From the NCBI GenBank assembly GCA_947458455.1, contig CANGYJ010000011.1, forward strand, positions 1 through 64,000: a DNA stretch of 64,000 nt, written 5' to 3'. Within the stretch, counting starts at the first letter, position 1, and every line of letters starts with the position of its first letter. Both the position numbers and the translations under genes were made by a program. This DNA is from Verrucomicrobiaceae bacterium (GTDB lineage: Bacteria > Verrucomicrobiota > Verrucomicrobiia > Verrucomicrobiales > Verrucomicrobiaceae). The notes beneath the pieces were generated by a model. It had not been told where the DNA came from. It made no database searches and saw only the letters and a list, made by a program, of their open reading frames with translations. Of this stretch, positions 1 to 64,000 are shown in pieces.

Positions 1-100
1 CACGCGCCTCCATGCTCAGCTTCACCTCCTCAACCTCCCAGTCCTTGTCGAGTCCGAGGAGTAGATGATAGTGCTGTCGCAGGCTTTGATCGTTGGGCAT
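1..100 (-). CDS. ISL3-like transposase, N-terminal fragment (runs off the left edge)
   Basis: The minus strand opens an ATG at 100 and reads 33 codons without a stop to the window edge. The product begins [20 protein letters not shown] and continues [13 protein letters not shown]. The pattern of a short lead-in, LLGL, then W-x-V-E-x-V-x-L...EA is what I recognise from the N terminus of ISL3-family transposases, ahead of their zinc-binding segment. The gene starts only 50 bp inside the element end, which is normal for an IS. It is antisense to the interrupted methylase gene. The catalytic DDE domain, if intact, is outside the window. No convincing ribosome binding site is visible. Confidence 0.6.
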
Positions 101-150
101 TCCCCACTCTTACCCCATCTCCCCCGCCCATCAAAACCCGCGAAGAACCC
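1..150. mobile_element. right end of an ISL3-like insertion sequence
   Basis: Only the terminal 150 bp of the element lie in the window. Read on the minus strand from 150, the end starts GGGTTCTTCGCGGGTTTTGA, which resembles the G-rich CTTC-containing terminal repeats of ISL3-family elements, and 50 bp further in a transposase reading frame begins. At base 151 the sequence changes abruptly into DUF1156 methylase coding sequence. The first 8 bp there, TGATTTTT, would be an AT-rich target duplication of the length usual for this family; the second copy would lie left of the window. The family call rests on recognition of the N-terminal protein sequence and the end, not on a search. Confidence 0.65.
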
Positions 151-1303
151 TGATTTTTTCTATGTGTGGCTCCGACGTTCACTGCGCGGGACATTCCCAA
201 AATTACTGTCAACGATTATCGTGCCAAAGGCCGAGGAGTTGGTCGCCACGGCCTATCGCCACGGGGGGCGGGACAGTGCGGAGGCATTCTTTCTTGATGG
301 AATGACTGAGGCAATGAAGTCTCTCTCTAGTCAGTCACATCCTGCTGCGCCAGTGACGATCTATTACGCCTTTAAGCAGTCGGAAACCGGACTGAGTTCA
401 GGAACATCATCTTCAGGTTGGGAGACTTTCCTCGATGCTGTCTGTCGCGCTGGCTTCGTGTTATCGGGAACGTGGCCTATGCGAACTGAGAAGGAAGGCA
501 GGTCAATTCAAAATGGGGTCAATGCTCTGGCGTCTAGTATTATACTTGTCTGCCGACAGCGTTCGTCGGATGCTCCATCCATTTCTCGCCGCGAATTCAT
601 CCGGGAGTTGAACGGGGTGCTTCCCGTTGCACTTGATGAAATGACGAAGGGTTCCGGCGAAGAGCGTTCGCCCGTGGCCCCAGTAGACCTTTCGCAGGCT
701 ATTATCGGTCCGGGCATGGCAGTCTTTTCCAAATATGCCGCTGTGCTTGAGGCCGACGGCTCGCCTATGAGCGTTCGCACTGCGCTACAGCTTATCAACC
801 GCTTCCTCGCGGAAGACGATTTCGATCACGACACCCAATTCTGCCTGCACTGGTTCGAGCAGCACGGCTGGGGCGAAGGTGTGTTCGGAGAAGCCGACAC
901 GCTGGCTCGCGCCAAAGGCACGAGCGTGGACGGAGTTAAAGAAGCCGGAGTTGTTGAGGCCGGAAGTGGAAAAGTGCGCCTGCTCAAGTGGGCAGAATAC
1001 CCCGCTGACTGGAATCCTAGCGCCGATACGCGCTTGCCCGTTTGGGAAGCATTGCACCAAATTATTCGTGCGCTGAGGCAAGGCGGTGAATCTGCCTCTG
1101 GAGCGCTGCTCGCTGCTCTTGGTGGAAAAGCTGAAGCGGTGCGGCAGCTTGCCTACCGCCTCTACACTCTTTGCGAACGTCTCGGCCAGGCCGAAGATGC
1201 CCGCGCTTACAATGAACTCATCACCAGTTGGACCGGCATCGAGTCCGCCGCTGCAAGCGCACCAAAGCCCGTCCAGCAAGACACATTCGACTTTGAAAAA
1301 TAA
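151..1303 (+). pseudogene. DUF1156 (COG1743-type) DNA methylase, C-terminal part, 5' half cut off by the IS
   Basis: The reading frame resembles the C-terminal half of DUF1156 adenine-specific DNA methylases, beginning at [11 protein letters not shown] and continuing [16 protein letters not shown] and a long helical tail. Family members are usually around 900 residues or more and carry the catalytic NPPY/DPPY motif just before this point; here that segment is replaced by IS sequence. An in-frame stop at 62-64 sits just before the ATG at 65, so the 412-residue open frame starts inside the IS and its first 29 or so residues are IS-derived. The methylase is therefore probably dead unless it works as two pieces. 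It ends 12 bp before the DUF499 gene, the usual partner, so the two were one operon. The missing N-terminal half should lie beyond the IS, left of the window. Confidence 0.75.
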
Positions 1304-1315
1304 GGAAACAATTTT

Positions 1316-4156
1316 ATGAGCTTGAAACCTTGGAGAGAAATCATTGTGCCGCATCCAGACGTGTTGGAAGGCACATTCCAGCAGTCGGAATTTGCTGCCG
1401 ACCTCACTGCTGTGCATACAGGCAATGCGACCACTGAATACAAAGACGCCAAAGCATTCTATGATCGCACCTTCATCACTGAGGGAATGAGCAAGCTCCT
1501 TATCCAAGTCGCTCAACGACTCAATGGCAAGGGCGGCGAGCCGGTCATTCAGTTGCAAACAGCATTTGGCGGCGGCAAGACGCACACGATGCTCGCGGTG
1601 TATCATTTGGCATCGCGCAAGTGCGCGCTCAATGAACTTACCGGCATTCCAGCTCTGCTGGATCAGGCCAAGCTGCTTGATGTGCCGCAATGCTCCGTGG
1701 CGGTGCTTGATGGCACGGCGCATTCCCCCGGCCAGCCGTGGAAGCATGGCAAATTGGCAATTCAAACGCTCTGGGGCGAACTAGCGTGGCAGCTCGGCAA
1801 AGCAGAAGGCTATGCGATGGTCCAAGCAGCGGATGCAAACGGCACTTCCCCCGGAAAGGACGTGCTGCGGGACTTGTTGGCTCGCTACGCGCCGTGTGTA
1901 ATCCTGCTGGATGAGTTGGTCGTTTATATCCGGCAGTTCGTCGAAAGCCAAGCAATCACAGGTGGCACATACGACAGCAACCTTTCTTTTATTCAATCCC
2001 TAACTGAGGCAGCCAAACTTGTCCCGAACGCCGTGGTGCTGGCCTCTTTGCCAGACTCTAACAGTCAGGCGGGTGGCCCTCGCGGTCTTGCTGTTTTGCA
2101 GGCGCTCGAAGCGGTATTCAATCGAGTGCAGGCTCTATGGAAGACGGTATCTCCTGAAGAGGCGTTTGAGATTGTTCGTCGTCGTCTCTTCGAGCCGATT
2201 CGTGATGCTAAAGCTCGTGACCAAGTGTGCCGGGCTTTTGCCGACGCATACATTGAAGAAGGAGGCAAATTACCTCATGAAACGCAGGAGGCTCGTTACT
2301 ATGATCGGATGATTCAAAGCTACCCGATCCATCCGGAAGTCTTCACGCAGCTCTATGAAGAGTGGACTACAATTCAAGGTTTTCAACGCACACGCGGTGT
2401 GCTGAAACTGATGGCGAAGGTGATTCACCGCCTGTGGCAGGACAATGACAAGGATCTTATGATATTGCCCGGTAGCCTGCCGCTCTATGATGGCAGCACC
2501 CGCAATGAGCTGATTAACTATCTTGGTCCCGGATGGGACCCGGTCATTGACCGCGATGTGGACGGTGACGGTGCGGAGACAAAACTGCTTGAGGCAAAGG
2601 AGCCGCGCTTCGGCACGGTGCAGGCGGCACGTCGCGTCGCAAGGACGGTTTTCCTGAGCAGTGCTCCTGCTTCTGTGAACACGAAACCGGGAATCCGAGG
2701 CATGGTCAGGTCGCGAGTGCTTCTTGGATGCCTTCAGCCAGATCAGGCTTCTTCGCTCTACTCCGACGCACTGAACCGCCTCGTGGATCAGCTCCATTAT
2801 CTGAGTTCATCCGGTGATAAAACGCAGGACTCAACCCGCTTCTGGTTCGACATTCGTGCGAACCTAAGGCGGGAGATGGAGGAGCGGAAAAAACGCTTCG
2901 AGGACAAGAACGAGATTCGCGGTCGGCTGGCAGAGGTTCTAAAGAAACTCGTAGGCGGTGTAACCTTCTTTGATGGGGTTCACATCATGACTCCGCACGC
3001 GGACGTGCCGGACGACAGTGCCTTGCGCTTGATCTTGCTGTCACCTGAACAGTTTTATTCCCGTGAAGAACCACGCATGGCCAGCGACACCGTGCTAGAA
3101 TATATCCGTCAACACGGCACGACCCCGCGCTATCGCACCAACCGACTGCTCTTCCTCGCTCCCGATCACGGTGCGCTCACGCGCCTGCGGGACTGCATCC
3201 GAACAGCACTAGCGTGGAATTCTATCGTCGAGGATGTGGCTGCTATGCGTCTGGTATTGGACAATCTGCAAGCGCAGCAGGCCAAGAAGGAACTACAAGC
3301 AGCCGAAGACGTTCTGCCACGCGTCGCTCGTGAAACCTACAAGTGGCTGTTGTGTCCATCTCAGGAAAAAGCCACTGACACGAAGCCTGCGGTGGAAGAG
3401 CGGCAATTAAACACGTCCAGCGGTGCGCTTGGTTCTGAAATCGAGAGAGTTTGCCTGGACAACGAATGGGTGATACCTACTTGGTCGCCAATTCATCTGC
3501 GCACGAAACTCTCTGAGCTATACTGGAAGGCCGACAAACCAACTTGTGGTGCCTTGGCCTTCTGGGAGGATACGCTTCGCTATCTTTATCTGCCCCGCTT
3601 AAAGACCAAGGATGTGCTCGCCCAAGCCATATCCAAGGGAGCCGCAAGCCGTGATTTCTTCGGGACTGCCTACGGCCAACACGATGGAAAGTTTGATGGC
3701 TTCAAATTCGGCGACGCAAATGTGCAACTCGATGACACACTGCTGCTAATCGAGCCTGGTGCTGCAAAGCAGTTCGCCGACGAACAGTTGAGTAAGCAGG
3801 AAGAAATAAAGGCAGCGGCAGCAAGTGCGACGCCAAATATACCTGTTTCCCCGTCCGTGGATGTGGCTGGCAAGTCACAAACTACGGGTGACGCGCCAGT
3901 CATTTCAGTCGCGCCACCATCAACGAAAGCGCACTCATTCTACGGCTCCGTAGATGTAAAGCCAACAATGGCTAAAATGCGCTTGGTCCAAATCGCCGAG
4001 GAAATCATCGCAAATCTGATTTCTGATCCAAATGCCAATATCAGTGTAACGGTGGAAATTAATGCCGAATTCCCCAATGGCGCATCGGATCAAGTAAAAC
4101 GCGCCGTAACCGAGAACGCCACGAGTCTTGGGTTCAAAACGAAGACTTGGGAGTAA
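1316..4156 (+). CDS. DUF499 (COG1483-type) AAA+ ATPase, partner of the DUF1156 methylase
   Basis: This is a full-length (946 residue) protein of the predicted AAA+ family that is regularly encoded next to DUF1156 methylases in defence islands. The N terminus reads [14 protein letters not shown], followed by a glycine-rich Walker A variant, AFGGGKTHT, at residues 83-91, and a Walker B-like CVILLDE at 194-200. The middle is helical and contains a TQGF-like segment after residue 340; the last 150 residues hold a low-complexity linker and a small C-terminal domain. The role is inferred from context as an ATP-driven component of a methylase-based restriction or anti-phage system. The ORF is intact although its partner is disrupted. 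It ends 16 bp before the patatin start, so the CBASS genes may be co-transcribed. Confidence 0.85.
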
Positions 4157-4172
4157 ATCAAGAGATGCACCT

Positions 4173-5123
4173 ATGAGTGAGAATGAACAAAAGCCTTTTC
4201 GTGTGCTCTCGCTTGATGGCGGTGGCGCTAAAGGATTTTACACCATCGGCATTCTCGCCGAAATCGAAGCAATGACAGGGCGTTTGATTTGCGACTCCTT
4301 TGATTTGATCTTCGGCACAAGCACAGGTGCAATAATTGCGGCCCTGCTTGCGAGGGGTGAAAAAGTCGAAACAGTCCGTGCGCTTTATGAGCAGCATGTT
4401 CCCACTATAATGAAGGCATCTAATACGGGAAAGCGAACAGCCTCACTTCACCATCTTGCGAAAGAGGTCTTTGGCGATCAGCGAGCCGACATTTTTAAAA
4501 CTGGAATCGGCATAGTTGTGACCAACTGGAACGATGAAATGCCAATGATTTTCAAGGCATCGGTAAATCAAGCGCATGGCTCGAAAGGCTCATTCGAGCC
4601 ATTTTTTGGAGCGCTGGTGGCAGACGCAATTATCGGCTCGTGTTCTGCTTATCCATTCTTCAACCGCCACGTCATCAAAAAAAGCAACGGTGATGTGGTC
4701 GAAGTTGCTGACGGGGGGTTCTGCGCAAACAATCCAACACTATACGCAATTGCAGATGCAACCGTGGCTTTGAAACACCCTGAAGAAATGCTTCGAGTGG
4801 TGAGCTTGGGGGTCGGGTCATACCCAACCCCTTCGCTCTTGAAAAAAGTCGGACGACTCTGCACAAACTGGTCACTCTTCCGGCATGTGCCAAACTCCGA
4901 TTTTTTGCAAAAAGTTTTGGGAACAAATACATGTTCCATGAATGTTTTGCGCAACATCCTGTTCAAGAACGTGCCCACGATTCGTATCAGCGACTCCTTC
5001 GTCGAGCCAGAAATGGCGACTGATCTGATGGAACACGATACGCAAAAACTAAATAGACTGATTCAAAAGGGCAGACTCTCGTTTGCATCTCATGAAACGC
5101 AGCTCAAAGAATTTTTAACGTAG
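4173..5123 (+). CDS. patatin-like phospholipase, CBASS effector (CapV-like)
   Basis: A 316-residue patatin-fold lipase. Visible motifs are the oxyanion loop DGGGAKG (residues 15-21), the nucleophile elbow GTSTG with Ser50, and DGG with catalytic Asp180, which together give the Ser-Asp dyad. ATG 4173 is chosen because the motif sits at the usual distance from the N terminus and AAGAG lies 8 bp upstream; the open frame extends back into the DUF499 gene but without homology. It is followed after 13 bp by a CD-NTase, the two-gene layout of type I CBASS with a phospholipase effector. In that scheme a cyclic nucleotide made on infection activates the lipase, which degrades the inner membrane. Ligand specificity cannot be read from the sequence. 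Confidence 0.88.
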   Translation: MSENEQKPFRVLSLDGGGAKGFYTIGILAEIEAMTGRLICDSFDLIFGTSTGAIIAALLARGEKVETVRALYEQHVPTIMKASNTGKRTASLHHLAKEVFGDQRADIFKTGIGIVVTNWNDEMPMIFKASVNQAHGSKGSFEPFFGALVADAIIGSCSAYPFFNRHVIKKSNGDVVEVADGGFCANNPTLYAIADATVALKHPEEMLRVVSLGVGSYPTPSLLKKVGRLCTNWSLFRHVPNSDFLQKVLGTNTCSMNVLRNILFKNVPTIRISDSFVEPEMATDLMEHDTQKLNRLIQKGRLSFASHETQLKEFLT

Positions 5124-5136
5124 GGATAGATTGCAT

Positions 5137-6030
5137 ATGGCTATTCCAGAATCACAGCTCGACACATGGTCGCATCAAGGGTCAATCACCCAATCTAGCT
5201 CTACTTATCAGACTATTCGCAACGCACTGAATAGTGATTCTGCGTTGTATTCCGCACAGTCATTCAATGTGTTTCTCCAAGGGTCTTACGGTAACGATAC
5301 AAATATCTACGCTGAGAGTGATGTCGATACTGTCATACGGTTAGATTCTATTTTTCGGGGAGATGTTAGCGCTCTTCCGTTCGATCAACAAGCCGCGTAT
5401 CATGTGGCATTTGCTGGGAACGCCACATACACTTTTGCAGAATTTAGGCAGGGAGTGGCAACTCGCTTAACCAATGCTTTCGGTGCAGACTTCGTGGAGC
5501 CTGGAAACAAGGCCATTAAAATTAAGCCAACCCAATCGCGTCGTAATGCGGACGTGGTAGCCTGCTACCAGTATCGGCGATATACACGATTCATCAGCCT
5601 GGAGGACTATTCCTATATTCCTGGCATCATTTTCCCTTCATCTTCCAGTGGTGAAATTATAAACTTTCCGAAAGCTCATTCGGACAATTGCACAACAAAG
5701 CACCAAGGAACGAATTCATGGTTCAAGCCGACTGTTCGGATATTCAAAAATATGCGTAGCCGGTTAGTGGCTGACGGTGTGATTGCCAAGGACACAGCAC
5801 CGTCATATTACATTGAAGGAATGCTTTACAACGTGCCCGATGCAAAGTTCGGCTCCTCTTATGGAGACACTTTTTGTAATTGTGTGAACTGGTTGATTCA
5901 GACTGACCGCAGCCAATTGAATTGTGCTCATGAGCAGTATCGCTTGCTTGGGAACAGCAACGTGCAGTGGCCTTCTGAAAAATGCACGAGCTTCCTGAAT
6001 GCACTCGTGACGCAATGGAAGAATTGGTGA
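5137..6030 (+). CDS. CD-NTase, CBASS cyclic-oligonucleotide synthase
   Basis: A 297-residue nucleotidyltransferase of the cGAS/DncV-like class. The active site is complete: GS at residues 49-50 followed by TNIYAESDVD with metal-binding Asp62 and Asp64, and a third acidic residue at Asp139 in RRNADVVACYQY. ATG 5137 is preferred to the TTG at 5131. The gene directly follows the patatin gene and no Cap2/Cap3 (ubiquitin-like) or HORMA/TRIP13 genes are present, so this is the minimal type I CBASS. It should convert NTPs into a cyclic di- or trinucleotide that activates the patatin. The short length is more like clade D/E enzymes than the longer DncV; this is a guess. The next gene is convergent, 15 bp away. 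Confidence 0.87.
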   Translation: MAIPESQLDTWSHQGSITQSSSTYQTIRNALNSDSALYSAQSFNVFLQGSYGNDTNIYAESDVDTVIRLDSIFRGDVSALPFDQQAAYHVAFAGNATYTFAEFRQGVATRLTNAFGADFVEPGNKAIKIKPTQSRRNADVVACYQYRRYTRFISLEDYSYIPGIIFPSSSSGEIINFPKAHSDNCTTKHQGTNSWFKPTVRIFKNMRSRLVADGVIAKDTAPSYYIEGMLYNVPDAKFGSSYGDTFCNCVNWLIQTDRSQLNCAHEQYRLLGNSNVQWPSEKCTSFLNALVTQWKNW

Positions 6031-6045
6031 GCCACTTAACGTTAG

Positions 6046-6753
6046 TCAGACTCTATTCTCGGGGAGACTGAGCACAGCATCAGACAGCTTGAACATGCGC
6101 CTGAGATCACGATTTAGGCGGTCTTCGGCAAGCCCCACCTTCACAAGATCAAAGCTCGTTTCCTTCGCTGCTTGCTGAACCTCGGGGGTATCAGTGGCCT
6201 CTGGAAGTATTTCTCCAGTAGCGAGCTTTGCAGACAGCGCCGTAAGCTCTGACGATGCTGCCTGTAAGGCGACGGTTCGACGAGCCGGGTCGGTTTCGTT
6301 TTCCAAAACGCGTATGAATTGGTCTATGCTGCCGAGACGCACGATGAGTTCCTTTTTGGATTGCGCGGTCTTATTCTGCATCGCCTGAGCTTCGCTGTTC
6401 TTTTCGAGGAGCAGAGATTGCTTCGTCAGGCTCCTTTGCTGCAAAACCTGACTGAGTTTTTGCAGCCAGCTAGTTTGAATGGACGCAATGAGATGGGAGA
6501 TGCAAAATATTACCACTAGCCCCAAGATTCCTCGGTTTATCACATAGCCTTTCTCTTTATCTGGCCGGTCATGATGCCAAGTTCTGTCCCACCATGACGC
6601 TGTCGCCATCTTCGCTTGTTCCCTCACATGGACTTCATCGGATTTTTGCACAATCCAAACCATCCAAATAAATGCGAGTGCAAAAAACCAAACAAAACGT
6701 GGCTTGGTTGTTGGCCGCTCGAAATCAAACAGACCTTTGAAAAATTCCTCCAT
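6046..6753 (-). CDS. two-helix membrane protein with coiled coil, mobilisation block
   Basis: A 235-residue protein I do not recognise by family. It has two hydrophobic segments near residues 21-38 (FVWFFALAFIWMVWI) and 75-92 (GILGLVVIFCISHLIASI), then a long charged, glutamine-rich stretch likely to form a coiled coil (about 95-140), and a soluble helical C terminus ending LSLPENRV. It is the last gene of a four-gene minus-strand run led by the coupling ATPase at 7989-9464, with an 18-bp spacing to the gene before it. A role as a membrane accessory to DNA transfer is inferred from position only. It is convergent with the CD-NTase gene, so it is not part of the CBASS operon. Confidence 0.7.
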   Translation of the reverse strand: MEEFFKGLFDFERPTTKPRFVWFFALAFIWMVWIVQKSDEVHVREQAKMATASWWDRTWHHDRPDKEKGYVINRGILGLVVIFCISHLIASIQTSWLQKLSQVLQQRSLTKQSLLLEKNSEAQAMQNKTAQSKKELIVRLGSIDQFIRVLENETDPARRTVALQAASSELTALSAKLATGEILPEATDTPEVQQAAKETSFDLVKVGLAEDRLNRDLRRMFKLSDAVLSLPENRV

Positions 6754-6771
6754 ACGAATGAGTGTTGAGGG

Positions 6772-7302
6772 TTAAGCCGAGCGGGGAAGAAGAAGAGCGT
6801 TTCTATTCTGCGGGGGAATCAACAGAATGCCTCCGCCTATCATGAGAACGACCTTCGTCATCTCTCGATAGAGAGAGGCTGCATCGGTGCGGATGTTGCC
6901 CAGATTCAGGTCGATTTCTGTCAGGCGTGCGCGGAGATTGGCTCTCTCCAATGGGTCGGTGGCCTTGATCTCGGCATCGGCGTAGCGCTCTTGTTGCGAG
7001 AGGTAATGACGACACTGGTCTGCGTATAGCGTGAGAACTTGTTCGAATGATTGCTGAACAGCATCTACTCGCTGCACGATCAGTGCATCAACTAGGTCTC
7101 TCATGAGGTTTGCCTTCAGGCCAAACATGGTCTGGGCATGTTGCAGCTTGGTATGCAGAACTTCTTCTTCATGCGCCTGCTCAAGCGCCAATTGGCGTAA
7201 TTTGATTCGGCTGCGCTCTTCGTGCGCCGCGCTGCTTCTCATCTGAGTAGCTGCGTGAAGAGCCGACATAAACATCTGCGTGTGTTGGGGAGTGATATTC
7301 AT
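6772..7302 (-). CDS. helical protein of unknown function, mobilisation block
   Basis: A 176-residue, mostly alpha-helical protein that I do not recognise. Residues 20-110 are rich in Glu, Arg, Gln and Ala with heptad-like spacing (RSRIKLRQLALEQAHEEEVL), suggesting a coiled coil. The C terminus has one short hydrophobic stretch, VVLMIGGGILLIPP, which could be a membrane anchor or a buried strand. It sits between two membrane proteins and 7 bp from the next gene upstream on the same strand, so translation is likely coupled. The position suggests a part in the transfer complex with the coupling ATPase. No catalytic motif is visible. Confidence 0.65.
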   Translation of the reverse strand: MNITPQHTQMFMSALHAATQMRSSAAHEERSRIKLRQLALEQAHEEEVLHTKLQHAQTMFGLKANLMRDLVDALIVQRVDAVQQSFEQVLTLYADQCRHYLSQQERYADAEIKATDPLERANLRARLTEIDLNLGNIRTDAASLYREMTKVVLMIGGGILLIPPQNRNALLLPRSA

Positions 7303-7309
7303 CTGAGTT

Positions 7310-7987
7310 CTATTTTGTCAGGCGGCGGTTAATGTGAGCCTCGATGTCAGGCGCTAAGCCGGTAGGCACGGCGTTTGAGGATGGCTGCGGAGTATGCGGA
7401 GCGGAGTCGTCAAATTTTTCAACGGTGCCGCTGTGAACTTCGGAAATAATGACGCTATCGAGAATGTCGAAGTCTCGATTGAGTTCCTTCTGGAAAACCA
7501 CGTCCTCAAAAATGCGCAGGGCCGCCCCTGCGATCATCAGCCAGAATCCAAGCGCGGTGGATTCTGGCAGGAATACGAATCCGGCAAAAATACAAAAGAA
7601 TGGGTCAGCAATGCGACCCATGCGCCGGAAACGGCGGCAGAACTGCGGCAGCCACCGGTAGTCGAAGGGCGAAGTCCCGATGTAGTAGGTGTGCTGCAAG
7701 ACTCCCTTCTTGAACTCACGCCAGCGTTTCGTGCGCTGGCAACTGGAGAGGAAAAGCGAGAGCATCGCGAACCAGAACAAGAACTCAGGGTGTGCCCCTT
7801 GGTTTTCCGGCGGAATGATGGCGGCAACGATCATCAGAATGCCGGTCATGACAATCATCGGAATCGGAGCAAGGAGGCGATAGCCGATGTCCCGGCGTAA
7901 AAACACCATGACGGTCATCGCGGGATAGCGCATGACCCATTTGGAGTTGTCTCCCCTCAACCAGTCTGAGAATCGGCGGCGTTGCAT
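7310..7987 (-). CDS. integral membrane protein next to the coupling ATPase
   Basis: A 225-residue protein with clear hydrophobic helices around residues 35-57 (LLAPIPMIVMTGILMIVAAI), 67-85 (FLFWFAMLSLFLSS) and 127-152 (FFCIFAGFVFL, LGFWLMIAGAAL), and a soluble C-terminal tail. It starts one base after the stop of the coupling ATPase gene, which itself has no membrane segments. Coupling proteins of the VirD4/TraD type normally carry two N-terminal transmembrane helices, so this protein may supply the missing membrane anchor in trans. That is an inference from layout; I know no family assignment for it. Confidence 0.68.
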   Translation of the reverse strand: MQRRRFSDWLRGDNSKWVMRYPAMTVMVFLRRDIGYRLLAPIPMIVMTGILMIVAAIIPPENQGAHPEFLFWFAMLSLFLSSCQRTKRWREFKKGVLQHTYYIGTSPFDYRWLPQFCRRFRRMGRIADPFFCIFAGFVFLPESTALGFWLMIAGAALRIFEDVVFQKELNRDFDILDSVIISEVHSGTVEKFDDSAPHTPQPSSNAVPTGLAPDIEAHINRRLTK

Positions 7988-7988
7988 T

Positions 7989-9464
7989 TCAGCTCTGGTT
8001 AAAGGTTAGCATTCGGTAGGGCAGCGACTCTTTGCCCTGCTGGAAGAGTCGGCCCCCGTTATAGACGATGGCCTCGACCTGGTTGTCGTTGAGGGAGCCG
8101 CCCCGTTTGAGCATCGTGAAAAACGACGGCTCGACGTAGGAGCGCCGCTGCTCGGAGCGGCTGACTCCGGCACTGTGGCTACCTCCATCCATTAGCTGCC
8201 TGCCTCCATCGCTTCTGGATTGGCCCGCGTTCGTGCTGGTGATGTTCATCCATCGCTCCCCCAGCAATTTAGACGCCCACTCGTTTGTCTCGCCGCTGTT
8301 CTGGCAGAAAAACTTGGCCTGGAGATTCCCCAGCAGGGAATCTACGGCATCAGTGTTCCCAAGAACACGCCGGTAGCTCTCACGGTTTTGCGTCAGGAAA
8401 ACCGTGCATCCGCCAGCGGATCGAGCGACGGCCTGATACTCGGCGTCGAACTTCGTCACGAAGTTCTGGGCCTCGTCGGCCCAAAGGAAGACAGGACGCA
8501 AAAAGCTGTCCCGATTCGTCGGCGGAGAGCGCCGAAGAACGGCCACTTGGAAACAGTATTTCCAAGCGAGGTTGGCGATGCGGCCAGCGAGCCGGTATTC
8601 CTGAACAGGCAAATCCACGATGATAATCTTTCCGCCGAAGGTGTCCTCTGGCTTGATGTTCGTATCGGAAGAAAAGAGCTGCCGGAGCGGTCGCGTCACA
8701 AGCGGGCGGGCGAGCATCGAGAACGACAGGTTGATGACGCTGCGGGTCTTCTCGGAGAGCTGCGGATATTCCTTCATCCAGTAGTTCCGGCACTCCTCGA
8801 AGTCGGCCCGGACTTCGGGCTTGGCCTTGCTAGTTTCGCGGTCAGCCTCTTTTATGATGGCGGCGCAAGTGCTGCTTTGCTGCCATTCGGGGTCATCTAG
8901 CTGCCCCAAATTTTGGGGTGCGGTCGTCACAATCGACCGCATCAGCGGGAGCGAAACTTGCAGGTTCGCGAACAGCGGCAAATCGACCAGATTGGTGTTC
9001 AGGTGGTGCAGCGCATCGTCCCAAAACTTGTTGTCCCCCTGCCCGCCTTCGGTGGCACCTGATGAGGCAATGGCACCGGCAATCTCGTCGAGGATGGAGA
9101 CGATGTTGATGGTCAGCCCTCCCCCCTCTTCTGGACGGCTGGCTTCCCATTCGAGGAAGTTGAAGCGGCAGCTTCCCGCGCCGTCCACGATGACGAGATC
9201 CTTGTGACGCTTTGTCTCAGTCGCCCATTGCTCCCATTGGCGACGTTCTTCCTTCTTCGCGCACAGCACGAGTCCGCCGAATCCGGCGGCGAGGTAGCCA
9301 TAGGCCAGATGCTTTGCGGGTCCGCTTGTCTTGCCACTGCCGGTTGCACCGAAAACACAGACGCCAGTCAGTGCGTCAGAGATGCGGAAACCATCTCCTT
9401 CACCCCAATCACGAAGAAGTGTTTGAGGGTGAAATTCGGGCAACTTTTTTCCGCCTATCCACAT
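7989..9464 (-). CDS. VirD4/TraD-like type IV coupling ATPase without membrane segments
   Basis: A 491-residue ATPase of the coupling-protein class that brings relaxase-bound DNA to a transfer channel. Walker A is GATGSGKT at residues 39-46 and Walker B is VFLWADE at 325-331, followed by AQNFV and the TQNRESYRR segment typical of TraG/TraD proteins. The N terminus begins only 38 residues before the P-loop and lacks the usual two transmembrane helices. The gene leads a minus-strand operon with three small genes, at least two for membrane proteins, and diverges from the relaxase gene across a repeat-rich 760-bp region. No other type IV secretion genes are visible, so the element is probably mobilisable rather than self-transmissible. 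Confidence 0.85.
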   Translation of the reverse strand: MWIGGKKLPEFHPQTLLRDWGEGDGFRISDALTGVCVFGATGSGKTSGPAKHLAYGYLAAGFGGLVLCAKKEERRQWEQWATETKRHKDLVIVDGAGSCRFNFLEWEASRPEEGGGLTINIVSILDEIAGAIASSGATEGGQGDNKFWDDALHHLNTNLVDLPLFANLQVSLPLMRSIVTTAPQNLGQLDDPEWQQSSTCAAIIKEADRETSKAKPEVRADFEECRNYWMKEYPQLSEKTRSVINLSFSMLARPLVTRPLRQLFSSDTNIKPEDTFGGKIIIVDLPVQEYRLAGRIANLAWKYCFQVAVLRRSPPTNRDSFLRPVFLWADEAQNFVTKFDAEYQAVARSAGGCTVFLTQNRESYRRVLGNTDAVDSLLGNLQAKFFCQNSGETNEWASKLLGERWMNITSTNAGQSRSDGGRQLMDGGSHSAGVSRSEQRRSYVEPSFFTMLKRGGSLNDNQVEAIVYNGGRLFQQGKESLPYRMLTFNQS

Positions 9465-9536
9465 GCGGAGATGGATTTAGCAGCAGCACTTTTTCGCGGC
9501 AAGGTAAATCGCCGTCGTAGGCGGCCAGCGGGGGTT

Positions 9537-9766
9537 TCAGGGGGTGGGAAGTCCCCATGAAGCGGGTTCCAAGGGGGCACCCCTTTGGTCAGGGATTTGA
9601 AGGGCGGAACGCCCTCTGCGGGCACGAAGAATGCCCGCCGAAAAGGGTTCCAAGGGAGACGCTCCTTTGGTCGGGTTGCAAGGGCAGAGCGCCCTTGCAG
9701 AGCGGTAAAACCGCTCAAAAAGCGGGGTCCAGGGGGCGGCTTTGAAGCCCCCTCGGCGAGGAATGT
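9537..9766. repeat. array of about seven short hairpins with a degenerate repeat unit
   Basis: The region between the coupling ATPase and the relaxase is packed with inverted repeats: GGGGGCACCCC (about 9573), AGGGCGGAACGCCCT (about 9600), GCGGGCACGAAGAATGCCCGC-type arms (about 9617), GGGAGACGCTCC (about 9653), AGGGCAGAGCGCCCT (about 9679), AGCGGTAAAACCGCT (about 9701) and GGGGGCGGCTTTGAAGCCCCC-type arms (about 9733). Most are preceded by the phrase GGGTTCCAAGGG or a variant of it, giving two to three degenerate units of roughly 80 bp. The open frames here are low-complexity and are not credible genes. It may be a folded regulatory RNA, a protein-binding array, or part of the transfer origin. 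Confidence 0.75.
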
Positions 9767-9787
9767 TGCTTGCAACATATAACCTCG

Positions 9788-10193
9788 CCATTCCTCCGCT
9801 CGCCTGTCGGCTCGCTCCGCAATGGGCTGTGGTGCTCGCTGACCGCTCGCGGCTGTTTTTATGATGACTGCGCACCAGCCAAGGGTGGCGGTCGCAGTGA
9901 CGAAATTGGGCTGGGCTGCTTAAAATCGCTCTACCCCGCAGCCAGCCTCATTCTCCGAGACAAACGGCTATCCACTATGGTATAATGTTCCCATTCCTCC
10001 GCTCGCCTGTCGGCTCGCTCCGCAATGGGCTGTGGTGCTCGCTGACCGCTCGCGGCTGTTTTTATGATGACTGCGCACCGGCCAAGGGTGGCGGTCGCAG
10101 TGACGAAATTGGGCTGGGCTGCTTAAAATCGCTCTACCCCGCAGCCAGCCTCATTCTCCGAGACAAACGGCTATCCACTATGGTATAATGTTC
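9788..10193. repeat. 203-bp tandem direct repeat (two copies) before the relaxase gene; candidate transfer origin and promoter
   Basis: Copy one spans 9788-9990 and copy two 9991-10193. I find one difference, CACCAGCC against CACCGGCC. Each copy ends with CTATGGTATAATGTTC, which holds a TATAAT box, so the relaxase gene has a doubled promoter. Each copy also contains the arms CTACCCCGCAGCC and GGCTGGGCTGC, and GCGGTCGCAGTGACG next to CGCTGACCGCTCGCGGC, giving local inverted repeats of the kind seen at nick regions. Transfer origins of MobA/L relaxases often lie directly upstream of the relaxase gene. The near-identity of the copies implies a recent duplication or active homogenisation. Confidence 0.85.
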
Positions 10194-10226
10194 GGAATAG
10201 GGTCGGTCGGACGACTGGAGGAGCGT

Positions 10227-11138
10227 ATGGCAATGTTCCGACTCGAAGCGAAGATTTTCAGCCGCGAAAAGCGTGGCCGGTCAGTCGTAGCTGCCGCCGC
10301 TTACCGCGCAGGGACGAAACTCCGCGACGAGATTAAAGAGAAGATTTTTGACTATGCTCGGCGGAGCAAAGGAGTGGTCAGTCATGCAATACTCACGCCT
10401 GAAGAAGCGCCCGCGTGGGCGCACGATTCTGGCGCACTATGGAACGCGGTAGAAGCTGGCGAGAAGCGCAAAGACGCTCAGCTTGCTCGCGAATTCATTC
10501 TCTCAGTTCCGCAGGAATTGCCCACTCAGGCCCAATTTCAAACGGCAGTGGATTGGGCCAAAACCCATTTGGTGAACTCCGGGATGATTGCCGAATTGTC
10601 ACTTCATCATCCAAAGTCAGGCAAGAATCCGCACGTCCATATTTTGTGCACCATGCGCAAATTGGAGGGCGAGGAGTTCAGCAAGAAGAAGGCAACGGAA
10701 TGGAATGACGTTGGCCTTCTGGTCAAACAGCGGGCCTCCTGGGCGGAGGCAGTGAACGCCGCGCTTGAACAAGCCGGACGTGAAGAGCGGGTGGATCACC
10801 GGTCACTTAAAGACCGGGGAATCGACCGCCTCCCGCAGCCAAAGATTGGCGTGGCTGCAACTGCCCTAAAGCGCCGGGGAGTCGAAGATGACCCGAAACG
10901 CTTTCAGGATGTCCGCCGCATTAAAGTCCTCAATGAGGTTCTCCCGATGATGAAAGCCATCAAGGGACAAGGTGAAGTGGCACAGAACGGAGCTGGCAAG
11001 TCGTGGTGGGAACGCTCGGTGGTGTTCATGGGCCGCGTCAAAGAGCAGGCCGCCGAAGTTGCCAAGAACACCTGGAGGAAGTTTGTTGACGCCCGCAAGG
11101 GCCGCGATGACACGAAAGGGCCGCAACTTGAAATTTAA
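10227..11138 (+). CDS. MobA/MobL-type (MOBQ) relaxase, compact form
   Basis: A 303-residue relaxase that would nick the transfer origin and pilot the strand. The N terminus MAMFRLEAKIFSREKRGRSV followed by VAAAAYRAG is the typical MobA/L start; the Tyr in AAYR (about residue 26) is the expected catalytic residue. The metal-binding histidines are in NPHVHIL (His136, His138), preceded by SLHHPKSGK. ATG 10227 is chosen over the longer open frame from 10188 because it matches the family start and has GGAGGAG just upstream. Length is short: there is no helicase or primase domain as in TraA-type proteins. It is followed by two small genes spaced 2 bp and 1 bp apart, presumably accessory factors. 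Confidence 0.88.
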   Translation: MAMFRLEAKIFSREKRGRSVVAAAAYRAGTKLRDEIKEKIFDYARRSKGVVSHAILTPEEAPAWAHDSGALWNAVEAGEKRKDAQLAREFILSVPQELPTQAQFQTAVDWAKTHLVNSGMIAELSLHHPKSGKNPHVHILCTMRKLEGEEFSKKKATEWNDVGLLVKQRASWAEAVNAALEQAGREERVDHRSLKDRGIDRLPQPKIGVAATALKRRGVEDDPKRFQDVRRIKVLNEVLPMMKAIKGQGEVAQNGAGKSWWERSVVFMGRVKEQAAEVAKNTWRKFVDARKGRDDTKGPQLEI

Positions 11139-11140
11139 TT

Positions 11141-11491
11141 ATGGCAACACTCAATCCACTAAAACGGCGCTCAATGGATGCAATCGCGCATCGAGAGACA
11201 CAGGCGCACATGCGCCTGTTCTCCGGCACGTCAGCCCCGAAGGTGAAGGCTGCACCAGTTGCCGCCCCCTCCTCGCCTCAGAGCTTTGCGCACAGCGTAA
11301 AGCGGCTGGCTATGGACGCCGTTTCCAACGTCGAGACTGTTTCCCAGGTCGGCTGGGTGAAGCTCACCGGCGGGGTGGCCGTTTATTCGGCAAGGATTCG
11401 AGAAGTGGACCGCGAAGCGCAACGGGACGAAGCGCTGCGGAAATATGTAAAGGCCCAAGAGAAGCAGGGCCGACAATTCGAAAGGGAATAA
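11141..11491 (+). CDS. small protein downstream of the relaxase
   Basis: A 116-residue protein starting 2 bp after the relaxase stop. I do not recognise a family. It is rich in Ala, Arg, Lys and Glu and mostly helical, with a proline/alanine linker at residues 30-43 (APKVKAAPVAAPSS) and a basic C-terminal helix (YVKAQEKQGRQFERE). The tight spacing between relaxase and next gene indicates one operon. Small basic helical proteins in this position are often relaxosome accessory factors, but nothing in the sequence proves that. Confidence 0.62.
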   Translation: MATLNPLKRRSMDAIAHRETQAHMRLFSGTSAPKVKAAPVAAPSSPQSFAHSVKRLAMDAVSNVETVSQVGWVKLTGGVAVYSARIREVDREAQRDEALRKYVKAQEKQGRQFERE

Positions 11492-11492
11492 C

Positions 11493-11930
11493 ATGAACGA
11501 CCCTCTTGCACAGTTTCGCAAAAGACCGGTCGGAACGTCGGCGGACACTCCGCCGCCCAAAGGTTCCGACGAGTATGTTGCTTTTGACGCCAAAGACAAA
11601 GTGGACCGCCTCAAGATCAGGCGGGCAAATGACCCGACACGCTCGCCGGGCTATGCCTACCTCCTCGACATTGTTTATGACGGTCCGTATGGAACCAACT
11701 TTGTTTTGGTGTTCACCTTCCTGATGGTGCTTGTCAGGGGAAGGAATCTCCAAGGCGTCATCACGGCCTTGGAAATGGGCACTGCCGATTTTATTCAGGA
11801 GTTCGACCCTGACAGGTGGCAGGCACCCAAAGACGAGAAGGCTCCGTTTATCGAGTCCATCGAAGTGATTGTTCAAGAAAGCGGCCCGTCTATTGCCGAC
11901 AGCGAAAGAGGCAAGACGACGGTTCACTGA
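11493..11930 (+). CDS. unknown protein, third gene of the relaxase operon
   Basis: A 145-residue protein starting one base after the preceding stop. It has a hydrophobic stretch near residues 67-80 (TNFVLVFTFLMVLV) that is more likely a buried beta/alpha core than a membrane helix, because charged residues follow at once. The sequence FDPDRWQAPKDEK in the C-terminal part stands out. No known motif is recognised. Its place in the relaxase operon suggests a job in mobilisation or element maintenance. Confidence 0.62.
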   Translation: MNDPLAQFRKRPVGTSADTPPPKGSDEYVAFDAKDKVDRLKIRRANDPTRSPGYAYLLDIVYDGPYGTNFVLVFTFLMVLVRGRNLQGVITALEMGTADFIQEFDPDRWQAPKDEKAPFIESIEVIVQESGPSIADSERGKTTVH

Positions 11931-11981
11931 GTTTTGAGATGTTTGGTTTTGATTTTTTTGAGGTGAAGAAAGAGGTAGGTT

Positions 11982-12188
11982 ATGATGAACGGCATTCCTG
12001 AAACCGGCTTTGTCCGGCTCTCTCAGGTGTTAATCGTGATTCCCGTCGGCAAGACGTGCTGGTGGGAAGGTGTTAAATCAGGGCGTTTCCCCAAGCCAAT
12101 CAAGCTGACGGAACGCTGCACTGCCTGGAGGGCAGAAGACATTCACGAACTGATAAAAGCACTCTCGGAGAATCCAAAAATGCATTGA
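11982..12188 (+). CDS. AlpA-like helix-turn-helix regulator
   Basis: A 68-residue winged-helix protein of the AlpA/phage-regulator kind. The signature runs FVRLSQVLIVIPVGKTCWWE, then GVKSGRFPKPIKLTERCTAW and RAEDIHELI: helix, the turn where W replaces the usual W/Y, the K-S-G-R-F-P-x-P motif, and the final helix. AlpA proteins of P4-like elements act as excision or integrase-gene activators. Here it lies about 840 bp before a P4-type integrase, so it could control that gene or its excision. GAGGTAGG lies ahead of the ATG. Substrate sites are unknown. Confidence 0.82.
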   Translation: MMNGIPETGFVRLSQVLIVIPVGKTCWWEGVKSGRFPKPIKLTERCTAWRAEDIHELIKALSENPKMH

Positions 12189-12256
12189 AGCAATAGTGTC
12201 GATTGATACAAGCCCTCGGACATGCTGACACGAGTGGGCTGCCTCGGTATAACTCC

Positions 12257-12305
12257 TTGACAGTTATTGCGTTTTATAGCTAAAAATCTAGCACGTTAAC
12301 GCAAT
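12257..12305 (+). promoter_or_regulatory. promoter-like TTGACA with an overlapping inverted repeat
   Basis: TTGACA at 12257-12262 is followed, 18 bp on, by TAAAAA at 12281. An 8-bp inverted repeat, ATTGCGTT (12266-12273) and AACGCAAT (12298-12305), encloses the -10 region, which suggests an operator. It would drive the lipoprotein gene starting at 12367, whose ribosome site is GGGGGAG. The -10 match is weak. Confidence 0.45.
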
Positions 12306-12366
12306 TCATCAGCTAGTGACTGCTGACCACTTGTGTTCTGGTCTAAACTGAAATGGGGGAGAGTTT

Positions 12367-12756
12367 ATGAAGAAGTGCCGTTTGATGATCCTTTTGGCTA
12401 TGGGCACAGTCTCCATGTCAAGCTGCGCCTCCATCACTCAGGGAACGAGCCAGAGCATCATTTTCAACCTTGAGCCAAAGGAAACAAAATGCGTTGCGAC
12501 ACGCACCGGCGATGGGGAAATAGGAACAATAACCCATACCAACAACACCCTGACATTATCCAAGAGCAAAAGCGATGTTCTTGTGAATTGCACTGCCCCT
12601 GGATACAAGCCCAAAACTCTAAGAATGGTTAGCTCCACTTCGGCAAATGGAGTTGTTGGTGGTATCTTTCTCGATCTTGGCATTACCGATATGATAACAG
12701 GTGCTATGTGGAAATATGGTGACTCTATCAACATCGCCTTAGACAAGGAAAGCTGA
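12367..12756 (+). CDS. small lipoprotein of unknown function
   Basis: A 129-residue secreted lipoprotein. The N terminus MKKCRLMILLAMGTVSMSSC is a type II signal with the acylated Cys at residue 20, then mostly beta-strand sequence. The internal phrase LVNCTAPGYKPKTLRMVSSTSA, split by short turns, and the glycine-rich VVGGIFLDLGITDMITGAMWKY resemble a widespread group of small lipoproteins, seen in Gammaproteobacteria as cargo of mobile elements; that similarity is from memory. It stands alone, with its own promoter-like region and the site GGGGGAG ahead of the ATG. Role unknown, possibly an entry-exclusion or surface-altering cargo protein. Confidence 0.75.
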   Translation: MKKCRLMILLAMGTVSMSSCASITQGTSQSIIFNLEPKETKCVATRTGDGEIGTITHTNNTLTLSKSKSDVLVNCTAPGYKPKTLRMVSSTSANGVVGGIFLDLGITDMITGAMWKYGDSINIALDKES

Positions 12757-12768
12757 TAGGTGGCTTTA

Positions 12769-13026
12769 GGGGTATTTTTTGGGGTATCTCTGCTCGCAAC
12801 GAAAATAATAACTCAGCAAAATCAATTGGTTGATTAACCTTTGTGATTCCCGCCCGGATCACCATTTAATAAATCGCCAACGTCCGCTAATGGACGGAAA
12901 GACAAGGGTGAGAGCGGGATTTAGAGCGAAAAGCACGCACTCCCGTTCGCTGGTGTCCGTTGACATCCTCTCTGATTTTGGGGTATAATTCTGAAGACAT
13001 ACCCCTCTAGCGAAGTGAGATACCCC
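12769..13026 (+). promoter_or_regulatory. consensus integrase promoter and five GGGGTAT boxes
   Basis: TTGACA at 12960-12965 and TATAAT at 12984-12989, 18 bp apart, form a strong sigma-70 promoter 40 bp before the integrase ATG at 13029. The -10 overlaps a GGGGTAT box (12980-12986). Further copies lie at 12769-12775 and 12781-12787, and inverted copies (ATACCCC) at 12999-13005 and 13020-13026. The boxes span the attachment-site remnant. They would suit arm-type integrase sites or an autorepressor operator; binding at 12980 or 13020 would block transcription or translation. Confidence 0.72.
12845..12864 (+). other. att-site core: 3' end of a tRNA or tmRNA gene
   Basis: GATTCCCGCCCGGATCACCA reads as the end of a T-loop, the 3' strand of a T-stem (CCCGC), a 7-nt acceptor strand (CCGGATC), a discriminator A and an encoded CCA. 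Nothing upstream can complete a tRNA or tmRNA, so this is the short displaced core that P4-type integrases leave. It lies 165 bp before such an integrase, the normal distance. A second copy was not seen in the window. Confidence 0.65.
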
Positions 13027-13028
13027 AA

Positions 13029-14225
13029 ATGGCACTTTCCGATGCGAAGGTTCGCAATGCAAAGCCGCTCTCCAAGCCATTCAAGATAGCAGACGGTGAA
13101 GGACTGTTTTTGCTCGTCGTTCCCTCTGGTGGCAAATACTGGCGTTTCAAATATCACTTTGGCGGCAAAGAGAAGCTCCTAGCCTTGGGGGTTTATCCCG
13201 AAATCAGCTTGGGCGAGGCTCGCGAAAAGCGTGCTGAGGCCCGGAAAACCCTCGCCAAAGGCAATGATCCCGGTGCTGTGAAGCGCGAGAACAAGCTGCA
13301 AACGGCGCTGAATTCAGAACATACCTTTGAAGCGATAGCCCGCGAATGGTTCGCCCAACGCAAGCACGAGTGGGCGGAAGGCACTTCAAGAACTCATCTC
13401 AAGCGATTAGAAAGACACATCATCCCCAAGTTGGGCAAGAGGCCAATCAAAGAAATCACTGCACCGGAGGTGCTGGCGATGGTGCGAGTTGTTGAGGGCA
13501 AAGGCACCCTCGATACAGCAAAGAGGCTAATGCAGATATGCGGACAGGTCTTCATGTATGCAATTGCAACGGGCCGCGCCGAGCGGAATCCAGTTCCAGA
13601 CTTGCGCGGCGCGATTAAGACCGCAGTCACGACTCACCATGCTTATCTTCGTGCGGGCGAATTGCCTGAATACTTGATGCGTCTCGACGCCTATGACGGG
13701 GCGATTGTTACGAAGCTCGCTCTAAAGCTGTTATTGCTGACCTTTGTCCGAACGACGGAGCTAAGAGCGGCCAATTGGAGTGAGATTGATTTTGATAAGG
13801 CCGAATGGAGGCTGCCAGCGGAGCGGATGAAAATGAAGGAAGAGCATATAGTTCCTCTCTCCAGTCAGGCCGTCAGTGTTTTGCGCGAGCTACAAAACCA
13901 CACTGGCAACCGGCAGTTTATCTTTCCGAACCAGAAAAATCCGTTTTCGGCATTCATGAGCGAAAACACGATGCTCTATGCCCTTTACCGGATGGGGTAT
14001 CACTCGCGAACTACTGGTCACGGCTTCCGCAGCACTGCCAGCACGATTCTCAACGAAAACGGATTCATGCCTGATGTCATAGAGCGGCAGCTTGCGCACT
14101 CAGAGCGGAACAAGGTCCGAGCCGCCTACAACCACGCCCAATATCTGCCGGAGCGCCGGAAGATGATGCAGTGGTGGGCTGACTACCTAGACGAAGCGGC
14201 AAGCAAGCCAGTTTCGGGCAACTGA
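13029..14225 (+). CDS. P4-type tyrosine integrase (DUF4102 family)
   Basis: A 398-residue site-specific recombinase. The N-terminal arm-binding domain is the P4/DUF4102 type (LSDAKVRNAKPLSKPFKIAD, ending with GEAREKRAEARKTLAKG). The C-terminal catalytic residues are all present: Arg in VRTTELRAANW, His-x-x-Arg in HGFRSTAS, and the nucleophile Tyr in RAAYNHAQY, with His in LAHSERN. Full length for the family. It lies just right of the tRNA/tmRNA-end core at 12845-12864 and reads away from it, as is usual. It would integrate and excise the element that begins at 12865. The AlpA-like gene may be its control or excision factor. Confidence 0.92.
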   Translation: MALSDAKVRNAKPLSKPFKIADGEGLFLLVVPSGGKYWRFKYHFGGKEKLLALGVYPEISLGEAREKRAEARKTLAKGNDPGAVKRENKLQTALNSEHTFEAIAREWFAQRKHEWAEGTSRTHLKRLERHIIPKLGKRPIKEITAPEVLAMVRVVEGKGTLDTAKRLMQICGQVFMYAIATGRAERNPVPDLRGAIKTAVTTHHAYLRAGELPEYLMRLDAYDGAIVTKLALKLLLLTFVRTTELRAANWSEIDFDKAEWRLPAERMKMKEEHIVPLSSQAVSVLRELQNHTGNRQFIFPNQKNPFSAFMSENTMLYALYRMGYHSRTTGHGFRSTASTILNENGFMPDVIERQLAHSERNKVRAAYNHAQYLPERRKMMQWWADYLDEAASKPVSGN

Positions 14226-14454
14226 AAGCGTGCTCCAAGCGGCTGAATGCCGCCCCCTCACCCCGCCTTTTAAGGTGTGACGCTGAGAATGGTTAGCCAG
14301 ACGCGAGTGCGTCCAAGGCTGCTCACTTCCGCGCTGCGCTTGTGCAGTTTCGCCCCGTAGGCGCTTGCGCGGCCTTTCCCGTCCCTTGCTTAACCTGGCT
14401 CCTTGCCTCGCTCACGTCACGCCAATCAAGGCGGACAGTAGCAAGGAGGACAAC

Positions 14455-14550
14455 ATGACCGTCGGTGAATTAGCACTTCTTATCAGTTCAGTAGCTCAAC
14501 TGATTGCTTCATGCGTTGCAGTAGTCAGCACCAAGCGCCGCAAACGCTAA
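14455..14550 (+). CDS. 31-residue single-helix membrane peptide
   Basis: A short open frame with the best ribosome site in this area, AAGGAGGA, 4 bp before its ATG. The product is one hydrophobic helix (residues 6-24, LALLISSVAQLIASCVAVV) followed by a basic tail, STKRRKR. A Rho-independent terminator follows the stop at once, so it is a compact complete transcription unit end. Single-helix peptides with basic tails resemble type I toxin peptides and small membrane regulators; nothing decides between them. No antisense RNA gene can be shown from sequence alone. Confidence 0.6.
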   Translation: MTVGELALLISSVAQLIASCVAVVSTKRRKR

Positions 14551-14557
14551 ACTTCCA

Positions 14558-14587
14558 GGCGCTCGGCACAAAAGCCGGGCGCTTTTT
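14558..14587 (+). terminator. Rho-independent terminator
   Basis: GCGCTCGGC and GCCGGGCGC form a 9-bp stem with an ACAAAA loop, followed by TTTTT. It ends the plus-strand peptide gene at 14455-14550. Its T-tract overlaps the stop codon of the convergent Fic gene. Confidence 0.8.
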
Positions 14588-15635
14588 ACGGCAGGGCATA
14601 CCATGTGCCCTTGCCTGCGCCGTGCTTGACCAAATGGCCTTGCTCCAGCAAGTGCCGGAAATGCTCCTTGAGCGTGTTCCGGCTTGCTCCAGTCACCTTG
14701 ATGATGTCGCCCATCGTCACGCGTCCATGCTGCCTTGCATGGTCGATGATCTGAACCGCCAGTTCTGGCAGGGCTGCCATGACAATTTTTTCGCGCTCCA
14801 CTTTCGCGGCCAAGCGACGTTTCTGCTGCTGCAAGGCACGCAGAAAGAACAGCAGCCAAGGCTGCCAGTTCGGCGCTTTGGTGCGGATGGTGCCTTGGGT
14901 CTGGCGAAGGCCGAGATAATAGCCTTCTTTGCTGTTCTCGATGACGCTCTCCAGTGAACTGTAAGGCACATAGGCGTAGCCAGCTTGTAACAGTAGCAAG
15001 GTGGTCAGAACACGGCTCAAGCGGCCATTGCCGTCTTGGAAGGGGTGGATTTCCAGAAACACCACGACGAAGACGGCAACAACCAGCAACGGGTGAGTGC
15101 GCTTCAACTCGCGAGCCTCGTTCAGCCAAGCGACAAGCTCGGCCATGAGGCGCGGTGTATCGAACGGCGTAGCCGTCTCGAACACGATGCCGATTTGCTT
15201 GCCGTTCTCATCGAATGCCGCAACGCTGTTGGACAGTGTTTTGTATTCGCCACGATGCCGCTCGTCCTTCTCGCTGTAGCGCAGAAGGTCGCGGTGAAGC
15301 TGCTTGATGTGATTCTCAGTGATTGGGATGTCTTGCCAAGCATGGAAGATGGTTTCCATGACCTCGGCATAGCCAGCGACTTCCTGCTCGTCGCGAGTGT
15401 CGAACTTTTTGATTTCCAGATTGGCGAGCAGCCGCTCAACCTCGCGGTCGGTGAGCTTGCTGCCCTCAATGCGAGTTGAGGAACCGATGCTCTCAATCGT
15501 CGCGACGTGGCGCAGTGCCTTCAAGCGCTCGGGGGCGAGCGTGCCAAGAGCACGCCATGCGCCCTTGAACTCGTCAATTTCAGCAATCAACGCCAGCAAT
15601 TCGGGCGTGATCTGGATGGCATCGGTTTTGAGCAT
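14586..15635 (-). CDS. Fic-domain AMP-transferase (class II) with C-terminal winged helix
   Basis: A 349-residue Fic protein, which transfers AMP (or a related group) from a nucleotide to a target hydroxyl. The core motif HPFQDGNGR is at residues 197-205, a perfect match including catalytic His197. An inhibitory-helix motif, STRIEG (residues 53-58), fits the (S/T)xxxE(G/N) pattern, and lies N-terminal, so this is a self-inhibited class II enzyme. Residues 290-349 look like a winged helix (TGASRNTLKEHFRHLLEQGH), suggesting DNA binding. The ATG has AGGAG 7 bp upstream. Direct repeats lie before the gene and may be an autoregulatory operator. Likely island cargo: a regulatory or toxin-like modifier. 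Confidence 0.92.
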   Translation of the reverse strand: MLKTDAIQITPELLALIAEIDEFKGAWRALGTLAPERLKALRHVATIESIGSSTRIEGSKLTDREVERLLANLEIKKFDTRDEQEVAGYAEVMETIFHAWQDIPITENHIKQLHRDLLRYSEKDERHRGEYKTLSNSVAAFDENGKQIGIVFETATPFDTPRLMAELVAWLNEARELKRTHPLLVVAVFVVVFLEIHPFQDGNGRLSRVLTTLLLLQAGYAYVPYSSLESVIENSKEGYYLGLRQTQGTIRTKAPNWQPWLLFFLRALQQQKRRLAAKVEREKIVMAALPELAVQIIDHARQHGRVTMGDIIKVTGASRNTLKEHFRHLLEQGHLVKHGAGKGTWYALP

Positions 15636-15638
15636 AGA

Positions 15639-15710
15639 AGTCTCCTAGACTCCATATATACACCCATAAACACCCAAAAGTCCAGCCAAAACGACACCCA
15701 CAAACACCCA
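15639..15710 (-). promoter_or_regulatory. 17-bp direct repeats and a palindrome upstream of the Fic gene
   Basis: Two direct repeats, ACACCCATAAACACCCA (15660-15676) and ACACCCACAAACACCCA (15694-15710), differ at one base and are spaced 34 bp start to start. A small perfect inverted repeat, AGTCTCCTAGACT (15639-15651), covers the ribosome site. The arrangement suits a cooperative operator, possibly bound by the winged-helix domain of the Fic protein itself. Confidence 0.6.
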
Positions 15711-15737
15711 TATAATCCAGATAGGCAGGATTTGGCC

Positions 15738-15962
15738 TTAACGGTCGGCTTCGGGTGGCTCTGGCTCTCGCTGCGGCCCTTTGCCGGGAGCGGGCTTCTT
15801 TTGCCTCAGTGCCTCCTGTTCCTGCTCCCATTGCTCTCTGACCGCTCCAAGGGCGGTTTGAATATCCCGCTCCTGCGTGGGGTGCTGCGCCGCTACGGCT
15901 TGCCGTAGGCGTGCGCCTAGCTTCTCCAGTTTGGCTGCTGCTTCTGTGTTCTGGTCTGCCAT
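15738..15962 (-). CDS. small charged protein encoded after the sigma factor
   Basis: A 74-residue protein starting one base after the sigma-factor stop. It is helical and charged (KLEKLGARLRQAVAAQ, then AVREQWEQEQEALRQKK), with a proline-rich acidic end (PAPGKGPQREPEPPEADR). No membrane segment, so it is not a classical membrane anti-sigma factor, but the linked position makes it a candidate soluble partner of the sigma factor. I do not recognise a family. Confidence 0.6.
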   Translation of the reverse strand: MADQNTEAAAKLEKLGARLRQAVAAQHPTQERDIQTALGAVREQWEQEQEALRQKKPAPGKGPQREPEPPEADR

Positions 15963-15963
15963 A

Positions 15964-16521
15964 TCAAGAGATGAGGGATTGCGCTTCGCTCAGGCAGCGC
16001 GTGATTTTCATTCGGACGTTATCATATTGCAGATTGTGCTCGGTGGCGATCTCGGCGTAGGCGAGTCCGATCACATAATGCTTCCAAAGAAACTCGAAGC
16101 AATCCGGCTTGGCCTTGCGGAGCAATCCAACGGCATACTCCAGGTCGTGTCTTTCCTGGGCTGGAATGCCTGAACTCGGCTGCGCCGATTCAATCATCTG
16201 CAAAAGGTCGTCCGGTGGCATGATCTCCAAGCGGTTGGCCTCCTCCTTTCGGAAGTAGTCGCTGGTTTTGTTGCGGGCGATGCGATAGCACCACGCCCAA
16301 AACGCATTCTTGGTATCGCCCTCGAACCTTTTGAGACTCGTGGCAATGCCCTTGAGGGTTTCTTGAAGCACATCGTCTGCGGCATGATGGGGCACGGCGC
16401 TAAACACAAAGAATCGCAGCTCCGGGACAATCATCCGAAACAGGGCATCGGCCAGACCCAAGCGCTGGTCGAGTGCAGCCGTCACCCGGTAGGTGCGGAC
16501 AAGTTTTAGCAGGTCATCCAT
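15964..16521 (-). CDS. ECF-type RNA polymerase sigma factor
   Basis: A 185-residue sigma-70 family protein of the extracytoplasmic-function size. Region 2 is visible at residues 20-95, with DDVLQETLKGIATSLKRFEG followed by FWAWCYRIARNKTSDYFRKE, which binds core enzyme and the -10 element. Region 4 is at residues 120-180, FLWKHYVIGLAYAEIATEHN then VRMKITRCLSEAQ, a helix-turn-helix for the -35 element. The family resembles ECF factors common in Planctomycetes and Verrucomicrobia. It sits in the integrated element with a small companion gene, so it may recruit host polymerase to island genes. Divergent from the excisionase-like gene at 16620. Confidence 0.88.
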   Translation of the reverse strand: MDDLLKLVRTYRVTAALDQRLGLADALFRMIVPELRFFVFSAVPHHAADDVLQETLKGIATSLKRFEGDTKNAFWAWCYRIARNKTSDYFRKEEANRLEIMPPDDLLQMIESAQPSSGIPAQERHDLEYAVGLLRKAKPDCFEFLWKHYVIGLAYAEIATEHNLQYDNVRMKITRCLSEAQSLIS

Positions 16522-16619
16522 TTTCGTTTCAGGCTAGAAGCCGCGATTTCGACGCGCAAATGATTTTGAAAACGTCTGTTCGGTTTCGGGGCTGGGGACG
16601 GACTGAACAGGAAATGGAA

Positions 16620-16910
16620 ATGCTCGCCTCTACTCAAGACCCTCTGATTCTAGCCCAGGCCATTGCTGCGCTGCCGGGTTTGGTCCAGCGTGTGAGCACG
16701 CTGGAAGCCGAAATAGCGACACTCAGAAAAGCGGCGAGGCCGTCTGTCAGAAAATGCCTTTCGCTCAAGGAAAGCGCCGACATTCTCGGCGTGTCTCAAA
16801 AGACGGTGAGCCGGTTCATTGAGCGTAAACTCTTGCGCCGCAGTCCTCTGACGGCGCTGGTTCGGATTCCAAGGGAAGACGTTGAAGCCTTGGCAAAGGC
16901 TACGCTCTGA
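16620..16910 (+). CDS. excisionase-like helix-turn-helix protein
   Basis: A 96-residue protein with a coiled-coil N terminus (RVSTLEAEIATLRKA) and a MerR/excisionase-type winged helix: CLSLKESADILGVSQKTVSR, FIERKLLRRS, and LVRIPREDVEAL. ATG 16620 is chosen because AGGAA lies 6 bp before it; the open frame extends further up without homology. It converges on and overlaps the neighbouring recombinase gene by 11 bp, the kind of pairing expected for a recombination directionality factor and its integrase. Function is inferred from fold and position. Confidence 0.78.
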   Translation: MLASTQDPLILAQAIAALPGLVQRVSTLEAEIATLRKAARPSVRKCLSLKESADILGVSQKTVSRFIERKLLRRSPLTALVRIPREDVEALAKATL

Positions 16911-18018
16911 GCTTTGAGAGCTGTTCCTGCTCATAGGCGTTGTCCGAGTCTGAGATGACCCACGAATAGGTGCGGCGAATCAGGACGCCGTTATCGCGAT
17001 GTCCCTGCCATTTGGCGATTGCCTCCGCTGCTACTCCTTTGCGGAGGAACCATGTGATGCGAGCCTTGCGGAAATCAATCGGCGAGTAGGCCGGGAAGGC
17101 AAGGCGCGTGCAGGCGTTGTAAAGCGCCTGCTTGGGCGACAGGATCGAGAAGAGCGGTCCTGAGGCTGGCGAGCCTTGCCGCTCGTGCAAATCGAGGAGG
17201 AAGGGCTTTAAATGGTCGTAAATCGGCACGCGGAAATATGCGCCGGTCTTCTGGCGCTTCACCTCAATGTAGCCACCCTGCCAGTTCACTTTCTGCCAGT
17301 CTGCATACACGCATTCCGCCGTTCCCAGCGCCGCCTTGTGCATGAATTCCAGCATGTCCGCCGACCGTTCTGCCGTGTCGGAAAACGGGCGGCTGCGCAC
17401 ATGCTCACAAATCGCCTGGCACTGTTCAACGGTGGGAACCTGCGCGGGAGCGCGGTTCACTTGCTTGCGACGAATGGTTTTCGGAACTTTGTCATAAGGG
17501 CTTTCCGAAATGTCGCCATCGTGCAAAGCCAGCTCGAACGCGTTCTTCACGATGCGGCTCATATCGTTAAAAGCGAGTGCGCCGAGCTTTTTGGAACGCC
17601 TTCCCAAAAAGTCCGACACGTCGGACGGCTTGATTGATTCAATCGGCTTCCGCAGGAACTCCGGGTAGTCCATTTCAAATCCGCGCCGGACCCAATCCAT
17701 TTTGTCCTGCGTCGAATCGCTCTTTCCTTTGAGTGAGTCTTTGAGCTTCTGGAGCAAATCGCCGAAGGGCATTTGCGCGTTTGCAGGTGGCGGGTTCTCC
17801 AGCTTTTCCACCCATGCCTTGAATGCCCTTTCCGCCCACTTGCGGTCTGAGATGTTCTGCCCTTCCGGCGTGGTCAGTGCGACCACCTTCTTGACGCCCC
17901 GTATCTTTTTCTTGCCGTAGTAGCTGCCGTTTTCGTGGCGGTAAAGACCGGGGAAGCCGGGAATTTTCGAGAGGCTTTGGAGTGTTGACTTGGGGGCAAC
18001 AATGTCCTTCGTTTTCAT
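16900..18018 (-). CDS. tyrosine recombinase/integrase at the right end of the island
   Basis: A recombinase of about 372 residues from ATG 18018 (a GTG at 18072 is an alternative start). An N-terminal SAM-like domain (LKDSLKGKSDSTQDKMDWVR, then LRKPIESIKPSDVSDFL) is followed by the catalytic domain. The second Arg region reads IDFRKARITWFL, and the end WQGHRDNGVLIRRTYSW supplies His, Arg and the nucleophile Tyr. The first catalytic Arg is not evident: the expected GLR-x-x-E segment reads LGTAECVYADW, a pattern I associate with Verrucomicrobial integrases. The gene starts 137 bp from the tRNA-end core at 18155-18186 and reads away from it, which marks the right end of the island. Confidence 0.85.
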   Translation of the reverse strand: MKTKDIVAPKSTLQSLSKIPGFPGLYRHENGSYYGKKKIRGVKKVVALTTPEGQNISDRKWAERAFKAWVEKLENPPPANAQMPFGDLLQKLKDSLKGKSDSTQDKMDWVRRGFEMDYPEFLRKPIESIKPSDVSDFLGRRSKKLGALAFNDMSRIVKNAFELALHDGDISESPYDKVPKTIRRKQVNRAPAQVPTVEQCQAICEHVRSRPFSDTAERSADMLEFMHKAALGTAECVYADWQKVNWQGGYIEVKRQKTGAYFRVPIYDHLKPFLLDLHERQGSPASGPLFSILSPKQALYNACTRLAFPAYSPIDFRKARITWFLRKGVAAEAIAKWQGHRDNGVLIRRTYSWVISDSDNAYEQEQLSKLRA

Positions 18019-18154
18019 GCCCGAGGTTAATCGGGGTAACAAACGGGGGCAACATTTATTTCTATGAATCACACCAAATCACGCATTTACCTGGGTAAAC
18101 AAAGCGCTTTAACACCCCAATAGGACAGGTTGAGCAATCCGTTTACACCGAGTT

Positions 18155-18186
18155 GGTCGGGGGTTCGAATCCCTCTCCGCGCACCA
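18155..18186 (+). other. att site: 3' end fragment of a class I tRNA gene
   Basis: The stretch contains a variable-loop end (GGTC), a T-arm (GGGGGTTCGAATCCCTC, 5-bp stem with the standard loop), a 7-nt acceptor strand TCCGCGC, discriminator A and CCA. Upstream sequence cannot make the 5' half (a GCGCGGA start is missing), so this is the short tRNA-end repeat left by integration, not a working gene. The isotype cannot be read. The complete tRNA should lie at the other end of the island, left of the window. Confidence 0.8.
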
Positions 18187-18190
18187 TTTC

Positions 18191-19465
18191 TCAAGCCGCC
18201 ATCGGCAGCTCTTCGGCCACGGGCAGCGGCTCCACGGTGCGGGTAATTTTCACGAGGCGTGCAGCATAAAAGCCGTCAAAGCCGCCATCGAGAGGTGTGC
18301 GGCGCAGTTCGGCCTCCAGTTCCCATTCGCCAGGGTGGCGGAGGAGGAATTGTTGCACCTGATGCTCGTTTTCACCGGGAAGGATGCTGCACGTCGCATA
18401 GACGAGCTTGCCGCCGGGGCGCACCATGCGGCTGTAGTTCTCCAAAATTTCCGCCTGGAGGCCCTGGAGGCGGTTCACCTCATCCTCGGCGAGCTTCCAT
18501 TTCGTATCTGGATTGCGCCGGAGGACACCGAGTCCGCTGCATGGCACATCGAGCAAGACGCGATCGGCATGTGCGGCGAGGCGTTTGATGGTTTTGGAGC
18601 CTTCGATCTCGCGGGTCTCGATGATGTCCACTCCGGCACGAGCGGCGCGTTTTTTGAGTTCAGCGAGTTTCCAGGCGTGGACGTCCAAGGCGTGGATTTT
18701 GCCCTTATTACGCATCAAAGCGGCGGTGTGGAGGGCTTTGCCGCCGCCACCGGCGCAGGCATCGATCACCTTCATGCCGGGAGCGACCTCCAAAAACGGC
18801 GCGATGAGCTGTGAGGCGGCATCTTGGACTTCAAAAAGGCCTTCTTTAAAGCCGGGCGTGCTGAAAACATTCTGCCGCTGCACGAGGCGCAGAGCTGAAG
18901 GCACGTCCTCAACGGCCTCGGCCTCGAAACCATACTCCGCTAACTTTTCTCGCATGCTGCGGCGGTCACCCTTCAGCGTGTTGACGCGGAGGAAGACATC
19001 TGCGGGTTGGTTCATGGCTTCGCGCAGAGCGGGCCAGGCGGCTCCAATCTCGGCGGAGCATCGGGCATCCATCCAATCAGGAATCGAGGCGCGGAGAGCA
19101 TCGGATACTTTTTGCTTGGCGCGTTTCTGCACCTCAGCGGCGGTCAAAAGGGGATCGTGGTCGTCATGCGGCAGTTCGCGGCCGTGGGACAGCCAGTAGG
19201 CGGCCCATACTTTAGCGCAGGTCTCCGGCGTGATCTCATCGGGATTGGCGTGAGCGGCATCGGGCAGGCCGGCGAGGTGCCAGAACCAGCGCCACCAGCG
19301 GACGCATTCGTAAATCGACTCCGCGAAGAGGCGGCGATCACGGCTGCCCCATTTGCGATGGCGTTTGAAGGTGAATTCGATCACGCGATCGGCGTAGCGT
19401 CGGCCTGCAAAGACCTCGCCGAGGGCGTTCACGATCTCATCGAGCATGTGGGGAGGCACCTTCAT
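18191..19465 (-). CDS. rsmB: RsmB-type (NOL1/NOP2/Sun) rRNA cytosine-5 methyltransferase
   Basis: A 424-residue SAM-dependent RNA methyltransferase. The SAM site is KVIDACAGGGGKALHTAALM. The two catalytic cysteines of this family are present, in DVPCSGLGVL (motif IV) and YATCSILPGE (motif VI). It probably makes m5C967 in 16S rRNA, although other family members act on other positions. The N-terminal part (HMLDEIVNALGEVFAGRRYA) is helical and NusB-like only in a loose sense. ATG 19465 follows the ClpX stop by 4 bp, so the two are co-transcribed; an upstream in-frame start inside ClpX is less likely. First backbone gene after the island. Confidence 0.87.
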   Translation of the reverse strand: MKVPPHMLDEIVNALGEVFAGRRYADRVIEFTFKRHRKWGSRDRRLFAESIYECVRWWRWFWHLAGLPDAAHANPDEITPETCAKVWAAYWLSHGRELPHDDHDPLLTAAEVQKRAKQKVSDALRASIPDWMDARCSAEIGAAWPALREAMNQPADVFLRVNTLKGDRRSMREKLAEYGFEAEAVEDVPSALRLVQRQNVFSTPGFKEGLFEVQDAASQLIAPFLEVAPGMKVIDACAGGGGKALHTAALMRNKGKIHALDVHAWKLAELKKRAARAGVDIIETREIEGSKTIKRLAAHADRVLLDVPCSGLGVLRRNPDTKWKLAEDEVNRLQGLQAEILENYSRMVRPGGKLVYATCSILPGENEHQVQQFLLRHPGEWELEAELRRTPLDGGFDGFYAARLVKITRTVEPLPVAEELPMAA

Positions 19466-19469
19466 GAGA

Positions 19470-20801
19470 TCAGGCGGCCTTCCGTTCGATGCGGCGGCGC
19501 AGCAGCGGAGAGCGCTCACCTTTGACGACACCTTCATTGATGGTCACGGAACGTACATCCATGCGGCTGGGCACGTCATACATGACATCGAGCATGATGC
19601 GCTCGAAGATGCTGCGCAGGCCACGAGCACCAGTGCCGCGTGTGACGGCTTCTTTGGCCATCGCCAGCATGGCGTCCTTCGTGATGGAAAGCTCCACGCC
19701 GTCCATGCCGAGGAGTTTGGAGAACTGTTTCGTGAGCGCATTGCGTGGCTCGGTGAGCACGCGCATGAGCTCGGCCTCGGTGAGGGCTTCCAGCGCACAG
19801 ATGATGGGCAGGCGACCGATGAATTCGGGGATGAGGCCGTAGCCGAGCAGGTCCTCGGGCTCGACGGTGATCTTTTTGGGATCGGCTTCAGCGGCGATGT
19901 GGGATTCGATGCTGGCAAAGCCGAGCGTTTTCTTGCCGCGGCGGCGTTTGATCATCTGCTCAAGGCCCACAAAGGCTCCGCCGCAGATGAAGAGGATGTT
20001 CTCCGTGTTCACCTGGATGTATTCCTGCTGCGGATGCTTGCGACCGCCCTGCGGTGGCACGTTGCAAACGGTGCCTTCGATGATTTTGAGCAGTGCCTGC
20101 TGCACGCCCTCGCCAGAGACATCGCGTGTGATGCTGACGTTTTCGGTCTTGCGGCCGATTTTGTCGATCTCATCGATGTAAACGATGCCCACCTCGGCGC
20201 GGGCCACATCGTAGTCGGCGGCTTGAAGGAGGCGCAGGATGATGTTTTCGACATCTTCACCTACATAACCAGCCTCGGTGAGCGTGGTGGCATCGGCGAT
20301 GGAGAAGGGGACGTTCAGGAGCTTGGCGAGCGTTTTGGCGAGCAGCGTCTTGCCGCAGCCGGTGGGGCCGATGAGGAGCACATTGCTCTTTTCGATATCG
20401 ACGTCGTTCGGATCGAGCGTGGCGGCTATTTTGTTTTTCGAAGCACCACCGTTACGGGTGGCCTGCTGCTGGGTGTGGAGGATGCGCTTGTAGTGATTGT
20501 GGACGGCCACGCTGAGCACCTTTTTTGCCTGTGGCTGGCCGATCACATGCTGGTCGAGCAGTGCCATGATGTCGGCAGGGCGGGGGACGAGCAGCCCGGC
20601 GGGATTATCCTGTTCCTTGGTTGCTTCCCGATCGAGGATGTTTTTGCAGACGTTGATGCAGTTGTCGCAAATGTACACGCCTGGCCCGGCGATCAGTTTG
20701 CGGACCTCCGCATGGCTTTTGCCGCAAAAGGAGCAGAGGGTGACATTGGAGCCGCGAGCCATGAAGTGTTTTTTGGGTGGGGGAGAAAGGCACTCGACCA
20801 T
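19470..20801 (-). CDS. clpX: ClpX, ATP-dependent unfoldase of the ClpXP protease
   Basis: The protein (about 443 residues) has the N-terminal zinc-binding domain, [19 protein letters not shown] then [10 protein letters not shown], and the AAA+ core with Walker A GPTGCGKT, Walker [10 protein letters not shown] and the pore-loop-containing [10 protein letters not shown] region. It recognises tagged or damaged proteins, unfolds them and feeds ClpP. ATG 20801 has GGGAGG 10 bp upstream; an internal ATG at 20762 would match the commoner short N terminus (MARGSN...) but lacks a ribosome site. clpP is not in the window. Followed after 4 bp by the rsmB-like gene. Confidence 0.93.
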
Positions 20802-20822
20802 CGCACGCACGCCTCCCTATCG

Positions 20823-21386
20823 TCAAGGTAACGCTTGCCAATCTCTCAGCACGATCTGGTTCTTTGCATCACGATGAAAAAGGGCTCTGGCAGCCCATGA
20901 GGCTTCCTTCAGGCGAAGAAAAAGGTTTTCATACCTCACCAATCCACTCGCTTTGGCCCAATCCGCTGTGTCGAGGCCCGCGATGACTGCTCCCGGTGGA
21001 AACAAGGCCTCATCTGCGAACCACGCTTGCGGCACGATCTGTCTCAATGCCTCAAAATGCGCCTGACGCAGTTCTTGCGCCCAAAACGACCTCAAGGCAG
21101 GCAGATGCAGCAGCGCCCGTTCGGATGCGAATTTTGCCAGTCCTGCCTCAGCGAGCCACATTTCTCCTTCGTGGCCTTCAAAACGAGCCTCAAGCACATC
21201 AGTGGGCATTTCGAGCTTAGGGAGCCACTTTTCTAGCCACGATTGGAGCTGCTCAGGGAGCCGTTTTTTAGCGAGGCGATGCTCCAGCACCTGACGTGCT
21301 GCCTGCCAGCGGGCGAGGCGATAGCCCGCTGATTCGACGGCTTCCTGAGAAGCGGGCGGGAGATCAGTGAGAGATGGTGGTGACAT
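20823..21386 (-). CDS. uncharacterised helical protein
   Basis: A 187-residue protein from ATG 21386, which has GGAGGG 4 bp before it. It is leucine-, alanine- and tryptophan-rich and helical, with repeated AR/AL patterns (GYRLARWQAARQVLEHRLAKK; FWAQELRQAHFEALRQI in two pieces). No domain is recognised. It sits upstream of clpX on the same strand, with 21 bp between its stop and the clpX start, so co-transcription is possible. Cytoplasmic, no signal peptide. Confidence 0.65.
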   Translation of the reverse strand: MSPPSLTDLPPASQEAVESAGYRLARWQAARQVLEHRLAKKRLPEQLQSWLEKWLPKLEMPTDVLEARFEGHEGEMWLAEAGLAKFASERALLHLPALRSFWAQELRQAHFEALRQIVPQAWFADEALFPPGAVIAGLDTADWAKASGLVRYENLFLRLKEASWAARALFHRDAKNQIVLRDWQALP

Positions 21387-21466
21387 GCTCCCTCCTAAAC
21401 CTGCGAACGTGAGTTTCAATATGGACAGTTGTCTTGAAGGCCGTGGTGTGGAAAATTTCCGCACTC

Positions 21467-21871
21467 ATGACGTCATCAGCATGCTTTAACCCCTCGAAAC
21501 GCCGCGCCTTCACGCTTGTGGAGACTCTGGCCTGCGTTTTGATCGTGGGGATTCTTGCTTCCCTCGCCATCGGCTGGTTCGCGGTGCATCGCGAGACCGT
21601 CGTCAGCATCTCCCGCCAGCGCAATGCGCAGGAGATCGTGAGCATGGCGGTGTGCGCCACGGTGGCTGGCTGTGATTTTGTGGTGCCTGGGGATAAGGCT
21701 ACCAGCATTCAAAACCTCATCATTGGCAGCTACGGCACCGTGGGCATCTGGAAGGGAAAGCTCTTCCGCCTCACCAGCCTAGATCTTGAGCAATTCGCAG
21801 AGTCACTGTCTTTCGTGAAGATGGAAGGGAAGCTCATCCTTTACGATTACACCGGCTCGCAGCCGATGTGA
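21467..21871 (+). CDS. type II secretion/type IV pilin-like pseudopilin
   Basis: A 134-residue protein with a prepilin leader: basic SKRRA, then FTLVETLACVLIVGILASLA, with cleavage expected before Phe and Glu at position +5 of the mature protein, as in class III signal peptides. The rest is a short globular domain. ATG 21467 is chosen over an upstream TTG. The coding region ends 18 bp before a convergent tRNA. PVC genomes hold many such solitary pseudopilin-like proteins (PulG/GspH-like); no other pilus genes are near, so its system is unknown. Confidence 0.85.
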   Translation: MTSSACFNPSKRRAFTLVETLACVLIVGILASLAIGWFAVHRETVVSISRQRNAQEIVSMAVCATVAGCDFVVPGDKATSIQNLIIGSYGTVGIWKGKLFRLTSLDLEQFAESLSFVKMEGKLILYDYTGSQPM

Positions 21872-21889
21872 TGAATGCTTGTGAATGAG

Positions 21890-21963
21890 TGGAGCGGGTG
21901 AAGGGAATCGAACCCTCGTATGATGCTTGGGAAGCACCCGCTCTACCATTGAGCTACACCCGC
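21890..21963 (-). tRNA. tRNA-Gly (CCC)
   Basis: The minus strand gives a full cloverleaf: acceptor GCGGGTG pairing with CACCCGC, D-arm GCTCAATGGTAGAGC, anticodon loop TTCCCAA in stem GGTGC/GCATC, and T-arm GAGGGTTCGATTCCCTT. The CCA end is encoded (21890-21892). Anticodon CCC reads GGG codons. Confidence 0.92.
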
Positions 21964-22029
21964 CTCGGCTGGCTAGGGGCTAGAGTGGCGGACGCGGCTC
22001 GCTTGTCAACGAGGCACACATGAACCGTT

Positions 22030-24594
22030 CTATTTGCCGCGAGCCAGCATGACGCGGAAGCCGATGGTGTTCCGCCGGGTATCGGCGGGCACGGCTTGGC
22101 GGGCGGATGCCTGGAGTTCATCGGGCGTGGCGCTACGCCAGTTTCCCCCGCGCACAGTGGCTAGGGCGGGCTTGGGTTTTTCGCCTTCTTTGAGCTTGGA
22201 GGCGGCTTCAAAATCCGTGCTCACCCATTCGCTGACGTTACCGGCGAGGCCGGAGATGCCTTGGCGGTTCGGAGCTAGGGCGGCGACGCTGGCTGGAATG
22301 CCAAATCTATCCTCATAACCGGCGATGAACTGATCGAGGCTGGCTTTCCGACCGGTGGCGGGATCGGCGAGGTTATCGATGTGATTTGGTGGAGGCCAAT
22401 CATAACCCCAGGGATAGACGCCGCGGATGCGTCCATTGCGTTCGGCAGGGGTGGTGCCGCGTTCCGGGGGCAGGCCGACGGCTCGGCTCCATTCTTCATC
22501 GGAGGGGAGGCGGTATTCGTCTTTCGCACCGATGAGGCCGGCGTTTCGCTCACGCTCGGTGAGCCAGCGGCAGAAGGCGCGGGCCTCCTCGCGATCCACG
22601 CCGACGACGGGAAGGTTGGCCCCTTTGTTGTTGCCGCCGGCATCGTCCATCTTGCCGGGTTTGCGTGCATTGGCGGAGCGGGCGTATTCTTGAAAGTCGC
22701 GGTGGCGTGTTTCCCAGGCGGAAATCATCAAATTGTCGTCGAGAGGCACCATACGCATGCCGAGGCTGTTGGCGCTCCATTCGCGGCCAAAGTTCACCGC
22801 TTTGTGGGTCTGCATATCGCTGAAGAGTTCGATCTGCTCACCCTCCCGCACGTCACCTTCGAGGACGACATCGGCAAAGCCTTCGCCACGCAGTTCCACC
22901 TCAAACGGGCCGGTGCGCACGCGGGGCAGTTCGAGCGGGGTTTCGCCAAGAAGCTGCTCGTGCATATACACGCGGACTTTTTCCGGTTGGCTGCGGAGGA
23001 TCACGCTGCCGTAGGTTTGGCGTTCAACGCGGAGGTAAAAGGCCTGCCAGTTTTTCTCATCGTCTCCGGCGTTTTCCTCCTCTCGATCTTCATCGGGCAT
23101 CTCAGCGGCTTCGGGCTGGCCGCTTTCGACGAAGTAGAAGGGCTCGACCACATAATGATGCTCCTGGCTGAGGAAGGAGCCGTCACGGTCTGCCTCCGTG
23201 AGCCAGTAGCGGAAGGCCTCCGCATCACCCACAGGCACCACGACCACATAGGCGCTCTCTTTGTCCTTACCGGGTTGCGAGCGGACGACTTTCCCTTCGA
23301 AGGAGCGGTTTCCCGCATCGAGAAAGCGGCGGAAGTATTTCATCTCCACCGGCTCGGCGGTGATGTGACCACCCGCGGCAGGTTTGAAGGTCATGCCGAT
23401 GCTATTCACCCAACGCTCGCCCTTTTGCGGTAGGCGGGTGGGCTCGAGTTTCAAATCGAAGACCTCAGGCTCGCCATCGCGGACGGTGTGCTCGATTTCT
23501 TCCTGCTTATAGCCGGGCATCATGAGCTGGTAGATCACCGGCACGCCATCGGCGGGATTGAGATCGAGCGGCGTGAAGCCGAGCCTTTCCTGCCCAGCGA
23601 AAACGGAGGCTCCGGGCGGTGTGGTGACGATGCGCATGCGGGGCTGGCTTTGCTTCATCGCCACGGTTTTCTCCGCACGCTGCTTTTGAGCGATCCACAT
23701 GCCCACCGCTCCGCCGATGAGGGCCACGACCGCCGCTGCCGCGAGCCCCCACGTCCACAGTGCTCTGCGGCTGGAGGGCAACGGCTGGCCTTTAAGCGCG
23801 AGAGACATCTCGGCGGCATTCACGAAGCGATCCTTTGCCTGCGGGGCGCAGGAGGTGCAGATCACATCATGGAGACGGCGCCACACGACGAGGTTGGCAC
23901 CCGTTTCGGTGAAGGAAGGGAGATCAGGGAAATCGAGCCGGTCTTTGCCCGTGCTGGCTTCGTAGAGCACCATGCCGAGAGAAAAAATATCCGAAGCGGC
24001 GGAGCCTGGCCCCTCCGGTGCCACGAAGCCCTCGGTGCCGACGAAGCTCCGCTGGCCGAGCAAGGCCACGAGGCCGATGTCCGCCAGCCGACACTTCCCT
24101 TCGATGAAAATGAGGTTCGAGGGCTTTACATCGCGATGGATGAGCTGGTTGTGGTGAAGGTATTCGAGCCCCTCGGCAATGTTTACCCCCAGGGCGATGC
24201 AGCGATCCGCACTGACGCGTTTATCCCGGCGCATCTGGAGGCCTAGCGTGTGCGGTTTGTAGGTCTCCGCCTGGATCTCACGGCCAGTTTCCAGGTCATC
24301 GGCCAGCTCCATCACATAATAATAGAAACCCTCCTGCGAATTGCGGCCCACCTGCAGGATGGGCACGAGGCCTTCATGGCGGCGGGAGATGGGTTCGTAG
24401 CGTTTGATGGCCTCAAACTCACGCTCGAACGAATCCGGACGGTCGTAATCCTCCCGCCACACCACTTTGACCGCTCGCAGCACGCCGGTGACGCTCCGTG
24501 CCAGCCAGACTTCACCAAAAGCGCCGCGTCCGATGAGGCGGAGCGTCTCATGGTCACGGATTTCCGGTGCGGGGCGTGCGGCGGGGGTCTGCAT
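22030..24594 (-). CDS. membrane Ser/Thr kinase with PEGA repeats and a C-terminal FGE-like domain
   Basis: An 854-residue fusion. The Hanks-type kinase domain (about 17-270) has GRGAFGEVW, the ATP lysine at residue 43, HRDVKPSN at 153-160, but DIG in place of DFG at 172-174. One transmembrane helix follows at about 283-305. Outside the membrane come PEGA-like domains (TTPPGASVFAGQERLGFTPL; RSQPEKVRVYMHEQLLGETP) and an SUMF1/FGE-fold domain (WETRHRDFQEYARS ... RLPSDEEWSRAVG ... GNVSEWVSTDF, end RNTIGFRVM). The layout is common in Planctomycetes and Verrucomicrobia, where the FGE-like module probably works as a sensor or scaffold. Whether DIG allows kinase activity is uncertain. Confidence 0.87.
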   Translation of the reverse strand: MQTPAARPAPEIRDHETLRLIGRGAFGEVWLARSVTGVLRAVKVVWREDYDRPDSFEREFEAIKRYEPISRRHEGLVPILQVGRNSQEGFYYYVMELADDLETGREIQAETYKPHTLGLQMRRDKRVSADRCIALGVNIAEGLEYLHHNQLIHRDVKPSNLIFIEGKCRLADIGLVALLGQRSFVGTEGFVAPEGPGSAASDIFSLGMVLYEASTGKDRLDFPDLPSFTETGANLVVWRRLHDVICTSCAPQAKDRFVNAAEMSLALKGQPLPSSRRALWTWGLAAAAVVALIGGAVGMWIAQKQRAEKTVAMKQSQPRMRIVTTPPGASVFAGQERLGFTPLDLNPADGVPVIYQLMMPGYKQEEIEHTVRDGEPEVFDLKLEPTRLPQKGERWVNSIGMTFKPAAGGHITAEPVEMKYFRRFLDAGNRSFEGKVVRSQPGKDKESAYVVVVPVGDAEAFRYWLTEADRDGSFLSQEHHYVVEPFYFVESGQPEAAEMPDEDREEENAGDDEKNWQAFYLRVERQTYGSVILRSQPEKVRVYMHEQLLGETPLELPRVRTGPFEVELRGEGFADVVLEGDVREGEQIELFSDMQTHKAVNFGREWSANSLGMRMVPLDDNLMISAWETRHRDFQEYARSANARKPGKMDDAGGNNKGANLPVVGVDREEARAFCRWLTERERNAGLIGAKDEYRLPSDEEWSRAVGLPPERGTTPAERNGRIRGVYPWGYDWPPPNHIDNLADPATGRKASLDQFIAGYEDRFGIPASVAALAPNRQGISGLAGNVSEWVSTDFEAASKLKEGEKPKPALATVRGGNWRSATPDELQASARQAVPADTRRNTIGFRVMLARGK

Positions 24595-24719
24595 GCGAAG
24601 GGCGCATTACACCGCAGGGCCGCATGGATGTCGAGAGGCAAAGCACAGGTCATCATCTGCCGACTCGGAAGAGCAGGGGAGGCTCGCACTGATTGCCAGT
24701 TGCTGATTTCTTGCCTACC

Positions 24720-25706
24720 ATGACAGCCCCCATGACCAACCATCGCGAAAAAGCCCGCCGTGTGATCCAGCTCGAAATCGACGAGCTCACGAGGCTGCAT
24801 GACCGCGTGGATGAAAGTTTCGGAAAAGCCGTCGAGCTGATGCGGGCCTGTCTGGAGGGCCGTGGCAAGATCATCGTCTGCGGTGTGGGAAAGAGCGGAA
24901 GCATCGGGCGGAAGCTAGCTGCCACTCTCAACAGCACCGGGGCCACCAGCGTGGCTCTCGATGTGGGTGATGCGCTGCATGGCGATCTCGGCGTGATCGA
25001 TTCAGGTGACCTCGCCATCATGCTCAGCGCCAGCGGGGAGACGGTGGAACTCCTGGCTCTACTGCCGCATTTGAAGCGCTTTGGCCTTCCCCTCATCGCC
25101 CTCACCGGTGGGCTTTCCTCCACCCTCTCCCGCCATGCGGATGTGACGCTCGATACCCGCGTGCAGCAGGAAGCCTGCCCGCTGAATCTCGCGCCCACCT
25201 CCAGCACCACGGTCATGCTCGTGCTCTGTGATGCGCTGGCGATGGTGCTGCTGGAGGCCCGTGGCTTTCAGCAGGAAGATTTTGCCCGCCTGCATCCAGG
25301 CGGCTCACTGGGCCGTGCCCTGCTTACCCGCGTGAGGGATGTGATGCGCTGCGGCCCACTAATGGCCGTCGTCTCACCCACCACCCCCGTTCGCGAGGCC
25401 TTGGAGGCCATGACTCGCGCTCGCAGCGGGGCCGCCGTGGTCACGCTGGAGGATGGCGGCCTCGCAGGCGTTTTCACGCATGGGGATTTCGTCCGCGCCT
25501 TTCAGCGTGATCAAGCCATCGCCGAGAGGGCGGTGGAGGAATACATGACCCGCCGTCCCGTTTCCATCCAGGCGGATAAACTGGCCGCCGAAGTGCTCGC
25601 CACACTGGAAAAATGCCGCGTGGATGATCTCGTCGTCATCGATGCGGAAGGCAGGCCGGTGGGCATGGTGGATACGCAGGATCTCACGCGGCTGCACCTC
25701 GTCTGA
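24720..25706 (+). CDS. kdsD: D-arabinose-5-phosphate isomerase (KdsD/KpsF family)
   Basis: The 328-residue protein has an N-terminal SIS domain and two C-terminal CBS repeats, the standard KdsD layout. Motifs include GVGKSGSIGRKLAATL, DALHGDLGVI, SASGET and HPGGSLGRALL. It converts ribulose-5-phosphate to arabinose-5-phosphate, the first step of Kdo synthesis, so the organism should make a Kdo-type lipopolysaccharide. Family members more often have H in the GVGKSGH segment; here it is Ser. ATG 24720 was chosen; 24732 is also possible and neither has a clear ribosome site. Convergent with the GumN/TraB gene. Confidence 0.92.
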   Translation: MTAPMTNHREKARRVIQLEIDELTRLHDRVDESFGKAVELMRACLEGRGKIIVCGVGKSGSIGRKLAATLNSTGATSVALDVGDALHGDLGVIDSGDLAIMLSASGETVELLALLPHLKRFGLPLIALTGGLSSTLSRHADVTLDTRVQQEACPLNLAPTSSTTVMLVLCDALAMVLLEARGFQQEDFARLHPGGSLGRALLTRVRDVMRCGPLMAVVSPTTPVREALEAMTRARSGAAVVTLEDGGLAGVFTHGDFVRAFQRDQAIAERAVEEYMTRRPVSIQADKLAAEVLATLEKCRVDDLVVIDAEGRPVGMVDTQDLTRLHLV

Positions 25707-25720
25707 TCGCCTGAGCTAGC

Positions 25721-26713
25721 TCAAAAATCCTGCACCTCGCGGTAGTGCCTCACCTTATGGCCGCGCTTCGCTAGCAGCTCCAGCAGGCCTGATTCACCCG
25801 TGAGATGCCCGGCACCCACGAGCACCATGGCCTTCTCTCCGCGATCCAGCATCGCATTGAGCCGATCTACCCACACGATGTTTCTCGCCGTGAGAAACAT
25901 GTTCATGAGATCGGGATGCTTGGCGGCTTCGCGAAAAAGCATGTCATGCAGCGCCACCAGATCTCCCCGCTTCCAGGCTTCGATCATCTTTTCATATTCC
26001 TCGGACACGCTGGAAAGCTCCGCCAGCGTCTGGTCGAGTAGCTCCTGCTGCTGCCGATTGCTGAGGGAAGCGAATAATTGAAGCTGGAAGTCCGTGGTCT
26101 CTAGCCCCTCGCCCGGTTTGCCATCCTCGCGTGCTCGTTTTTCAAAGTGGGCATCCACTCCGAGGTCCGGCGTGGCACCCAGCACCGAGTACTCCTTGGC
26201 TGTCATCATCAGCGAGACAAACCAGGGGCGGAAGCGGTTCATCGAAGATGGCTCGATATCCCTCCGAGTCGCCCAGGCCTTCACCGCCGTCCAGGCTTGT
26301 GAGCTGATGTTCGCATCGAGCGAGGCATCCGCCGAATACATGCCGAGCTGTGCCATCTTCCGCGAGAGATCCGGGCTGGAGCCTTCTCCAGGAGGCAGCT
26401 CGAGCACCAACTTATCCGAGAACATGTAGGCCGCCTCGTAACCTGGAGCCAGTGGATAATCATCCTCACGTAGGATGTGGATCGTGCCGCAGATGAAGAG
26501 CCTTCCGCCATGATCACTATCCACCACCCAGACACTTCCATTGCCCGCACCGTCTGAGACGTATTCAGCCGTCTCCGGCTTTGGGGCGGATTCGGCAGTC
26601 TGATCCTTCCGACAGGCGGAAAGTAGCAGACAAAGGGCAAGCAGTGGCAAAAAGGCGCGGGCAGGCAGCACGGGCGATCCAAACACGCTTCTGGCGGACC
26701 ACGCAACCGCCAT
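25721..26713 (-). CDS. GumN/TraB-family lipoprotein
   Basis: A 330-residue exported lipoprotein: hydrophobic signal (LPLLALCLLLSAC) with the lipobox Cys about residue 35. The TraB/GumN fold shows at FICGTIHIL and the C-terminal GAGHLTGESGLLELLAKRGH, with the conserved GxxH residues that may bind metal or be proteolytic (the TIKI-like proposal for this fold). Function in bacteria is not settled. It is convergent with kdsD (14 bp apart) and lies just downstream of a large DUF1592-type gene on the same strand. Confidence 0.85.
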   Translation of the reverse strand: MAVAWSARSVFGSPVLPARAFLPLLALCLLLSACRKDQTAESAPKPETAEYVSDGAGNGSVWVVDSDHGGRLFICGTIHILREDDYPLAPGYEAAYMFSDKLVLELPPGEGSSPDLSRKMAQLGMYSADASLDANISSQAWTAVKAWATRRDIEPSSMNRFRPWFVSLMMTAKEYSVLGATPDLGVDAHFEKRAREDGKPGEGLETTDFQLQLFASLSNRQQQELLDQTLAELSSVSEEYEKMIEAWKRGDLVALHDMLFREAAKHPDLMNMFLTARNIVWVDRLNAMLDRGEKAMVLVGAGHLTGESGLLELLAKRGHKVRHYREVQDF

Positions 26714-26752
26714 CTCCCCGCCATCCAGCAGGTGACACAGGCTCTCAAATCA

Positions 26753-29700
26753 TCACTCCAAGGCAAAATCCTTCCCGCGCACGTCACGGAACTGTGGACT
26801 ACGGACGATCAAATCGACGAGCGTGCCAAAGCGAAGGTCGGTTTTCATCATCTGCTCGATCAGCGGCTTGTCGGAGAGCTGAACGCTGCGGCCAAGGGCG
26901 TAGCCAAGGAGCTTGCGGCAGAACTGGCGGGTGAAGTCATCGCGGCGCTTGGTGAGCAGGTAGTCGCGGAGATCGCTGAGGCCATCGACGGCGGTTCCAT
27001 CGGGCAAGGTGGTCTTCGTGTCGGCTTGGCGGGCGCGGCCGATGGCGTCGAAGGCTTCGAGAGCGAAACCGTAAGGGTCGATGCGTTTGTGGCAGCCCAT
27101 GCAGTTCTCATCGCGGCTGTGTCGCTCGATGAGTTGACGCTCGGTGAGATCTGCGGGGGCTTCCTCCGGCAAGAGGGGCACGCCTTTCGGCGGGATGGGC
27201 AGCTTCTCGCCGAGGATGACCTCCGTCAGCCAAGTGCCGCGTAGGATGGCGCTGTTCCGCGAGGCTCCGGCTTGCTTGGCGAGCGTCGCCGCAAAGCCAA
27301 GGATGCCGCCACGGCCTTGGGCTTGGAGATCGTCTATGCGATGCCAATCAGACGGGGAGTTTGACAAGAGAATGGGGACAGGAGAATTTTTCAGAGGATT
27401 CTTTTGTCCCCATTCTTTTGTCGATAATCCGTAATGCTTCGCGAGTTCGGCATTCAAGAAGGTGTGATCGGCATCCAGCAGGCTCAAAATGCTGCGGTTG
27501 TGTTGGATGAGGTCGATGAAGAAGCGGGTGACTTCTTCCTGCATGTCGTCGCGGAGGTCGAGGAAGGTGGGGAAGTGGCGCTCACTCTTTTCGTCGAGCG
27601 TGGCAACATCGCGGACGTGGAGGTATTGGCAGCCGAACTCGGTGGCGAGGCGTCGCACTTTGTCGCTCTTGAGCATGCGTTGGGCTTGGCTGGGGATGTC
27701 TTCGAGCCTTGCGGAACGCAGTTCGGCATCGGGTGCAGAGGACCAGAGGAAATAGCTGAGGCGTGTGGCGAGTTCTTGCTGGTTCACGGGGCCGGTTTTG
27801 GCAGGTGCTTTCTCGCCGCGATACAAGAATGCGGGCGAGGTGAGCACACGCACGAGCATGAGGCGCGGCGGGAAGGCTTTCATCGCGGTGATTTCCTTTT
27901 CGCTAAGCGGATGACGCCATGCCTGAGCGGCGAAGTCGATCACGGCGGCTTTTTGCGGCTCGATGGCGGTTTTTTGCTGCTCTTTGAAATCGGCAGCGGC
28001 TTTGAGGATCGGCTGGCGCATCGGCTCGAAGGCGCTGGGCTTCGCATCCTGCGTGGCGAACTGGAAAAGCTGCTCAAAGACATCCACCTGCTTCAGCGGA
28101 GCCTCGCTGACGAAAAGCAATTCATCCCACAAGTGGTCGAGTTCGCTCGATTCGGCCTCGGAGAGCATCAAACGGCGCAAAGGTTCGTCCTCGCGATGAA
28201 ACAGCGTCAACGTGACCACCTCGTCCACCGGCACGACCTTGGTGTAACAGAGCGCAATGGGGAAAAGAGCACGGAAGTCGTCGAAAGCAGCCTCAAAGCG
28301 TGCGCGGGGCTCGCTAGCGTCATTTACGAGGATCGGAGCGCTGTGCTGCGTGACGAGGTTGTTGTCGCTCCACTGGCCGCTTTTCTGAGCGGACTCCGAT
28401 TTTCCCGCGACGAGGGTGGTGGCGGCCCGTGGTTTCTCAGTGAGCACCTGCATTTGCACGCTGCCGCTGGTTTTGGAGGCTAGCCTGCCGGTGACGATGA
28501 ACTCGGTGCCATTCGCGAGCGCGGCGGGGATTTGGACTTCGAGAATGGAAGGAGCGGATTTAGGCAGGAGAATGGAGGCAAGAGAATGTGCAGAAGGATT
28601 CTTTTGTCCCCATTCTTTTGCCTTTGAAAACGCATGAATGAAGGGGCGCAGTAGTGCGGAGTTTAGCGGAAAATCCTTCTCCAAAAACTGCCGCACCTTC
28701 GCTGCCAGCTCGGGAGAAGGCTTCTTCCGCCACTCGGCGATGGGCGCTGGCACATCCGGCGCGGCTTCGAGAGTCGCAGGTTGGCTGAGGAAGTGCCACG
28801 CGCCGTGTGGATTGCCTTTCAGGATGTTTGGCGAGACATCCTTCGCGAGATCCCAGGTCGTCTGGACGTCGTTGAGGGTGAGATTGATAGCGGTGAGGTC
28901 GCAGACGTGGTTGCCGTCACGTGGGCCGATGACGAGGGCGACGACTTGGCCGGGCTCGACGCGCACGTTTTCAAACGGACCCATTGGCAAAACGGTCGCG
29001 CCTTTGGTCACGCCGCTGGCGAGCACCTCACTGGTGTGGCCGCGACGAACTTCGAGTGTCCAAGTGACGCCATTTCCACATTCGGGATGCGCGTCCGAGA
29101 CATCGCCGTGAATGCGGAGCGTGCCTGCTCTCTCACAACGCCAAGCGATGACCGAGGCACGAGTCGGCGAAGGATGCGTGGCGATGCTGTTCGCCTTCAT
29201 CACACCCGGCGTGCGCACGGAGGTGTCGGAGGAGTTCGCCATCACGCTCAGTGCCTGCTCGCCCTGCCAGCCTTGGATGAAGGCGTAATTTGGCGTGCCC
29301 TTCATTTTCTTGGTTAGCAGCGGTTCGAGCTTGGTGGTGCCGTAGCCGAGGTATTCGCGCCATGTGGTCATCAAAGCGGGTTCAGCATCGTCTCTGCCGC
29401 TTGCGATGGCATTGAGGCACTTCTCCGTGTTCGCGATGATCTTGGCGCGTTGCGCTTCGAGATACTTCACGAGCGCTGGAAGGTCGCTGATGGGCAGATC
29501 GGGTCTGCCTGGGGCGATGAGGCGCGGATTTTCCCAGATTACCTCATCTCCCGCGCTGCCATCGCCTGCATCGGTGGTGGTGAGGTAGAGCGTGACATCG
29601 CGATCTGCGGTGAGTTTGACGCGCATCTCGTGTTTCGGCACGAGTGGCGTGACTGGCTCCTGCCAGGCCTTCGGGCCGTTTTCTTTGCCGATGTGGCCGA

Positions 29701-30628
29701 CGTTGGCGAATCGCCACAAAACCTGCTGCCAGGGCTCGATGTCGGCGGCGGTGAGCTTTTTCTCGCGGAACTTGGCGCGAAGCGGATCGAGCAAACCGGA
29801 CGCTTTCGTGCTCGTGAGTGCTTCGTGGAGGATTTGCAGGTATTTGGAACTCAAGCCCTCGGCGCTGCCACGGCTTTGAAGTGCATCGAGATACATCGCG
29901 AGTGGCAAACGACCGCCGCCCGTGCCGGTGTCCAACTTGATGCCTTGGGCTTCCGTTTGCGTGCCTGCCGCCGTGGCGGTGTGGCGTGCGTAGATGGTGC
30001 GAATGCTTGCCAAAGCTTCATCCGTCCAATCCTGCGCCGAGGTGCTGGCGGACCAGCGCATGCCATGCGGGGTGAAGACCGCATGACTCGCGATGTCCTT
30101 CGCCGCATCGAGATACTTCGTGAGCAAAGCGGGCGACATTACCAGTGCCGCGCCTGCATTGGTAAAACCTTCGCCAGCGGCGCCATCGACCGGGAATTCC
30201 TTCGCTGGATCGAGCGACTCGATGCCTGTGAGATCACGCAGCGTGTAGGTGTATTCCATGTTCGAGAGCCGACGCAGCACGACGGGTCCAGGATCGCCTG
30301 CATTGGCGAGGGCGATCTGGTCCAGCGTGCCGCGCACCCAGTCGGTGAGCTGCTTTTTGTCCGCTGCGGAGAGCTGCTTTTCCTTCTTCGGCGGCATCTC
30401 GCCGAGCTGCATCTGATCGATCACGTTTTCCCAGACATGAGGCTCTTTTTGAATGTCGGAGGCTTCAAGATCGAGGTCGCCTTTCTGTTTTTCGGTCGAG
30501 TGACAGCTGAGGCAATACTTGTTCAGCAAGGGCTGAATGGTTTGCTCAAAGGTCTGCTTTTGATCGGCAAAAAGTGATGTGGCAACGAACGAGAGGCTAC
30601 AGAGAATGAGGGCGGATTTTGTTTTCAT
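26753..30628 (-). CDS. very large DUF1587/1592/1588/1585 cytochrome-like protein with two in-frame palindrome insertions
   Basis: A 1291-residue secreted protein (signal: MKTKSALILCSLSFVATSLF). The N terminus has a haem-type CLSCHSTEK motif, then the DUF1587-like NMEYTYTLRDLTG. A large middle region of unclear fold precedes DUF1592-like [20 protein letters not shown]1588-like RNSAILRGTWLTEVILGE with ENCMGCHKRIDPYGFALEAF, and DUF1585-like FCRKLLGYALGRSV. These proteins are thought to be periplasmic and paired with DUF1552 proteins; the reaction is unknown. It ends the sulfatase/GH36 operon. Two 60-bp palindromes are inserted in frame (27363-27422 and 28563-28622), each adding a peptide with KEWGQKNP, so the protein is longer than the 814- and 616-residue relatives in this window. 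Confidence 0.85.
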   Translation of the reverse strand: MKTKSALILCSLSFVATSLFADQKQTFEQTIQPLLNKYCLSCHSTEKQKGDLDLEASDIQKEPHVWENVIDQMQLGEMPPKKEKQLSAADKKQLTDWVRGTLDQIALANAGDPGPVVLRRLSNMEYTYTLRDLTGIESLDPAKEFPVDGAAGEGFTNAGAALVMSPALLTKYLDAAKDIASHAVFTPHGMRWSASTSAQDWTDEALASIRTIYARHTATAAGTQTEAQGIKLDTGTGGGRLPLAMYLDALQSRGSAEGLSSKYLQILHEALTSTKASGLLDPLRAKFREKKLTAADIEPWQQVLWRFANVGHIGKENGPKAWQEPVTPLVPKHEMRVKLTADRDVTLYLTTTDAGDGSAGDEVIWENPRLIAPGRPDLPISDLPALVKYLEAQRAKIIANTEKCLNAIASGRDDAEPALMTTWREYLGYGTTKLEPLLTKKMKGTPNYAFIQGWQGEQALSVMANSSDTSVRTPGVMKANSIATHPSPTRASVIAWRCERAGTLRIHGDVSDAHPECGNGVTWTLEVRRGHTSEVLASGVTKGATVLPMGPFENVRVEPGQVVALVIGPRDGNHVCDLTAINLTLNDVQTTWDLAKDVSPNILKGNPHGAWHFLSQPATLEAAPDVPAPIAEWRKKPSPELAAKVRQFLEKDFPLNSALLRPFIHAFSKAKEWGQKNPSAHSLASILLPKSAPSILEVQIPAALANGTEFIVTGRLASKTSGSVQMQVLTEKPRAATTLVAGKSESAQKSGQWSDNNLVTQHSAPILVNDASEPRARFEAAFDDFRALFPIALCYTKVVPVDEVVTLTLFHREDEPLRRLMLSEAESSELDHLWDELLFVSEAPLKQVDVFEQLFQFATQDAKPSAFEPMRQPILKAAADFKEQQKTAIEPQKAAVIDFAAQAWRHPLSEKEITAMKAFPPRLMLVRVLTSPAFLYRGEKAPAKTGPVNQQELATRLSYFLWSSAPDAELRSARLEDIPSQAQRMLKSDKVRRLATEFGCQYLHVRDVATLDEKSERHFPTFLDLRDDMQEEVTRFFIDLIQHNRSILSLLDADHTFLNAELAKHYGLSTKEWGQKNPLKNSPVPILLSNSPSDWHRIDDLQAQGRGGILGFAATLAKQAGASRNSAILRGTWLTEVILGEKLPIPPKGVPLLPEEAPADLTERQLIERHSRDENCMGCHKRIDPYGFALEAFDAIGRARQADTKTTLPDGTAVDGLSDLRDYLLTKRRDDFTRQFCRKLLGYALGRSVQLSDKPLIEQMMKTDLRFGTLVDLIVRSPQFRDVRGKDFALE
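27363..27422. repeat. 60-bp REP-like palindrome, in frame inside a gene (copy A)
   Basis: The arms are about 25 bp: the left begins GACAAGAGAATGGGGACAGG and the right ends GTCCCCATTCTTTTGTC; they pair at 22 of 25 positions, with a 10-bp loop. On the gene strand it adds the residues TKEWGQKNPLKNSPVPILLS without breaking the frame. Half copies occur at 39022-39046 and 40360-40384. Confidence 0.88.
28563..28622. repeat. 60-bp REP-like palindrome, in frame inside the same gene (copy B)
   Basis: Same size, structure and reading frame as the element at 27363. The left arm is more diverged (GGCAGGAGAATGGAGGCAAG), the right arm ends GTCCCCATTCTTTTGCC. It adds KEWGQKNPSAHSLASILLP to the protein. Two independent insertions into one gene, both in the same frame, favour selection for tolerated reading frames. 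Confidence 0.88.
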
Positions 30629-30711
30629 GGCGTTCGGGCTGGATCAAAAATCACGATGGTAACCGGCGGTCCAACCGCGATCGACGACGAGGATGGATCG
30701 CATGGATTGAT

Positions 30712-32562
30712 TCAGTGGATGGCTTTCAGCACGAGCACGGCGGCGGCGGGTTTCTCGCGTAAGGTGATGGCGTGGCCGCGCATGAGTTCAGCGCCGGCGC
30801 GGACTTCTTTTCCACCGTCGAGGTCTTCGATTTCATAGCGTTGCTGAGGGTCAAGGCCTCGCAGTTTTACCGTGAGTTTTTCGCTCTCAGCTTCGGGGCG
30901 GCGGAAAACTTGGATGACGCCTTCATTCAAATCAGCCCGATGGAACTGCCACGCGATCCACGAAGTCGTGTCGAGGCTGTGGGGCGTGAGCGGGTAGAAT
31001 TCGCCGGTGTAAAGCGGGCGAATTTTGAGATAGCTTTCGAGATGCTTCCGCAACGCCGCGACAGCTTTCTGATTGCGATAGTTGATGGAGAAGCCGCCGC
31101 ACGCGCCCATGCCGCTGCGCAGGGCGAGATCGTCGGTGGCGGCGGCACCGAGTCCGTGCAGCGGCAGCCAGTGCGAAAGGCCGTGGGTCATGGCTTGGAC
31201 ATTCTGGGGGAAGCTCTTGTCTCCCCAGGTGCTGTCGCTTCGCCAAAGCACGATGCAGCGGCGCATCATCTCGAAGTCGAGACGCCGGCCGCCCGCCGCG
31301 CAGTTGTCGAGGATCAGATCGGGATGACGACGGGCCAGTTCGTCGAGAAAAGCGTAGAGGCCATTGATGTGGCGGATTTCGCGCAGGCCGACTTCATCCG
31401 GCTTCTCTTCGGTGTGCCAGAAGTAGGAAGGGTAAAGATTGAAGTCCTGCCGGTAAAAGCTTAGGCCCGAGCGGGTGATCTCTTCCGAGATGGAATCGAT
31501 GGCCCACTGCCGTGCCTTGGGATGGCCGAGATCGAGCAGGAAAAAACCATCCCGCTCTTGATAACGAAGCCGATCCGGTGTGCCCGTCGGTTTCAGCAAC
31601 CAGTCGGGATGCTCGCGCTCCAGCCAGGTGCCGCGCATGGCGCGCTCCGGCTCGAACCAAGCGAGGAAGCGCATCCCCGTCTTGCGCACGGCGGCCCCCA
31701 CGGGTGCGAGACCGTTCGGGAAGCGGATCGGGTCGGCCTGGGGATTGCCTTGGCCTTTGGGAAAGCCGCCTTCGTTCCAGCCGGCATCGAGGTGATAGCA
31801 GTCCAGCGGCAGCTTGAGCGCGGCGATGTCGGTGGCGAGTTGGACGAGCTTTTCTTCGGATGTCTCATTGAAGGGAAAGATGCCGTGCACACCTGCCTCC
31901 ACCGGCATCAGAGTCATCGGCGGATGATTCTTCGGCGTGTGATGCGCCAGCATGAGACGGCGGAACTGGTTTTGTCCGTCGATCCAGTCGCCGCTGTAGT
32001 TCAAGGCGAGGATCGAGGGCAGCCGCACTTCCTCGCCGGGTGCGAGACGAAAACGCGTGCGTTTCAGGCCGGCGATGACGCGCACCTTGCCGTTGGCCTG
32101 AAGTTCGAATGATGCCTTCCAATCCCCGGTCCAGCCGACGGCGACGATCAGTCCGCCGCTTTCGCTCGCGAGATTAAAGTAGGGCATCACGCCATCCGAG
32201 GAGCGTCCGCCGAAGGACTTGAGAACGAACGGCTCGCCCACGACGAGCGGGTTGGTTTTCGGTTCAAAATCACCCGGCTCGGAATGGCTGCCCTTGCTCC
32301 AGTGCAGCCGCACCTTGGCATCGGGCGGGAAGGCGACCTCGAAATCGGCAGACTTCAGGTTTTCATAGAGCGGAGACTCGCCAGCCTCGGGTGCCCGGAG
32401 GCGAAACTGCCATTCGGTGGCGGCGTGGTCGGGATAGGCCTGTGTTTCGATGCGGAGACCGGTAACGGTTTCACGCAAAGGCGCAGTGGGGCGCTCGATG
32501 GCGTCGGTAGAGACCGCAAGGGACAACGCCAGAACGCCGATGAGTATGGGAAAGGGCTTCAT
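30712..32562 (-). CDS. GH36-like alpha-galactosidase, secreted
   Basis: A 616-residue glycoside hydrolase with a cleavable signal (VLALSLAVSTDA). Clan GH-D features are visible: HLDAGW at 258-262, AWFEPERA at 301-308, FYRQDFN with the likely nucleophile Asp373, NCAAGGRRLDFE at 420-431, and WRSD with the likely acid/base Asp443. It should cleave terminal alpha-galactosides or a related alpha-linked sugar. It is 3 bp from the upstream sulfatase gene and belongs to the GntR-led operon, so the substrate may be a sulfated galactan. The exact substrate cannot be known from sequence. Confidence 0.85.
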   Translation of the reverse strand: MKPFPILIGVLALSLAVSTDAIERPTAPLRETVTGLRIETQAYPDHAATEWQFRLRAPEAGESPLYENLKSADFEVAFPPDAKVRLHWSKGSHSEPGDFEPKTNPLVVGEPFVLKSFGGRSSDGVMPYFNLASESGGLIVAVGWTGDWKASFELQANGKVRVIAGLKRTRFRLAPGEEVRLPSILALNYSGDWIDGQNQFRRLMLAHHTPKNHPPMTLMPVEAGVHGIFPFNETSEEKLVQLATDIAALKLPLDCYHLDAGWNEGGFPKGQGNPQADPIRFPNGLAPVGAAVRKTGMRFLAWFEPERAMRGTWLEREHPDWLLKPTGTPDRLRYQERDGFFLLDLGHPKARQWAIDSISEEITRSGLSFYRQDFNLYPSYFWHTEEKPDEVGLREIRHINGLYAFLDELARRHPDLILDNCAAGGRRLDFEMMRRCIVLWRSDSTWGDKSFPQNVQAMTHGLSHWLPLHGLGAAATDDLALRSGMGACGGFSINYRNQKAVAALRKHLESYLKIRPLYTGEFYPLTPHSLDTTSWIAWQFHRADLNEGVIQVFRRPEAESEKLTVKLRGLDPQQRYEIEDLDGGKEVRAGAELMRGHAITLREKPAAAVLVLKAIH

Positions 32563-32565
32563 TCG

Positions 32566-34086
32566 CTATTCTCGGGTTGGCAGGTGTGGCAGCAGTTGGT
32601 CGAAGAGGGCTTGATGCTGTTTCACCAAGGCGGCGTGATCGGCTTTCTCGGCGAGGTTATCGCGTTCCAACGAATCGGACTCGTAGTCGTAGAGTTCAGT
32701 GGCCAGCGCATGGCTGCCGAAGACGGGCTTGTCCGCACTGAAGTCGGCGGCCCGCCATTCGATGTAGCGGTAACGCGGCGTGCGGATGGACCAGCCCATC
32801 GTCCGGTTTTTCCCTCTTCCATGACTCATCTGGGTGACTGCGGCTTTGTGGAGAGTCACATCTTCGCCGCGCATCAGCGGAACCAGACTCTTGCCTACGA
32901 CGTGGGCCGGAATTGGAAGGCCGGCCAGTTCGCAGAGCGTTGGATAGACATCGAGAAACTCGGTGAGCGCCGTGACCCGCCTGCCGCCGCGCAAACCGGG
33001 AGCGGAGATGATCAGCGGTGCGCGGGCGGCGTCCTCGTAGTTGGTCAGCTTGCCCCAGTGCCCGTGCTCACCGAGATGCCAGCCGTGGTCGCCCCAGAAG
33101 CAGATGATCGTGTCGTCTGCCACGCCGCATTCCGCCAGCGTCTGCATGAGCAGGCCAACTTGCGCATCAATGTAGGACACGCAGGCGGCGTAGCCGTGGA
33201 CGAGTTCGCGCTGTTGCGCCTCGGGAATGGGGCCGGTCTTGGGAATGTCCGAGTAAGCCCGCAGCTCGCCTGAGTGGCTAAAAAACGCAAGGTCGTTCGG
33301 ACTGCCATCGGGCAAGGTCTGCAACGGTGCGAGCGGAAGAGCGGCGCGGTCGTAGAGGTCCCAGTATTTTTTCGGCGCAATGAAGGGCAGATGCGGCTTC
33401 ACGAAACCGACCGCGAGAAAAAACGGCTGTTGCTTTTTGGCAAACTCTCGGATGCGCTTCGCTGCCGTGTGGGCCACGCCGCCATCGTGGTAGGCGTTGT
33501 CAGCGATGTCGCACGCCTCCGTCGCGGGGCCTGCGGCTGGCTTGCCTTGCTTCAGGGCGTCGGCAAGCCGGGCTTTCGTCGCGGGGTCCTGATAACCTCC
33601 CGGCGCGGGCTTCTCACCGGGAGCCATTTCCCAGGGACCGTAGGGCACCGTCCAGGAAGCCGCGTCATGCCCCTGATCCACGGTGCGTCCATCAAAGACC
33701 TTGTGTAGCGGATGCGTGATGTAGCCGTGGTTTTTGAACTGCTGCGGTAGCGTCACCACCTCCGGCAGACGCGTGCGGAGTAGGTCCTGCGACTGATCCG
33801 GATTGAGATACACACCGGTGCTGTCCGGCCGCAAACCCGTGAGCAGGCTGAACCGCGTCGGCGCGCAGAACGCCACCTGGCAGTAGTTCGCCGTGAAGAC
33901 CGTCCCCTTCGCCGCCAGCCGGTCGAGGTTCGGTGACTGAATCCACGACGTGCCGTAACAGCCGAGTAGCGGCTTCAGATCATCGATGGCGATGAACAGG
34001 ACGTTCGGTCGTGTTGACGTGGTGTCGGCGGCAAAGGCCGGAAACGCCAATGCTGCTAGTGAGATACTCAATAGGAACGCTCTCAT
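32566..34086 (-). CDS. type I sulfatase, iduronate-2-sulfatase-like (first of two)
   Basis: A 506-residue secreted sulfatase (signal: LLSISLAALAFPAFAA). The metal-binding Asp pair is in NVLFIAIDDLKPLLGCYG; the activating motif is CAPTR with Cys74 to be changed to formylglycine, followed by FSLLTGLRP. Further metal and substrate motifs are KPHLPFIAPKKYWDLYD and WGDHGWHLGEHGHWGKLTNY. The N-terminal pattern resembles iduronate-2-sulfatase-like family members (S1_7). It overlaps the next sulfatase by ATGA, so translation is coupled. A formylglycine-generating enzyme must be elsewhere in the genome. Confidence 0.92.
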   Translation of the reverse strand: MRAFLLSISLAALAFPAFAADTTSTRPNVLFIAIDDLKPLLGCYGTSWIQSPNLDRLAAKGTVFTANYCQVAFCAPTRFSLLTGLRPDSTGVYLNPDQSQDLLRTRLPEVVTLPQQFKNHGYITHPLHKVFDGRTVDQGHDAASWTVPYGPWEMAPGEKPAPGGYQDPATKARLADALKQGKPAAGPATEACDIADNAYHDGGVAHTAAKRIREFAKKQQPFFLAVGFVKPHLPFIAPKKYWDLYDRAALPLAPLQTLPDGSPNDLAFFSHSGELRAYSDIPKTGPIPEAQQRELVHGYAACVSYIDAQVGLLMQTLAECGVADDTIICFWGDHGWHLGEHGHWGKLTNYEDAARAPLIISAPGLRGGRRVTALTEFLDVYPTLCELAGLPIPAHVVGKSLVPLMRGEDVTLHKAAVTQMSHGRGKNRTMGWSIRTPRYRYIEWRAADFSADKPVFGSHALATELYDYESDSLERDNLAEKADHAALVKQHQALFDQLLPHLPTRE

Positions 34087-35546
34087 GGTTTCCCATCCTT
34101 GATCATGGTCTTGAGCTGCGCCGCAAGTGCGGGAATCTGTGCACCAGCTTCCACGGTGCCGGCGAGGTTCACCGTTTCGAGCGGATCGGCTTGCTCGTCG
34201 TAGAGTTCCAGGCCTACGACGTGGCCGGTCTTAAAATCACGCCACTCATGGTAGCTCCAGCGGTCCGTTTTGAGCGCGTAGCCCATCACCTGCGGCAAGG
34301 CCTGCGGTCCGCCGCCCCAGTAAAGCGCCGGGCGCGGATGCTGCGTGAGCGCGGCGGATTTCACGGAGGCGCTGGCGTCCTTGAGCACCGGCACGAGGCT
34401 GGTGCCTTCGAGCTGACCCGGAGAGGGAAGACCACTGAGGTCCGTGAGCGTGGGAAAGATGTCGATCAACTCGCTGATGGCGCTCGTCTTCGCGCCGCCC
34501 TTTCCGACACCTGGAGCGCTGATGATGAGCGGCACCCGCGCGTCCCAGCCGAACAAGGTCATCTTGCCCCACGTGTCGTGCTCGCCGAGGTGAAAGCCGT
34601 TGTCGCCGATGATGATGACGATGGTGTTGTCACGGAGCTTCAGTTCATCGAGCGCATCCAGCACGCGGCCAAACTGCGCGTCGGCGAAACTCATCGCCGC
34701 ATAGTAGCCGTGGCGGACTTCGCGCTTGGCTTCGTCATTGAGGGTGCGTTGGGCAGTCGGCTCGCCGAGGATTTCGTGGTTCGCATGAAAGGCGATTTCG
34801 AGCGCGTTGCGAGGCCGTGCGGGCGTCTCGATGGCCGGGATGTCCTCACGCCGATACATGTCCCAGTAGCGCTTAGGCACCTTGTAAGGCGAGTGCGGCT
34901 TGAACAGCCCGAGCGCGAGAAAAAACGGCTCCGGCTTCTTCGCGAGCGCCCGCAACTCGGTAATCACGAGACTCGCCGACACATTGTCAAAGCAAGCCTC
35001 GTCCGGCACGTCGCGGTTTTCACACAGGATGTCCTTGGCGAGGTTCGGCGGCAGCACAGTGCCACCCGGCATCGCGAACTCGTCCTTCGTTTTTCCGCCA
35101 GTGCGGCGGTCCGTGACGCTTAGCTTTTTGAAGTCCGCCTCCTTGCCATAGCCGCCGAGCACCTTACCGATGCTCATGGCGGTGTAGCCATGCTGCTTGA
35201 ACCACTGCGGCATTGTGACCGCATCGGGGTGCAGATTGTAGAGATACTTCGTCATGCTCCAGATGCCCAGCGAGTCCGGCCTGCGCCCACTCATGAACGA
35301 AGCGCGCGATGGACCGCAGATCGGTTGCTGGCAGAAGTTTCGCGTGAACGCCGTGCCACGAGCCGCTAGCCGGTCGAGGTTTGGCGACTTCGCTACCGGA
35401 TCACCGTAGCAACCCAGGCGGTTGTTGAGATCGTCGAAGACGACGAAGAGAACGTTGGGCTTTTTCGATGAACCAGCAGCCGCTAGCGTGGATGCAAACG
35501 CCAACGCGCCGAGCACGAGAATCTGGAGTATTCTGAGCACCATCAC
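34083..35546 (-). CDS. type I sulfatase, iduronate-2-sulfatase-like (second of two)
   Basis: A 487-residue sulfatase, signal peptide LVLGALAFASTLAAA. The activation motif is CGPSR with Cys77, followed by ASFMSGRRPDSLG; metal-site sequences are NVLFVVFDDLNNRLGCYGDP and IGDNGFHLGEHDTWGKMT, with KPHSPYKVPKRYWDMY. It is a sequence relative of the next gene, so the two arose by duplication but have diverged, probably for different sulfate positions of one glycan. Overlaps both neighbours by 4 bp (ATGA), so the DUF1552 gene, this and the other sulfatase are translated as a unit. Confidence 0.92.
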   Translation of the reverse strand: MMVLRILQILVLGALAFASTLAAAGSSKKPNVLFVVFDDLNNRLGCYGDPVAKSPNLDRLAARGTAFTRNFCQQPICGPSRASFMSGRRPDSLGIWSMTKYLYNLHPDAVTMPQWFKQHGYTAMSIGKVLGGYGKEADFKKLSVTDRRTGGKTKDEFAMPGGTVLPPNLAKDILCENRDVPDEACFDNVSASLVITELRALAKKPEPFFLALGLFKPHSPYKVPKRYWDMYRREDIPAIETPARPRNALEIAFHANHEILGEPTAQRTLNDEAKREVRHGYYAAMSFADAQFGRVLDALDELKLRDNTIVIIIGDNGFHLGEHDTWGKMTLFGWDARVPLIISAPGVGKGGAKTSAISELIDIFPTLTDLSGLPSPGQLEGTSLVPVLKDASASVKSAALTQHPRPALYWGGGPQALPQVMGYALKTDRWSYHEWRDFKTGHVVGLELYDEQADPLETVNLAGTVEAGAQIPALAAQLKTMIKDGKP

Positions 35547-36874
35547 ACTTCCTCCAGCATGAGTTTCGCGTCACCGAAGGTCTTCGGGCGCACTTCCATC
35601 TTGTCCATCATCGACATGAACAGGCGGCAGAGCTGGCGGTCGGGTTTGTCTTGGTAGTCGAGGGCACGTCCGCCTTTGAGTCGTCCGCCTGCGCCGCCGA
35701 GGACGATGATGGGGAGCTGATCGTTGTCGTGCTTCGCCCCGGCCATCATGCTGGAGCAGTGCATGAGCATGGTGTTATTGAGAAGCGTGCGCGGGCCTTC
35801 CTGAACGGCGTCGAGCTTGCGGGCAATGTAGGCGAGCTGCTCCATGAAGAGCTGGTTCACCTTGAGGAAGTCCTCTCCGTCGCTGTGGCTAAGGAGGTGA
35901 TGGATCATGTAATCAATACCGTGGCCTGGCTGCTGGATGCTCGGCAAGTTCGGGAAGCGCAGGGCGCTGTGGTCGTTGTTGAGCTTCAGCGTCGTGATGC
36001 GCGTGGTGTCGGTCTGGAAACCGAGCACGAGGATGTCGCACATCAGCTTCATGTGCTCGGCGATGTCCTGCGGGATGCCGTCGGCGGGGCGCTGCATGCT
36101 CGGTTTGTTCAAAGTGGGCCTCCAGCCTTGCAGTTCGCCACGTTTGCCTGCGTTTTCGATGCGCTTCTCCACCTCACGCACACTATCGAGGTACTCATCG
36201 AGCTTGCGTTGGTCGCTGGTGCTGATGTCGCGGCGCAAATCCTGCGCATCGGCCAGCACGGCATCCAGCACGCTTTTGTCGGCGGGTGAGGCGTCGTCTT
36301 TGAAGAGACGATCAAACGCGAGCGCGGGGTAAAGCTCCAGCGGTGTCGGCGTGGTGGGCGATGACCACGAAATGTGCGAGCTGTAGAGCATCGAGTAGTT
36401 CTTATGCACCGACGGGTTCGACTTCTCACAAGCGAGCACGAGGCTCGGCACCTTGGTGGAGCGTCCATAGGTCTGGGCGAGCATTTGATCAAAGCTCGTG
36501 CCGCTGCGGATCTCGCCCCCGGAGGCAATCGGAGCACCAGAGAGCATGTTTCCCGTCTGCGAAGAGTGGATGTTCCCCTTGCGAGCCTCCTCATGATAGA
36601 GGCCGCGCACGAAGAGCAGCTTCTCTTTGAACTCGCTCAAAGGTGCGAGCACACGGCCAAGCTCCATCACCTTGCCATCGCCCTTGGCCCACCATTCCTT
36701 CGACTGGAAGCCATTGCCGGAAAAGGTCACGCAAAGGCGCACCGGAGCCTCGCTGGCCGGTTTGTTCTTCTTCGGCTCATCGCCCCAGACATTGACGGAC
36801 TCCATCCACGGCAAGGCCATGGTGACGCCTGTCCCACGCAGGAAGGCACGACGGTTGAAACGATGGGTGTTCAT
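35543..36874 (-). CDS. DUF1552 secreted protein
   Basis: A 443-residue DUF1552 protein. The N terminus NRRAFLRGTGVTMALPWMES is a twin-arginine-like signal. Family sequence includes VTFSGNGFQSKEWWAKGDGK, GTSFDQMLAQTYG, DYMIHHLLSHSDGEDFLK and the C-terminal LPIIVLGGAGGRLKGGRALD. DUF1552 proteins usually partner DUF1592-type proteins; here that partner is the last gene of the same operon, with three enzymes in between. Their joint function is unknown; export and binding to glycan-processing partners has been proposed for related DUF1501 proteins. It has a second relative at 42056. Confidence 0.87.
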   Translation of the reverse strand: MNTHRFNRRAFLRGTGVTMALPWMESVNVWGDEPKKNKPASEAPVRLCVTFSGNGFQSKEWWAKGDGKVMELGRVLAPLSEFKEKLLFVRGLYHEEARKGNIHSSQTGNMLSGAPIASGGEIRSGTSFDQMLAQTYGRSTKVPSLVLACEKSNPSVHKNYSMLYSSHISWSSPTTPTPLELYPALAFDRLFKDDASPADKSVLDAVLADAQDLRRDISTSDQRKLDEYLDSVREVEKRIENAGKRGELQGWRPTLNKPSMQRPADGIPQDIAEHMKLMCDILVLGFQTDTTRITTLKLNNDHSALRFPNLPSIQQPGHGIDYMIHHLLSHSDGEDFLKVNQLFMEQLAYIARKLDAVQEGPRTLLNNTMLMHCSSMMAGAKHDNDQLPIIVLGGAGGRLKGGRALDYQDKPDRQLCRLFMSMMDKMEVRPKTFGDAKLMLEEV

Positions 36875-36912
36875 GGTTGTTCTGTGTCCCTAGTTCTTGG
36901 TTGTTGGTCTGA

Positions 36913-37575
36913 TCACTCACTTTCAGGCAGCACCGGCAGCCACTCGCGCCAGCCGGTGATGTGCTTGCGCATCAGCGACTCGCTAGCGGCCGGTGTTTGC
37001 TGTTTGAAACAATCGACGATGATTTGATGCGCACGAATCGTCTCAGCCCGGGTGTCGAGTTTCTGCACCTGATGACGACGATGCAGTCTGCCGAGCCAAA
37101 GCTCGAGCTCAGCGCGCATGGAGTGCCAGAGTTTGAGCAGGCGTCCATTGCCCGAGGCTTCGAGAATGATCTCGTGAAACTCTAGGTCAAGCCGGGTGAC
37201 ATCCAGCATCGTCTTCGCTCGATTGGTGTCTTTGATATTCTTTTCCAGGAGCCTGGCATCGGATGTGAGCGATGGCGAAGCCAAGCGTGCCGCGAGCGGT
37301 TCCAGCGCGAGCCGCAGGGTGTAAAGCTCGTCAAAATCGTGGGGTGATAACGCCGTCACATAGGCTCGACCCGTCTCGCTAAATGAAACCAGCCCATCCC
37401 GCTCTAGCGCAAACAAGGCCTCACGCACCGGCACCCGGCTCACTCCCAACTCGCGCGCAACCGCAGACTCTGCGAGCAGCAGGCCCGGCTCAAACTCTCC
37501 GTCAATGATGCGGCTGCGCAACAGTGCGGTCGTTTGGTCCGAACGCGGAGTGGTGGTGGCAGGGAGAGGTTGCAT
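36913..37575 (-). CDS. GntR-family (FCD) transcription regulator
   Basis: A 220-residue regulator. The winged helix at residues 18-80 reads LLAESAVARELGVSRVPVRE and ALFALERDGLVSFSETGRAY; the FCD ligand domain (90-215) includes ELYTLRLALEPLAARLA, the metal-site-like DLEFHEIILEASGN, and RAHQIIVDCFKQ. It begins the operon for the DUF1552, sulfatase and GH36 genes, 38 bp ahead of the DUF1552 gene. Two GGTATAC half-palindromic sites lie just before its start, so autoregulation is likely, released by a sugar acid or similar ligand. Confidence 0.9.
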   Translation of the reverse strand: MQPLPATTTPRSDQTTALLRSRIIDGEFEPGLLLAESAVARELGVSRVPVREALFALERDGLVSFSETGRAYVTALSPHDFDELYTLRLALEPLAARLASPSLTSDARLLEKNIKDTNRAKTMLDVTRLDLEFHEIILEASGNGRLLKLWHSMRAELELWLGRLHRRHQVQKLDTRAETIRAHQIIVDCFKQQTPAASESLMRKHITGWREWLPVLPESE

Positions 37576-37612
37576 ACGGTATACTGTTTTTCAATCGACT
37601 GAACGGTATACC
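37576..37612 (-). promoter_or_regulatory. two GGTATAC operator-like sites before the GntR gene
   Basis: ACGGTATACT (37576-37585) and ACGGTATACC (37603-37612) are spaced 27 bp apart. GTATAC is the classic core of GntR/FadR-type operators, and both sites lie directly upstream of the GntR/FCD gene, so they are likely its own operators. No other copies were noticed elsewhere in the window, but no systematic scan was made. Confidence 0.75.
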
Positions 37613-37670
37613 ATTGCATGATCTTTCTCGCGAGATGCCATTCATGCTGAGAAACCAAGAACGCGAAGCC

Positions 37671-39017
37671 TCAATATTTCGGGAATATGGTCGGGCTCGG
37701 GAAGCGCTCTTCGAGGCTGTCGCTGAGGTATTCTTCGCGGGGGACTTGGGCTTGGGGCCAGCTCGCGGGGCGGACGCGGACGATGCGGGTGGGGCGGATG
37801 CCTTCGATGATGAGATCGGTCTCGAAGCGGATCTGGATGCCGCTGCTGCCGAGCGGAGCTTCACCGGGGAGTTTGATGACATCTTGGATGGGGCCTTTGG
37901 AGGCCATGTGCGCGGGGCCGTAGGCGCCGTGGGTGTGCTTCAAGGTGTCGGCGACTGGATTCATGAGGGCGGGGCTGCCTTTGGTGAAGTCGGCGTAGAG
38001 CGATGGGTCCATGCCGCCAAAGAGGGTCGCGGTGATGGTGGCGCGGCCGAACTTGCCGTATTCGACGGCGTCGATCCATGCGGCCATCCAGCGGCTGCGG
38101 ATGAAGGCTTTGTGCGTTTCGGTTTGGTTGAGGGCGGCGCGTTGAGTCGCGGTTTCATTCAGCCAGATGTCGGAGATGTGAAAGCGGGTGAAGATGCCAT
38201 CGGCGGTGGGTTTCCAGGTGATGCCGAGGAGGACGGACTGGCCGTTGAGCCCTTTTTTTCCTTCCGCAGGCCATGCGCCTTCAGCGATGAGTTCCTCGAC
38301 GCTGAGGCATTCGCGACCACGCCAGATGCGGGTGGCGGCATCGAAGGTCATCGGTTCCTCGGTGGCCTTGGCGTCGTCGCCTTTCTTTGGCTGGCGGGTG
38401 GCGATGATCATGCCGGCGTGGCTTTTGATCTGCACTTCCTTGAGCTTCCAGGTCAATCCGAGGCGCTGGCAGTGGCTGGGTTCGTCTTCGAGGAGAAGCA
38501 CATGATTCTCGGCGGGAAAGATGCCTGCGCCGCGATTGTGATTGGCGTCCTGTTTGCCGCTATCGATCGGCAAAACCGGCACAGAAGAGGTCTTCGGGTC
38601 GGGCGGGAGGAAGGCGTGGACGTGCATCACGGTGCCGAGCGGAATGTCCCGCAGATCGGCGGGTGCGCCGTGATAACGAACGATGCCATACGGCAGCATG
38701 GCGAAGGGATGCGGATCATTGCGGAAGAACATGCCCGATCCCTGCACGCGGATGCTGCCACGACGGTTCGCGTGATCGACGAAGATGAGTTCGCCACGGT
38801 AGGTGTGTGCTTTTTCCAACGGGGGAAACTTTCCGGCTTCGGGGCGGAAGGGCGCATCCTCGGCGATGGCAACGGTCGTGAGCAACGAAAGGCCAAGGCA
38901 TAGTTGGTAAAAGATTTGGGGTAAAAGATTCGGGAAGCCGTCTTTATTTTTTATCCAGAATCTTTTACCAGCTTCAGTGGCGGGGCCGGGGGATGAGTGG
39001 AGTGTTGGAGTGATCAT
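37671..39017 (-). CDS. secreted protein of unknown family, paralogue 1
   Basis: A 448-residue exported protein (ATG 39017). It shares most of its sequence with the next gene, for example RPEAG(K/R)FPPLEKAH, RGEL(I/V)FVDHANRRGS, FAMLPYGIVR and HGAPADLRDIPLG, so the two are tandem duplicates. The N-terminal part is beta-rich; the last 90 residues include FETDLIIEGIRPTRIVRVRP. I do not recognise the family. Against the paralogue, the signal-peptide region holds an inserted palindrome (38906-38970) coding for FWIKNKDGFPNLLPQIFYQ. It runs toward the GntR gene, 95 bp away, and may belong to the same neighbourhood function. Confidence 0.75.
   Translation of the reverse strand: MITPTLHSSPGPATEAGKRFWIKNKDGFPNLLPQIFYQLCLGLSLLTTVAIAEDAPFRPEAGKFPPLEKAHTYRGELIFVDHANRRGSIRVQGSGMFFRNDPHPFAMLPYGIVRYHGAPADLRDIPLGTVMHVHAFLPPDPKTSSVPVLPIDSGKQDANHNRGAGIFPAENHVLLLEDEPSHCQRLGLTWKLKEVQIKSHAGMIIATRQPKKGDDAKATEEPMTFDAATRIWRGRECLSVEELIAEGAWPAEGKKGLNGQSVLLGITWKPTADGIFTRFHISDIWLNETATQRAALNQTETHKAFIRSRWMAAWIDAVEYGKFGRATITATLFGGMDPSLYADFTKGSPALMNPVADTLKHTHGAYGPAHMASKGPIQDVIKLPGEAPLGSSGIQIRFETDLIIEGIRPTRIVRVRPASWPQAQVPREEYLSDSLEERFPSPTIFPKY
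38906..38970. repeat. second palindrome family, inside a signal-peptide coding region
   Basis: GGTAAAAGATTC (38920-38931) pairs with GAATCTTTTACC (38958-38969), 26 bp apart, and a third arm, GGTAAAAGATTT, sits at 38906. It keeps the reading frame of the 37671-39017 gene. The paralogue lacks it. It differs in sequence from the GGGGAC-type palindromes. Confidence 0.8.
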
Positions 39018-39046
39018 TTTCGACAAGAGAATGGGGACAGAAGAAT
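38991..39046. repeat. octamer array plus half palindrome (composite unit 1)
   Basis: GGATGAGT, GGAGTGTT and GGAGTGAT run in tandem at 38991-39014, followed at 39022-39046 by a half copy of the GACAAGAGAATGGGGACAGA palindrome. The same composite occurs at 40313-40384. The start codon of the 37671-39017 gene lies within it. Confidence 0.8.
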
Positions 39047-39065
39047 AAAGCGTTGGTGACGAGAA

Positions 39066-40355
39066 TCAGTAGTTCGGGAAGATGTCGGGAGTGGGGAATC
39101 GTTCGTCGATGCTGCCTTGGCCGATGTATTCCTCGCGGGGCAGGTGGAGATCGGGCCAGCTTGTGGGGCGGATTTTGACGATGCGGGTGGGGCGCATGCC
39201 TTCGGTGATGAGGTCGGTCTCGAAACGAATCTGGATGCCGCTGCTGCCGAGAGGGACGTTTCCGGGTGTCTTGATGACGTCGAGAAGTTTGCCGCGTGCG
39301 GCCATTTGCGTAGGGCCGGCGGTGCCGCCTTCGGTGTGCTTTAGGGTGTTCTCGACGCCGTTCATCAGGGCGGCGGTGCCGGGTTTGAAATCGGCGTAGA
39401 GGGAAGCATCCATGCCGCCGAACAAGGTCGCGGTGATGGTGGCGCGGCCGAACTTGCCATACTCGACGGCATCAATCCATGCAGGCAGCCAACGAGTACG
39501 CACGAAGGCTTTGTGGGTTTCGATTTGATGGTGCGCGGCGTTTTGCATCGCTTCGTCATCGAGCCAGATGTCGGAGACGTGGAAGCGGGTGAACACACCG
39601 CCGGGCGTCGGCTTCCAGGTGAGGCCGAGCAGGACGGACTGGCCGTTGAGAGCCTTTTTTCCTTCGGCGGGCCAGATGCCTTCGGTGATCAGGTGCTCGA
39701 TGCGAAGATGCTCGCGACCACGCCAGACGCAGGTGGCGGCATCGAAGGTGAGCGTTTCTTCGGAGGCTTTGCTGTTTCCGCCTTGCTTCGGTTCGCGAGT
39801 CGCGGTGATGGTTCCTTCGTGGTTTTTGATCTCCACTTCCTGGAGCTTCCAGGTCAAGCCCTCGCGCAGGCAGTGGCTGGGTTCGTCTTCGAGAAGTAAA
39901 GCGTGGTTCTCAGCCGGTGCGGTGCCGAGGCCTCCGTGGTTGGTCTTGGTGCGGTTGTTCACCGGCAACACCGGCACGGCGGAGGTCTTTGGGTCGGGCG
40001 GAAGATAAGCGCGGACATGCAGCAGGGCGCCGAGCGGGATGTCGCGCAGATCCGCCGGTGCACCGTGATGCCTGACGATACCGTAAGGCAGCATGGCAAA
40101 CGGACTCGGCGACGTGAAACGGAAAATGCCCTTGGATTCAATGCGAAGGCTGCCACGGCGGTTAGCGTGATCGACAAAGACAAGTTCGCCACGGTAGGCG
40201 TGCGCTTTTTCCAACGGCGGGAACCTGCCGGCTTCGGGACGGAAGACGTTCTCCTCAGCGCGTGCGGACGCTGCGAACAATAAAAGTCCCAAGCACAGCA
40301 CCGTGATCCAACGGAGCGATGGATTGGTGGAGTGCTGGAGTGTTGGGTGAGACAT
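39066..40355 (-). CDS. secreted protein of unknown family, paralogue 2
   Basis: A 429-residue exported protein from ATG 40355, with a clean signal (LRWITVLCLGLLLFAASARA). Close duplicate of the neighbour at 37671. Shared blocks include LLEDEPSHC, GLTWKLQEVEIK, WPAEGKKALNGQSVLLG and KFGRATITATLFGGMDAS. No domain or catalytic motif recognised; cysteines are few, so it is not a cytochrome. The first residues (SHPTLQHSTNPS) are coded by an octamer repeat array, so this N terminus is a recent acquisition. Spacing to the neighbour is 48 bp; both probably come from one transcript or from a duplicated unit. Confidence 0.75.
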   Translation of the reverse strand: MSHPTLQHSTNPSLRWITVLCLGLLLFAASARAEENVFRPEAGRFPPLEKAHAYRGELVFVDHANRRGSLRIESKGIFRFTSPSPFAMLPYGIVRHHGAPADLRDIPLGALLHVRAYLPPDPKTSAVPVLPVNNRTKTNHGGLGTAPAENHALLLEDEPSHCLREGLTWKLQEVEIKNHEGTITATREPKQGGNSKASEETLTFDAATCVWRGREHLRIEHLITEGIWPAEGKKALNGQSVLLGLTWKPTPGGVFTRFHVSDIWLDDEAMQNAAHHQIETHKAFVRTRWLPAWIDAVEYGKFGRATITATLFGGMDASLYADFKPGTAALMNGVENTLKHTEGGTAGPTQMAARGKLLDVIKTPGNVPLGSSGIQIRFETDLITEGMRPTRIVKIRPTSWPDLHLPREEYIGQGSIDERFPTPDIFPNY

Positions 40356-40384
40356 GTTCGAAAGGAGAATGGGGACAGAAGAAT
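40313..40384. repeat. octamer array plus half palindrome (composite unit 2)
   Basis: GGAGCGAT, GGATTGGT, GGAGTGCT and GGAGTGTT run from 40313 to 40344 with perfect 8-bp spacing, then a half palindrome GAGAATGGGGACAGAAGAAT ends at 40384. The N terminus of the 39066-40355 gene is coded within it. Confidence 0.82.
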
Positions 40385-40429
40385 CTTGAAGGCTAGGAAA
40401 TGATGAGCTGTCCCACCATGGGCGACTTT

Positions 40430-42016
40430 TCAGGGTATTCGAAAACAGGTATGCCATGAGGACCAAGGCAACTTGCGTGAATCGGCAGTGATGCCTTTCA
40501 GATGCGCTTTCCATGCTCCACTTGGCAGAGCCTCGACTGAAACCGGCTCTAGGGACAAGCAGCCCTCCCAGTCCTTCGGCCACTTTTTGGGATAATGAGC
40601 GGATAACATCTTGGTGACGACTTCAACCGTGATGCCTTTGTCATCAAGACGCTCCAGCACAACTTCTACTGGCAGCTCCGCCCCCTCAGGAAGGTGCTCG
40701 GAGTTGACCTGAAGGTGTAGTTTGCCGGCATCGACGTTGGCGGAAACGGTAACGCAGATGCGCGAGTCATTGCCCGTCAGTGCTTTCCACTCGGCCTCGT
40801 CCATCAAATGGTTTAGTCGCCTAGGAATGTCGGACAACATTGAGTTATCCTGCTCGGCACTCAATGCCTTGATGATAACGGGCAGGGCCAGCTTGTTTTT
40901 CTGCGGCCGGGAGGCGTCATTGAATGGATCAGTGGCGGACAGCAAAAGGTAGATCGCCTCGCGCCGGAGGATCGGATCATCATGAGTTGTGAATGGCATG
41001 GCTGCCTGGAGGATGGATGTCTGGTCGGCGGGTGTGACCGAGTTCCGTTCAGGACTAACGGCATTGAGAGGTCCGTTGTTCAACGCGGACGATAACAGGC
41101 TCACCGCCGTGCGACGCGCTATCAAGGACTGCTCTGGGTCGATGAGCTTTGCGAGGAGGAAGGCGCGGCCTGAGTGGTTGGTGAATGTCCCTGAATCTTC
41201 CAAATTGTTCCAAGACGTCACGGGGTAGCTACGGGTCTCGGCATGGCGTTGCAGGGCCAGCCAGGAGTCTGCGTGAATGCCAGCCCCGAGAATCCACTCG
41301 AACACATCATGCTCCAGGCGGCCCCAACCCGTTCGTGGCTCGTTTGTCCGGTCGCCAGGTTTCAAAAAGAGGCCATAGAACTCGCCTTTGCGGGCCTTGA
41401 TCCAGTCGAACAGCGACTGATTGCGCCTCGAAGGATCGGAGATCGTTTTCAAGGCTTTAAGCGCCTCGATCTGCGGGAGAAACTGGCGGACGATCTGTTT
41501 GGCATCGCCCCACGAGAGTTCCGGTTTCTCGGCGAGAACATAAGGTCCCGGGTTGCTCACCTGCGTTGGCCGCACCACGACGTCGTCCGTGGTGAGCCCA
41601 TAAAGGTAGTCAAGATTCCAAGCGGCTGCTTTTGTCCGGGTCAGGAACAGCATCGCCCGCTTCAGCTCAATGGTCTCGTCTTTGAGCCAGTGACTTTTTA
41701 AGGCGAAAAGCGAACGGTCACGCACTCGAAGCGGAGCGGAAGCCAGCTTCGAATCGCCTTTGAGCACCTCTTCGGCTTCAAACGATGTTTCGTGCTCGAA
41801 GTCCCCGGCCTTGTGATCCGACAATGAACTGCCTGAGACTGGCCGAGCGACTACGATGGCGTCTGACTCGACGGCCAGGGCGCGAAGATACTGGGAAGGC
41901 AAATTTTTGCCCAAAACCGAAGAACAAAGCAGGATAGCAAAGACCGAAAACAAATGCACCCACATGGGCAGCAGCCTTTGACGGCCAAAGTTCCAAGATT
42001 GTCGATCAGTGCTCAT
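40430..42016 (-). CDS. secreted protein with HEAT-like repeats, unknown function
   Basis: A 528-residue protein with a signal-like helix (LFSVFAILLCSSVLG). The first third is beta-rich (DAIVVARPVSGS, FEAEEVLKGD), resembling a small all-beta domain seen in other Verrucomicrobial proteins. The middle (about 240-400) is helical with HEAT-like phrases (LARRTAVSLLSSALNN, LRREAIYLLLSAT). The C-terminal part is beta-rich again. I recognise no family. It sits between the paralogue pair and a DUF1552 gene on the same strand, with an octamer array just upstream of its start codon. Confidence 0.7.
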   Translation of the reverse strand: MSTDRQSWNFGRQRLLPMWVHLFSVFAILLCSSVLGKNLPSQYLRALAVESDAIVVARPVSGSSLSDHKAGDFEHETSFEAEEVLKGDSKLASAPLRVRDRSLFALKSHWLKDETIELKRAMLFLTRTKAAAWNLDYLYGLTTDDVVVRPTQVSNPGPYVLAEKPELSWGDAKQIVRQFLPQIEALKALKTISDPSRRNQSLFDWIKARKGEFYGLFLKPGDRTNEPRTGWGRLEHDVFEWILGAGIHADSWLALQRHAETRSYPVTSWNNLEDSGTFTNHSGRAFLLAKLIDPEQSLIARRTAVSLLSSALNNGPLNAVSPERNSVTPADQTSILQAAMPFTTHDDPILRREAIYLLLSATDPFNDASRPQKNKLALPVIIKALSAEQDNSMLSDIPRRLNHLMDEAEWKALTGNDSRICVTVSANVDAGKLHLQVNSEHLPEGAELPVEVVLERLDDKGITVEVVTKMLSAHYPKKWPKDWEGCLSLEPVSVEALPSGAWKAHLKGITADSRKLPWSSWHTCFRIP

Positions 42017-42019
42017 TTC

Positions 42020-42043
42020 AAGAATCCATCACTCCACTTCTCC
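42020..42043. repeat. octamer array after a DUF1552 gene
   Basis: AAGAATCC, ATCACTCC and ACTTCTCC run in tandem (42020-42043) in the 39-bp gap between two minus-strand genes. On the gene strand they read GGAGNNNT. Confidence 0.78.
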
Positions 42044-42055
42044 ATCGACGCCCCG

Positions 42056-43429
42056 TCAGATCGCGATCACCTTGTTGCTGTCGCCAAACGTGTCCGTCTC
42101 CACGCCCATGCGCTGGGCCATGAGGAGGAGGAGGTTGCTCATGTGGGCGTCGGAGTTCACGGGGCGGCTGCAGACTAGGTAATGGGCGGTGGTGAGGGAG
42201 CCGTCGGGGCCGAAGGTGTAGCCTTGGAAGTCTTTGGCGGATTTGTTGAAGTCGAGGTGCGTGCCGTGCTTCAGGCCGAGGTCGGAGCCGCCTGCGAGCA
42301 CGAGCGGGAGATTCGCATTGCCATGGCTGTGGCCGTAGGACATGCCGCTGCCGAAGAGAGCCATGGTGGAGCCGAGGAGGGGCTTGCCGCTGAGGTCTTT
42401 GGTTTCGGAGAGGCGGGTGAGGAAGTAGCCGAACTGCTCGATGGCGAAGGTGTCGTAGTTGGTGAGCTTTTCCATGTAGCCGGCATCGCCGCCGTGGTGA
42501 CTGAGCTGATGACGCGACTCGGTGATGCCGATCTCGGGGATGGAGATGGCATCGCCCTCGCCGCCGAGGCTGAAGGTGGCCACACGGGTCACATCGGTCT
42601 GAAAGGCCAGAACCATGAGGTCATAGACGGCGCGGAAATAATCACCCGCCTTGGTGGCGGCGATGTCGCGGCTTGTGCGGTTGCGGTCGGCCTCGGAGAT
42701 GGAGGGCAGCGGTGTGTCGAGCCAGGCATCGGCCCGCCGTGTGCGGATCTCGGCTTCGCGGACGGAGGTGAGGTATTGCTCCATGCGGCCTTTGTCCTCG
42801 GAGCCCATCTTTTTCTCGAGCTGACGCACTTCCGCGAGGTTCGCATCGAGCACGCTGCCTTTGCGGCGCAAGGCTCGACGTTGGGCTGCTTTGCCGCCTT
42901 TCGGTTCCTCGAAGAGCGAGGCGAAAATCTCGCTGCAACGACGCATCGCAGGCAATCGCACGCCATCGGCGGTCCAAGCGAGCGAATCCTGCGTGATGGC
43001 CACTTCCATCGAAGGATAACGCGTGTGCGGCGCGGTGACCTCGGCCATCTTTTGGTCCACCGAGATCGTGTTGCGATCCGAAGGCCCCAACTTGCCACCC
43101 GTGAGCCAAACGGAGATGCAGTTGTGATGATGACTCAGCGCTCCCGGATGATGCAACCCGCTGATCGGCGTGATGACCTCGCGATGCTTCTCCAGCGGCT
43201 TCAACGAGCGAGAGAACTCATAGCCCCGCCCCTCTTTGGTGATCTGGTAGTTCAGCGAGTGAACACCATTGGCGAGGTAGATGAACGCACTGCGCTTCGG
43301 CGTGGCGGTGGCCTTTTCGGCAGCGCGGAGCGGCACCATGCACTCGAGCATCGGCAATGAAATGAAACTGCCCAGCGCCTTGAGCGCGTGGCGGCGATTG
43401 AGGAGCCAGGATTGGGTTTGGATGTTCAT
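42056..43429 (-). CDS. DUF1552 secreted protein, second copy
   Basis: A 457-residue DUF1552 protein from ATG 43429. The N terminus [20 protein letters not shown] is a twin-arginine-type signal. Family landmarks: [41 protein letters not shown] in pieces, [20 protein letters not shown], and [20 protein letters not shown]. Its natural partner, a DUF1592-type protein, is at 44071-46515, but here a four-helix-bundle gene and octamer arrays stand between the two. It has no ribosome site visible ahead of its start. Second pair of this kind in the window. Confidence 0.87.
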
Positions 43430-43444
43430 GGAGAGGGGGGCAGT

Positions 43445-43539
43445 GGAGTGATGGAGAAGTGGAGTGATGGAGAAGTGGAGTGATGGGGAGCTGAGCGAAG
43501 AGATGTCATTGTTCCAACACTCCATTACTCCACCGCTCC
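43445..43539. repeat. two facing octamer arrays able to form a long hairpin
   Basis: GGAGTGAT and GGAGAAGT alternate at 43445-43484 (five units, then GGGGAGCT); the opposite orientation follows as ATTGTTCC, AACACTCC, ATTACTCC, ACCGCTCC at 43508-43539. The period is 8 bp throughout. The two arrays face each other across a 15-bp gap, so RNA or single-stranded DNA could fold. The stop codon of the four-helix gene (43525) lies in the second array. Confidence 0.85.
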
Positions 43540-44016
43540 ATCCAGCAGGTTGCGGAGATCGTGGGCGATGGCGGGGTCGGTTCCGTATTCGATGGGGTCT
43601 TCGCGAACGATGAGTGTTTCGGTCCAGTCGTTGGTGTTGCGTTTGTGTTCGAGGGATTCGACTAGTTTGAGGAGACGGTTCTCCAAACGAAAAATGAGCG
43701 TGTCGAGCTGTTCAAAGGTTGAAGGTTCTATCTGGCCGTTGCGATAGTAGGCGACGAAACCCGAGAGTGTTTCACCAAGCGATCCCAGTGCGATGTTCAG
43801 ATGTTGGAGATACTCGCGAATGGTACGGCGGCAGTAGCCTTCGGCGATGTTGCGGTGCACCGAATCACTGGAGGCCAACGACTGCGAGGCAAGCTTCTTC
43901 AGTTCAAATGGCCAATCCCGAACCGCAGTCCATGTGAGTCCATACAACTCGATAGCATCCTGCCAGACCAGCAACTGCTGGTATCCGCGGTTCTTATTTC
44001 GTCGTTCGGCACTCAT
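43525..44016 (-). CDS. four-helix-bundle protein (S23/IVP-like)
   Basis: A 163-residue all-helical protein. The pattern [60 protein letters not shown] and [20 protein letters not shown] is that of the 23S-rRNA intervening-sequence protein family (TIGR02436; also related to Avd of diversity-generating retroelements). No other DGR part is near. These proteins are thought to bind nucleic acid. The gene lies between the DUF1552 and DUF1592 genes of a usual pair, with octamer arrays on both sides (44022-44061 ahead, 43508-43539 after). This suggests a mobile cassette. Confidence 0.87.
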
Positions 44017-44021
44017 TGGTC

Positions 44022-44061
44022 ATTCTTCCATTACTCCAAAACTCCACTACTCCATCACTCC
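44022..44061. repeat. five-unit octamer array upstream of the four-helix-bundle gene
   Basis: ATTCTTCC, ATTACTCC, AAAACTCC, ACTACTCC and ATCACTCC run from 44022 to 44061 with exact 8-bp period. On the gene strand they read GGAGTNNT, the same orientation as the array after the gene (43508-43539), so the gene is bounded by direct repeats. Confidence 0.85.
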
Positions 44062-44070
44062 CGGATTGCT

Positions 44071-46515
44071 TCATCGCTTCCTCATCAGCTCCGACATCGC
44101 TACCGCACGCACGATGTCCTTCACGCGGTAACCATTCTTATTCGCTTCGGCGGCGATGGCTTGGAGATCATCTTGGTCGTCGAAGGCGAGGGCGCGGCGG
44201 AGGGCGTAGGTGCAGAGGTGGTCGATGAAGGCGCGGGCGAGCTTGTCGCGGTCTTCGAGGAGACGTTGTTTGAACTCAGTGGCGTCTTTGAAGGCGCGAC
44301 CGTCGGGCATCAGGCCGGAGGAATCGATGACGGGGTCGCTGCCGACTCCTGCGGGCACTTTCTCGTGGGTGCGCCATTGGCCAACGGCGTCGTAGTTGTC
44401 CCAGGCGAGGCCGAGGGGGTCGATCTTCGCGTGGCAAGCGGCGCAGTTGGCGTCTTCGCGGTGGGCCTCGATCTTTTGGCGCAGCGTGGCTTTGGGGCTT
44501 TGTGGCGTCGGGGGCTCGATGGCGGGCACATTCGCGGGCGGTGGAGGCGGTGGCTTGCCGAGCACGACCTCGCTGAGCCACACGCCGCGATGCACGGGAC
44601 GATGCCGCGTGCCATCGGAAGTCAGGCCGAGCACTGCGCCCATCGTGAGCAAACCGCCGCGACGATTCTCAGGCCTCAGCGACACACGCTGAAAGCCGTC
44701 CGACTTTGGCTCGGGCAGGCCGTAGAAGTCGCAGAGCCGCGCATTGGCGATGGTCCAGTCGGATTCGACGAAGCCATCGATGGGCATGTTTTTGCTAAAC
44801 AACTCGCGGAAGAACTCCACCGGCTCGTTGCGCATGCTTTCCTCCAGCCAAGCGTCATAGCTGGGGTAGAGCTTTTTGTCCGGCGGGAACATGCCCACGC
44901 GATGCAGTTGCAGCCACTGCCGCGCGAAGTCGTCGATGAAGCGGCTCGCTTTGCTGTCCGCGAGCATGCGATCCACCTCTTTCTTCAGGCCCTCACCATT
45001 GAGCGTGCTGCTTTTCGCCGCGGCAAAGAGCGCCTTATCCGGCATGGAGCTCCACAGGAAATACGAGAGCCGCGAGGCGAGTTCCGAGTCGGTGAGACGC
45101 TCGCGAGCCACCGTGTCGCCCTCGACGAGGTAGATGAAGTGCCGCGAGGTCATCACGCCCTGCAAAGCGACTCGATACGCATCCACCAGTTTCTCGCCCG
45201 CCTCGCGCTCGGTGCGGTAGGATTGCAAATACTGCTCCAGCTCCTCCTTTTTCACCGGCCGACGCCAAGCCCGTTCCGCAAAGCGTTGCAGATGCTCCGC
45301 GACCACTTCGGGCGTCGCATCATCCGGCGGCACGAGGCCCACGCGGTGTGCTTTTTCCGCCTCCGACACCAGCGGGCCTTCCCACTCGATCCAATCGAGC
45401 AGCACCGTCGAGAAGACGCCATTGCCCTTGTCATCAAACATCTGCGGCGCGTTCGGGTTTAAGAGCAGCGTCTCGCTGCTATGCGTGAAAATATAGCCGC
45501 TGCGGCTGCCGAGCGCATTGCGGAAGGCCGCGCCTTGTCGGCGATCCACGACGTCCGTGGCCACGACGCAGAACTCCAGCGTCATCGGCATCTCCAGGAA
45601 GACCTCAAACTCATACACTTGCGGCTTGTCCTCCGGTGCGGTGAGATCGAACTCGATGAGTCCATCCACCGTTTCCTCGCCCGTCTTCTTGCCGATGCTC
45701 AGGTGCGCAGGCTGCCCACCCAGTGGACGGATGCCACTGGCCTGAATGCGCACTTTGTAGAGTCCACTGTGCTCCGGTCCCGTCTTGCCGAACCAATTGG
45801 TCGAGAGCGCGTTTTGCACCGTGCCGGGGAAAAGAAGATAACGCAGCGGCCGCTTGATACCGAAGCGATCCAGCGCCGCCTGCTGCGCCTTTCCGTCGCC
45901 GTAGCGTAGATCCACCGCCGTCTTCCGCACCTTGCGAGCCTCCCCCGCTTTCGTGGGGAACGCACGATCCAGCACCAGCTCCGCCGCGCGGTAATAGCGA
46001 TCCACATGCGAAGGCGAGAGCGACAGCTCCGAACCGATGCGCTCAAAGCCATGCCACAGCGTGTCTTCATTCAGCTCGCCCGGTTTCGCCGGATCATAGC
46101 GCACGCCGAGCAGGTCATAGACCGTGTTTTGATACTCCTTCCGGCTCAGCCGGTAATGCGAAACCGCCGGTCTCGCCGCCATCCGCGCCGCGCGACCTTC
46201 TTTGATGCGTGCATCGAGACTCGTCACAAACGCCGCGATCTCCGCCTGCGACGGCTGTTTCTCCTTCTTCGGCGGCATCTCACCCGAATTCACCTGTTCC
46301 ATCATCTCCGCCCAATGATGCGTGTCTGCCCCCAGCTTAAAATCCCGCGAGAGCTGGTCGATCCGCAAATCGCCCTTCTCCTTCTCCGGCCCATGGCAGC
46401 GGAGGCAGTGCGTCTCCAGAAAGGCATCAAAGGGTTCTGCCGCGTGAACGGCACTGGCCAGGACTAAACAGGCGAGAAGCAGACAGGAGCGGGTGAAGAA
46501 TCGACGGTGAGGCAT
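44071..46515 (-). CDS. DUF1587/1592/1588/1585 cytochrome-like secreted protein
   Basis: An 814-residue member of the planctomycete-type family, signal [14 protein letters not shown]. The haem-like motif is [13 protein letters not shown], then DUF1587-like [20 protein letters not shown]1592-like [15 protein letters not shown] and [16 protein letters not shown]1588-like [19 protein letters not shown], and [20 protein letters not shown] with [15 protein letters not shown] (DUF1585). Likely a periplasmic redox protein. Its paired DUF1552 gene is at 42056. Lacks the two insertions of the 1291-residue relative. Spacing to the four-helix gene is 54 bp. Confidence 0.87.
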
Positions 46516-46751
46516 TTTTGAAGGTCGGTCTATACGGTGTTCTGGCGTGTTCTAATTCACGCGAACGCGGGACAAATCCAACAATCGAATCATGCCTCCA
46601 TCTTCATCGCTGGCAGTCTTTCGCCTGCCGCTGGAGTGGGCTCATTGAAGCTCCTGATCATGACGTCGTGCGGGCGAATCGTCTGATCGCGAGTATCGCG
46701 CGTTTTTCCCGAATGCTGCGGGTGTAGTCGCCCCAGCCTGGAGAACTCCTG

Positions 46752-48077
46752 CTAGGCCAGGACATCCTTCACCACCTGGCCGCCTTGCAGGCCGGTGAGG
46801 CGGATGCGACGCCCGCCGCTGACGACGGCGAGGTTTTCGTGATCGAGACCGAGCAGGTGAAGGATCGTGGCATGGAGATCGCGGAAATGCACCGCGCCAT
46901 CGACGACAGTACTGCCGTCGTGGTTTGTTTCGCCATGCGCATGACCCGCCTTCACGCCGCCACCAGTCATCCAAAAGGTGAAGGCGCGGTGCTGATGGCC
47001 GGTTTGATCCTTGTCCGCACCCGGCGTGAGGCCAGGACGACCAAACTCACCACCCCAGATGACCAGCGTGTCTTCCAACAGGCCGCGTTCGTCGAGGTCA
47101 TCCAGCAGAGCGGCGATGGGCGCATCCGTGGTGGCGCAGTTCGCCGTCAAATCACGCCGATGATCGCTGTGCTGATCCCAGCTTCCGTGCGTGATCTCGA
47201 TGAAGCGCACGCCCGCCTCGCAGAATCGTCGCGCCAGTAGGCACTGGCGACCAAAGTCACTGCCTCTGCAGGTGCCGATCGAGTAGTTCTTGCCGACGGC
47301 GTAGCGTTCCAGCGTGGCTTTGGATTCCTGGCTGAGATCGAGCAGCTCCGGTGCCTGCGACTGCATGCGGAAGCCGAGTTCCATCGTCTGGATGACGCCT
47401 TCGAGTTGCGAATCATCGCCACGCAGACCTGCATGCTCGCGGTTCATGGCCTGGATGAGATCGAGCTGACGGCGCTTCACGCTGAGGGGCAGATGATGGC
47501 TCGAAATGTTGCTGATCGTCGCCTTCGACATGTCCTCGCCATTCACGCCGATGGGCGTGCCGCCAAAGACGGCAGGCAATTGGGCGGCGGCGTATTCGGA
47601 AGGCTTCGCGGTGTTGAAGCTGATGAAGCCGGGCAAATTCTGATTTTCCGTGCCGAGGCCATACGCCACCCACGCCCCCATGCTGGGGCAGGGGCGCAGG
47701 CGGTCGCCGGTGTGCAGTTGGAGCATCGACTGAGCATGGATGCTCGTGTCCGCCGTCATGGATTTGATCACGCAGAGCTTGTCGGCATGCCGGGCCAGGT
47801 TCGGGAGCATGTCAGAGACCCACAGACCGCTGTTTCCGCGCTGTTTGAAGGTCGCGATGGAGCCCGCGTGCGGCTTCTGGCCGGTCTGCGGCTTGTAATC
47901 GAAGGTGTCGAGCTGCGCCGGGCCGCCGGCCATGTTCAGGAAAATCACCCGCTGGGCTCTCGCTCGCATCCGTGGTGGCCTGGCGTCCAAACTGGCTCCT
48001 GCAAGGCCTGACATCGCCAGATAGCCAAACCCACACGAGGCGGTGTGGAGCATCTGGCGGCGGGAAAGGGGCATCAT
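46752..48077 (-). CDS. DUF1501 secreted protein
   Basis: A 441-residue DUF1501 protein with a twin-arginine-like start ([20 protein letters not shown]). Landmarks: [60 protein letters not shown], and [20 protein letters not shown]. The fold is alkaline-phosphatase-like, so it may carry a metal site. Usual partners are DUF1549/DUF1553 cytochrome-like proteins; none lies next to it, so it is an orphan. No ribosome site is visible. Upstream 540 bp hold a palindrome and an integron-like cassette boundary. The 230 bp after the DUF1592 gene hold nothing I recognise. Confidence 0.87.
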
Positions 48078-48166
48078 GGCCCGCAGACTACGCCGACGGC
48101 TTCACGAGCCTTTCTCCCTTTTGAGTGCCTCCAGGCCCGCTGAACCCTCATTCCAAGAAGGGAATC

Positions 48167-48296
48167 GCCGCAAAAGAACGCAGAGACCGCAAAGAGAGGG
48201 GGAGATCGAGGCTGCATGCCGACGGATGCATTTGGCAGATGAGTCTGGTATCTTCTCTAAGGCTTTGATTTTGCGTTCTTTGCGTTCTTTTGCGGC
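48167..48296. repeat. inverted repeat in the 540-bp gap before the DUF1501 gene
   Basis: Left arm GCCGCAAAAGAACGCAGAGA (48167 onward) and right arm TGCGTTCTTTTGCGGC (ending 48296) pair over about 28 bp with mismatches, enclosing 70 bp. Similar 'AAAGAACGCAGA' palindromes are common between genes in soil bacteria of this type, as I recall. The rest of 48078-48571 shows no coding region I trust. Confidence 0.65.
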
Positions 48297-48617
48297 TGTT
48301 CATTCCCCGAATGCCTGATGCAGGGATGGCGGAACTGAGAATGGCAAAGGGCCGAGCCTCAAAGCCTTTCCTCCATTCTGACCCATTCCTCCCTTTTCAG
48401 TTCCTCCATTCGCTTTGAGCTCCAGGCCGTTGCAAAGCCTCATTTTGGTTGCCCAGCAACGGCCTAGGAGGGTAAAACGACACCCATGAACACGATGGCC
48501 CGTACTTTTCCGACAAAATCGTTGGCGATAAAGCCGCTGACAAACCTCACGATCTGTTAACCATCTGAAGTGTTAGCCGCCGCTCGCACATCCTGAACCA
48601 ATCAATTTACACCACCC

Positions 48618-49061
48618 ATGTCCGTATTCTACACCTACAACCAAGCCGGTGCCGATAATGGCCCTTTCACGCTCGATGAACTTCGCACGCAAGTGACTTC
48701 AGGCCAGATACCGTTCGACAAGCTCACACGGACCGCAGACTCCAACGATTGGAAGACCGCTTCCCACTTTCTCCCAGACCTTGCCGACTTGTCGCAACCG
48801 AAACTCGTCTCAGCCAACGCCGCCGCACTCGCAGCCGCCGGGAGAACCACCGGCACCTTAGCATCGCTTGGGCTCCGTGTCTGCGCGTGGCTTTATCTTG
48901 CGGCCAGCCTAATTTTAGGCATCGGACTTATCATCGACAACTCGCCTCCCATCGGATTTGGCGTCATATTCCAAGGGTGCGCCGCGTTTTTCTTTTTCTT
49001 AGTCGTGGCCGAGATCTCCGACAACGTCCGAACGATCGTTCAAAATGACCGCAACAGCTAA
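48618..49061 (+). CDS. GYF_2-domain (DUF4339) membrane protein, likely an integron gene cassette
   Basis: A 147-residue protein. The N-terminal GYF_2 domain is FYTYNQAGADNGPFTLDELR followed by VTSGQIPFDKLTRTADSNDW; two transmembrane helices follow (LRVCAWLYLAASLILGIGL and GFGVIFQGCAAFFFFLVVAE). Such proteins are cytoplasmic scaffold domains tethered to the membrane, of unknown role. The gene begins 46 bp after a GTTAGCC core site (48572) and its stop is inside an attC-like site ending in GTTAGCC (49142-49148). Promoterless, single-gene, plus strand, as gene cassettes are. It sits between two minus-strand genes. Confidence 0.8.
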   Translation: MSVFYTYNQAGADNGPFTLDELRTQVTSGQIPFDKLTRTADSNDWKTASHFLPDLADLSQPKLVSANAAALAAAGRTTGTLASLGLRVCAWLYLAASLILGIGLIIDNSPPIGFGVIFQGCAAFFFFLVVAEISDNVRTIVQNDRNS

Positions 49062-49148
49062 CCATGCGCTGCAGCGAACCCGGCCATCGCGTCACTTTTG
49101 CAATCGTGGCGTCTCGCGGGCCGGCTCGCTGAGCTTGGGTCGTTAGCC
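49056..49148 (+). other. attC-like recombination site of a single integron cassette
   Basis: The 93-bp site opens with AGCTAAC (49056-49062) and closes with GTTAGCC (49142-49148), which are inverted core sites. Inside, CAGCGAACCCGGCC on the left pairs with GGCCGGCTCGCTG on the right, with an unpaired central region, the imperfect hairpin typical of attC. ATGCGCTGCAGCG after the left core looks like many environmental cassette sites, from memory. A boundary core, GTTAGCC, lies at 48572-48578. No integron integrase is visible in the window. Confidence 0.7.
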
Positions 49149-49150
49149 CC

Positions 49151-50674
49151 TCACTTCTGCTTCAGCCACTCGGGCAGCTCGATCTTGTTGCTTTGGATGG
49201 GGTTTAAATTGGGGCTCCAGGTGAAGCCGGCTTGCTCGAAGGACTCGCGGTTTTTGAGGAGGAAGGCCAGGAGGCGTTGGCCGAGCAGGCGGTGCGGGCT
49301 GTCCTGACGGACGGCGAAGGGTTGGATGGCCTTGGCTTTATCGGCGGGGAGTTTGACGGCGTCGAGATGCTCCTTCTGCGGGATGATGTTGTTTAAATAC
49401 ACGACGGCGGCATCGAGCGAGCCGGTGCGGAGTTGATTCACGAGGAGATCGCCGGTGGGGGACTGGGCGGAGGCGTTTTTGCTCACGCTGTCCCACAGGT
49501 TCATCGACTTGAGCATGGCCTGCGTGAGGTAGCCGAGGGTGGACTGCTCCGCGTTGCAGAGACCCACTTTGATTCCTTCACGGGCGAGATCGGCGAGGGT
49601 GTGGATGCCTTTGGGATTGCCTTTGGGCACGGCGAGAATGATCTCCGCCTCGGTGAGCAGCACGGCCTCGGGGAATTCCTTCGCCACGGGTGGGACGAAG
49701 CAGATGTCGCAGGCGTAATAGACATCGGGATACTTGGGGTTGGTGGTATCGCCCATGGTCTTCATGGCGGCGCAGAGGATGCCGCAGCCGTTGAAGGTGG
49801 TGGTGACGCTGATGCCCTCGCGGGCGGCGAATTTCTTGAGCAGGCCCTCGATGGCCAGGCGGTTCACGCCGCCGGAGTAGAGGATCAAATCGGGGCGCAG
49901 GGACCAGGCATCACCCTTCACCGCCTCGAAGCGATGCTTCGCAAAGGTGGCGGCCCCTTTTTCCGGGGCATTGAGGTAACGGGCAAAGCGCAGCGCGGCG
50001 GCGGCATCCTTGGCGGAGGTGAGGATGGCGGCGGTGGCGTGTTCTTTGTGCGAGGAAAGCTCCGGCACTTCGATGGCTTCGAGCTTGTCGTATTGAGGCA
50101 CGGTGCTGTTCCAAAGGATGGCGGCATCCACGCTGCCGAGAGCGAGATCTGCCGCCACATCCATGACGGTGGGTTTCATCACGGCGGCCTTCGCGGCGAG
50201 GGCGTCCCACTTCGCGCCGAGAGCATTTTTCGTCACTTTGGAGATGCTGGCGGCCTCGGGATTGGCGAGGGCGAGCTTCACCTCGGTGGAGAGCAGGCTT
50301 TCGATGCTGGTGATCTTGTTCGGATTGCCCTTGGCCACGGCGATGACCGGCCACTGCTGCACGAGGCGGAGTTCTTCGCGGGTGAGATCGAGCTTCTTGG
50401 CATCGGCAAGCGCTCCATCATCGGCGGCGATGAAGAGATCGCCCTGCTTCGCCACGCGGAGCTGCGTGAGCAACGTGCTGGTGCCGCCAAACTGGAGCTG
50501 AACGGGTGTGCCGGTCTCCTTTTGATACGCGGTGGCGATTTCCTCGACGGGCTTTTTCAGGCCAGCGGCGCAGAAAACAGTGAGCGGGGCTTCCGCTGGG
50601 GCGGCGGACTTGGTGGCGAGCCAGAGCAGGACCGTGGCAGCGGCGAGGCAGAGCAGGATGAGGAACTTGCGCAT
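49151..50674 (-). CDS. tandem ModA-like periplasmic molybdate/tungstate-type binding protein
   Basis: A 507-residue secreted protein (signal: FLILLCLAAATVLLWLAT). Two periplasmic-binding domains follow each other: APLTVFCAAGLKKPVEEIAT begins the first, with QFGGTSTLLTQLRVAKQGDL; LILYSGGVNRLAIEGLLKKF begins the second, with GDTTNPKYPDVYYACDIC. Both end in VDAAILWNST / LDAAVVYLNN. Single ModA proteins are about 250 residues, so this is a fused double domain. ModA binds molybdate or tungstate for an ABC importer; no ModB or ModC gene is adjacent. Its stop is 2 bp from the attC-like site. Confidence 0.85.
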   Translation of the reverse strand: MRKFLILLCLAAATVLLWLATKSAAPAEAPLTVFCAAGLKKPVEEIATAYQKETGTPVQLQFGGTSTLLTQLRVAKQGDLFIAADDGALADAKKLDLTREELRLVQQWPVIAVAKGNPNKITSIESLLSTEVKLALANPEAASISKVTKNALGAKWDALAAKAAVMKPTVMDVAADLALGSVDAAILWNSTVPQYDKLEAIEVPELSSHKEHATAAILTSAKDAAAALRFARYLNAPEKGAATFAKHRFEAVKGDAWSLRPDLILYSGGVNRLAIEGLLKKFAAREGISVTTTFNGCGILCAAMKTMGDTTNPKYPDVYYACDICFVPPVAKEFPEAVLLTEAEIILAVPKGNPKGIHTLADLAREGIKVGLCNAEQSTLGYLTQAMLKSMNLWDSVSKNASAQSPTGDLLVNQLRTGSLDAAVVYLNNIIPQKEHLDAVKLPADKAKAIQPFAVRQDSPHRLLGQRLLAFLLKNRESFEQAGFTWSPNLNPIQSNKIELPEWLKQK

Positions 50675-50777
50675 GGGGTAAAGGGGCAGAGAAAACGACC
50701 TGCTGCGAGCATTCTTCCTCGGAGACAACGATCACGATAGACCCGGGCCTCCGCTCTCGTCATACAACGTCCCCGTT

Positions 50778-52628
50778 TTGATCTCCAAGACCTTCATCTG
50801 CTTCTCAGTCACCCTCGCGCTATCTTTCTCCACTCAGGCGGTGGAGGACAAAGACCTCGCCGCGAGGCAATCGGCAGCTCAAAAGGCCTTCAAGCAGCAT
50901 GCCGAGCCTTTTGTGAAGGAATACTGCCTGGAGTGCCACAGCAACCGCCGCTCGAAAGCCGGGCTCAACTTCGAAGTCGCCGTGCGCAAACCCGGCGATC
51001 CTGCTTTCGCTCGAAAGTGGATGGAGGCCATCGCCAACGTCAATGCGCACGACATGCCGCCCGATGACGCCGATCAGCCCTCCGAGGACGAGCGGAAGCG
51101 CTTCCTCGACGCTCTCGCTCAAATCAAATACCTCGCCGCTCGCGATCCCGGCCCCTTCGTCATCCGCCGCCTCACGAAGGTCGAGTATGGCAACACGCTG
51201 CACGACTTCCTCGGCGTGGATGCCGCCCTCGCGAAGGAATTGCCCGATGAAGTGCCCGGCGAGGGCTATCTGAATTCGCTCTCGCCGATGCAGACCGAAC
51301 AGTATCTCGGCATCGCAAATGCCGCGCTGCAAAGGATGCCCGCGGAGGTTCAAAAGCGGCTTTTTGGCGGCGAAGAGGTCCACGTCCGAGAAGTCGCCCG
51401 CCAGCTTGCCCGCACGGCTTACCGCCGACCGCCCACCGAGAACGAGATTGAAGTGCTGGTAAGCGTTTTCGCCCTCGCTCAAGCGAACAAACTCGACCGC
51501 ATCGCCGCTCTCCGGCTCATGCTGAAGGCCGTGCTCGTCTCACCGCAGTTTCTTTTCATCACCCCGTCGAAAGAGGCGCCCACCGGCGAGAAGATCGTGC
51601 CGCTGGATGATTACCAGATCGCCAGCCGCCTATCGTATCTCCTTTGGGCCACCATGCCCGATGCGGAGCTGTCAAAGCTCGCCGATGAAGGCAAGCTGCA
51701 CGAGCCCGCTGTGCTCAAGGCGCAAACGAAGCGCCTTTTGGCCGACCAACGCTCACGAGCCCTATTTGATGGCTTCGGGGCGCAGTGGCTCGGCCTCGAC
51801 ACACTCGCCACGAAGACCTTCGATGCGCAGAAGTTCCCGCAAATGACGCCGGAGATGCGCCGCGCCATGTATGACGAGGCGCGGCTGCTCTTTGACAGCA
51901 TCGTGCGGGAGAATCGCAGCGTCGTTAGCTTCGTCAGCGCCGATTACACCTTCCTCAATCGCACGCTCGCCAGCCTCTACGGCCTCGAAAACAAGATCAC
52001 CGGCTCGGACATGCAAAAAGTGTCGCTCACCGATGCCAACCGTGGCGGCATTCTCGCCATGCCCGGCATCCTCGCCACCACCTCCTTTGCTACCCGCACC
52101 AGCGCCGTGAAGCGCGGTGTGTGGGTCCTGGAGCAGGTGCTTGGCCAGCACGTCCCGCCTGCACCGCCGAATGTGCCCGCCCTCGAAAAGCAGGATCAAA
52201 AAAAGGTCGCTAACCTCACGCTGCGCCAGCGCACCGAGCTGCATCGCACCAATGCCGTGTGCAACAAATGCCACAAGATCCTCGACCCCATCGGCTTTGG
52301 TTTGGAGAACTTCGATGCCATTGGTCGCTGGCGTGACAAAGACGAAAGCGGCGGCCCCATCGACGCCGTCGGCGAACTTCCCGGCGGCAAACGTTTCTCC
52401 TCACCGAAAGAATTGAAGGCCATCATCGCCAGTCGCCAGGCTGACCTCGCCCGCAACCTCACCGAAAAGCTCCTCGCCTACGCCCTCGGCCGCCAGCTCG
52501 ATGGCTACGATCACATCATCGTGGACCAGATGCTCAAATCCATCACCACCGATGGCTACCGGATGCAGTCACTCATCCGCGAAATCGTGGCGAGTTACCC
52601 CTTTTTGAACCGACGCGTGGTGGAGTGA
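50778..52628 (+). CDS. short DUF1592/1588/1585 cytochrome-like secreted protein
   Basis: A 616-residue member with TTG start at 50778 and signal [15 protein letters not shown]. Visible are [14 protein letters not shown] (haem-like), [17 protein letters not shown] (DUF1587), [19 protein letters not shown] (DUF1595), [19 protein letters not shown] (DUF1592), [20 protein letters not shown] with [20 protein letters not shown] (DUF1588), and [15 protein letters not shown] (DUF1585). It is the smallest of three such proteins here. No DUF1552 gene adjoins. Divergent from the ModA-like gene. The reaction is unknown. Confidence 0.85.
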
Positions 52629-52697
52629 GGAGGGCTACTTGGAGCGGAAGGTGGGTGTGAGGTTGCGTGGTGGAGCTTATGCCTTATTGAGAAGGCC

Positions 52698-53921
52698 ATG
52701 CCCGCGCTGTTGACCTACCTGCCTTGCACCGGCTCAGCCTTTGGCGGGCGTTGCCTGATGATCGCGATCATCGGGATGCTCGCGGGCTATTCCTGTCTGC
52801 CAGGCTCGTGGCTTCATGATCCTTGGCTCATCCTGAGTTCGCTGGTTTGCGCTCGGTTTTTGAGTTTTCCGGTGTCACGGTCCTTCTGGCCGGTCTGGAC
52901 GTTTTTGGGATGGATGACGCTTCGTTCGGTGTTTTCAGCCGGGAACGAGTGGGCGTTAGGCTTGGCGGGCGTGAGTCTGCTGGTGCTGGCACTGATGTTG
53001 TTTTCGCGGACGGCTCAAAACCCCTCAATGATGGCTTCCGTCGGGGTATGGACTGGCCATCTGACAGCGCTGGCAGCGCTGATTTCCATCGGCTGGCATC
53101 TGCGGCAGTGGGGGGTGAATTTTGAAGACCACCGCCTGCAAAATCTGCTGGTCTATGGCGGCCTGAATCCTGTCTGCACGGGGCTTCTGTTTGGCTTTAG
53201 CGGGTTGTGGCTGTGTGCGCTGCCTCTCTCGCGGTTCACCACGCTGTCGGCGCTGATTTTGATGACAGCGGCGTTTTGCTCCGGCAGCCGTGGGGCGATG
53301 CTTTCGCTTCTGGTGGGACATGGGGTGCTCCTCGCGGCACATGGTCTCCGGCGTGGTTGGAGACCGCTGCTGGTGCTGGCGGTCTCTGCGCTGCTTTTTT
53401 CATTGAGCGGCATGGCGGTGGAAAGACCTCCCGAGGCGGCGGCATCGTCGGCCACAGGGATCTCCCAGCCGTGGGAGCGGGCGATCCATCGCCCGAATGA
53501 TGGGCGGAGGGCGATCTATGTGGCCGGATGGCGGAGCATTGAAACGTCTCTCGATGGCTGGATCGGGATCGGCGAATGGAGCACGAAGGACCGCTGGAAG
53601 CGCTTTCTGCCCTCCGATCCGTGGGGCCTGAGTGGGCACCTGCATAGCGTCTTTCTAGCCACCTTGGTGCATGGCGGCGTGATCGGCTTTGGACTGCTGC
53701 TGGCGCTCATCGGACATGCCGCTCGCCATGCCTGGGCACGGCTGAGGGAAGGGGATGCCCTGTGGCCGTGCTTGTTTTCCTATGGCCTGATGGCCTTGGT
53801 CTTTGATGGCGAGTCTCTCGGTTACCTGCTCACGCTACCGCGTTTTGAGACGCCGCTGTTCTGGCTGCCGGTGATGCAGTTACTGACGAGCCGGGCGGCC
53901 CTGATGGACCGCCCGGCTTGA
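52698..53921 (+). CDS. O-antigen ligase/polymerase-like membrane protein
   Basis: A 407-residue integral membrane protein with about ten hydrophobic helices. SGSRGAMLSLLVGHGVLL and HLHSVFLATLVHGGVIGFGL, which follow in order, are the pattern of the Wzy_C/O-antigen ligase superfamily, where the second carries the His-containing periplasmic loop. It may polymerise or ligate surface glycan, but no polysaccharide cluster is near. ATG 52698 lacks a clear ribosome site. Convergent with typA (6 bp apart). Confidence 0.75.
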   Translation: MPALLTYLPCTGSAFGGRCLMIAIIGMLAGYSCLPGSWLHDPWLILSSLVCARFLSFPVSRSFWPVWTFLGWMTLRSVFSAGNEWALGLAGVSLLVLALMLFSRTAQNPSMMASVGVWTGHLTALAALISIGWHLRQWGVNFEDHRLQNLLVYGGLNPVCTGLLFGFSGLWLCALPLSRFTTLSALILMTAAFCSGSRGAMLSLLVGHGVLLAAHGLRRGWRPLLVLAVSALLFSLSGMAVERPPEAAASSATGISQPWERAIHRPNDGRRAIYVAGWRSIETSLDGWIGIGEWSTKDRWKRFLPSDPWGLSGHLHSVFLATLVHGGVIGFGLLLALIGHAARHAWARLREGDALWPCLFSYGLMALVFDGESLGYLLTLPRFETPLFWLPVMQLLTSRAALMDRPA

Positions 53922-53927
53922 GAGAGA

Positions 53928-55769
<1,842 letters not shown>

Positions 55770-55955
55770 GTATGTTTTTTGGGGGAAAAGGGCGCGGAGA
55801 CTAGTCGCGATTGCGGGGATGGCAACCGATCCCTCGCGACGAATCCGGCCCGAGGGCGGGTCGAGGCCATTCTGGCTGGAAAACGGCCATTCTGGCGCTT
55901 GCCGGGGCAGGTCTCCCCCTCTAAAAGCCCTTTGTTCAACCCCACCCACCCTACC

Positions 55956-56570
55956 ATGGCCCATACCCTCGCCCCACTGCCTTATCCTTCCAATACGCTC
56001 GAACCCCATATCGACCAGCAGACCATGGAGATTCACCACGGCCGCCACCACAACGCCTATGTGACGAATCTCAACAACGCCCTCGCTGGCAAGGCTGACC
56101 TCGAAGCTCTGTCCATCGAAGACCTGTGCAAAAACATCTCCAAAGTCCCCGCCGACATCCAGGCCCCCGTGCGCAACAATGGCGGCGGTCACTTCAACCA
56201 CACGCTCTTCTGGAGCATCATGGGCCCAAATGCTGGCGGCGCTCCCACCGGTGACCTCGGTGACGCCATCACCTCCACCTTCGGCAGCTTCGATGCCTTC
56301 AAGGAAGCCTTCGCCAAGGCGGGCGTGACTCGTTTTGGCTCCGGCTGGGCTTGGCTCGTCGTGAAAGACGGCAAGCTCGCCATCACCTCCACACCGAATC
56401 AGGACAATCCGCTCATGGACGGCTCCGGCACGCCCATCCTCGGCTGCGATGTGTGGGAGCACGCCTACTACCTCAAGTATCAGAACAAGCGCCCCGACTA
56501 CATCGCCGCCTGGTGGAACGCCGTGAACTGGACCGCCGTGGCCGCGAACTACACCGCCGCGCTGGGCTGA
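55956..56570 (+). CDS. sodA: superoxide dismutase, Mn/Fe type
   Basis: A 204-residue enzyme from ATG 55956. Metal ligands are His in [20 protein letters not shown], His in [10 protein letters not shown], and the [15 protein letters not shown] block with Asp and His. GSGWAWLV and [12 protein letters not shown] complete the family pattern. It turns superoxide into oxygen and peroxide. The longer open frame reaching back into typA is not real. No signal peptide, so cytoplasmic. Divergent from typA, sharing the promoter region between. Confidence 0.95.
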
Positions 56571-56639
56571 TCCGTTCTTTGATCCTCTTCCAAAGCGCGG
56601 AACGGCCATCCCGTCCCGCGCTTTGTCGCTTTTCATCCC

Positions 56640-56957
56640 ATGGCACTCGTCATTCACAAGCTTCGCAGTGGTCTGATCTACTCGCAGGACTTTGCGGACT
56701 ACATCGAATCCAGGCACAACATCGAGCACTTCGGCCATCCCGGTGAGGTGTTGCACCTCGATTACGTTCGTTGCAGCCAGGGCGAGCTGGCCGGGCAGGA
56801 ATGGTGCCAGCTCAATTGGCTCAGCGGCATGCACGCCGCCACCGAGCACCGCCATCAAATTGGCGATGTGGAGGTATATATTTCCAAGCAGGCCGTGAGA
56901 GGCCTGAAGAACCGCCTGCTGCATTTTGACGGCAAAGAGGTCGTGGTCAAAAAATGA
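56640..56957 (+). CDS. uncharacterised protein ahead of thiL
   Basis: A 105-residue protein overlapping thiL by ATGA, so translation is coupled. Sequence features are the N-terminal LVIHKLRSGLIYSQDFADYI, a cysteine pair at EWCQLNW and VRCSQGEL, and the ending RLLHFDGKEVVVKK. No family recognised. Operon position suggests a link with thiamine or tRNA-modification genes, but that is weak. No signal peptide or membrane helix. Confidence 0.7.
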   Translation: MALVIHKLRSGLIYSQDFADYIESRHNIEHFGHPGEVLHLDYVRCSQGELAGQEWCQLNWLSGMHAATEHRHQIGDVEVYISKQAVRGLKNRLLHFDGKEVVVKK

Positions 56958-57871
56958 CAACCAAATCTCAAACACTTGCCGAGCTCGGTGAAGACAAGCT
57001 CATCCGCCGCCTGATGCGCGGGGTGAAGCTGGATGGCGATGTGATCGCCGGGGCAGGAGATGACTGCGCCGTCGTGCGCAGCACGAAAAATGAGCACACC
57101 CTGCTCAAAACCGATGCGCTGGTGCAGGACGTGCATTTCACGCTCGAAACCCCGCCGAACCTCATCGGGCGGAAAGCCATTGCCCGCGTCGTGAGTGATT
57201 TTGCCGCCATGGGGGGCACGCCACGGCATGCGATGGTCACCTTGGTGGCCCCGCCGAGCATGGAGGTGGCTTTTCTCAGCGGCATTTACCGAGGCATGCG
57301 AGCCATCGCCAAAGAGTACGGCATCAACATCGTGGGTGGAGAGACCTCTCGCGGCCTCGTGCTCATGCTTTCCATTTCCATGAGCGGCACGGTGCCCTCG
57401 AAAAGCTGGCTCTCTCGCAGCGAGGGAAAGGCGGGCGATGTGGTGCTGGTCACCGGTCGCCTCGGCGGCTCGATCAAAGGTAAGCATCTCAAATTCATCC
57501 CGCGTCTCGAAGAGGGCCGCTGGCTCGCCGTGCATGCCCGCCCGCATGCCATGATGGACATCAGCGATGGCCTTGCCAAAGACCTGCCTCGTCTCGCTCT
57601 CGCCAGTGGCACGCACTTCGAGATCAACGTGGCCGCGGTGCCCTGCAATCGTGGCTGCACCTTCGATCAAGCTTGGGGTGACGGTGAGGATTATGAACTC
57701 CTTCTGGCCGTGAATCCGCGAGGCCTGAAGTCTCTCCTCCGCCGTTGGCGTGAGGCTTTCCCCAAACTGCCTCTCACCGTCATCGGTAGGCTCGTTCCGC
57801 CCGGCCAGGGTTCACCGCCGTATGCCGTGAATACCGGCTGGGATCACTTTGCCCTGAGTGCTGACGCATGA
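56954..57871 (+). CDS. thiL: thiamine-monophosphate kinase
   Basis: A 305-residue ThiL. It phosphorylates thiamine monophosphate to the diphosphate cofactor with ATP. The motifs GAGDDCAVV, TDALVQDVHFTLET, ARVVSDFAAMGGTPRHA, MDISDGLAKDL and GDGEDYELLL are all present and in order. It overlaps both neighbours by ATGA, so the three genes form one operon. Length normal. Confidence 0.94.
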   Translation: MTTKSQTLAELGEDKLIRRLMRGVKLDGDVIAGAGDDCAVVRSTKNEHTLLKTDALVQDVHFTLETPPNLIGRKAIARVVSDFAAMGGTPRHAMVTLVAPPSMEVAFLSGIYRGMRAIAKEYGINIVGGETSRGLVLMLSISMSGTVPSKSWLSRSEGKAGDVVLVTGRLGGSIKGKHLKFIPRLEEGRWLAVHARPHAMMDISDGLAKDLPRLALASGTHFEINVAAVPCNRGCTFDQAWGDGEDYELLLAVNPRGLKSLLRRWREAFPKLPLTVIGRLVPPGQGSPPYAVNTGWDHFALSADA

Positions 57872-58290
57872 CGATTCTCCGCACGTCTGACGAAGCTCAT
57901 CAATGGGGCCGTGAGCTAGCGCCGACACTCGCGGCGGGCGATGTGATTGCCTTATGCGGCCAGCTCGGGGCAGGGAAGACGCAGATCACGCGGGGCATTG
58001 TGGAGGGCATGGGATCGAACGCGGCGGTGACGAGTCCGACCTTCACCCTCGTCCACGAATACCTCGACGGTCGCCTGCCGGTCTTCCATTTTGATTTTTA
58101 CCGCATGGAGACGGCGGCGGAAGTCATCGGCATCGGCTGGGATGAGTTTTTGACCGAGCCGGGCGTGATCATCGTCGAGTGGGCGGACATGTTTCCTGAT
58201 CTGCTGCCGTCTGGCACCAGGTGGTTTCACCTGGAGGCAAAGGCGGATGGCTCACGCGAGGTCGTGGAGAGCCACGAGTCGTTGACTTAG
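57868..58290 (+). CDS. tsaE: TsaE, ATPase of the tRNA t6A synthesis complex
   Basis: A 140-residue P-loop ATPase with GQLGAGKTQITRGI (residues 31-44), switch SPTFTLVHEY and LPVFHFDFYRM, then VEWADMFPDLLP. It helps TsaB/TsaD make the N6-threonylcarbamoyl adenosine of tRNAs reading ANN codons. Overlaps thiL by ATGA. It meets the histidine kinase stop tail to tail with a 4-bp overlap (TTAG). Size typical. Confidence 0.93.
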   Translation: MTILRTSDEAHQWGRELAPTLAAGDVIALCGQLGAGKTQITRGIVEGMGSNAAVTSPTFTLVHEYLDGRLPVFHFDFYRMETAAEVIGIGWDEFLTEPGVIIVEWADMFPDLLPSGTRWFHLEAKADGSREVVESHESLT

Positions 58291-60629
58291 CGTTTCTTCG
58301 CCTGCTTGGCGACCGGCGGTTTTTGTCCCAAGGGATAGAGGCAGGTGATGGTGACGCCCTTGCGTGGCTTCGAGTCGATCTTCAATTCCGCGCCGATGAG
58401 ATCGGCCCGGTAGCCCATGACGCGGAGGCCGATGCCGTTCCCCAGCGAGCCTTTACGGCACTTGATGCCGCTGCCGTTGTCTTTGATGAGGAGGGCGGCG
58501 TGGGTAGGTGAGAGGCGCTTCAGGACGATGTGGATCAGCGAGGGCTTGCCATGACGCAGGGCATTGTTCACGGCTTCCTGAGCGATGCGGTAGAGGTTTG
58601 ACTCGTGCTCAGGGTCTTTCAGCCGCACCTCGGGATCAATGTCACAGCGTGTTTCGATGCGGAAATCCGTGCTGACCGTTTCCGCCAGCAGGCGCAGGCC
58701 ACCGTGAAGGCCGCGGTGACGCACGGAGAGCGGTGAAAGACCATGCGACATGCGCCGCACCTCCGCCACGGCCTGCCGGATGAGTTCACCGATGCGGGCG
58801 GCGGATTGCTTCGGTGCTCCATGAAGCTCGGATTCGAGGAGCTGGGTGAGTGAATAGATGCCAGTGAGCGTCTGGCCCACACCATCGTGCAGATTATGCC
58901 CGATGGTGGCCTGCTCCTCCTCGGCCACGCGGATGAGCTCCTGCTCCAGGTGGCGGCGCTCGGTGATGTTCGTCCCGGTGATGATGATGCGGTCAAGCGA
59001 GCCGTCCGGGTGGCGCAGCGAGGTGCTCTGGATCTCGACGTAGAAGATCTGGCCCACACGGGAGTGGATGCGCAGCACCACGGGAGGGTTGTCCTTGCCT
59101 CGAAGCAGGTTTTGGAAGCGCTCCATAGACCGGGGCACCTCGTCAGGATCGAGAAGGCCAGCCTCCCAGGGATTGCGGCCGAGGAGTTTTTTCTGAGGGT
59201 AGCCGAGCAGCTCGATGACGGCCTTATTCACATGGGTGAAGCAGCCTTTGGCATCCATCACCAGAATGAGCGCCGTCGTCTGATCGAGCACCGTCTGGTT
59301 GAAACGCTGGCTTTTGACGAGCTCCTCCTCGGCCCGTTTGCGGTCGTCGATGTCTGAGATGGTGCCAGTCATCTGCACCGGATTCCCCTTGGCATCACGC
59401 CGTGCCTTGCCACGAGCAATAAACCATTTGTAGGCACCGCTTTTCATGAGAAGGCGGAATTCCACCTGATAGGGATGGTCGTGCTTGAAGTGTTCTTCAC
59501 GAGCTTTCCGCACTCGGGCCACATCATCTGGATGAAGCCGGTCGAGAAAGGTCTCCTGCCGGATGTTTGGCAGCTCGTCGTCGGCATACCCCAGCATTTC
59601 TTTCCACCGAGGGGAGAGGTAAACTTCATCCGTGAGGATGTTCCAATCCCACAGGCCATCGGTGCTGCCCGCGATGGCGCGGGCATAGCGTTCCTCGCTT
59701 TGGCGGAGGGATTCCACCGCCAGCCGATGATCGACTGCCAGGGCTACGAGTTGCGCGGCGGCCTCCACGGCCGTGAACTCCGCCACAGCGGGCACATGCG
59801 GGTGCTGGTGGTAGCAGGCGAAGGTGCCGAGAAGCTCCCCCGAGCCGCTTCGCACGGGCTCCACCCAGCAGGAGGCCAAGCCCGTCTTCGTGAAAGCGGC
59901 CTCGCATTTTTTCCAGCCCGGATCGGTGGCGATCTCACGTGTGATGACACGTTCGCCCGTGAGTATCGGTATGCCGCAGCATGGCATGCCCTGCCGCACC
60001 GCCATGCCTTCGATCTTTTTGCGAAACGGAGCCGGCAGGCTGGGGGCGGCAGCGATGCGCAGGACGCCGCTTTTTTCATCCAGTAGCCAGAGACAGCAGA
60101 TCATGTCCGGCTGACCGGCCTCCACGCTGTTTAAGATGGCGTCAAAAATCTGCTGCTGTGCCTCCCCACGCATGATCATCCGCAGCACATCGGACTCCCG
60201 CTGCTGCGCCAGCCTCCACGCGGAGATATCCGTATGCGTGCCAATGATATGAAGAGGCCGTCCGCGAGCATCCCGGCTGGTCACCATGCCACGGGCGAGA
60301 ATCCACTTCCAGCTTTCGTCCTTGCACCGCATGCGAAACTCCGCCGAGTAGGCGGGGTTCCGGCTCACGAGATGGGCATGGAATTTCTCCAGAACACCGA
60401 GGAGGTCTTCCGGATGGACCCGCTTCTCCCATTCGTGGTAGTCGTTTTGAATTTCATCCGGCTCGTAGCCCAGCATGATTTTCCACTGGGCGGAATACTG
60501 CACCTCTCCGCTTTTCATATCCCAGTCCCACATCCCATCTCCGGCACCTTCGAGAGCGCTGCGCCAGCGTTGATCCACTGTGAGTGGTGCTGAAGACGGT
60601 TTCTTTTTGGAACGCGAGGTTTTGTTCAT
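58287..60629 (-). CDS. soluble PAS-GAF-PAS-PAS histidine kinase (NarL type)
   Basis: A 780-residue sensor kinase without membrane helices. Order: PAS with PAC (about 25-135, QYSAQWKIMLGYEPDEIQND), GAF (about 150-300), PAS with PAC (310-430, WKEMLGYADDELPNIRQE), PAS (440-560), then the HisKA_3 dimerisation segment with phospho-His in GHNLHDGVGQTLTGI and the ATPase domain (NLYRIAQEAVNNALRHGKPS, DNGSGI, GLRVMGYRADLIGA). Starts at ATG 60629; upstream open frame is not homologous. Its response regulator is not adjacent. A cytoplasmic signal, perhaps redox or small molecule, is likely. Confidence 0.88.
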   Translation of the reverse strand: MNKTSRSKKKPSSAPLTVDQRWRSALEGAGDGMWDWDMKSGEVQYSAQWKIMLGYEPDEIQNDYHEWEKRVHPEDLLGVLEKFHAHLVSRNPAYSAEFRMRCKDESWKWILARGMVTSRDARGRPLHIIGTHTDISAWRLAQQRESDVLRMIMRGEAQQQIFDAILNSVEAGQPDMICCLWLLDEKSGVLRIAAAPSLPAPFRKKIEGMAVRQGMPCCGIPILTGERVITREIATDPGWKKCEAAFTKTGLASCWVEPVRSGSGELLGTFACYHQHPHVPAVAEFTAVEAAAQLVALAVDHRLAVESLRQSEERYARAIAGSTDGLWDWNILTDEVYLSPRWKEMLGYADDELPNIRQETFLDRLHPDDVARVRKAREEHFKHDHPYQVEFRLLMKSGAYKWFIARGKARRDAKGNPVQMTGTISDIDDRKRAEEELVKSQRFNQTVLDQTTALILVMDAKGCFTHVNKAVIELLGYPQKKLLGRNPWEAGLLDPDEVPRSMERFQNLLRGKDNPPVVLRIHSRVGQIFYVEIQSTSLRHPDGSLDRIIITGTNITERRHLEQELIRVAEEEQATIGHNLHDGVGQTLTGIYSLTQLLESELHGAPKQSAARIGELIRQAVAEVRRMSHGLSPLSVRHRGLHGGLRLLAETVSTDFRIETRCDIDPEVRLKDPEHESNLYRIAQEAVNNALRHGKPSLIHIVLKRLSPTHAALLIKDNGSGIKCRKGSLGNGIGLRVMGYRADLIGAELKIDSKPRKGVTITCLYPLGQKPPVAKQAKKR

Positions 60630-60767
60630 GGCGGAGGTGCCCTTGGGGATACCACGAAGAGGAGGCGCGATGCCACAAGATTGTCGCTCCTTCGCCAAAT
60701 GCCTGAAGGGCCGAATCAAGGCTGCCAGGCAGCATCCCAGTTCATCGAGCGGTAAGCTGGGTGGCTT

Positions 60768-61112
60768 TTATTTGCGAAACACAAAGTACACCGCCCCGCA
60801 GAGGCAGAGACCAGCCCAGAGATAATCCCATTTGAGTGGCTGTTTCATGTATAAGAGCACAAAGGGCACGAAGACGGTGAGTGTGATCACCTCCTGGATG
60901 ATCTTGAGCTGCGGCAGGGAGAGCGCGCTGCTGCCGATGCGGTTCGCGGGCACCTGGAGCAGATATTCAAAGAAGGCGATGCCCCAGCTCACGACGGCTG
61001 CGATGAACTACGGCTTTGCCTTCATGTCCCGCAGATGCGCATACCAAGCGAAGGACATGAAGACGTTCGATGCCACCAGCAGGCCCACGGTTTTGACGAG
61101 CGTCCAGTTCAT
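60768..61112 (-). pseudogene. DUF486 (DMT-like) membrane protein broken by one amber codon
   Basis: The frame starts at ATG 61112, overlapping the purK stop (ATGA), and reads NWTLVKTVGLLVASNVFMSF, AWYAHLRDMKAKP, then TAG at 61008-61010, then FIAAVVSWGIAFFEYLLQVP and onward to a stop at 60768. Apart from the TAG this is a full-length 114-residue DUF486 protein with four membrane helices. Trp (TGG) is the usual residue at such a place, so one base change would explain it. Either a nonsense mutation, a sequencing error, or read-through. Confidence 0.85.
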
Positions 61113-62251
61113 CCAATGCCGAGAGCTTTGCGAATCGCCAGAGCATGCTCCAGCGCTTCCTCCACCGTATCGCCAAGGACGGTGAAGTGGCCCATCTTGC
61201 GGCGGGCGCGGGCTTCTTTTTTACCGTAGAGATGGAGCTTTGCCCGCGGATGGTTCAGCACGGGGCTCCAGTCTGGATGCGTCTTGGGAGCAGGCCAGAT
61301 GTCACCAAGCAGATTCACCATCACGGCGGGCGTGTGCTGCGTGGGATCGCCAGGAGTTAGACCGCAGACGACACGCTGCTGCTGCTGAAACTGGTTCGTC
61401 ACGCAGGCGTCGATGGTGTAGTGACCGCTGTTGTGAGGGCGCGGGGCGATTTCATTCACCATCACGCGGCCCTCGGCGGTCACAAACATCTCCACCGCCA
61501 TGGTGCCGACGTAATCCAGACCTTCGGCCACGGCCTCCCAAAGCTCGATGGCCTGCTCGGTGATCGCTGACTCCACACGAGCCGGGGAAATACTCACGTC
61601 GAGGATGTGATGCGTGTGCTGGTTCTCCACACAGCCATGCACCGCCATCTTGCCATCCACGCTGCGGGCACCGACGACGCTCACTTCGCACACAAACGGC
61701 ACCCACTGCTCCACTACGGCTCGATGCCCCTCGAAGTTCTTCCATGCCTCGGCGAGGTCTGTCTCAGCGTTCACCTTGCACTGGCCTTTGCCATCGTAGC
61801 CAAACGCGGCCGTTTTGATCACACAAGGCCGTCCCAGTTCGCTCGCAGCGGCTTCGAGGCTCTTCAAATCATCCACCACGCGAAATTCCGCGCAGGCGAT
61901 GCCTTGATCCCGCAGGAAGAGCTTTTCACGCTCGCGATGCTGCGTGGTGAAAATGGCCTTGGAGGAAGGTCGCAGCGGTTTCACCGCCTCGACGGCTTCC
62001 AGCAGGCTTGCGGGCAGATTTTCAAACTCCGCCGTCACCACATCCACCTGGCTCAAAAAGCGTTTCAGCGCCTCTGCATCGTCATACGAGGCATTGATCT
62101 CCTCATCCGCATACTGACCTGCGGGGCAGCCTTTGGGCTCGTCGGTGAAAATGATCACGCGGTAGCCAGCGCGGCGTGCATCAAGCGCAAACATGCGCCC
62201 GAGCTGGCCGCCGCCGAGCATGCCAAGGGTGGAAGGAGGGTGAAATGCCAT
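61109..62251 (-). CDS. purK: PurK, N5-carboxyaminoimidazole ribonucleotide synthetase
   Basis: A 380-residue ATP-grasp enzyme from ATG 62251. It makes N5-CAIR from AIR, bicarbonate and ATP in purine synthesis. Motifs: LGMLGGGQLGRMFALDARRA, VIKTAAFGYDGKGQ, VEQWVPFVCEVSVVGAR, VEMFVTAEGRVMVNEIAPRP, HNSGHYTIDAC and MVNLLGD. The open frame reaches up to 62734 but that part is antisense of the permease gene. No purE is in the window. Overlaps the DUF486 gene by ATGA. Confidence 0.95.
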   Translation of the reverse strand: MAFHPPSTLGMLGGGQLGRMFALDARRAGYRVIIFTDEPKGCPAGQYADEEINASYDDAEALKRFLSQVDVVTAEFENLPASLLEAVEAVKPLRPSSKAIFTTQHREREKLFLRDQGIACAEFRVVDDLKSLEAAASELGRPCVIKTAAFGYDGKGQCKVNAETDLAEAWKNFEGHRAVVEQWVPFVCEVSVVGARSVDGKMAVHGCVENQHTHHILDVSISPARVESAITEQAIELWEAVAEGLDYVGTMAVEMFVTAEGRVMVNEIAPRPHNSGHYTIDACVTNQFQQQQRVVCGLTPGDPTQHTPAVMVNLLGDIWPAPKTHPDWSPVLNHPRAKLHLYGKKEARARRKMGHFTVLGDTVEEALEHALAIRKALGIG

Positions 62252-62362
62252 GGGAGCCTTCCGCGCTACCCGGACGCCGGGGCTTTTCAAATTGAAAACC
62301 GGCTTGTTTCGGTCTTCCTGCTCTCTTTCACTCTTCAGCCGTCTTTTGGTTGTCCTCCTCTC

Positions 62363-63280
62363 ATGCTCCCCTTTCTCCTCCGCCGCGCTGTCAGTAGCAT
62401 CATCGTGATGTTCTGCGTGGTGAGCCTCGCCTTCGTGCTCATCCGCTCGATCAAAGGTGGGCCGTTTGAGCGGGAAAAGACGCCCGCGCACATCGTCGCG
62501 GCTATGGAGGCGAAGTATCAGCTCAATGGCTCGCTTTGGCAGCAATACCTCGCCTACCTCGGACGTCTCGCTCACCTCGATCTCGGCCCCTCGGCCAAAT
62601 ACCGCGATTGGCAGGTCTCCGAAATCCTCGCGCAAAAGCTGCCCAACTCGATCTCCATCGGCAGCATCGCCTTTGTCCTCGCCAGCACGCTCGGCGTGCT
62701 CATCGGCAGCTTCGCCGCCATGCACAAGGATCAAACTGCCGACCGCGTCGCCATGCTCGGTGCTTTGATGGCCATCTCCCTGCCCAGTTTCATCACTGGC
62801 CCGGCCTTGATCGCCCTTTTTGCGCTCTGGCTCGGCTGGTTGCCGGTGGGCGGCTGGGGCACCGCGCAGCAGATGGTCCTCCCCGCTCTCTGCCTCTCCG
62901 GCCCTTACATTGCTTACATCGCTCGATTGATGCGGAATTCACTGCTCGACGTGCTCAAAAGCGATTTCCTCCGCACCGCTAGGGCCAAAGGCTTGAGCGA
63001 AACCGCCGCCGTGGCGCGTCACGCGGCCAAAATTGCCATCCTGCCCGTCATCACCTACCTCGGCCCGCTCGCGGCGCATCTGCTCACCGGATCGATGATC
63101 ATCGAAAGCGTCTTCAACATCTCTGGCGCGGGCAGCGTCTTCGTGAATTCGATTCAAAACCGCGATGTGTTCCTGCTCGGTGGCGCGGTGATCGTGCTCT
63201 GCGCCATGCTCGTGCTCTTCAACCTCATCGTGGACCTGCTTTATACGGTTCTCGATAAACGCATCAAACTGCATGGCTAG
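62363..63280 (+). CDS. oligopeptide/dipeptide ABC transporter permease (OppB/DppB type)
   Basis: A 305-residue inner-membrane permease with six helices. The N terminus LPFLLRRAVSSIIVMFCVVS, the LRTARAKGLSETAA coupling (EAA) loop, GPLAAHLLTGSMIIESVFNI, and end LFNLIVDLLYTVLDKRIKL are family-typical. It forms the translocation pore with the next gene's product. The substrate could be peptides, nickel or murein fragments. Starts at ATG 62363 just after the divergent purK. Confidence 0.93.
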   Translation: MLPFLLRRAVSSIIVMFCVVSLAFVLIRSIKGGPFEREKTPAHIVAAMEAKYQLNGSLWQQYLAYLGRLAHLDLGPSAKYRDWQVSEILAQKLPNSISIGSIAFVLASTLGVLIGSFAAMHKDQTADRVAMLGALMAISLPSFITGPALIALFALWLGWLPVGGWGTAQQMVLPALCLSGPYIAYIARLMRNSLLDVLKSDFLRTARAKGLSETAAVARHAAKIAILPVITYLGPLAAHLLTGSMIIESVFNISGAGSVFVNSIQNRDVFLLGGAVIVLCAMLVLFNLIVDLLYTVLDKRIKLHG

Positions 63281-64000
63281 CACCCCAGCCCAAATCTCCC
63301 GCCCCGATGGCTGGGCTTTGCTGCGGCGAAATCGTGCGGCGATGCTCTCGCTCTACACGCTTGGCTTTCTTGCTCTCGCCGCTCTCGTGGGGCCGATGCT
63401 CATGCCGGAGGCACTCAAATCGACGAGTGATGCGCAGTTCCTCCCACCGCAAAGCGCCGGGCATGTGCTCGGCACCGATTTGAACGGCCAAGACCTCTTT
63501 TACCGCCTGCTCAGTGGAGCCCGTGTCTCTCTTGGCATCGGCGTGGCCGGGGCCTTCCTCAGCCTCGTCATCGGCACGCTCTACGGCATGGTCAGTGGCT
63601 ATGCTGGAGGGAAAGTGGACGCCTTCATGATGCGAGCTACCGAGGTACTTCAATCCGTCCCGCGCATCCTTTTCATCATGATCCTCATCGCCGCGCTGGA
63701 TGATCGTGTGAAGGATGCGCTCGATGCCGCTCGGCTGTGGGCGCAGGATGCGAAATGGCCCGCCATGGAAGGTTTTTTCCGCGATGCCATCCCTTACAGC
63801 CGCATCCTCGTCATGATTCTTTCGCTGGGCATCGTGGAGTGGCTCACCATGGCCCGCATCGTGCGTGGCCAGGTGCTCGTGCTTCGGGAAATGACCTTCG
63901 TCACCGCCTCCCGTGCCATGGGCCAGAGCCCTTGGGGCGTGCTCAAAAAGCATCTGCTGCCGAATTTGAGCACCATCATCCTCACCTACCTCACACTGAC
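63273..64000 (+). CDS. oligopeptide ABC transporter permease (OppC/DppC type), cut by the window end
   Basis: The frame opens at ATG 63273, overlapping the preceding stop by 8 bp, and stays open to the edge (242 codons). The product starts STPAQISRPDGWALLRRNRA; then a hydrophobic helix (MLSLYTLGFLALAALVGPML), GHVLGTDLNGQDLFYRLLSG, ARVSLGIGVAGAFLSLVIGT, and the EAA loop TASRAMGQSPWGVLKKHLLP. A segment of about 40 residues (DRVKDALDAARLWAQDAKWP onward) sits between helices and looks like an insertion relative to most OppC. The C terminus is outside. Confidence 0.92.
   Translation, partial: MASTPAQISRPDGWALLRRNRAAMLSLYTLGFLALAALVGPMLMPEALKSTSDAQFLPPQSAGHVLGTDLNGQDLFYRLLSGARVSLGIGVAGAFLSLVIGTLYGMVSGYAGGKVDAFMMRATEVLQSVPRILFIMILIAALDDRVKDALDAARLWAQDAKWPAMEGFFRDAIPYSRILVMILSLGIVEWLTMARIVRGQVLVLREMTFVTASRAMGQSPWGVLKKHLLPNLSTIILTYLTL

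Follow-up and report, generated by a model that had tools for sequence, protein, structure and literature searches.

Inverted arrays of short tandem repeats around S23-family genes point to a minimal mobile element in bacteria

How did a small S23-family gene edged with tandem octamers come to lie between a DUF1592 and a DUF1552 gene, two neighbours that normally adjoin? The question is raised by a stretch of 64,000 nucleotides (the window) from a contig of a Verrucomicrobiaceae bacterium, for which an earlier note had proposed a mobile cassette. Solved structures of S23 proteins, which are also encoded in the intervening sequences (IVS) of 23S rRNA, were deposited as function-unassigned (2gsc, 2rld), and the parts of the literature examined assign the proteins no role. 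The evidence assembled here from the window, related genomes and plasmids makes the family look like a tiny, largely overlooked kind of mobile DNA present in several bacterial phyla.

The S23 gene of the window and its arrays

Profile searches place the window ORF in the S23 family (TIGR02436, E=1.8e-20; PF05635, E=1.1e-17), and the Pfam and TIGRFAM matches to the gene and to both its neighbours bear out that it splits a DUF1552/DUF1592 pair (Table 1). The element is thus located between protein genes and not inside an rRNA gene. The profile matches of the ORF were to S23/PRK12275-type models only; a catalytic transposase domain was absent, and no recombinase, nuclease or reverse transcriptase domain was found in the protein. 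The AlphaFold model (mean pLDDT 79.9) superimposes on the Xanthomonas S23 structure 2gsc (E=2e-4, TM 0.90 by target), on 2rld (TM up to 0.82 by target) and on the Avd chains 4dwl and 8ub7 (TM about 0.8 by target, with weak Foldseek E values of 0.03-0.6). Seven comparisons of S23 genes gave dN/dS values of 0.07-0.13. This is purifying selection, hence the protein matters.

On the gene strand the element consists of a GGAG array, the ORF, a second GGAG array with the stop codon inside it, and a facing CTCC array. On the + strand the scan reads the outermost 3' array as GGAG and the other two as CTCC. The period is 8 bp. With up to three mismatches allowed, CTCCANNACTCCANNACTCC matched 18 times in the window, whereas 100 shuffles averaged 0.56 matches, so the arrays are beyond chance. 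With a minimum length of 24 nt and a maximum spacing of 900 bp, eight inverted repeats were found in the 64 kb, and the longest of them, 35 nt, is the pair 43445-43479/44027-44061 formed by the two ends of the element. The facing pair at the 3' end of the gene forms a hairpin with a folding z of -4.9; Rfam returned nothing at the gathering threshold between 40000 and 48000. The earlier description of octamers on both flanks in an 8-bp period, of a facing array that allows a hairpin and of a stop codon within an array was therefore accurate.

The longer DUF1552 ORF, which extends to 43525, runs through the octamer array. Array DNA at 43430-43525 and 40313-40348 is translated as probably spurious peptides in over-long ORFs, an annotation hazard. 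A coding role of the arrays was considered and dropped, since the peptides that the arrays encode at the ends of ORFs resemble artefacts of annotation. Elsewhere in the window, at 9788-10193, a 203-bp unit is present as a tandem duplicate with 99% matches.

Table 1. Positions and basis of the features (window coordinates unless a plasmid locus is named)
Feature	Position	Strand	Basis or remark
Whole S23 element: 5' G-rich array, S23 ORF, 3' arrays	43441..44065	-	Array scan; longest inverted repeat listed in window
S23-family four-helix-bundle gene, 163 aa	43525..44016	-	TIGR02436 and PF05635 above cut-off
5' arm, array of five GGAGTNNT octamers before S23 start	44026..44065	-	Array scan; pairs with 43441-43488
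Inner 3' array, oriented like 5' arm, holds S23 stop codon	43512..43543	-	Array scan; found too in G032 (L071)
Outer 3' arm, facing array of six octamers	43441..43488	+	Hairpin with 43512-43543; inverted end relative to 44026-44065
DUF1587/1592/1588/1585 gene, upstream of S23 element	44071..46515	-	Pfam
DUF1552 gene (PF07586), downstream of S23 element	42056..43429	-	Pfam on longer ORF; probable start 43429, from relatives
Lone octamer array, no adjoining S23 gene	40313..40348	-	Pattern matching
Gene-less hairpin of other unit, GGTAAAAGATT	38902..38973	.	Inverted-repeat search; by eye, motif of G062 DUF-junction hairpin
Gene-less hairpin, CCGCAAAAGAACGC...	48162..48301	.	Inverted-repeat search; by eye, arm motif of GxxExxY gene L278
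Gene-less hairpin, GACAAGAGAATGGGGACAGGAGAAT	27363..27422	.	Inverted-repeat search
S23 gene in cas operon, plasmid locus L231	1495-1851
S23 gene in cas operon, plasmid locus L232	1498-1857
S23 gene in cas operon, plasmid locus L235	1480-1848

Inverted arms and their units at S23 genes

The octamer pattern, with at most one mismatch, has 264 matches in the 5.35 Mb genome of the window (G000), a count that includes overlaps and so stands for fewer arrays; the reversed pattern has none. In arrays picked by the consensus CTCCANNA, whose six fixed positions are pre-selected by the search, C or T predominates at the two free positions (83 units, from 400 kb and the window). G000 has a second window-type gene, 81% identical, with octamer arrays on both sides and with neighbours that by eye are an SDR-like and a GntR-like gene. 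Six of the ten S23 genes of G000 pass the inverted-arm threshold described below; the C8 paralogue has an arm score of 9, yet direct scanning shows its arrays. A search of 48 genus genomes, G000 included, gave close window-type relatives (73-90% over the best match) in five further genomes. In G032 and G060 the gene occupies the same junction as in the window, within the same array-bounded unit; in G006 it is in seemingly another DUF1592/DUF1552 pair, as judged by eye, and in G001 and G062 it is next to a GntR-like gene at contig ends. One further relative (41%), in G067, has a different octamer, GGATNNNT, in an identical inverted layout. Homologues of the window protein in genome records show inverted repeats scoring at least 14 in 11 of 12 assessable loci and a best period of 8 in all 12, and the set reaches as far as one Bacteroidota MAG. 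The set began as 18 loci, five of them too short and one without the gene, and three of the 12 (G032, G060, G006) are already counted above. The contigs of G062 and G001 (L073, L074, L105, L106) break off within the S23 gene at similar positions, which would fit a gene that is repeated there.

Each S23 gene was scored for inverted similarity between its two flanks, 230 bp on the upstream side and about 350 bp on the downstream side. The sample of 129 loci (56 genomes and further genus genomes) yielded 131 hits, 117 of them unique and 111 with enough flank; the PF05635 loci are the best matches plus 60 further places in rank order, which under-samples weak S23 genes. At a score of at least 14, inverted arms flank 87 of the 111 usable unique genes of the order, leaving 24 without arms. 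Among the controls, cross-paired flanks reach this score in 4/110, far flanks (about 700 bp away) in 3/106 and the direct orientation in 17/111. The excess holds at a score of at least 12 (98 genes; 5 cross-paired, 7 far, 23 direct) and at least 18 (63 genes; 2, 1 and 13). When the proteins are clustered at 50% identity, 24 of 28 clusters have at least one armed member and 23 have arms in at least half of their members, while flanks paired across clusters give arms in 0-1%.

The tandem arrays at S23 genes have periods of 7 (26 upstream, 38 downstream), 8 (9 and 6) and 10 bp (10 and 16). Period 6 reaches the threshold in one gene per side, and periods 5, 9 and 11-13 in none. The earlier note had suggested a check for octamer arrays at other S23 genes. 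Octamers as such did not generalize, since other clades have 7-mers or 10-mers, but these stand in the same inverted layout, and inverted arrays proved to be the common feature. G predominates over C in the upstream arm (36% G, 12% C), and the downstream arm is rich in C. Among the matches listed, every facing pair without a gene that was inspected by eye also has the G-rich member first (8/8 in one of three pattern scans), as have three further pairs. The neighbouring genes on both sides are in the sense direction at 63 of 107 S23 genes and both antisense at 9, with directions from a longest-ORF rule in place of gene calls and four of the 111 left out for short flanks.

Other families were given a rough test, with fixed positions for the DUF1552 and Y1_Tnp controls: inverted flanks were found at 5/30 DUF1552 loci and 2/12 Y1_Tnp matches. 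A similarly rough test of the GxxExxY genes (TIGR04256/PF13366) of G000, L275-L278 among them, showed inverted repeats around 4 of 8 loci. This suggests that GxxExxY is a second gene family with the same inverted-arm habit, possibly a sister group of elements.

Unit length is inherited along with the S23 protein clade. On a tree of 111 S23 proteins, the lengths 7, 8 and 10 require five changes where the minimum is two; shuffled labels require 30.9 on average, and none of 200 shuffles was as low. The labels cover 89 rows, 18 without a clear period and four of period 6, 9 or 11 having been left out. The tree is built on few columns and contains many near-copies, which inflate the clustering.

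Gene-less facing arrays of the S23-arm unit are scattered over the genome. The six genomes with a window-type S23 gene have more octamer matches than the other 41 (one-sided P=0.002). For the 10-mer, the 20 genomes with a sampled S23 gene of the 10-mer cluster likewise exceed the remaining 27 (P=9e-5); the group of 20 was assigned by hand, 17 by the period-10 label and three from the same protein cluster. Because the S23 arms are themselves among the matches, a fixed number was subtracted per genome. With 10 matches subtracted P becomes 0.010 for the octamer and 0.002 for the 10-mer, and with 20 it becomes 0.095 and 0.018; the octamer test thus weakens once the arms' own matches are taken off. 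The 10-mer has no match in G000 and some matches in 15 of the 27 genomes outside its group. G029 has 154 octamer matches, yet its S23 matches are weak (best E 3e-4), so the protein is not required for arrays to persist.

Filled and empty sites

The DUF1592-DUF1552 junction was compared in 31 genomes. It is empty (21-50 bp) in 15. A window-type S23 gene occupies it in 3 genomes and another S23 gene, whose heptamers read AAGAACC, in 2; a GxxExxY-type ORF accompanied by inverted hairpins is present in 5 (G022, G066, G011, G034, G018), gene-less hairpins in 2 and 672 bp of other sequence in 1; in the remaining 3 no DUF1592 end lies upstream of DUF1552. One GxxExxY and one S23 member were checked by search and the other family labels given by sequence likeness. 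The element that fills this intergenic slot varies from species to species. The junction states need 14 changes on a DUF1552 tree of 31 tips, against a shuffled mean of 15.2 with 34 of 200 shuffles as low, which means that the junction turns over with little dependence on descent. At 2 of the 15 empty junctions there are lone octamer arrays; a looser threshold gives 6/15, with 2/15 for the reversed sequence. These arrays may be relics or pre-existing targets. At one junction in genus g2 (rows G048, G046, G051, G042, G054) three genomes have an S23 element. G046 has a frameshifted copy (L290) with intact arms where its relatives have an intact copy, and G042 has a diverged S23 element with different arms. 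No empty g2 site was found, and G035 gave no match.

Plasmids of other phyla provided filled and empty sites. All 15 plasmid S23 genes fetched, hand-chosen among the best 30 of 33 matching records, have inverted arms with a best period of 7 or 8. They come from Cyanobacteriota, Gemmatimonadota, Pseudomonadota and Bacteroidota. Across several phyla, then, S23 loci regularly include inverted arms. One S23 query against phages gave no match.

Sites that are otherwise nearly identical occur both with and without an S23 element and its arms. Locus L229 on a Trichormus plasmid (3336 bp) and its counterparts L240-L242 (2908, 2908 and 2905 bp; 97-98% identity) are distinguished by a single clean insertion of about 423 bp that includes the arms, together with a duplication of 5 bp. 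At the empty site the sequence is AAGTAATTAACAAATAA, with no array, whereas in L229 the element stands between two copies of GTAAT. A fourth plasmid has a decayed S23 copy at the same point. Because the empty site is free of arrays, the arrays act like ends arriving with the element; that the arms belong to the S23 element is well supported. In a comparison of the Nostoc plasmids L239 and L245, which have the gene, with L246 and L247, which do not, the insertion is again at one point. TTCT is found on both sides in L239, but its right-hand copy also fits the heptamer of the arm and no duplication is claimed. L230, L231 and L234 show insertion without a readable duplication (none in L230 and L234; L231 is too diverged), and the plasmid compared with L235 carries a different insert. 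A target duplication is therefore clear in one of six filled/empty comparisons, that of L229; relatives at the window junction are too diverged for such a reading.

The comparison of sites with and without the gene, both at the junction and on plasmids, came out in favour of the proposed mobile cassette. The note had left open whether the octamers are target or end sequences. The plasmid site speaks for ends; the data did not establish the octamers as targets. An octamer array as a required insertion target was dropped because the empty plasmid site has none.

S23 genes also lie inside cas operons of three cyanobacterial plasmids, once in the order cas10-S23-cmr3 and twice as cas6-S23-cas4.

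A proposed mobile element and its alternatives

Taken together, the data make it very probable that the S23 unit is a minimal mobile element consisting of an array, an S23 ORF and an inverted array. Such an element would be about 420-630 bp long, with a G-rich array of short tandem units, the S23 ORF and a complementary C-rich array in inverted orientation. It would sit between co-directional genes and be read from host promoters; the excess of sense over antisense neighbours fits expression by read-through. S23 may bind the repeated unit and bring the two ends, or their hairpins, together. Avd binds nucleic acid. For S23, nucleic-acid binding is suggested by the five-subunit ring of 2gsc (PMC4990558, in the passages available) together with the Avd-like fold, and we infer that the protein recognizes the arms. 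Some nuclease or host repair enzyme would then make the insertion. Gene-less hairpins could be derivatives moved in trans, or relics, and slippage would resize the arrays.

One alternative is that another enzyme, be it an IS transposase, a reverse transcriptase or a transposase of the Y1/HUH kind, moves the element in trans, with S23 as no more than an accessory or a passenger. The absence of any catalytic domain match in S23 and the 12 Y1_Tnp matches in G000 would agree with this, and the Avd likeness suggests an accessory role. However, none of the 12 Y1_Tnp loci has an octamer array of at least three units within about 1.5 kb, and a RAYT partner was rejected for that reason. A reverse transcriptase partner was rejected as well, for lack of RVT_1 in G000 (96% complete). 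Unit length, moreover, tracks the S23 clade. On these Y1_Tnp, RVT_1 and unit-length results, movement by an outside enzyme is rather doubtful. A second possibility is that the arms are kept at the RNA level, for a long transcript stem around the S23 ORF as in the RNase III-cut IVS of 23S rRNA, any mobility being RNA-based. The strong sense orientation relative to neighbours speaks for this, and the Coxiella IVS with its S23 ORF has both a terminal stem and upstream heptamer repeats (PMC4990558, same passages). Selection for an RNA stem should favour G.U mismatches, but the 87 arm pairs have 69 of these on the sense strand against 105 A.C, where composition alone predicts about equal numbers, and the test for a sense-RNA stem was thus negative. 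RVT_1 has no match in G000 or G005, both rich in arrays; 24 of 47 genus genomes have one. Both results disfavour a retro-mechanism, and we judge the RNA-level explanation unlikely.

If the arrays were independent repeats, like the STRRs of cyanobacteria, S23 could spread by homologous recombination between them. Arrays are indeed dispersed genome-wide without a gene, some empty junctions hold lone arrays, and G029 is rich in arrays without a strong S23 match. Against this, the arms arrive with the gene at an array-free plasmid site, far and cross-paired flanks rarely match, and S23 clades keep different unit lengths; the idea is improbable. Still less probable is that S23 is a cellular gene with regulatory or terminator sequences around it and a scattered distribution due to gene loss. 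Purifying selection, the position of the arms directly around the ORF and the hairpin are compatible with a cellular gene, but clean presence and absence on near-identical plasmids, positions inside cas operons, different S23 elements at one junction and gene-less hairpins of the same unit speak against it.

The minimal mobile element has its closest known counterpart in the rRNA IVS. In the passages of PMC4990558 available, the Coxiella burnetii IVS is 428 nt long; it has an S23 ORF, a terminal stem of 28 bp and, immediately before the ORF, tandem GACAGAT heptamers whose copy number varies among strains; the distribution of S23-IVS is described as sporadic and their mobility as a conjecture. 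The layout of an S23 ORF between terminal inverted repeats is shared, and the size is close to the roughly 423 bp of the Trichormus insertion. IVS interrupt rRNA genes, and RNase III removes them from the rRNA, whereas the elements described here lie between protein genes, and unlike what those passages describe for IVS they have arrays in both arms, gene-less counterparts and a clade-linked unit length. The kinship with S23 genes in rRNA that the note had pointed out holds up, and S23-encoding IVS probably belong to this wider element family. The clade-specific pairing of protein and end repeat, together with the filled and empty sites, makes the IVS-mobility conjecture (PMC4990558) testable.

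Other systems share single features. Foldback transposons are eukaryotic and much longer. Those of Drosophila (FB, Galileo) have internally repetitive terminal inverted repeats as here, a structural likeness only; Galileo is grouped with the P-elements by its transposase, and the S23 element has no such enzyme. Of the features of an insertion sequence, the S23 element has inverted ends, with a clear duplication (GTAAT) in one of six filled/empty comparisons and an ambiguous TTCT in another; no known catalytic transposase domain was found in its ORF. REP/REPIN sequences with RAYT genes are dispersed palindromic intergenic repeats, mostly gene-less, that flank one small gene family. The S23 elements likewise combine dispersed gene-less intergenic repeats with one small gene family flanked by them. 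Unlike in REPIN/RAYT, the gene is S23 and not a Y1/HUH transposase, and the arms are short tandem arrays of clade-specific period; a Y1 transposase gene flanked by the same repeat, as in RAYT, was not seen for the octamers at the Y1_Tnp matches of G000. Avd of diversity-generating retroelements has a fold like that of the S23 model, and the passages available of PMC10053308 state the likeness of PF05635 to Avd; unlike those retroelements, G000 has no RVT_1.

We also advance, tentatively, a broader proposal that may well prove too inclusive: S23 would be the sole dedicated protein of a new class of mobile element, a recombinase-less five-membered ring that recognizes units of 7, 8 or 10 bp repeated in tandem at the inverted ends and guides insertion with the help of host enzymes, the class taking in the rRNA IVS, many orphan heptamer and octamer arrays and the GxxExxY-nuclease sister group. 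If this is true, these are among the smallest gene-carrying mobile elements known. In the titles, abstracts and passages of the open-access literature searched, no paper was found that ties S23 genes to inverted short tandem arrays.

S23 elements could explain orphan short tandem repeat families in Verrucomicrobiota, Cyanobacteriota and others. STRRs of cyanobacteria are short tandem heptamer arrays in intergenic positions. The TAACTGA heptamer arrays of Beggiatoaceae are intergenic and often just upstream of start codons (PMC4679880), and both kinds resemble S23 arrays in being intergenic tandem heptamers; the part of that TAACTGA text available does not contain the terms S23, 23S or four helix. 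These heptamer arrays may be relics of S23 elements. Mobility could likewise account for the S23 genes that turn up inside cas operons, and these in turn may explain why the family appears in CRISPR-association surveys, one of which names '23S rRNA IVP' in a figure legend (PMC10910872).
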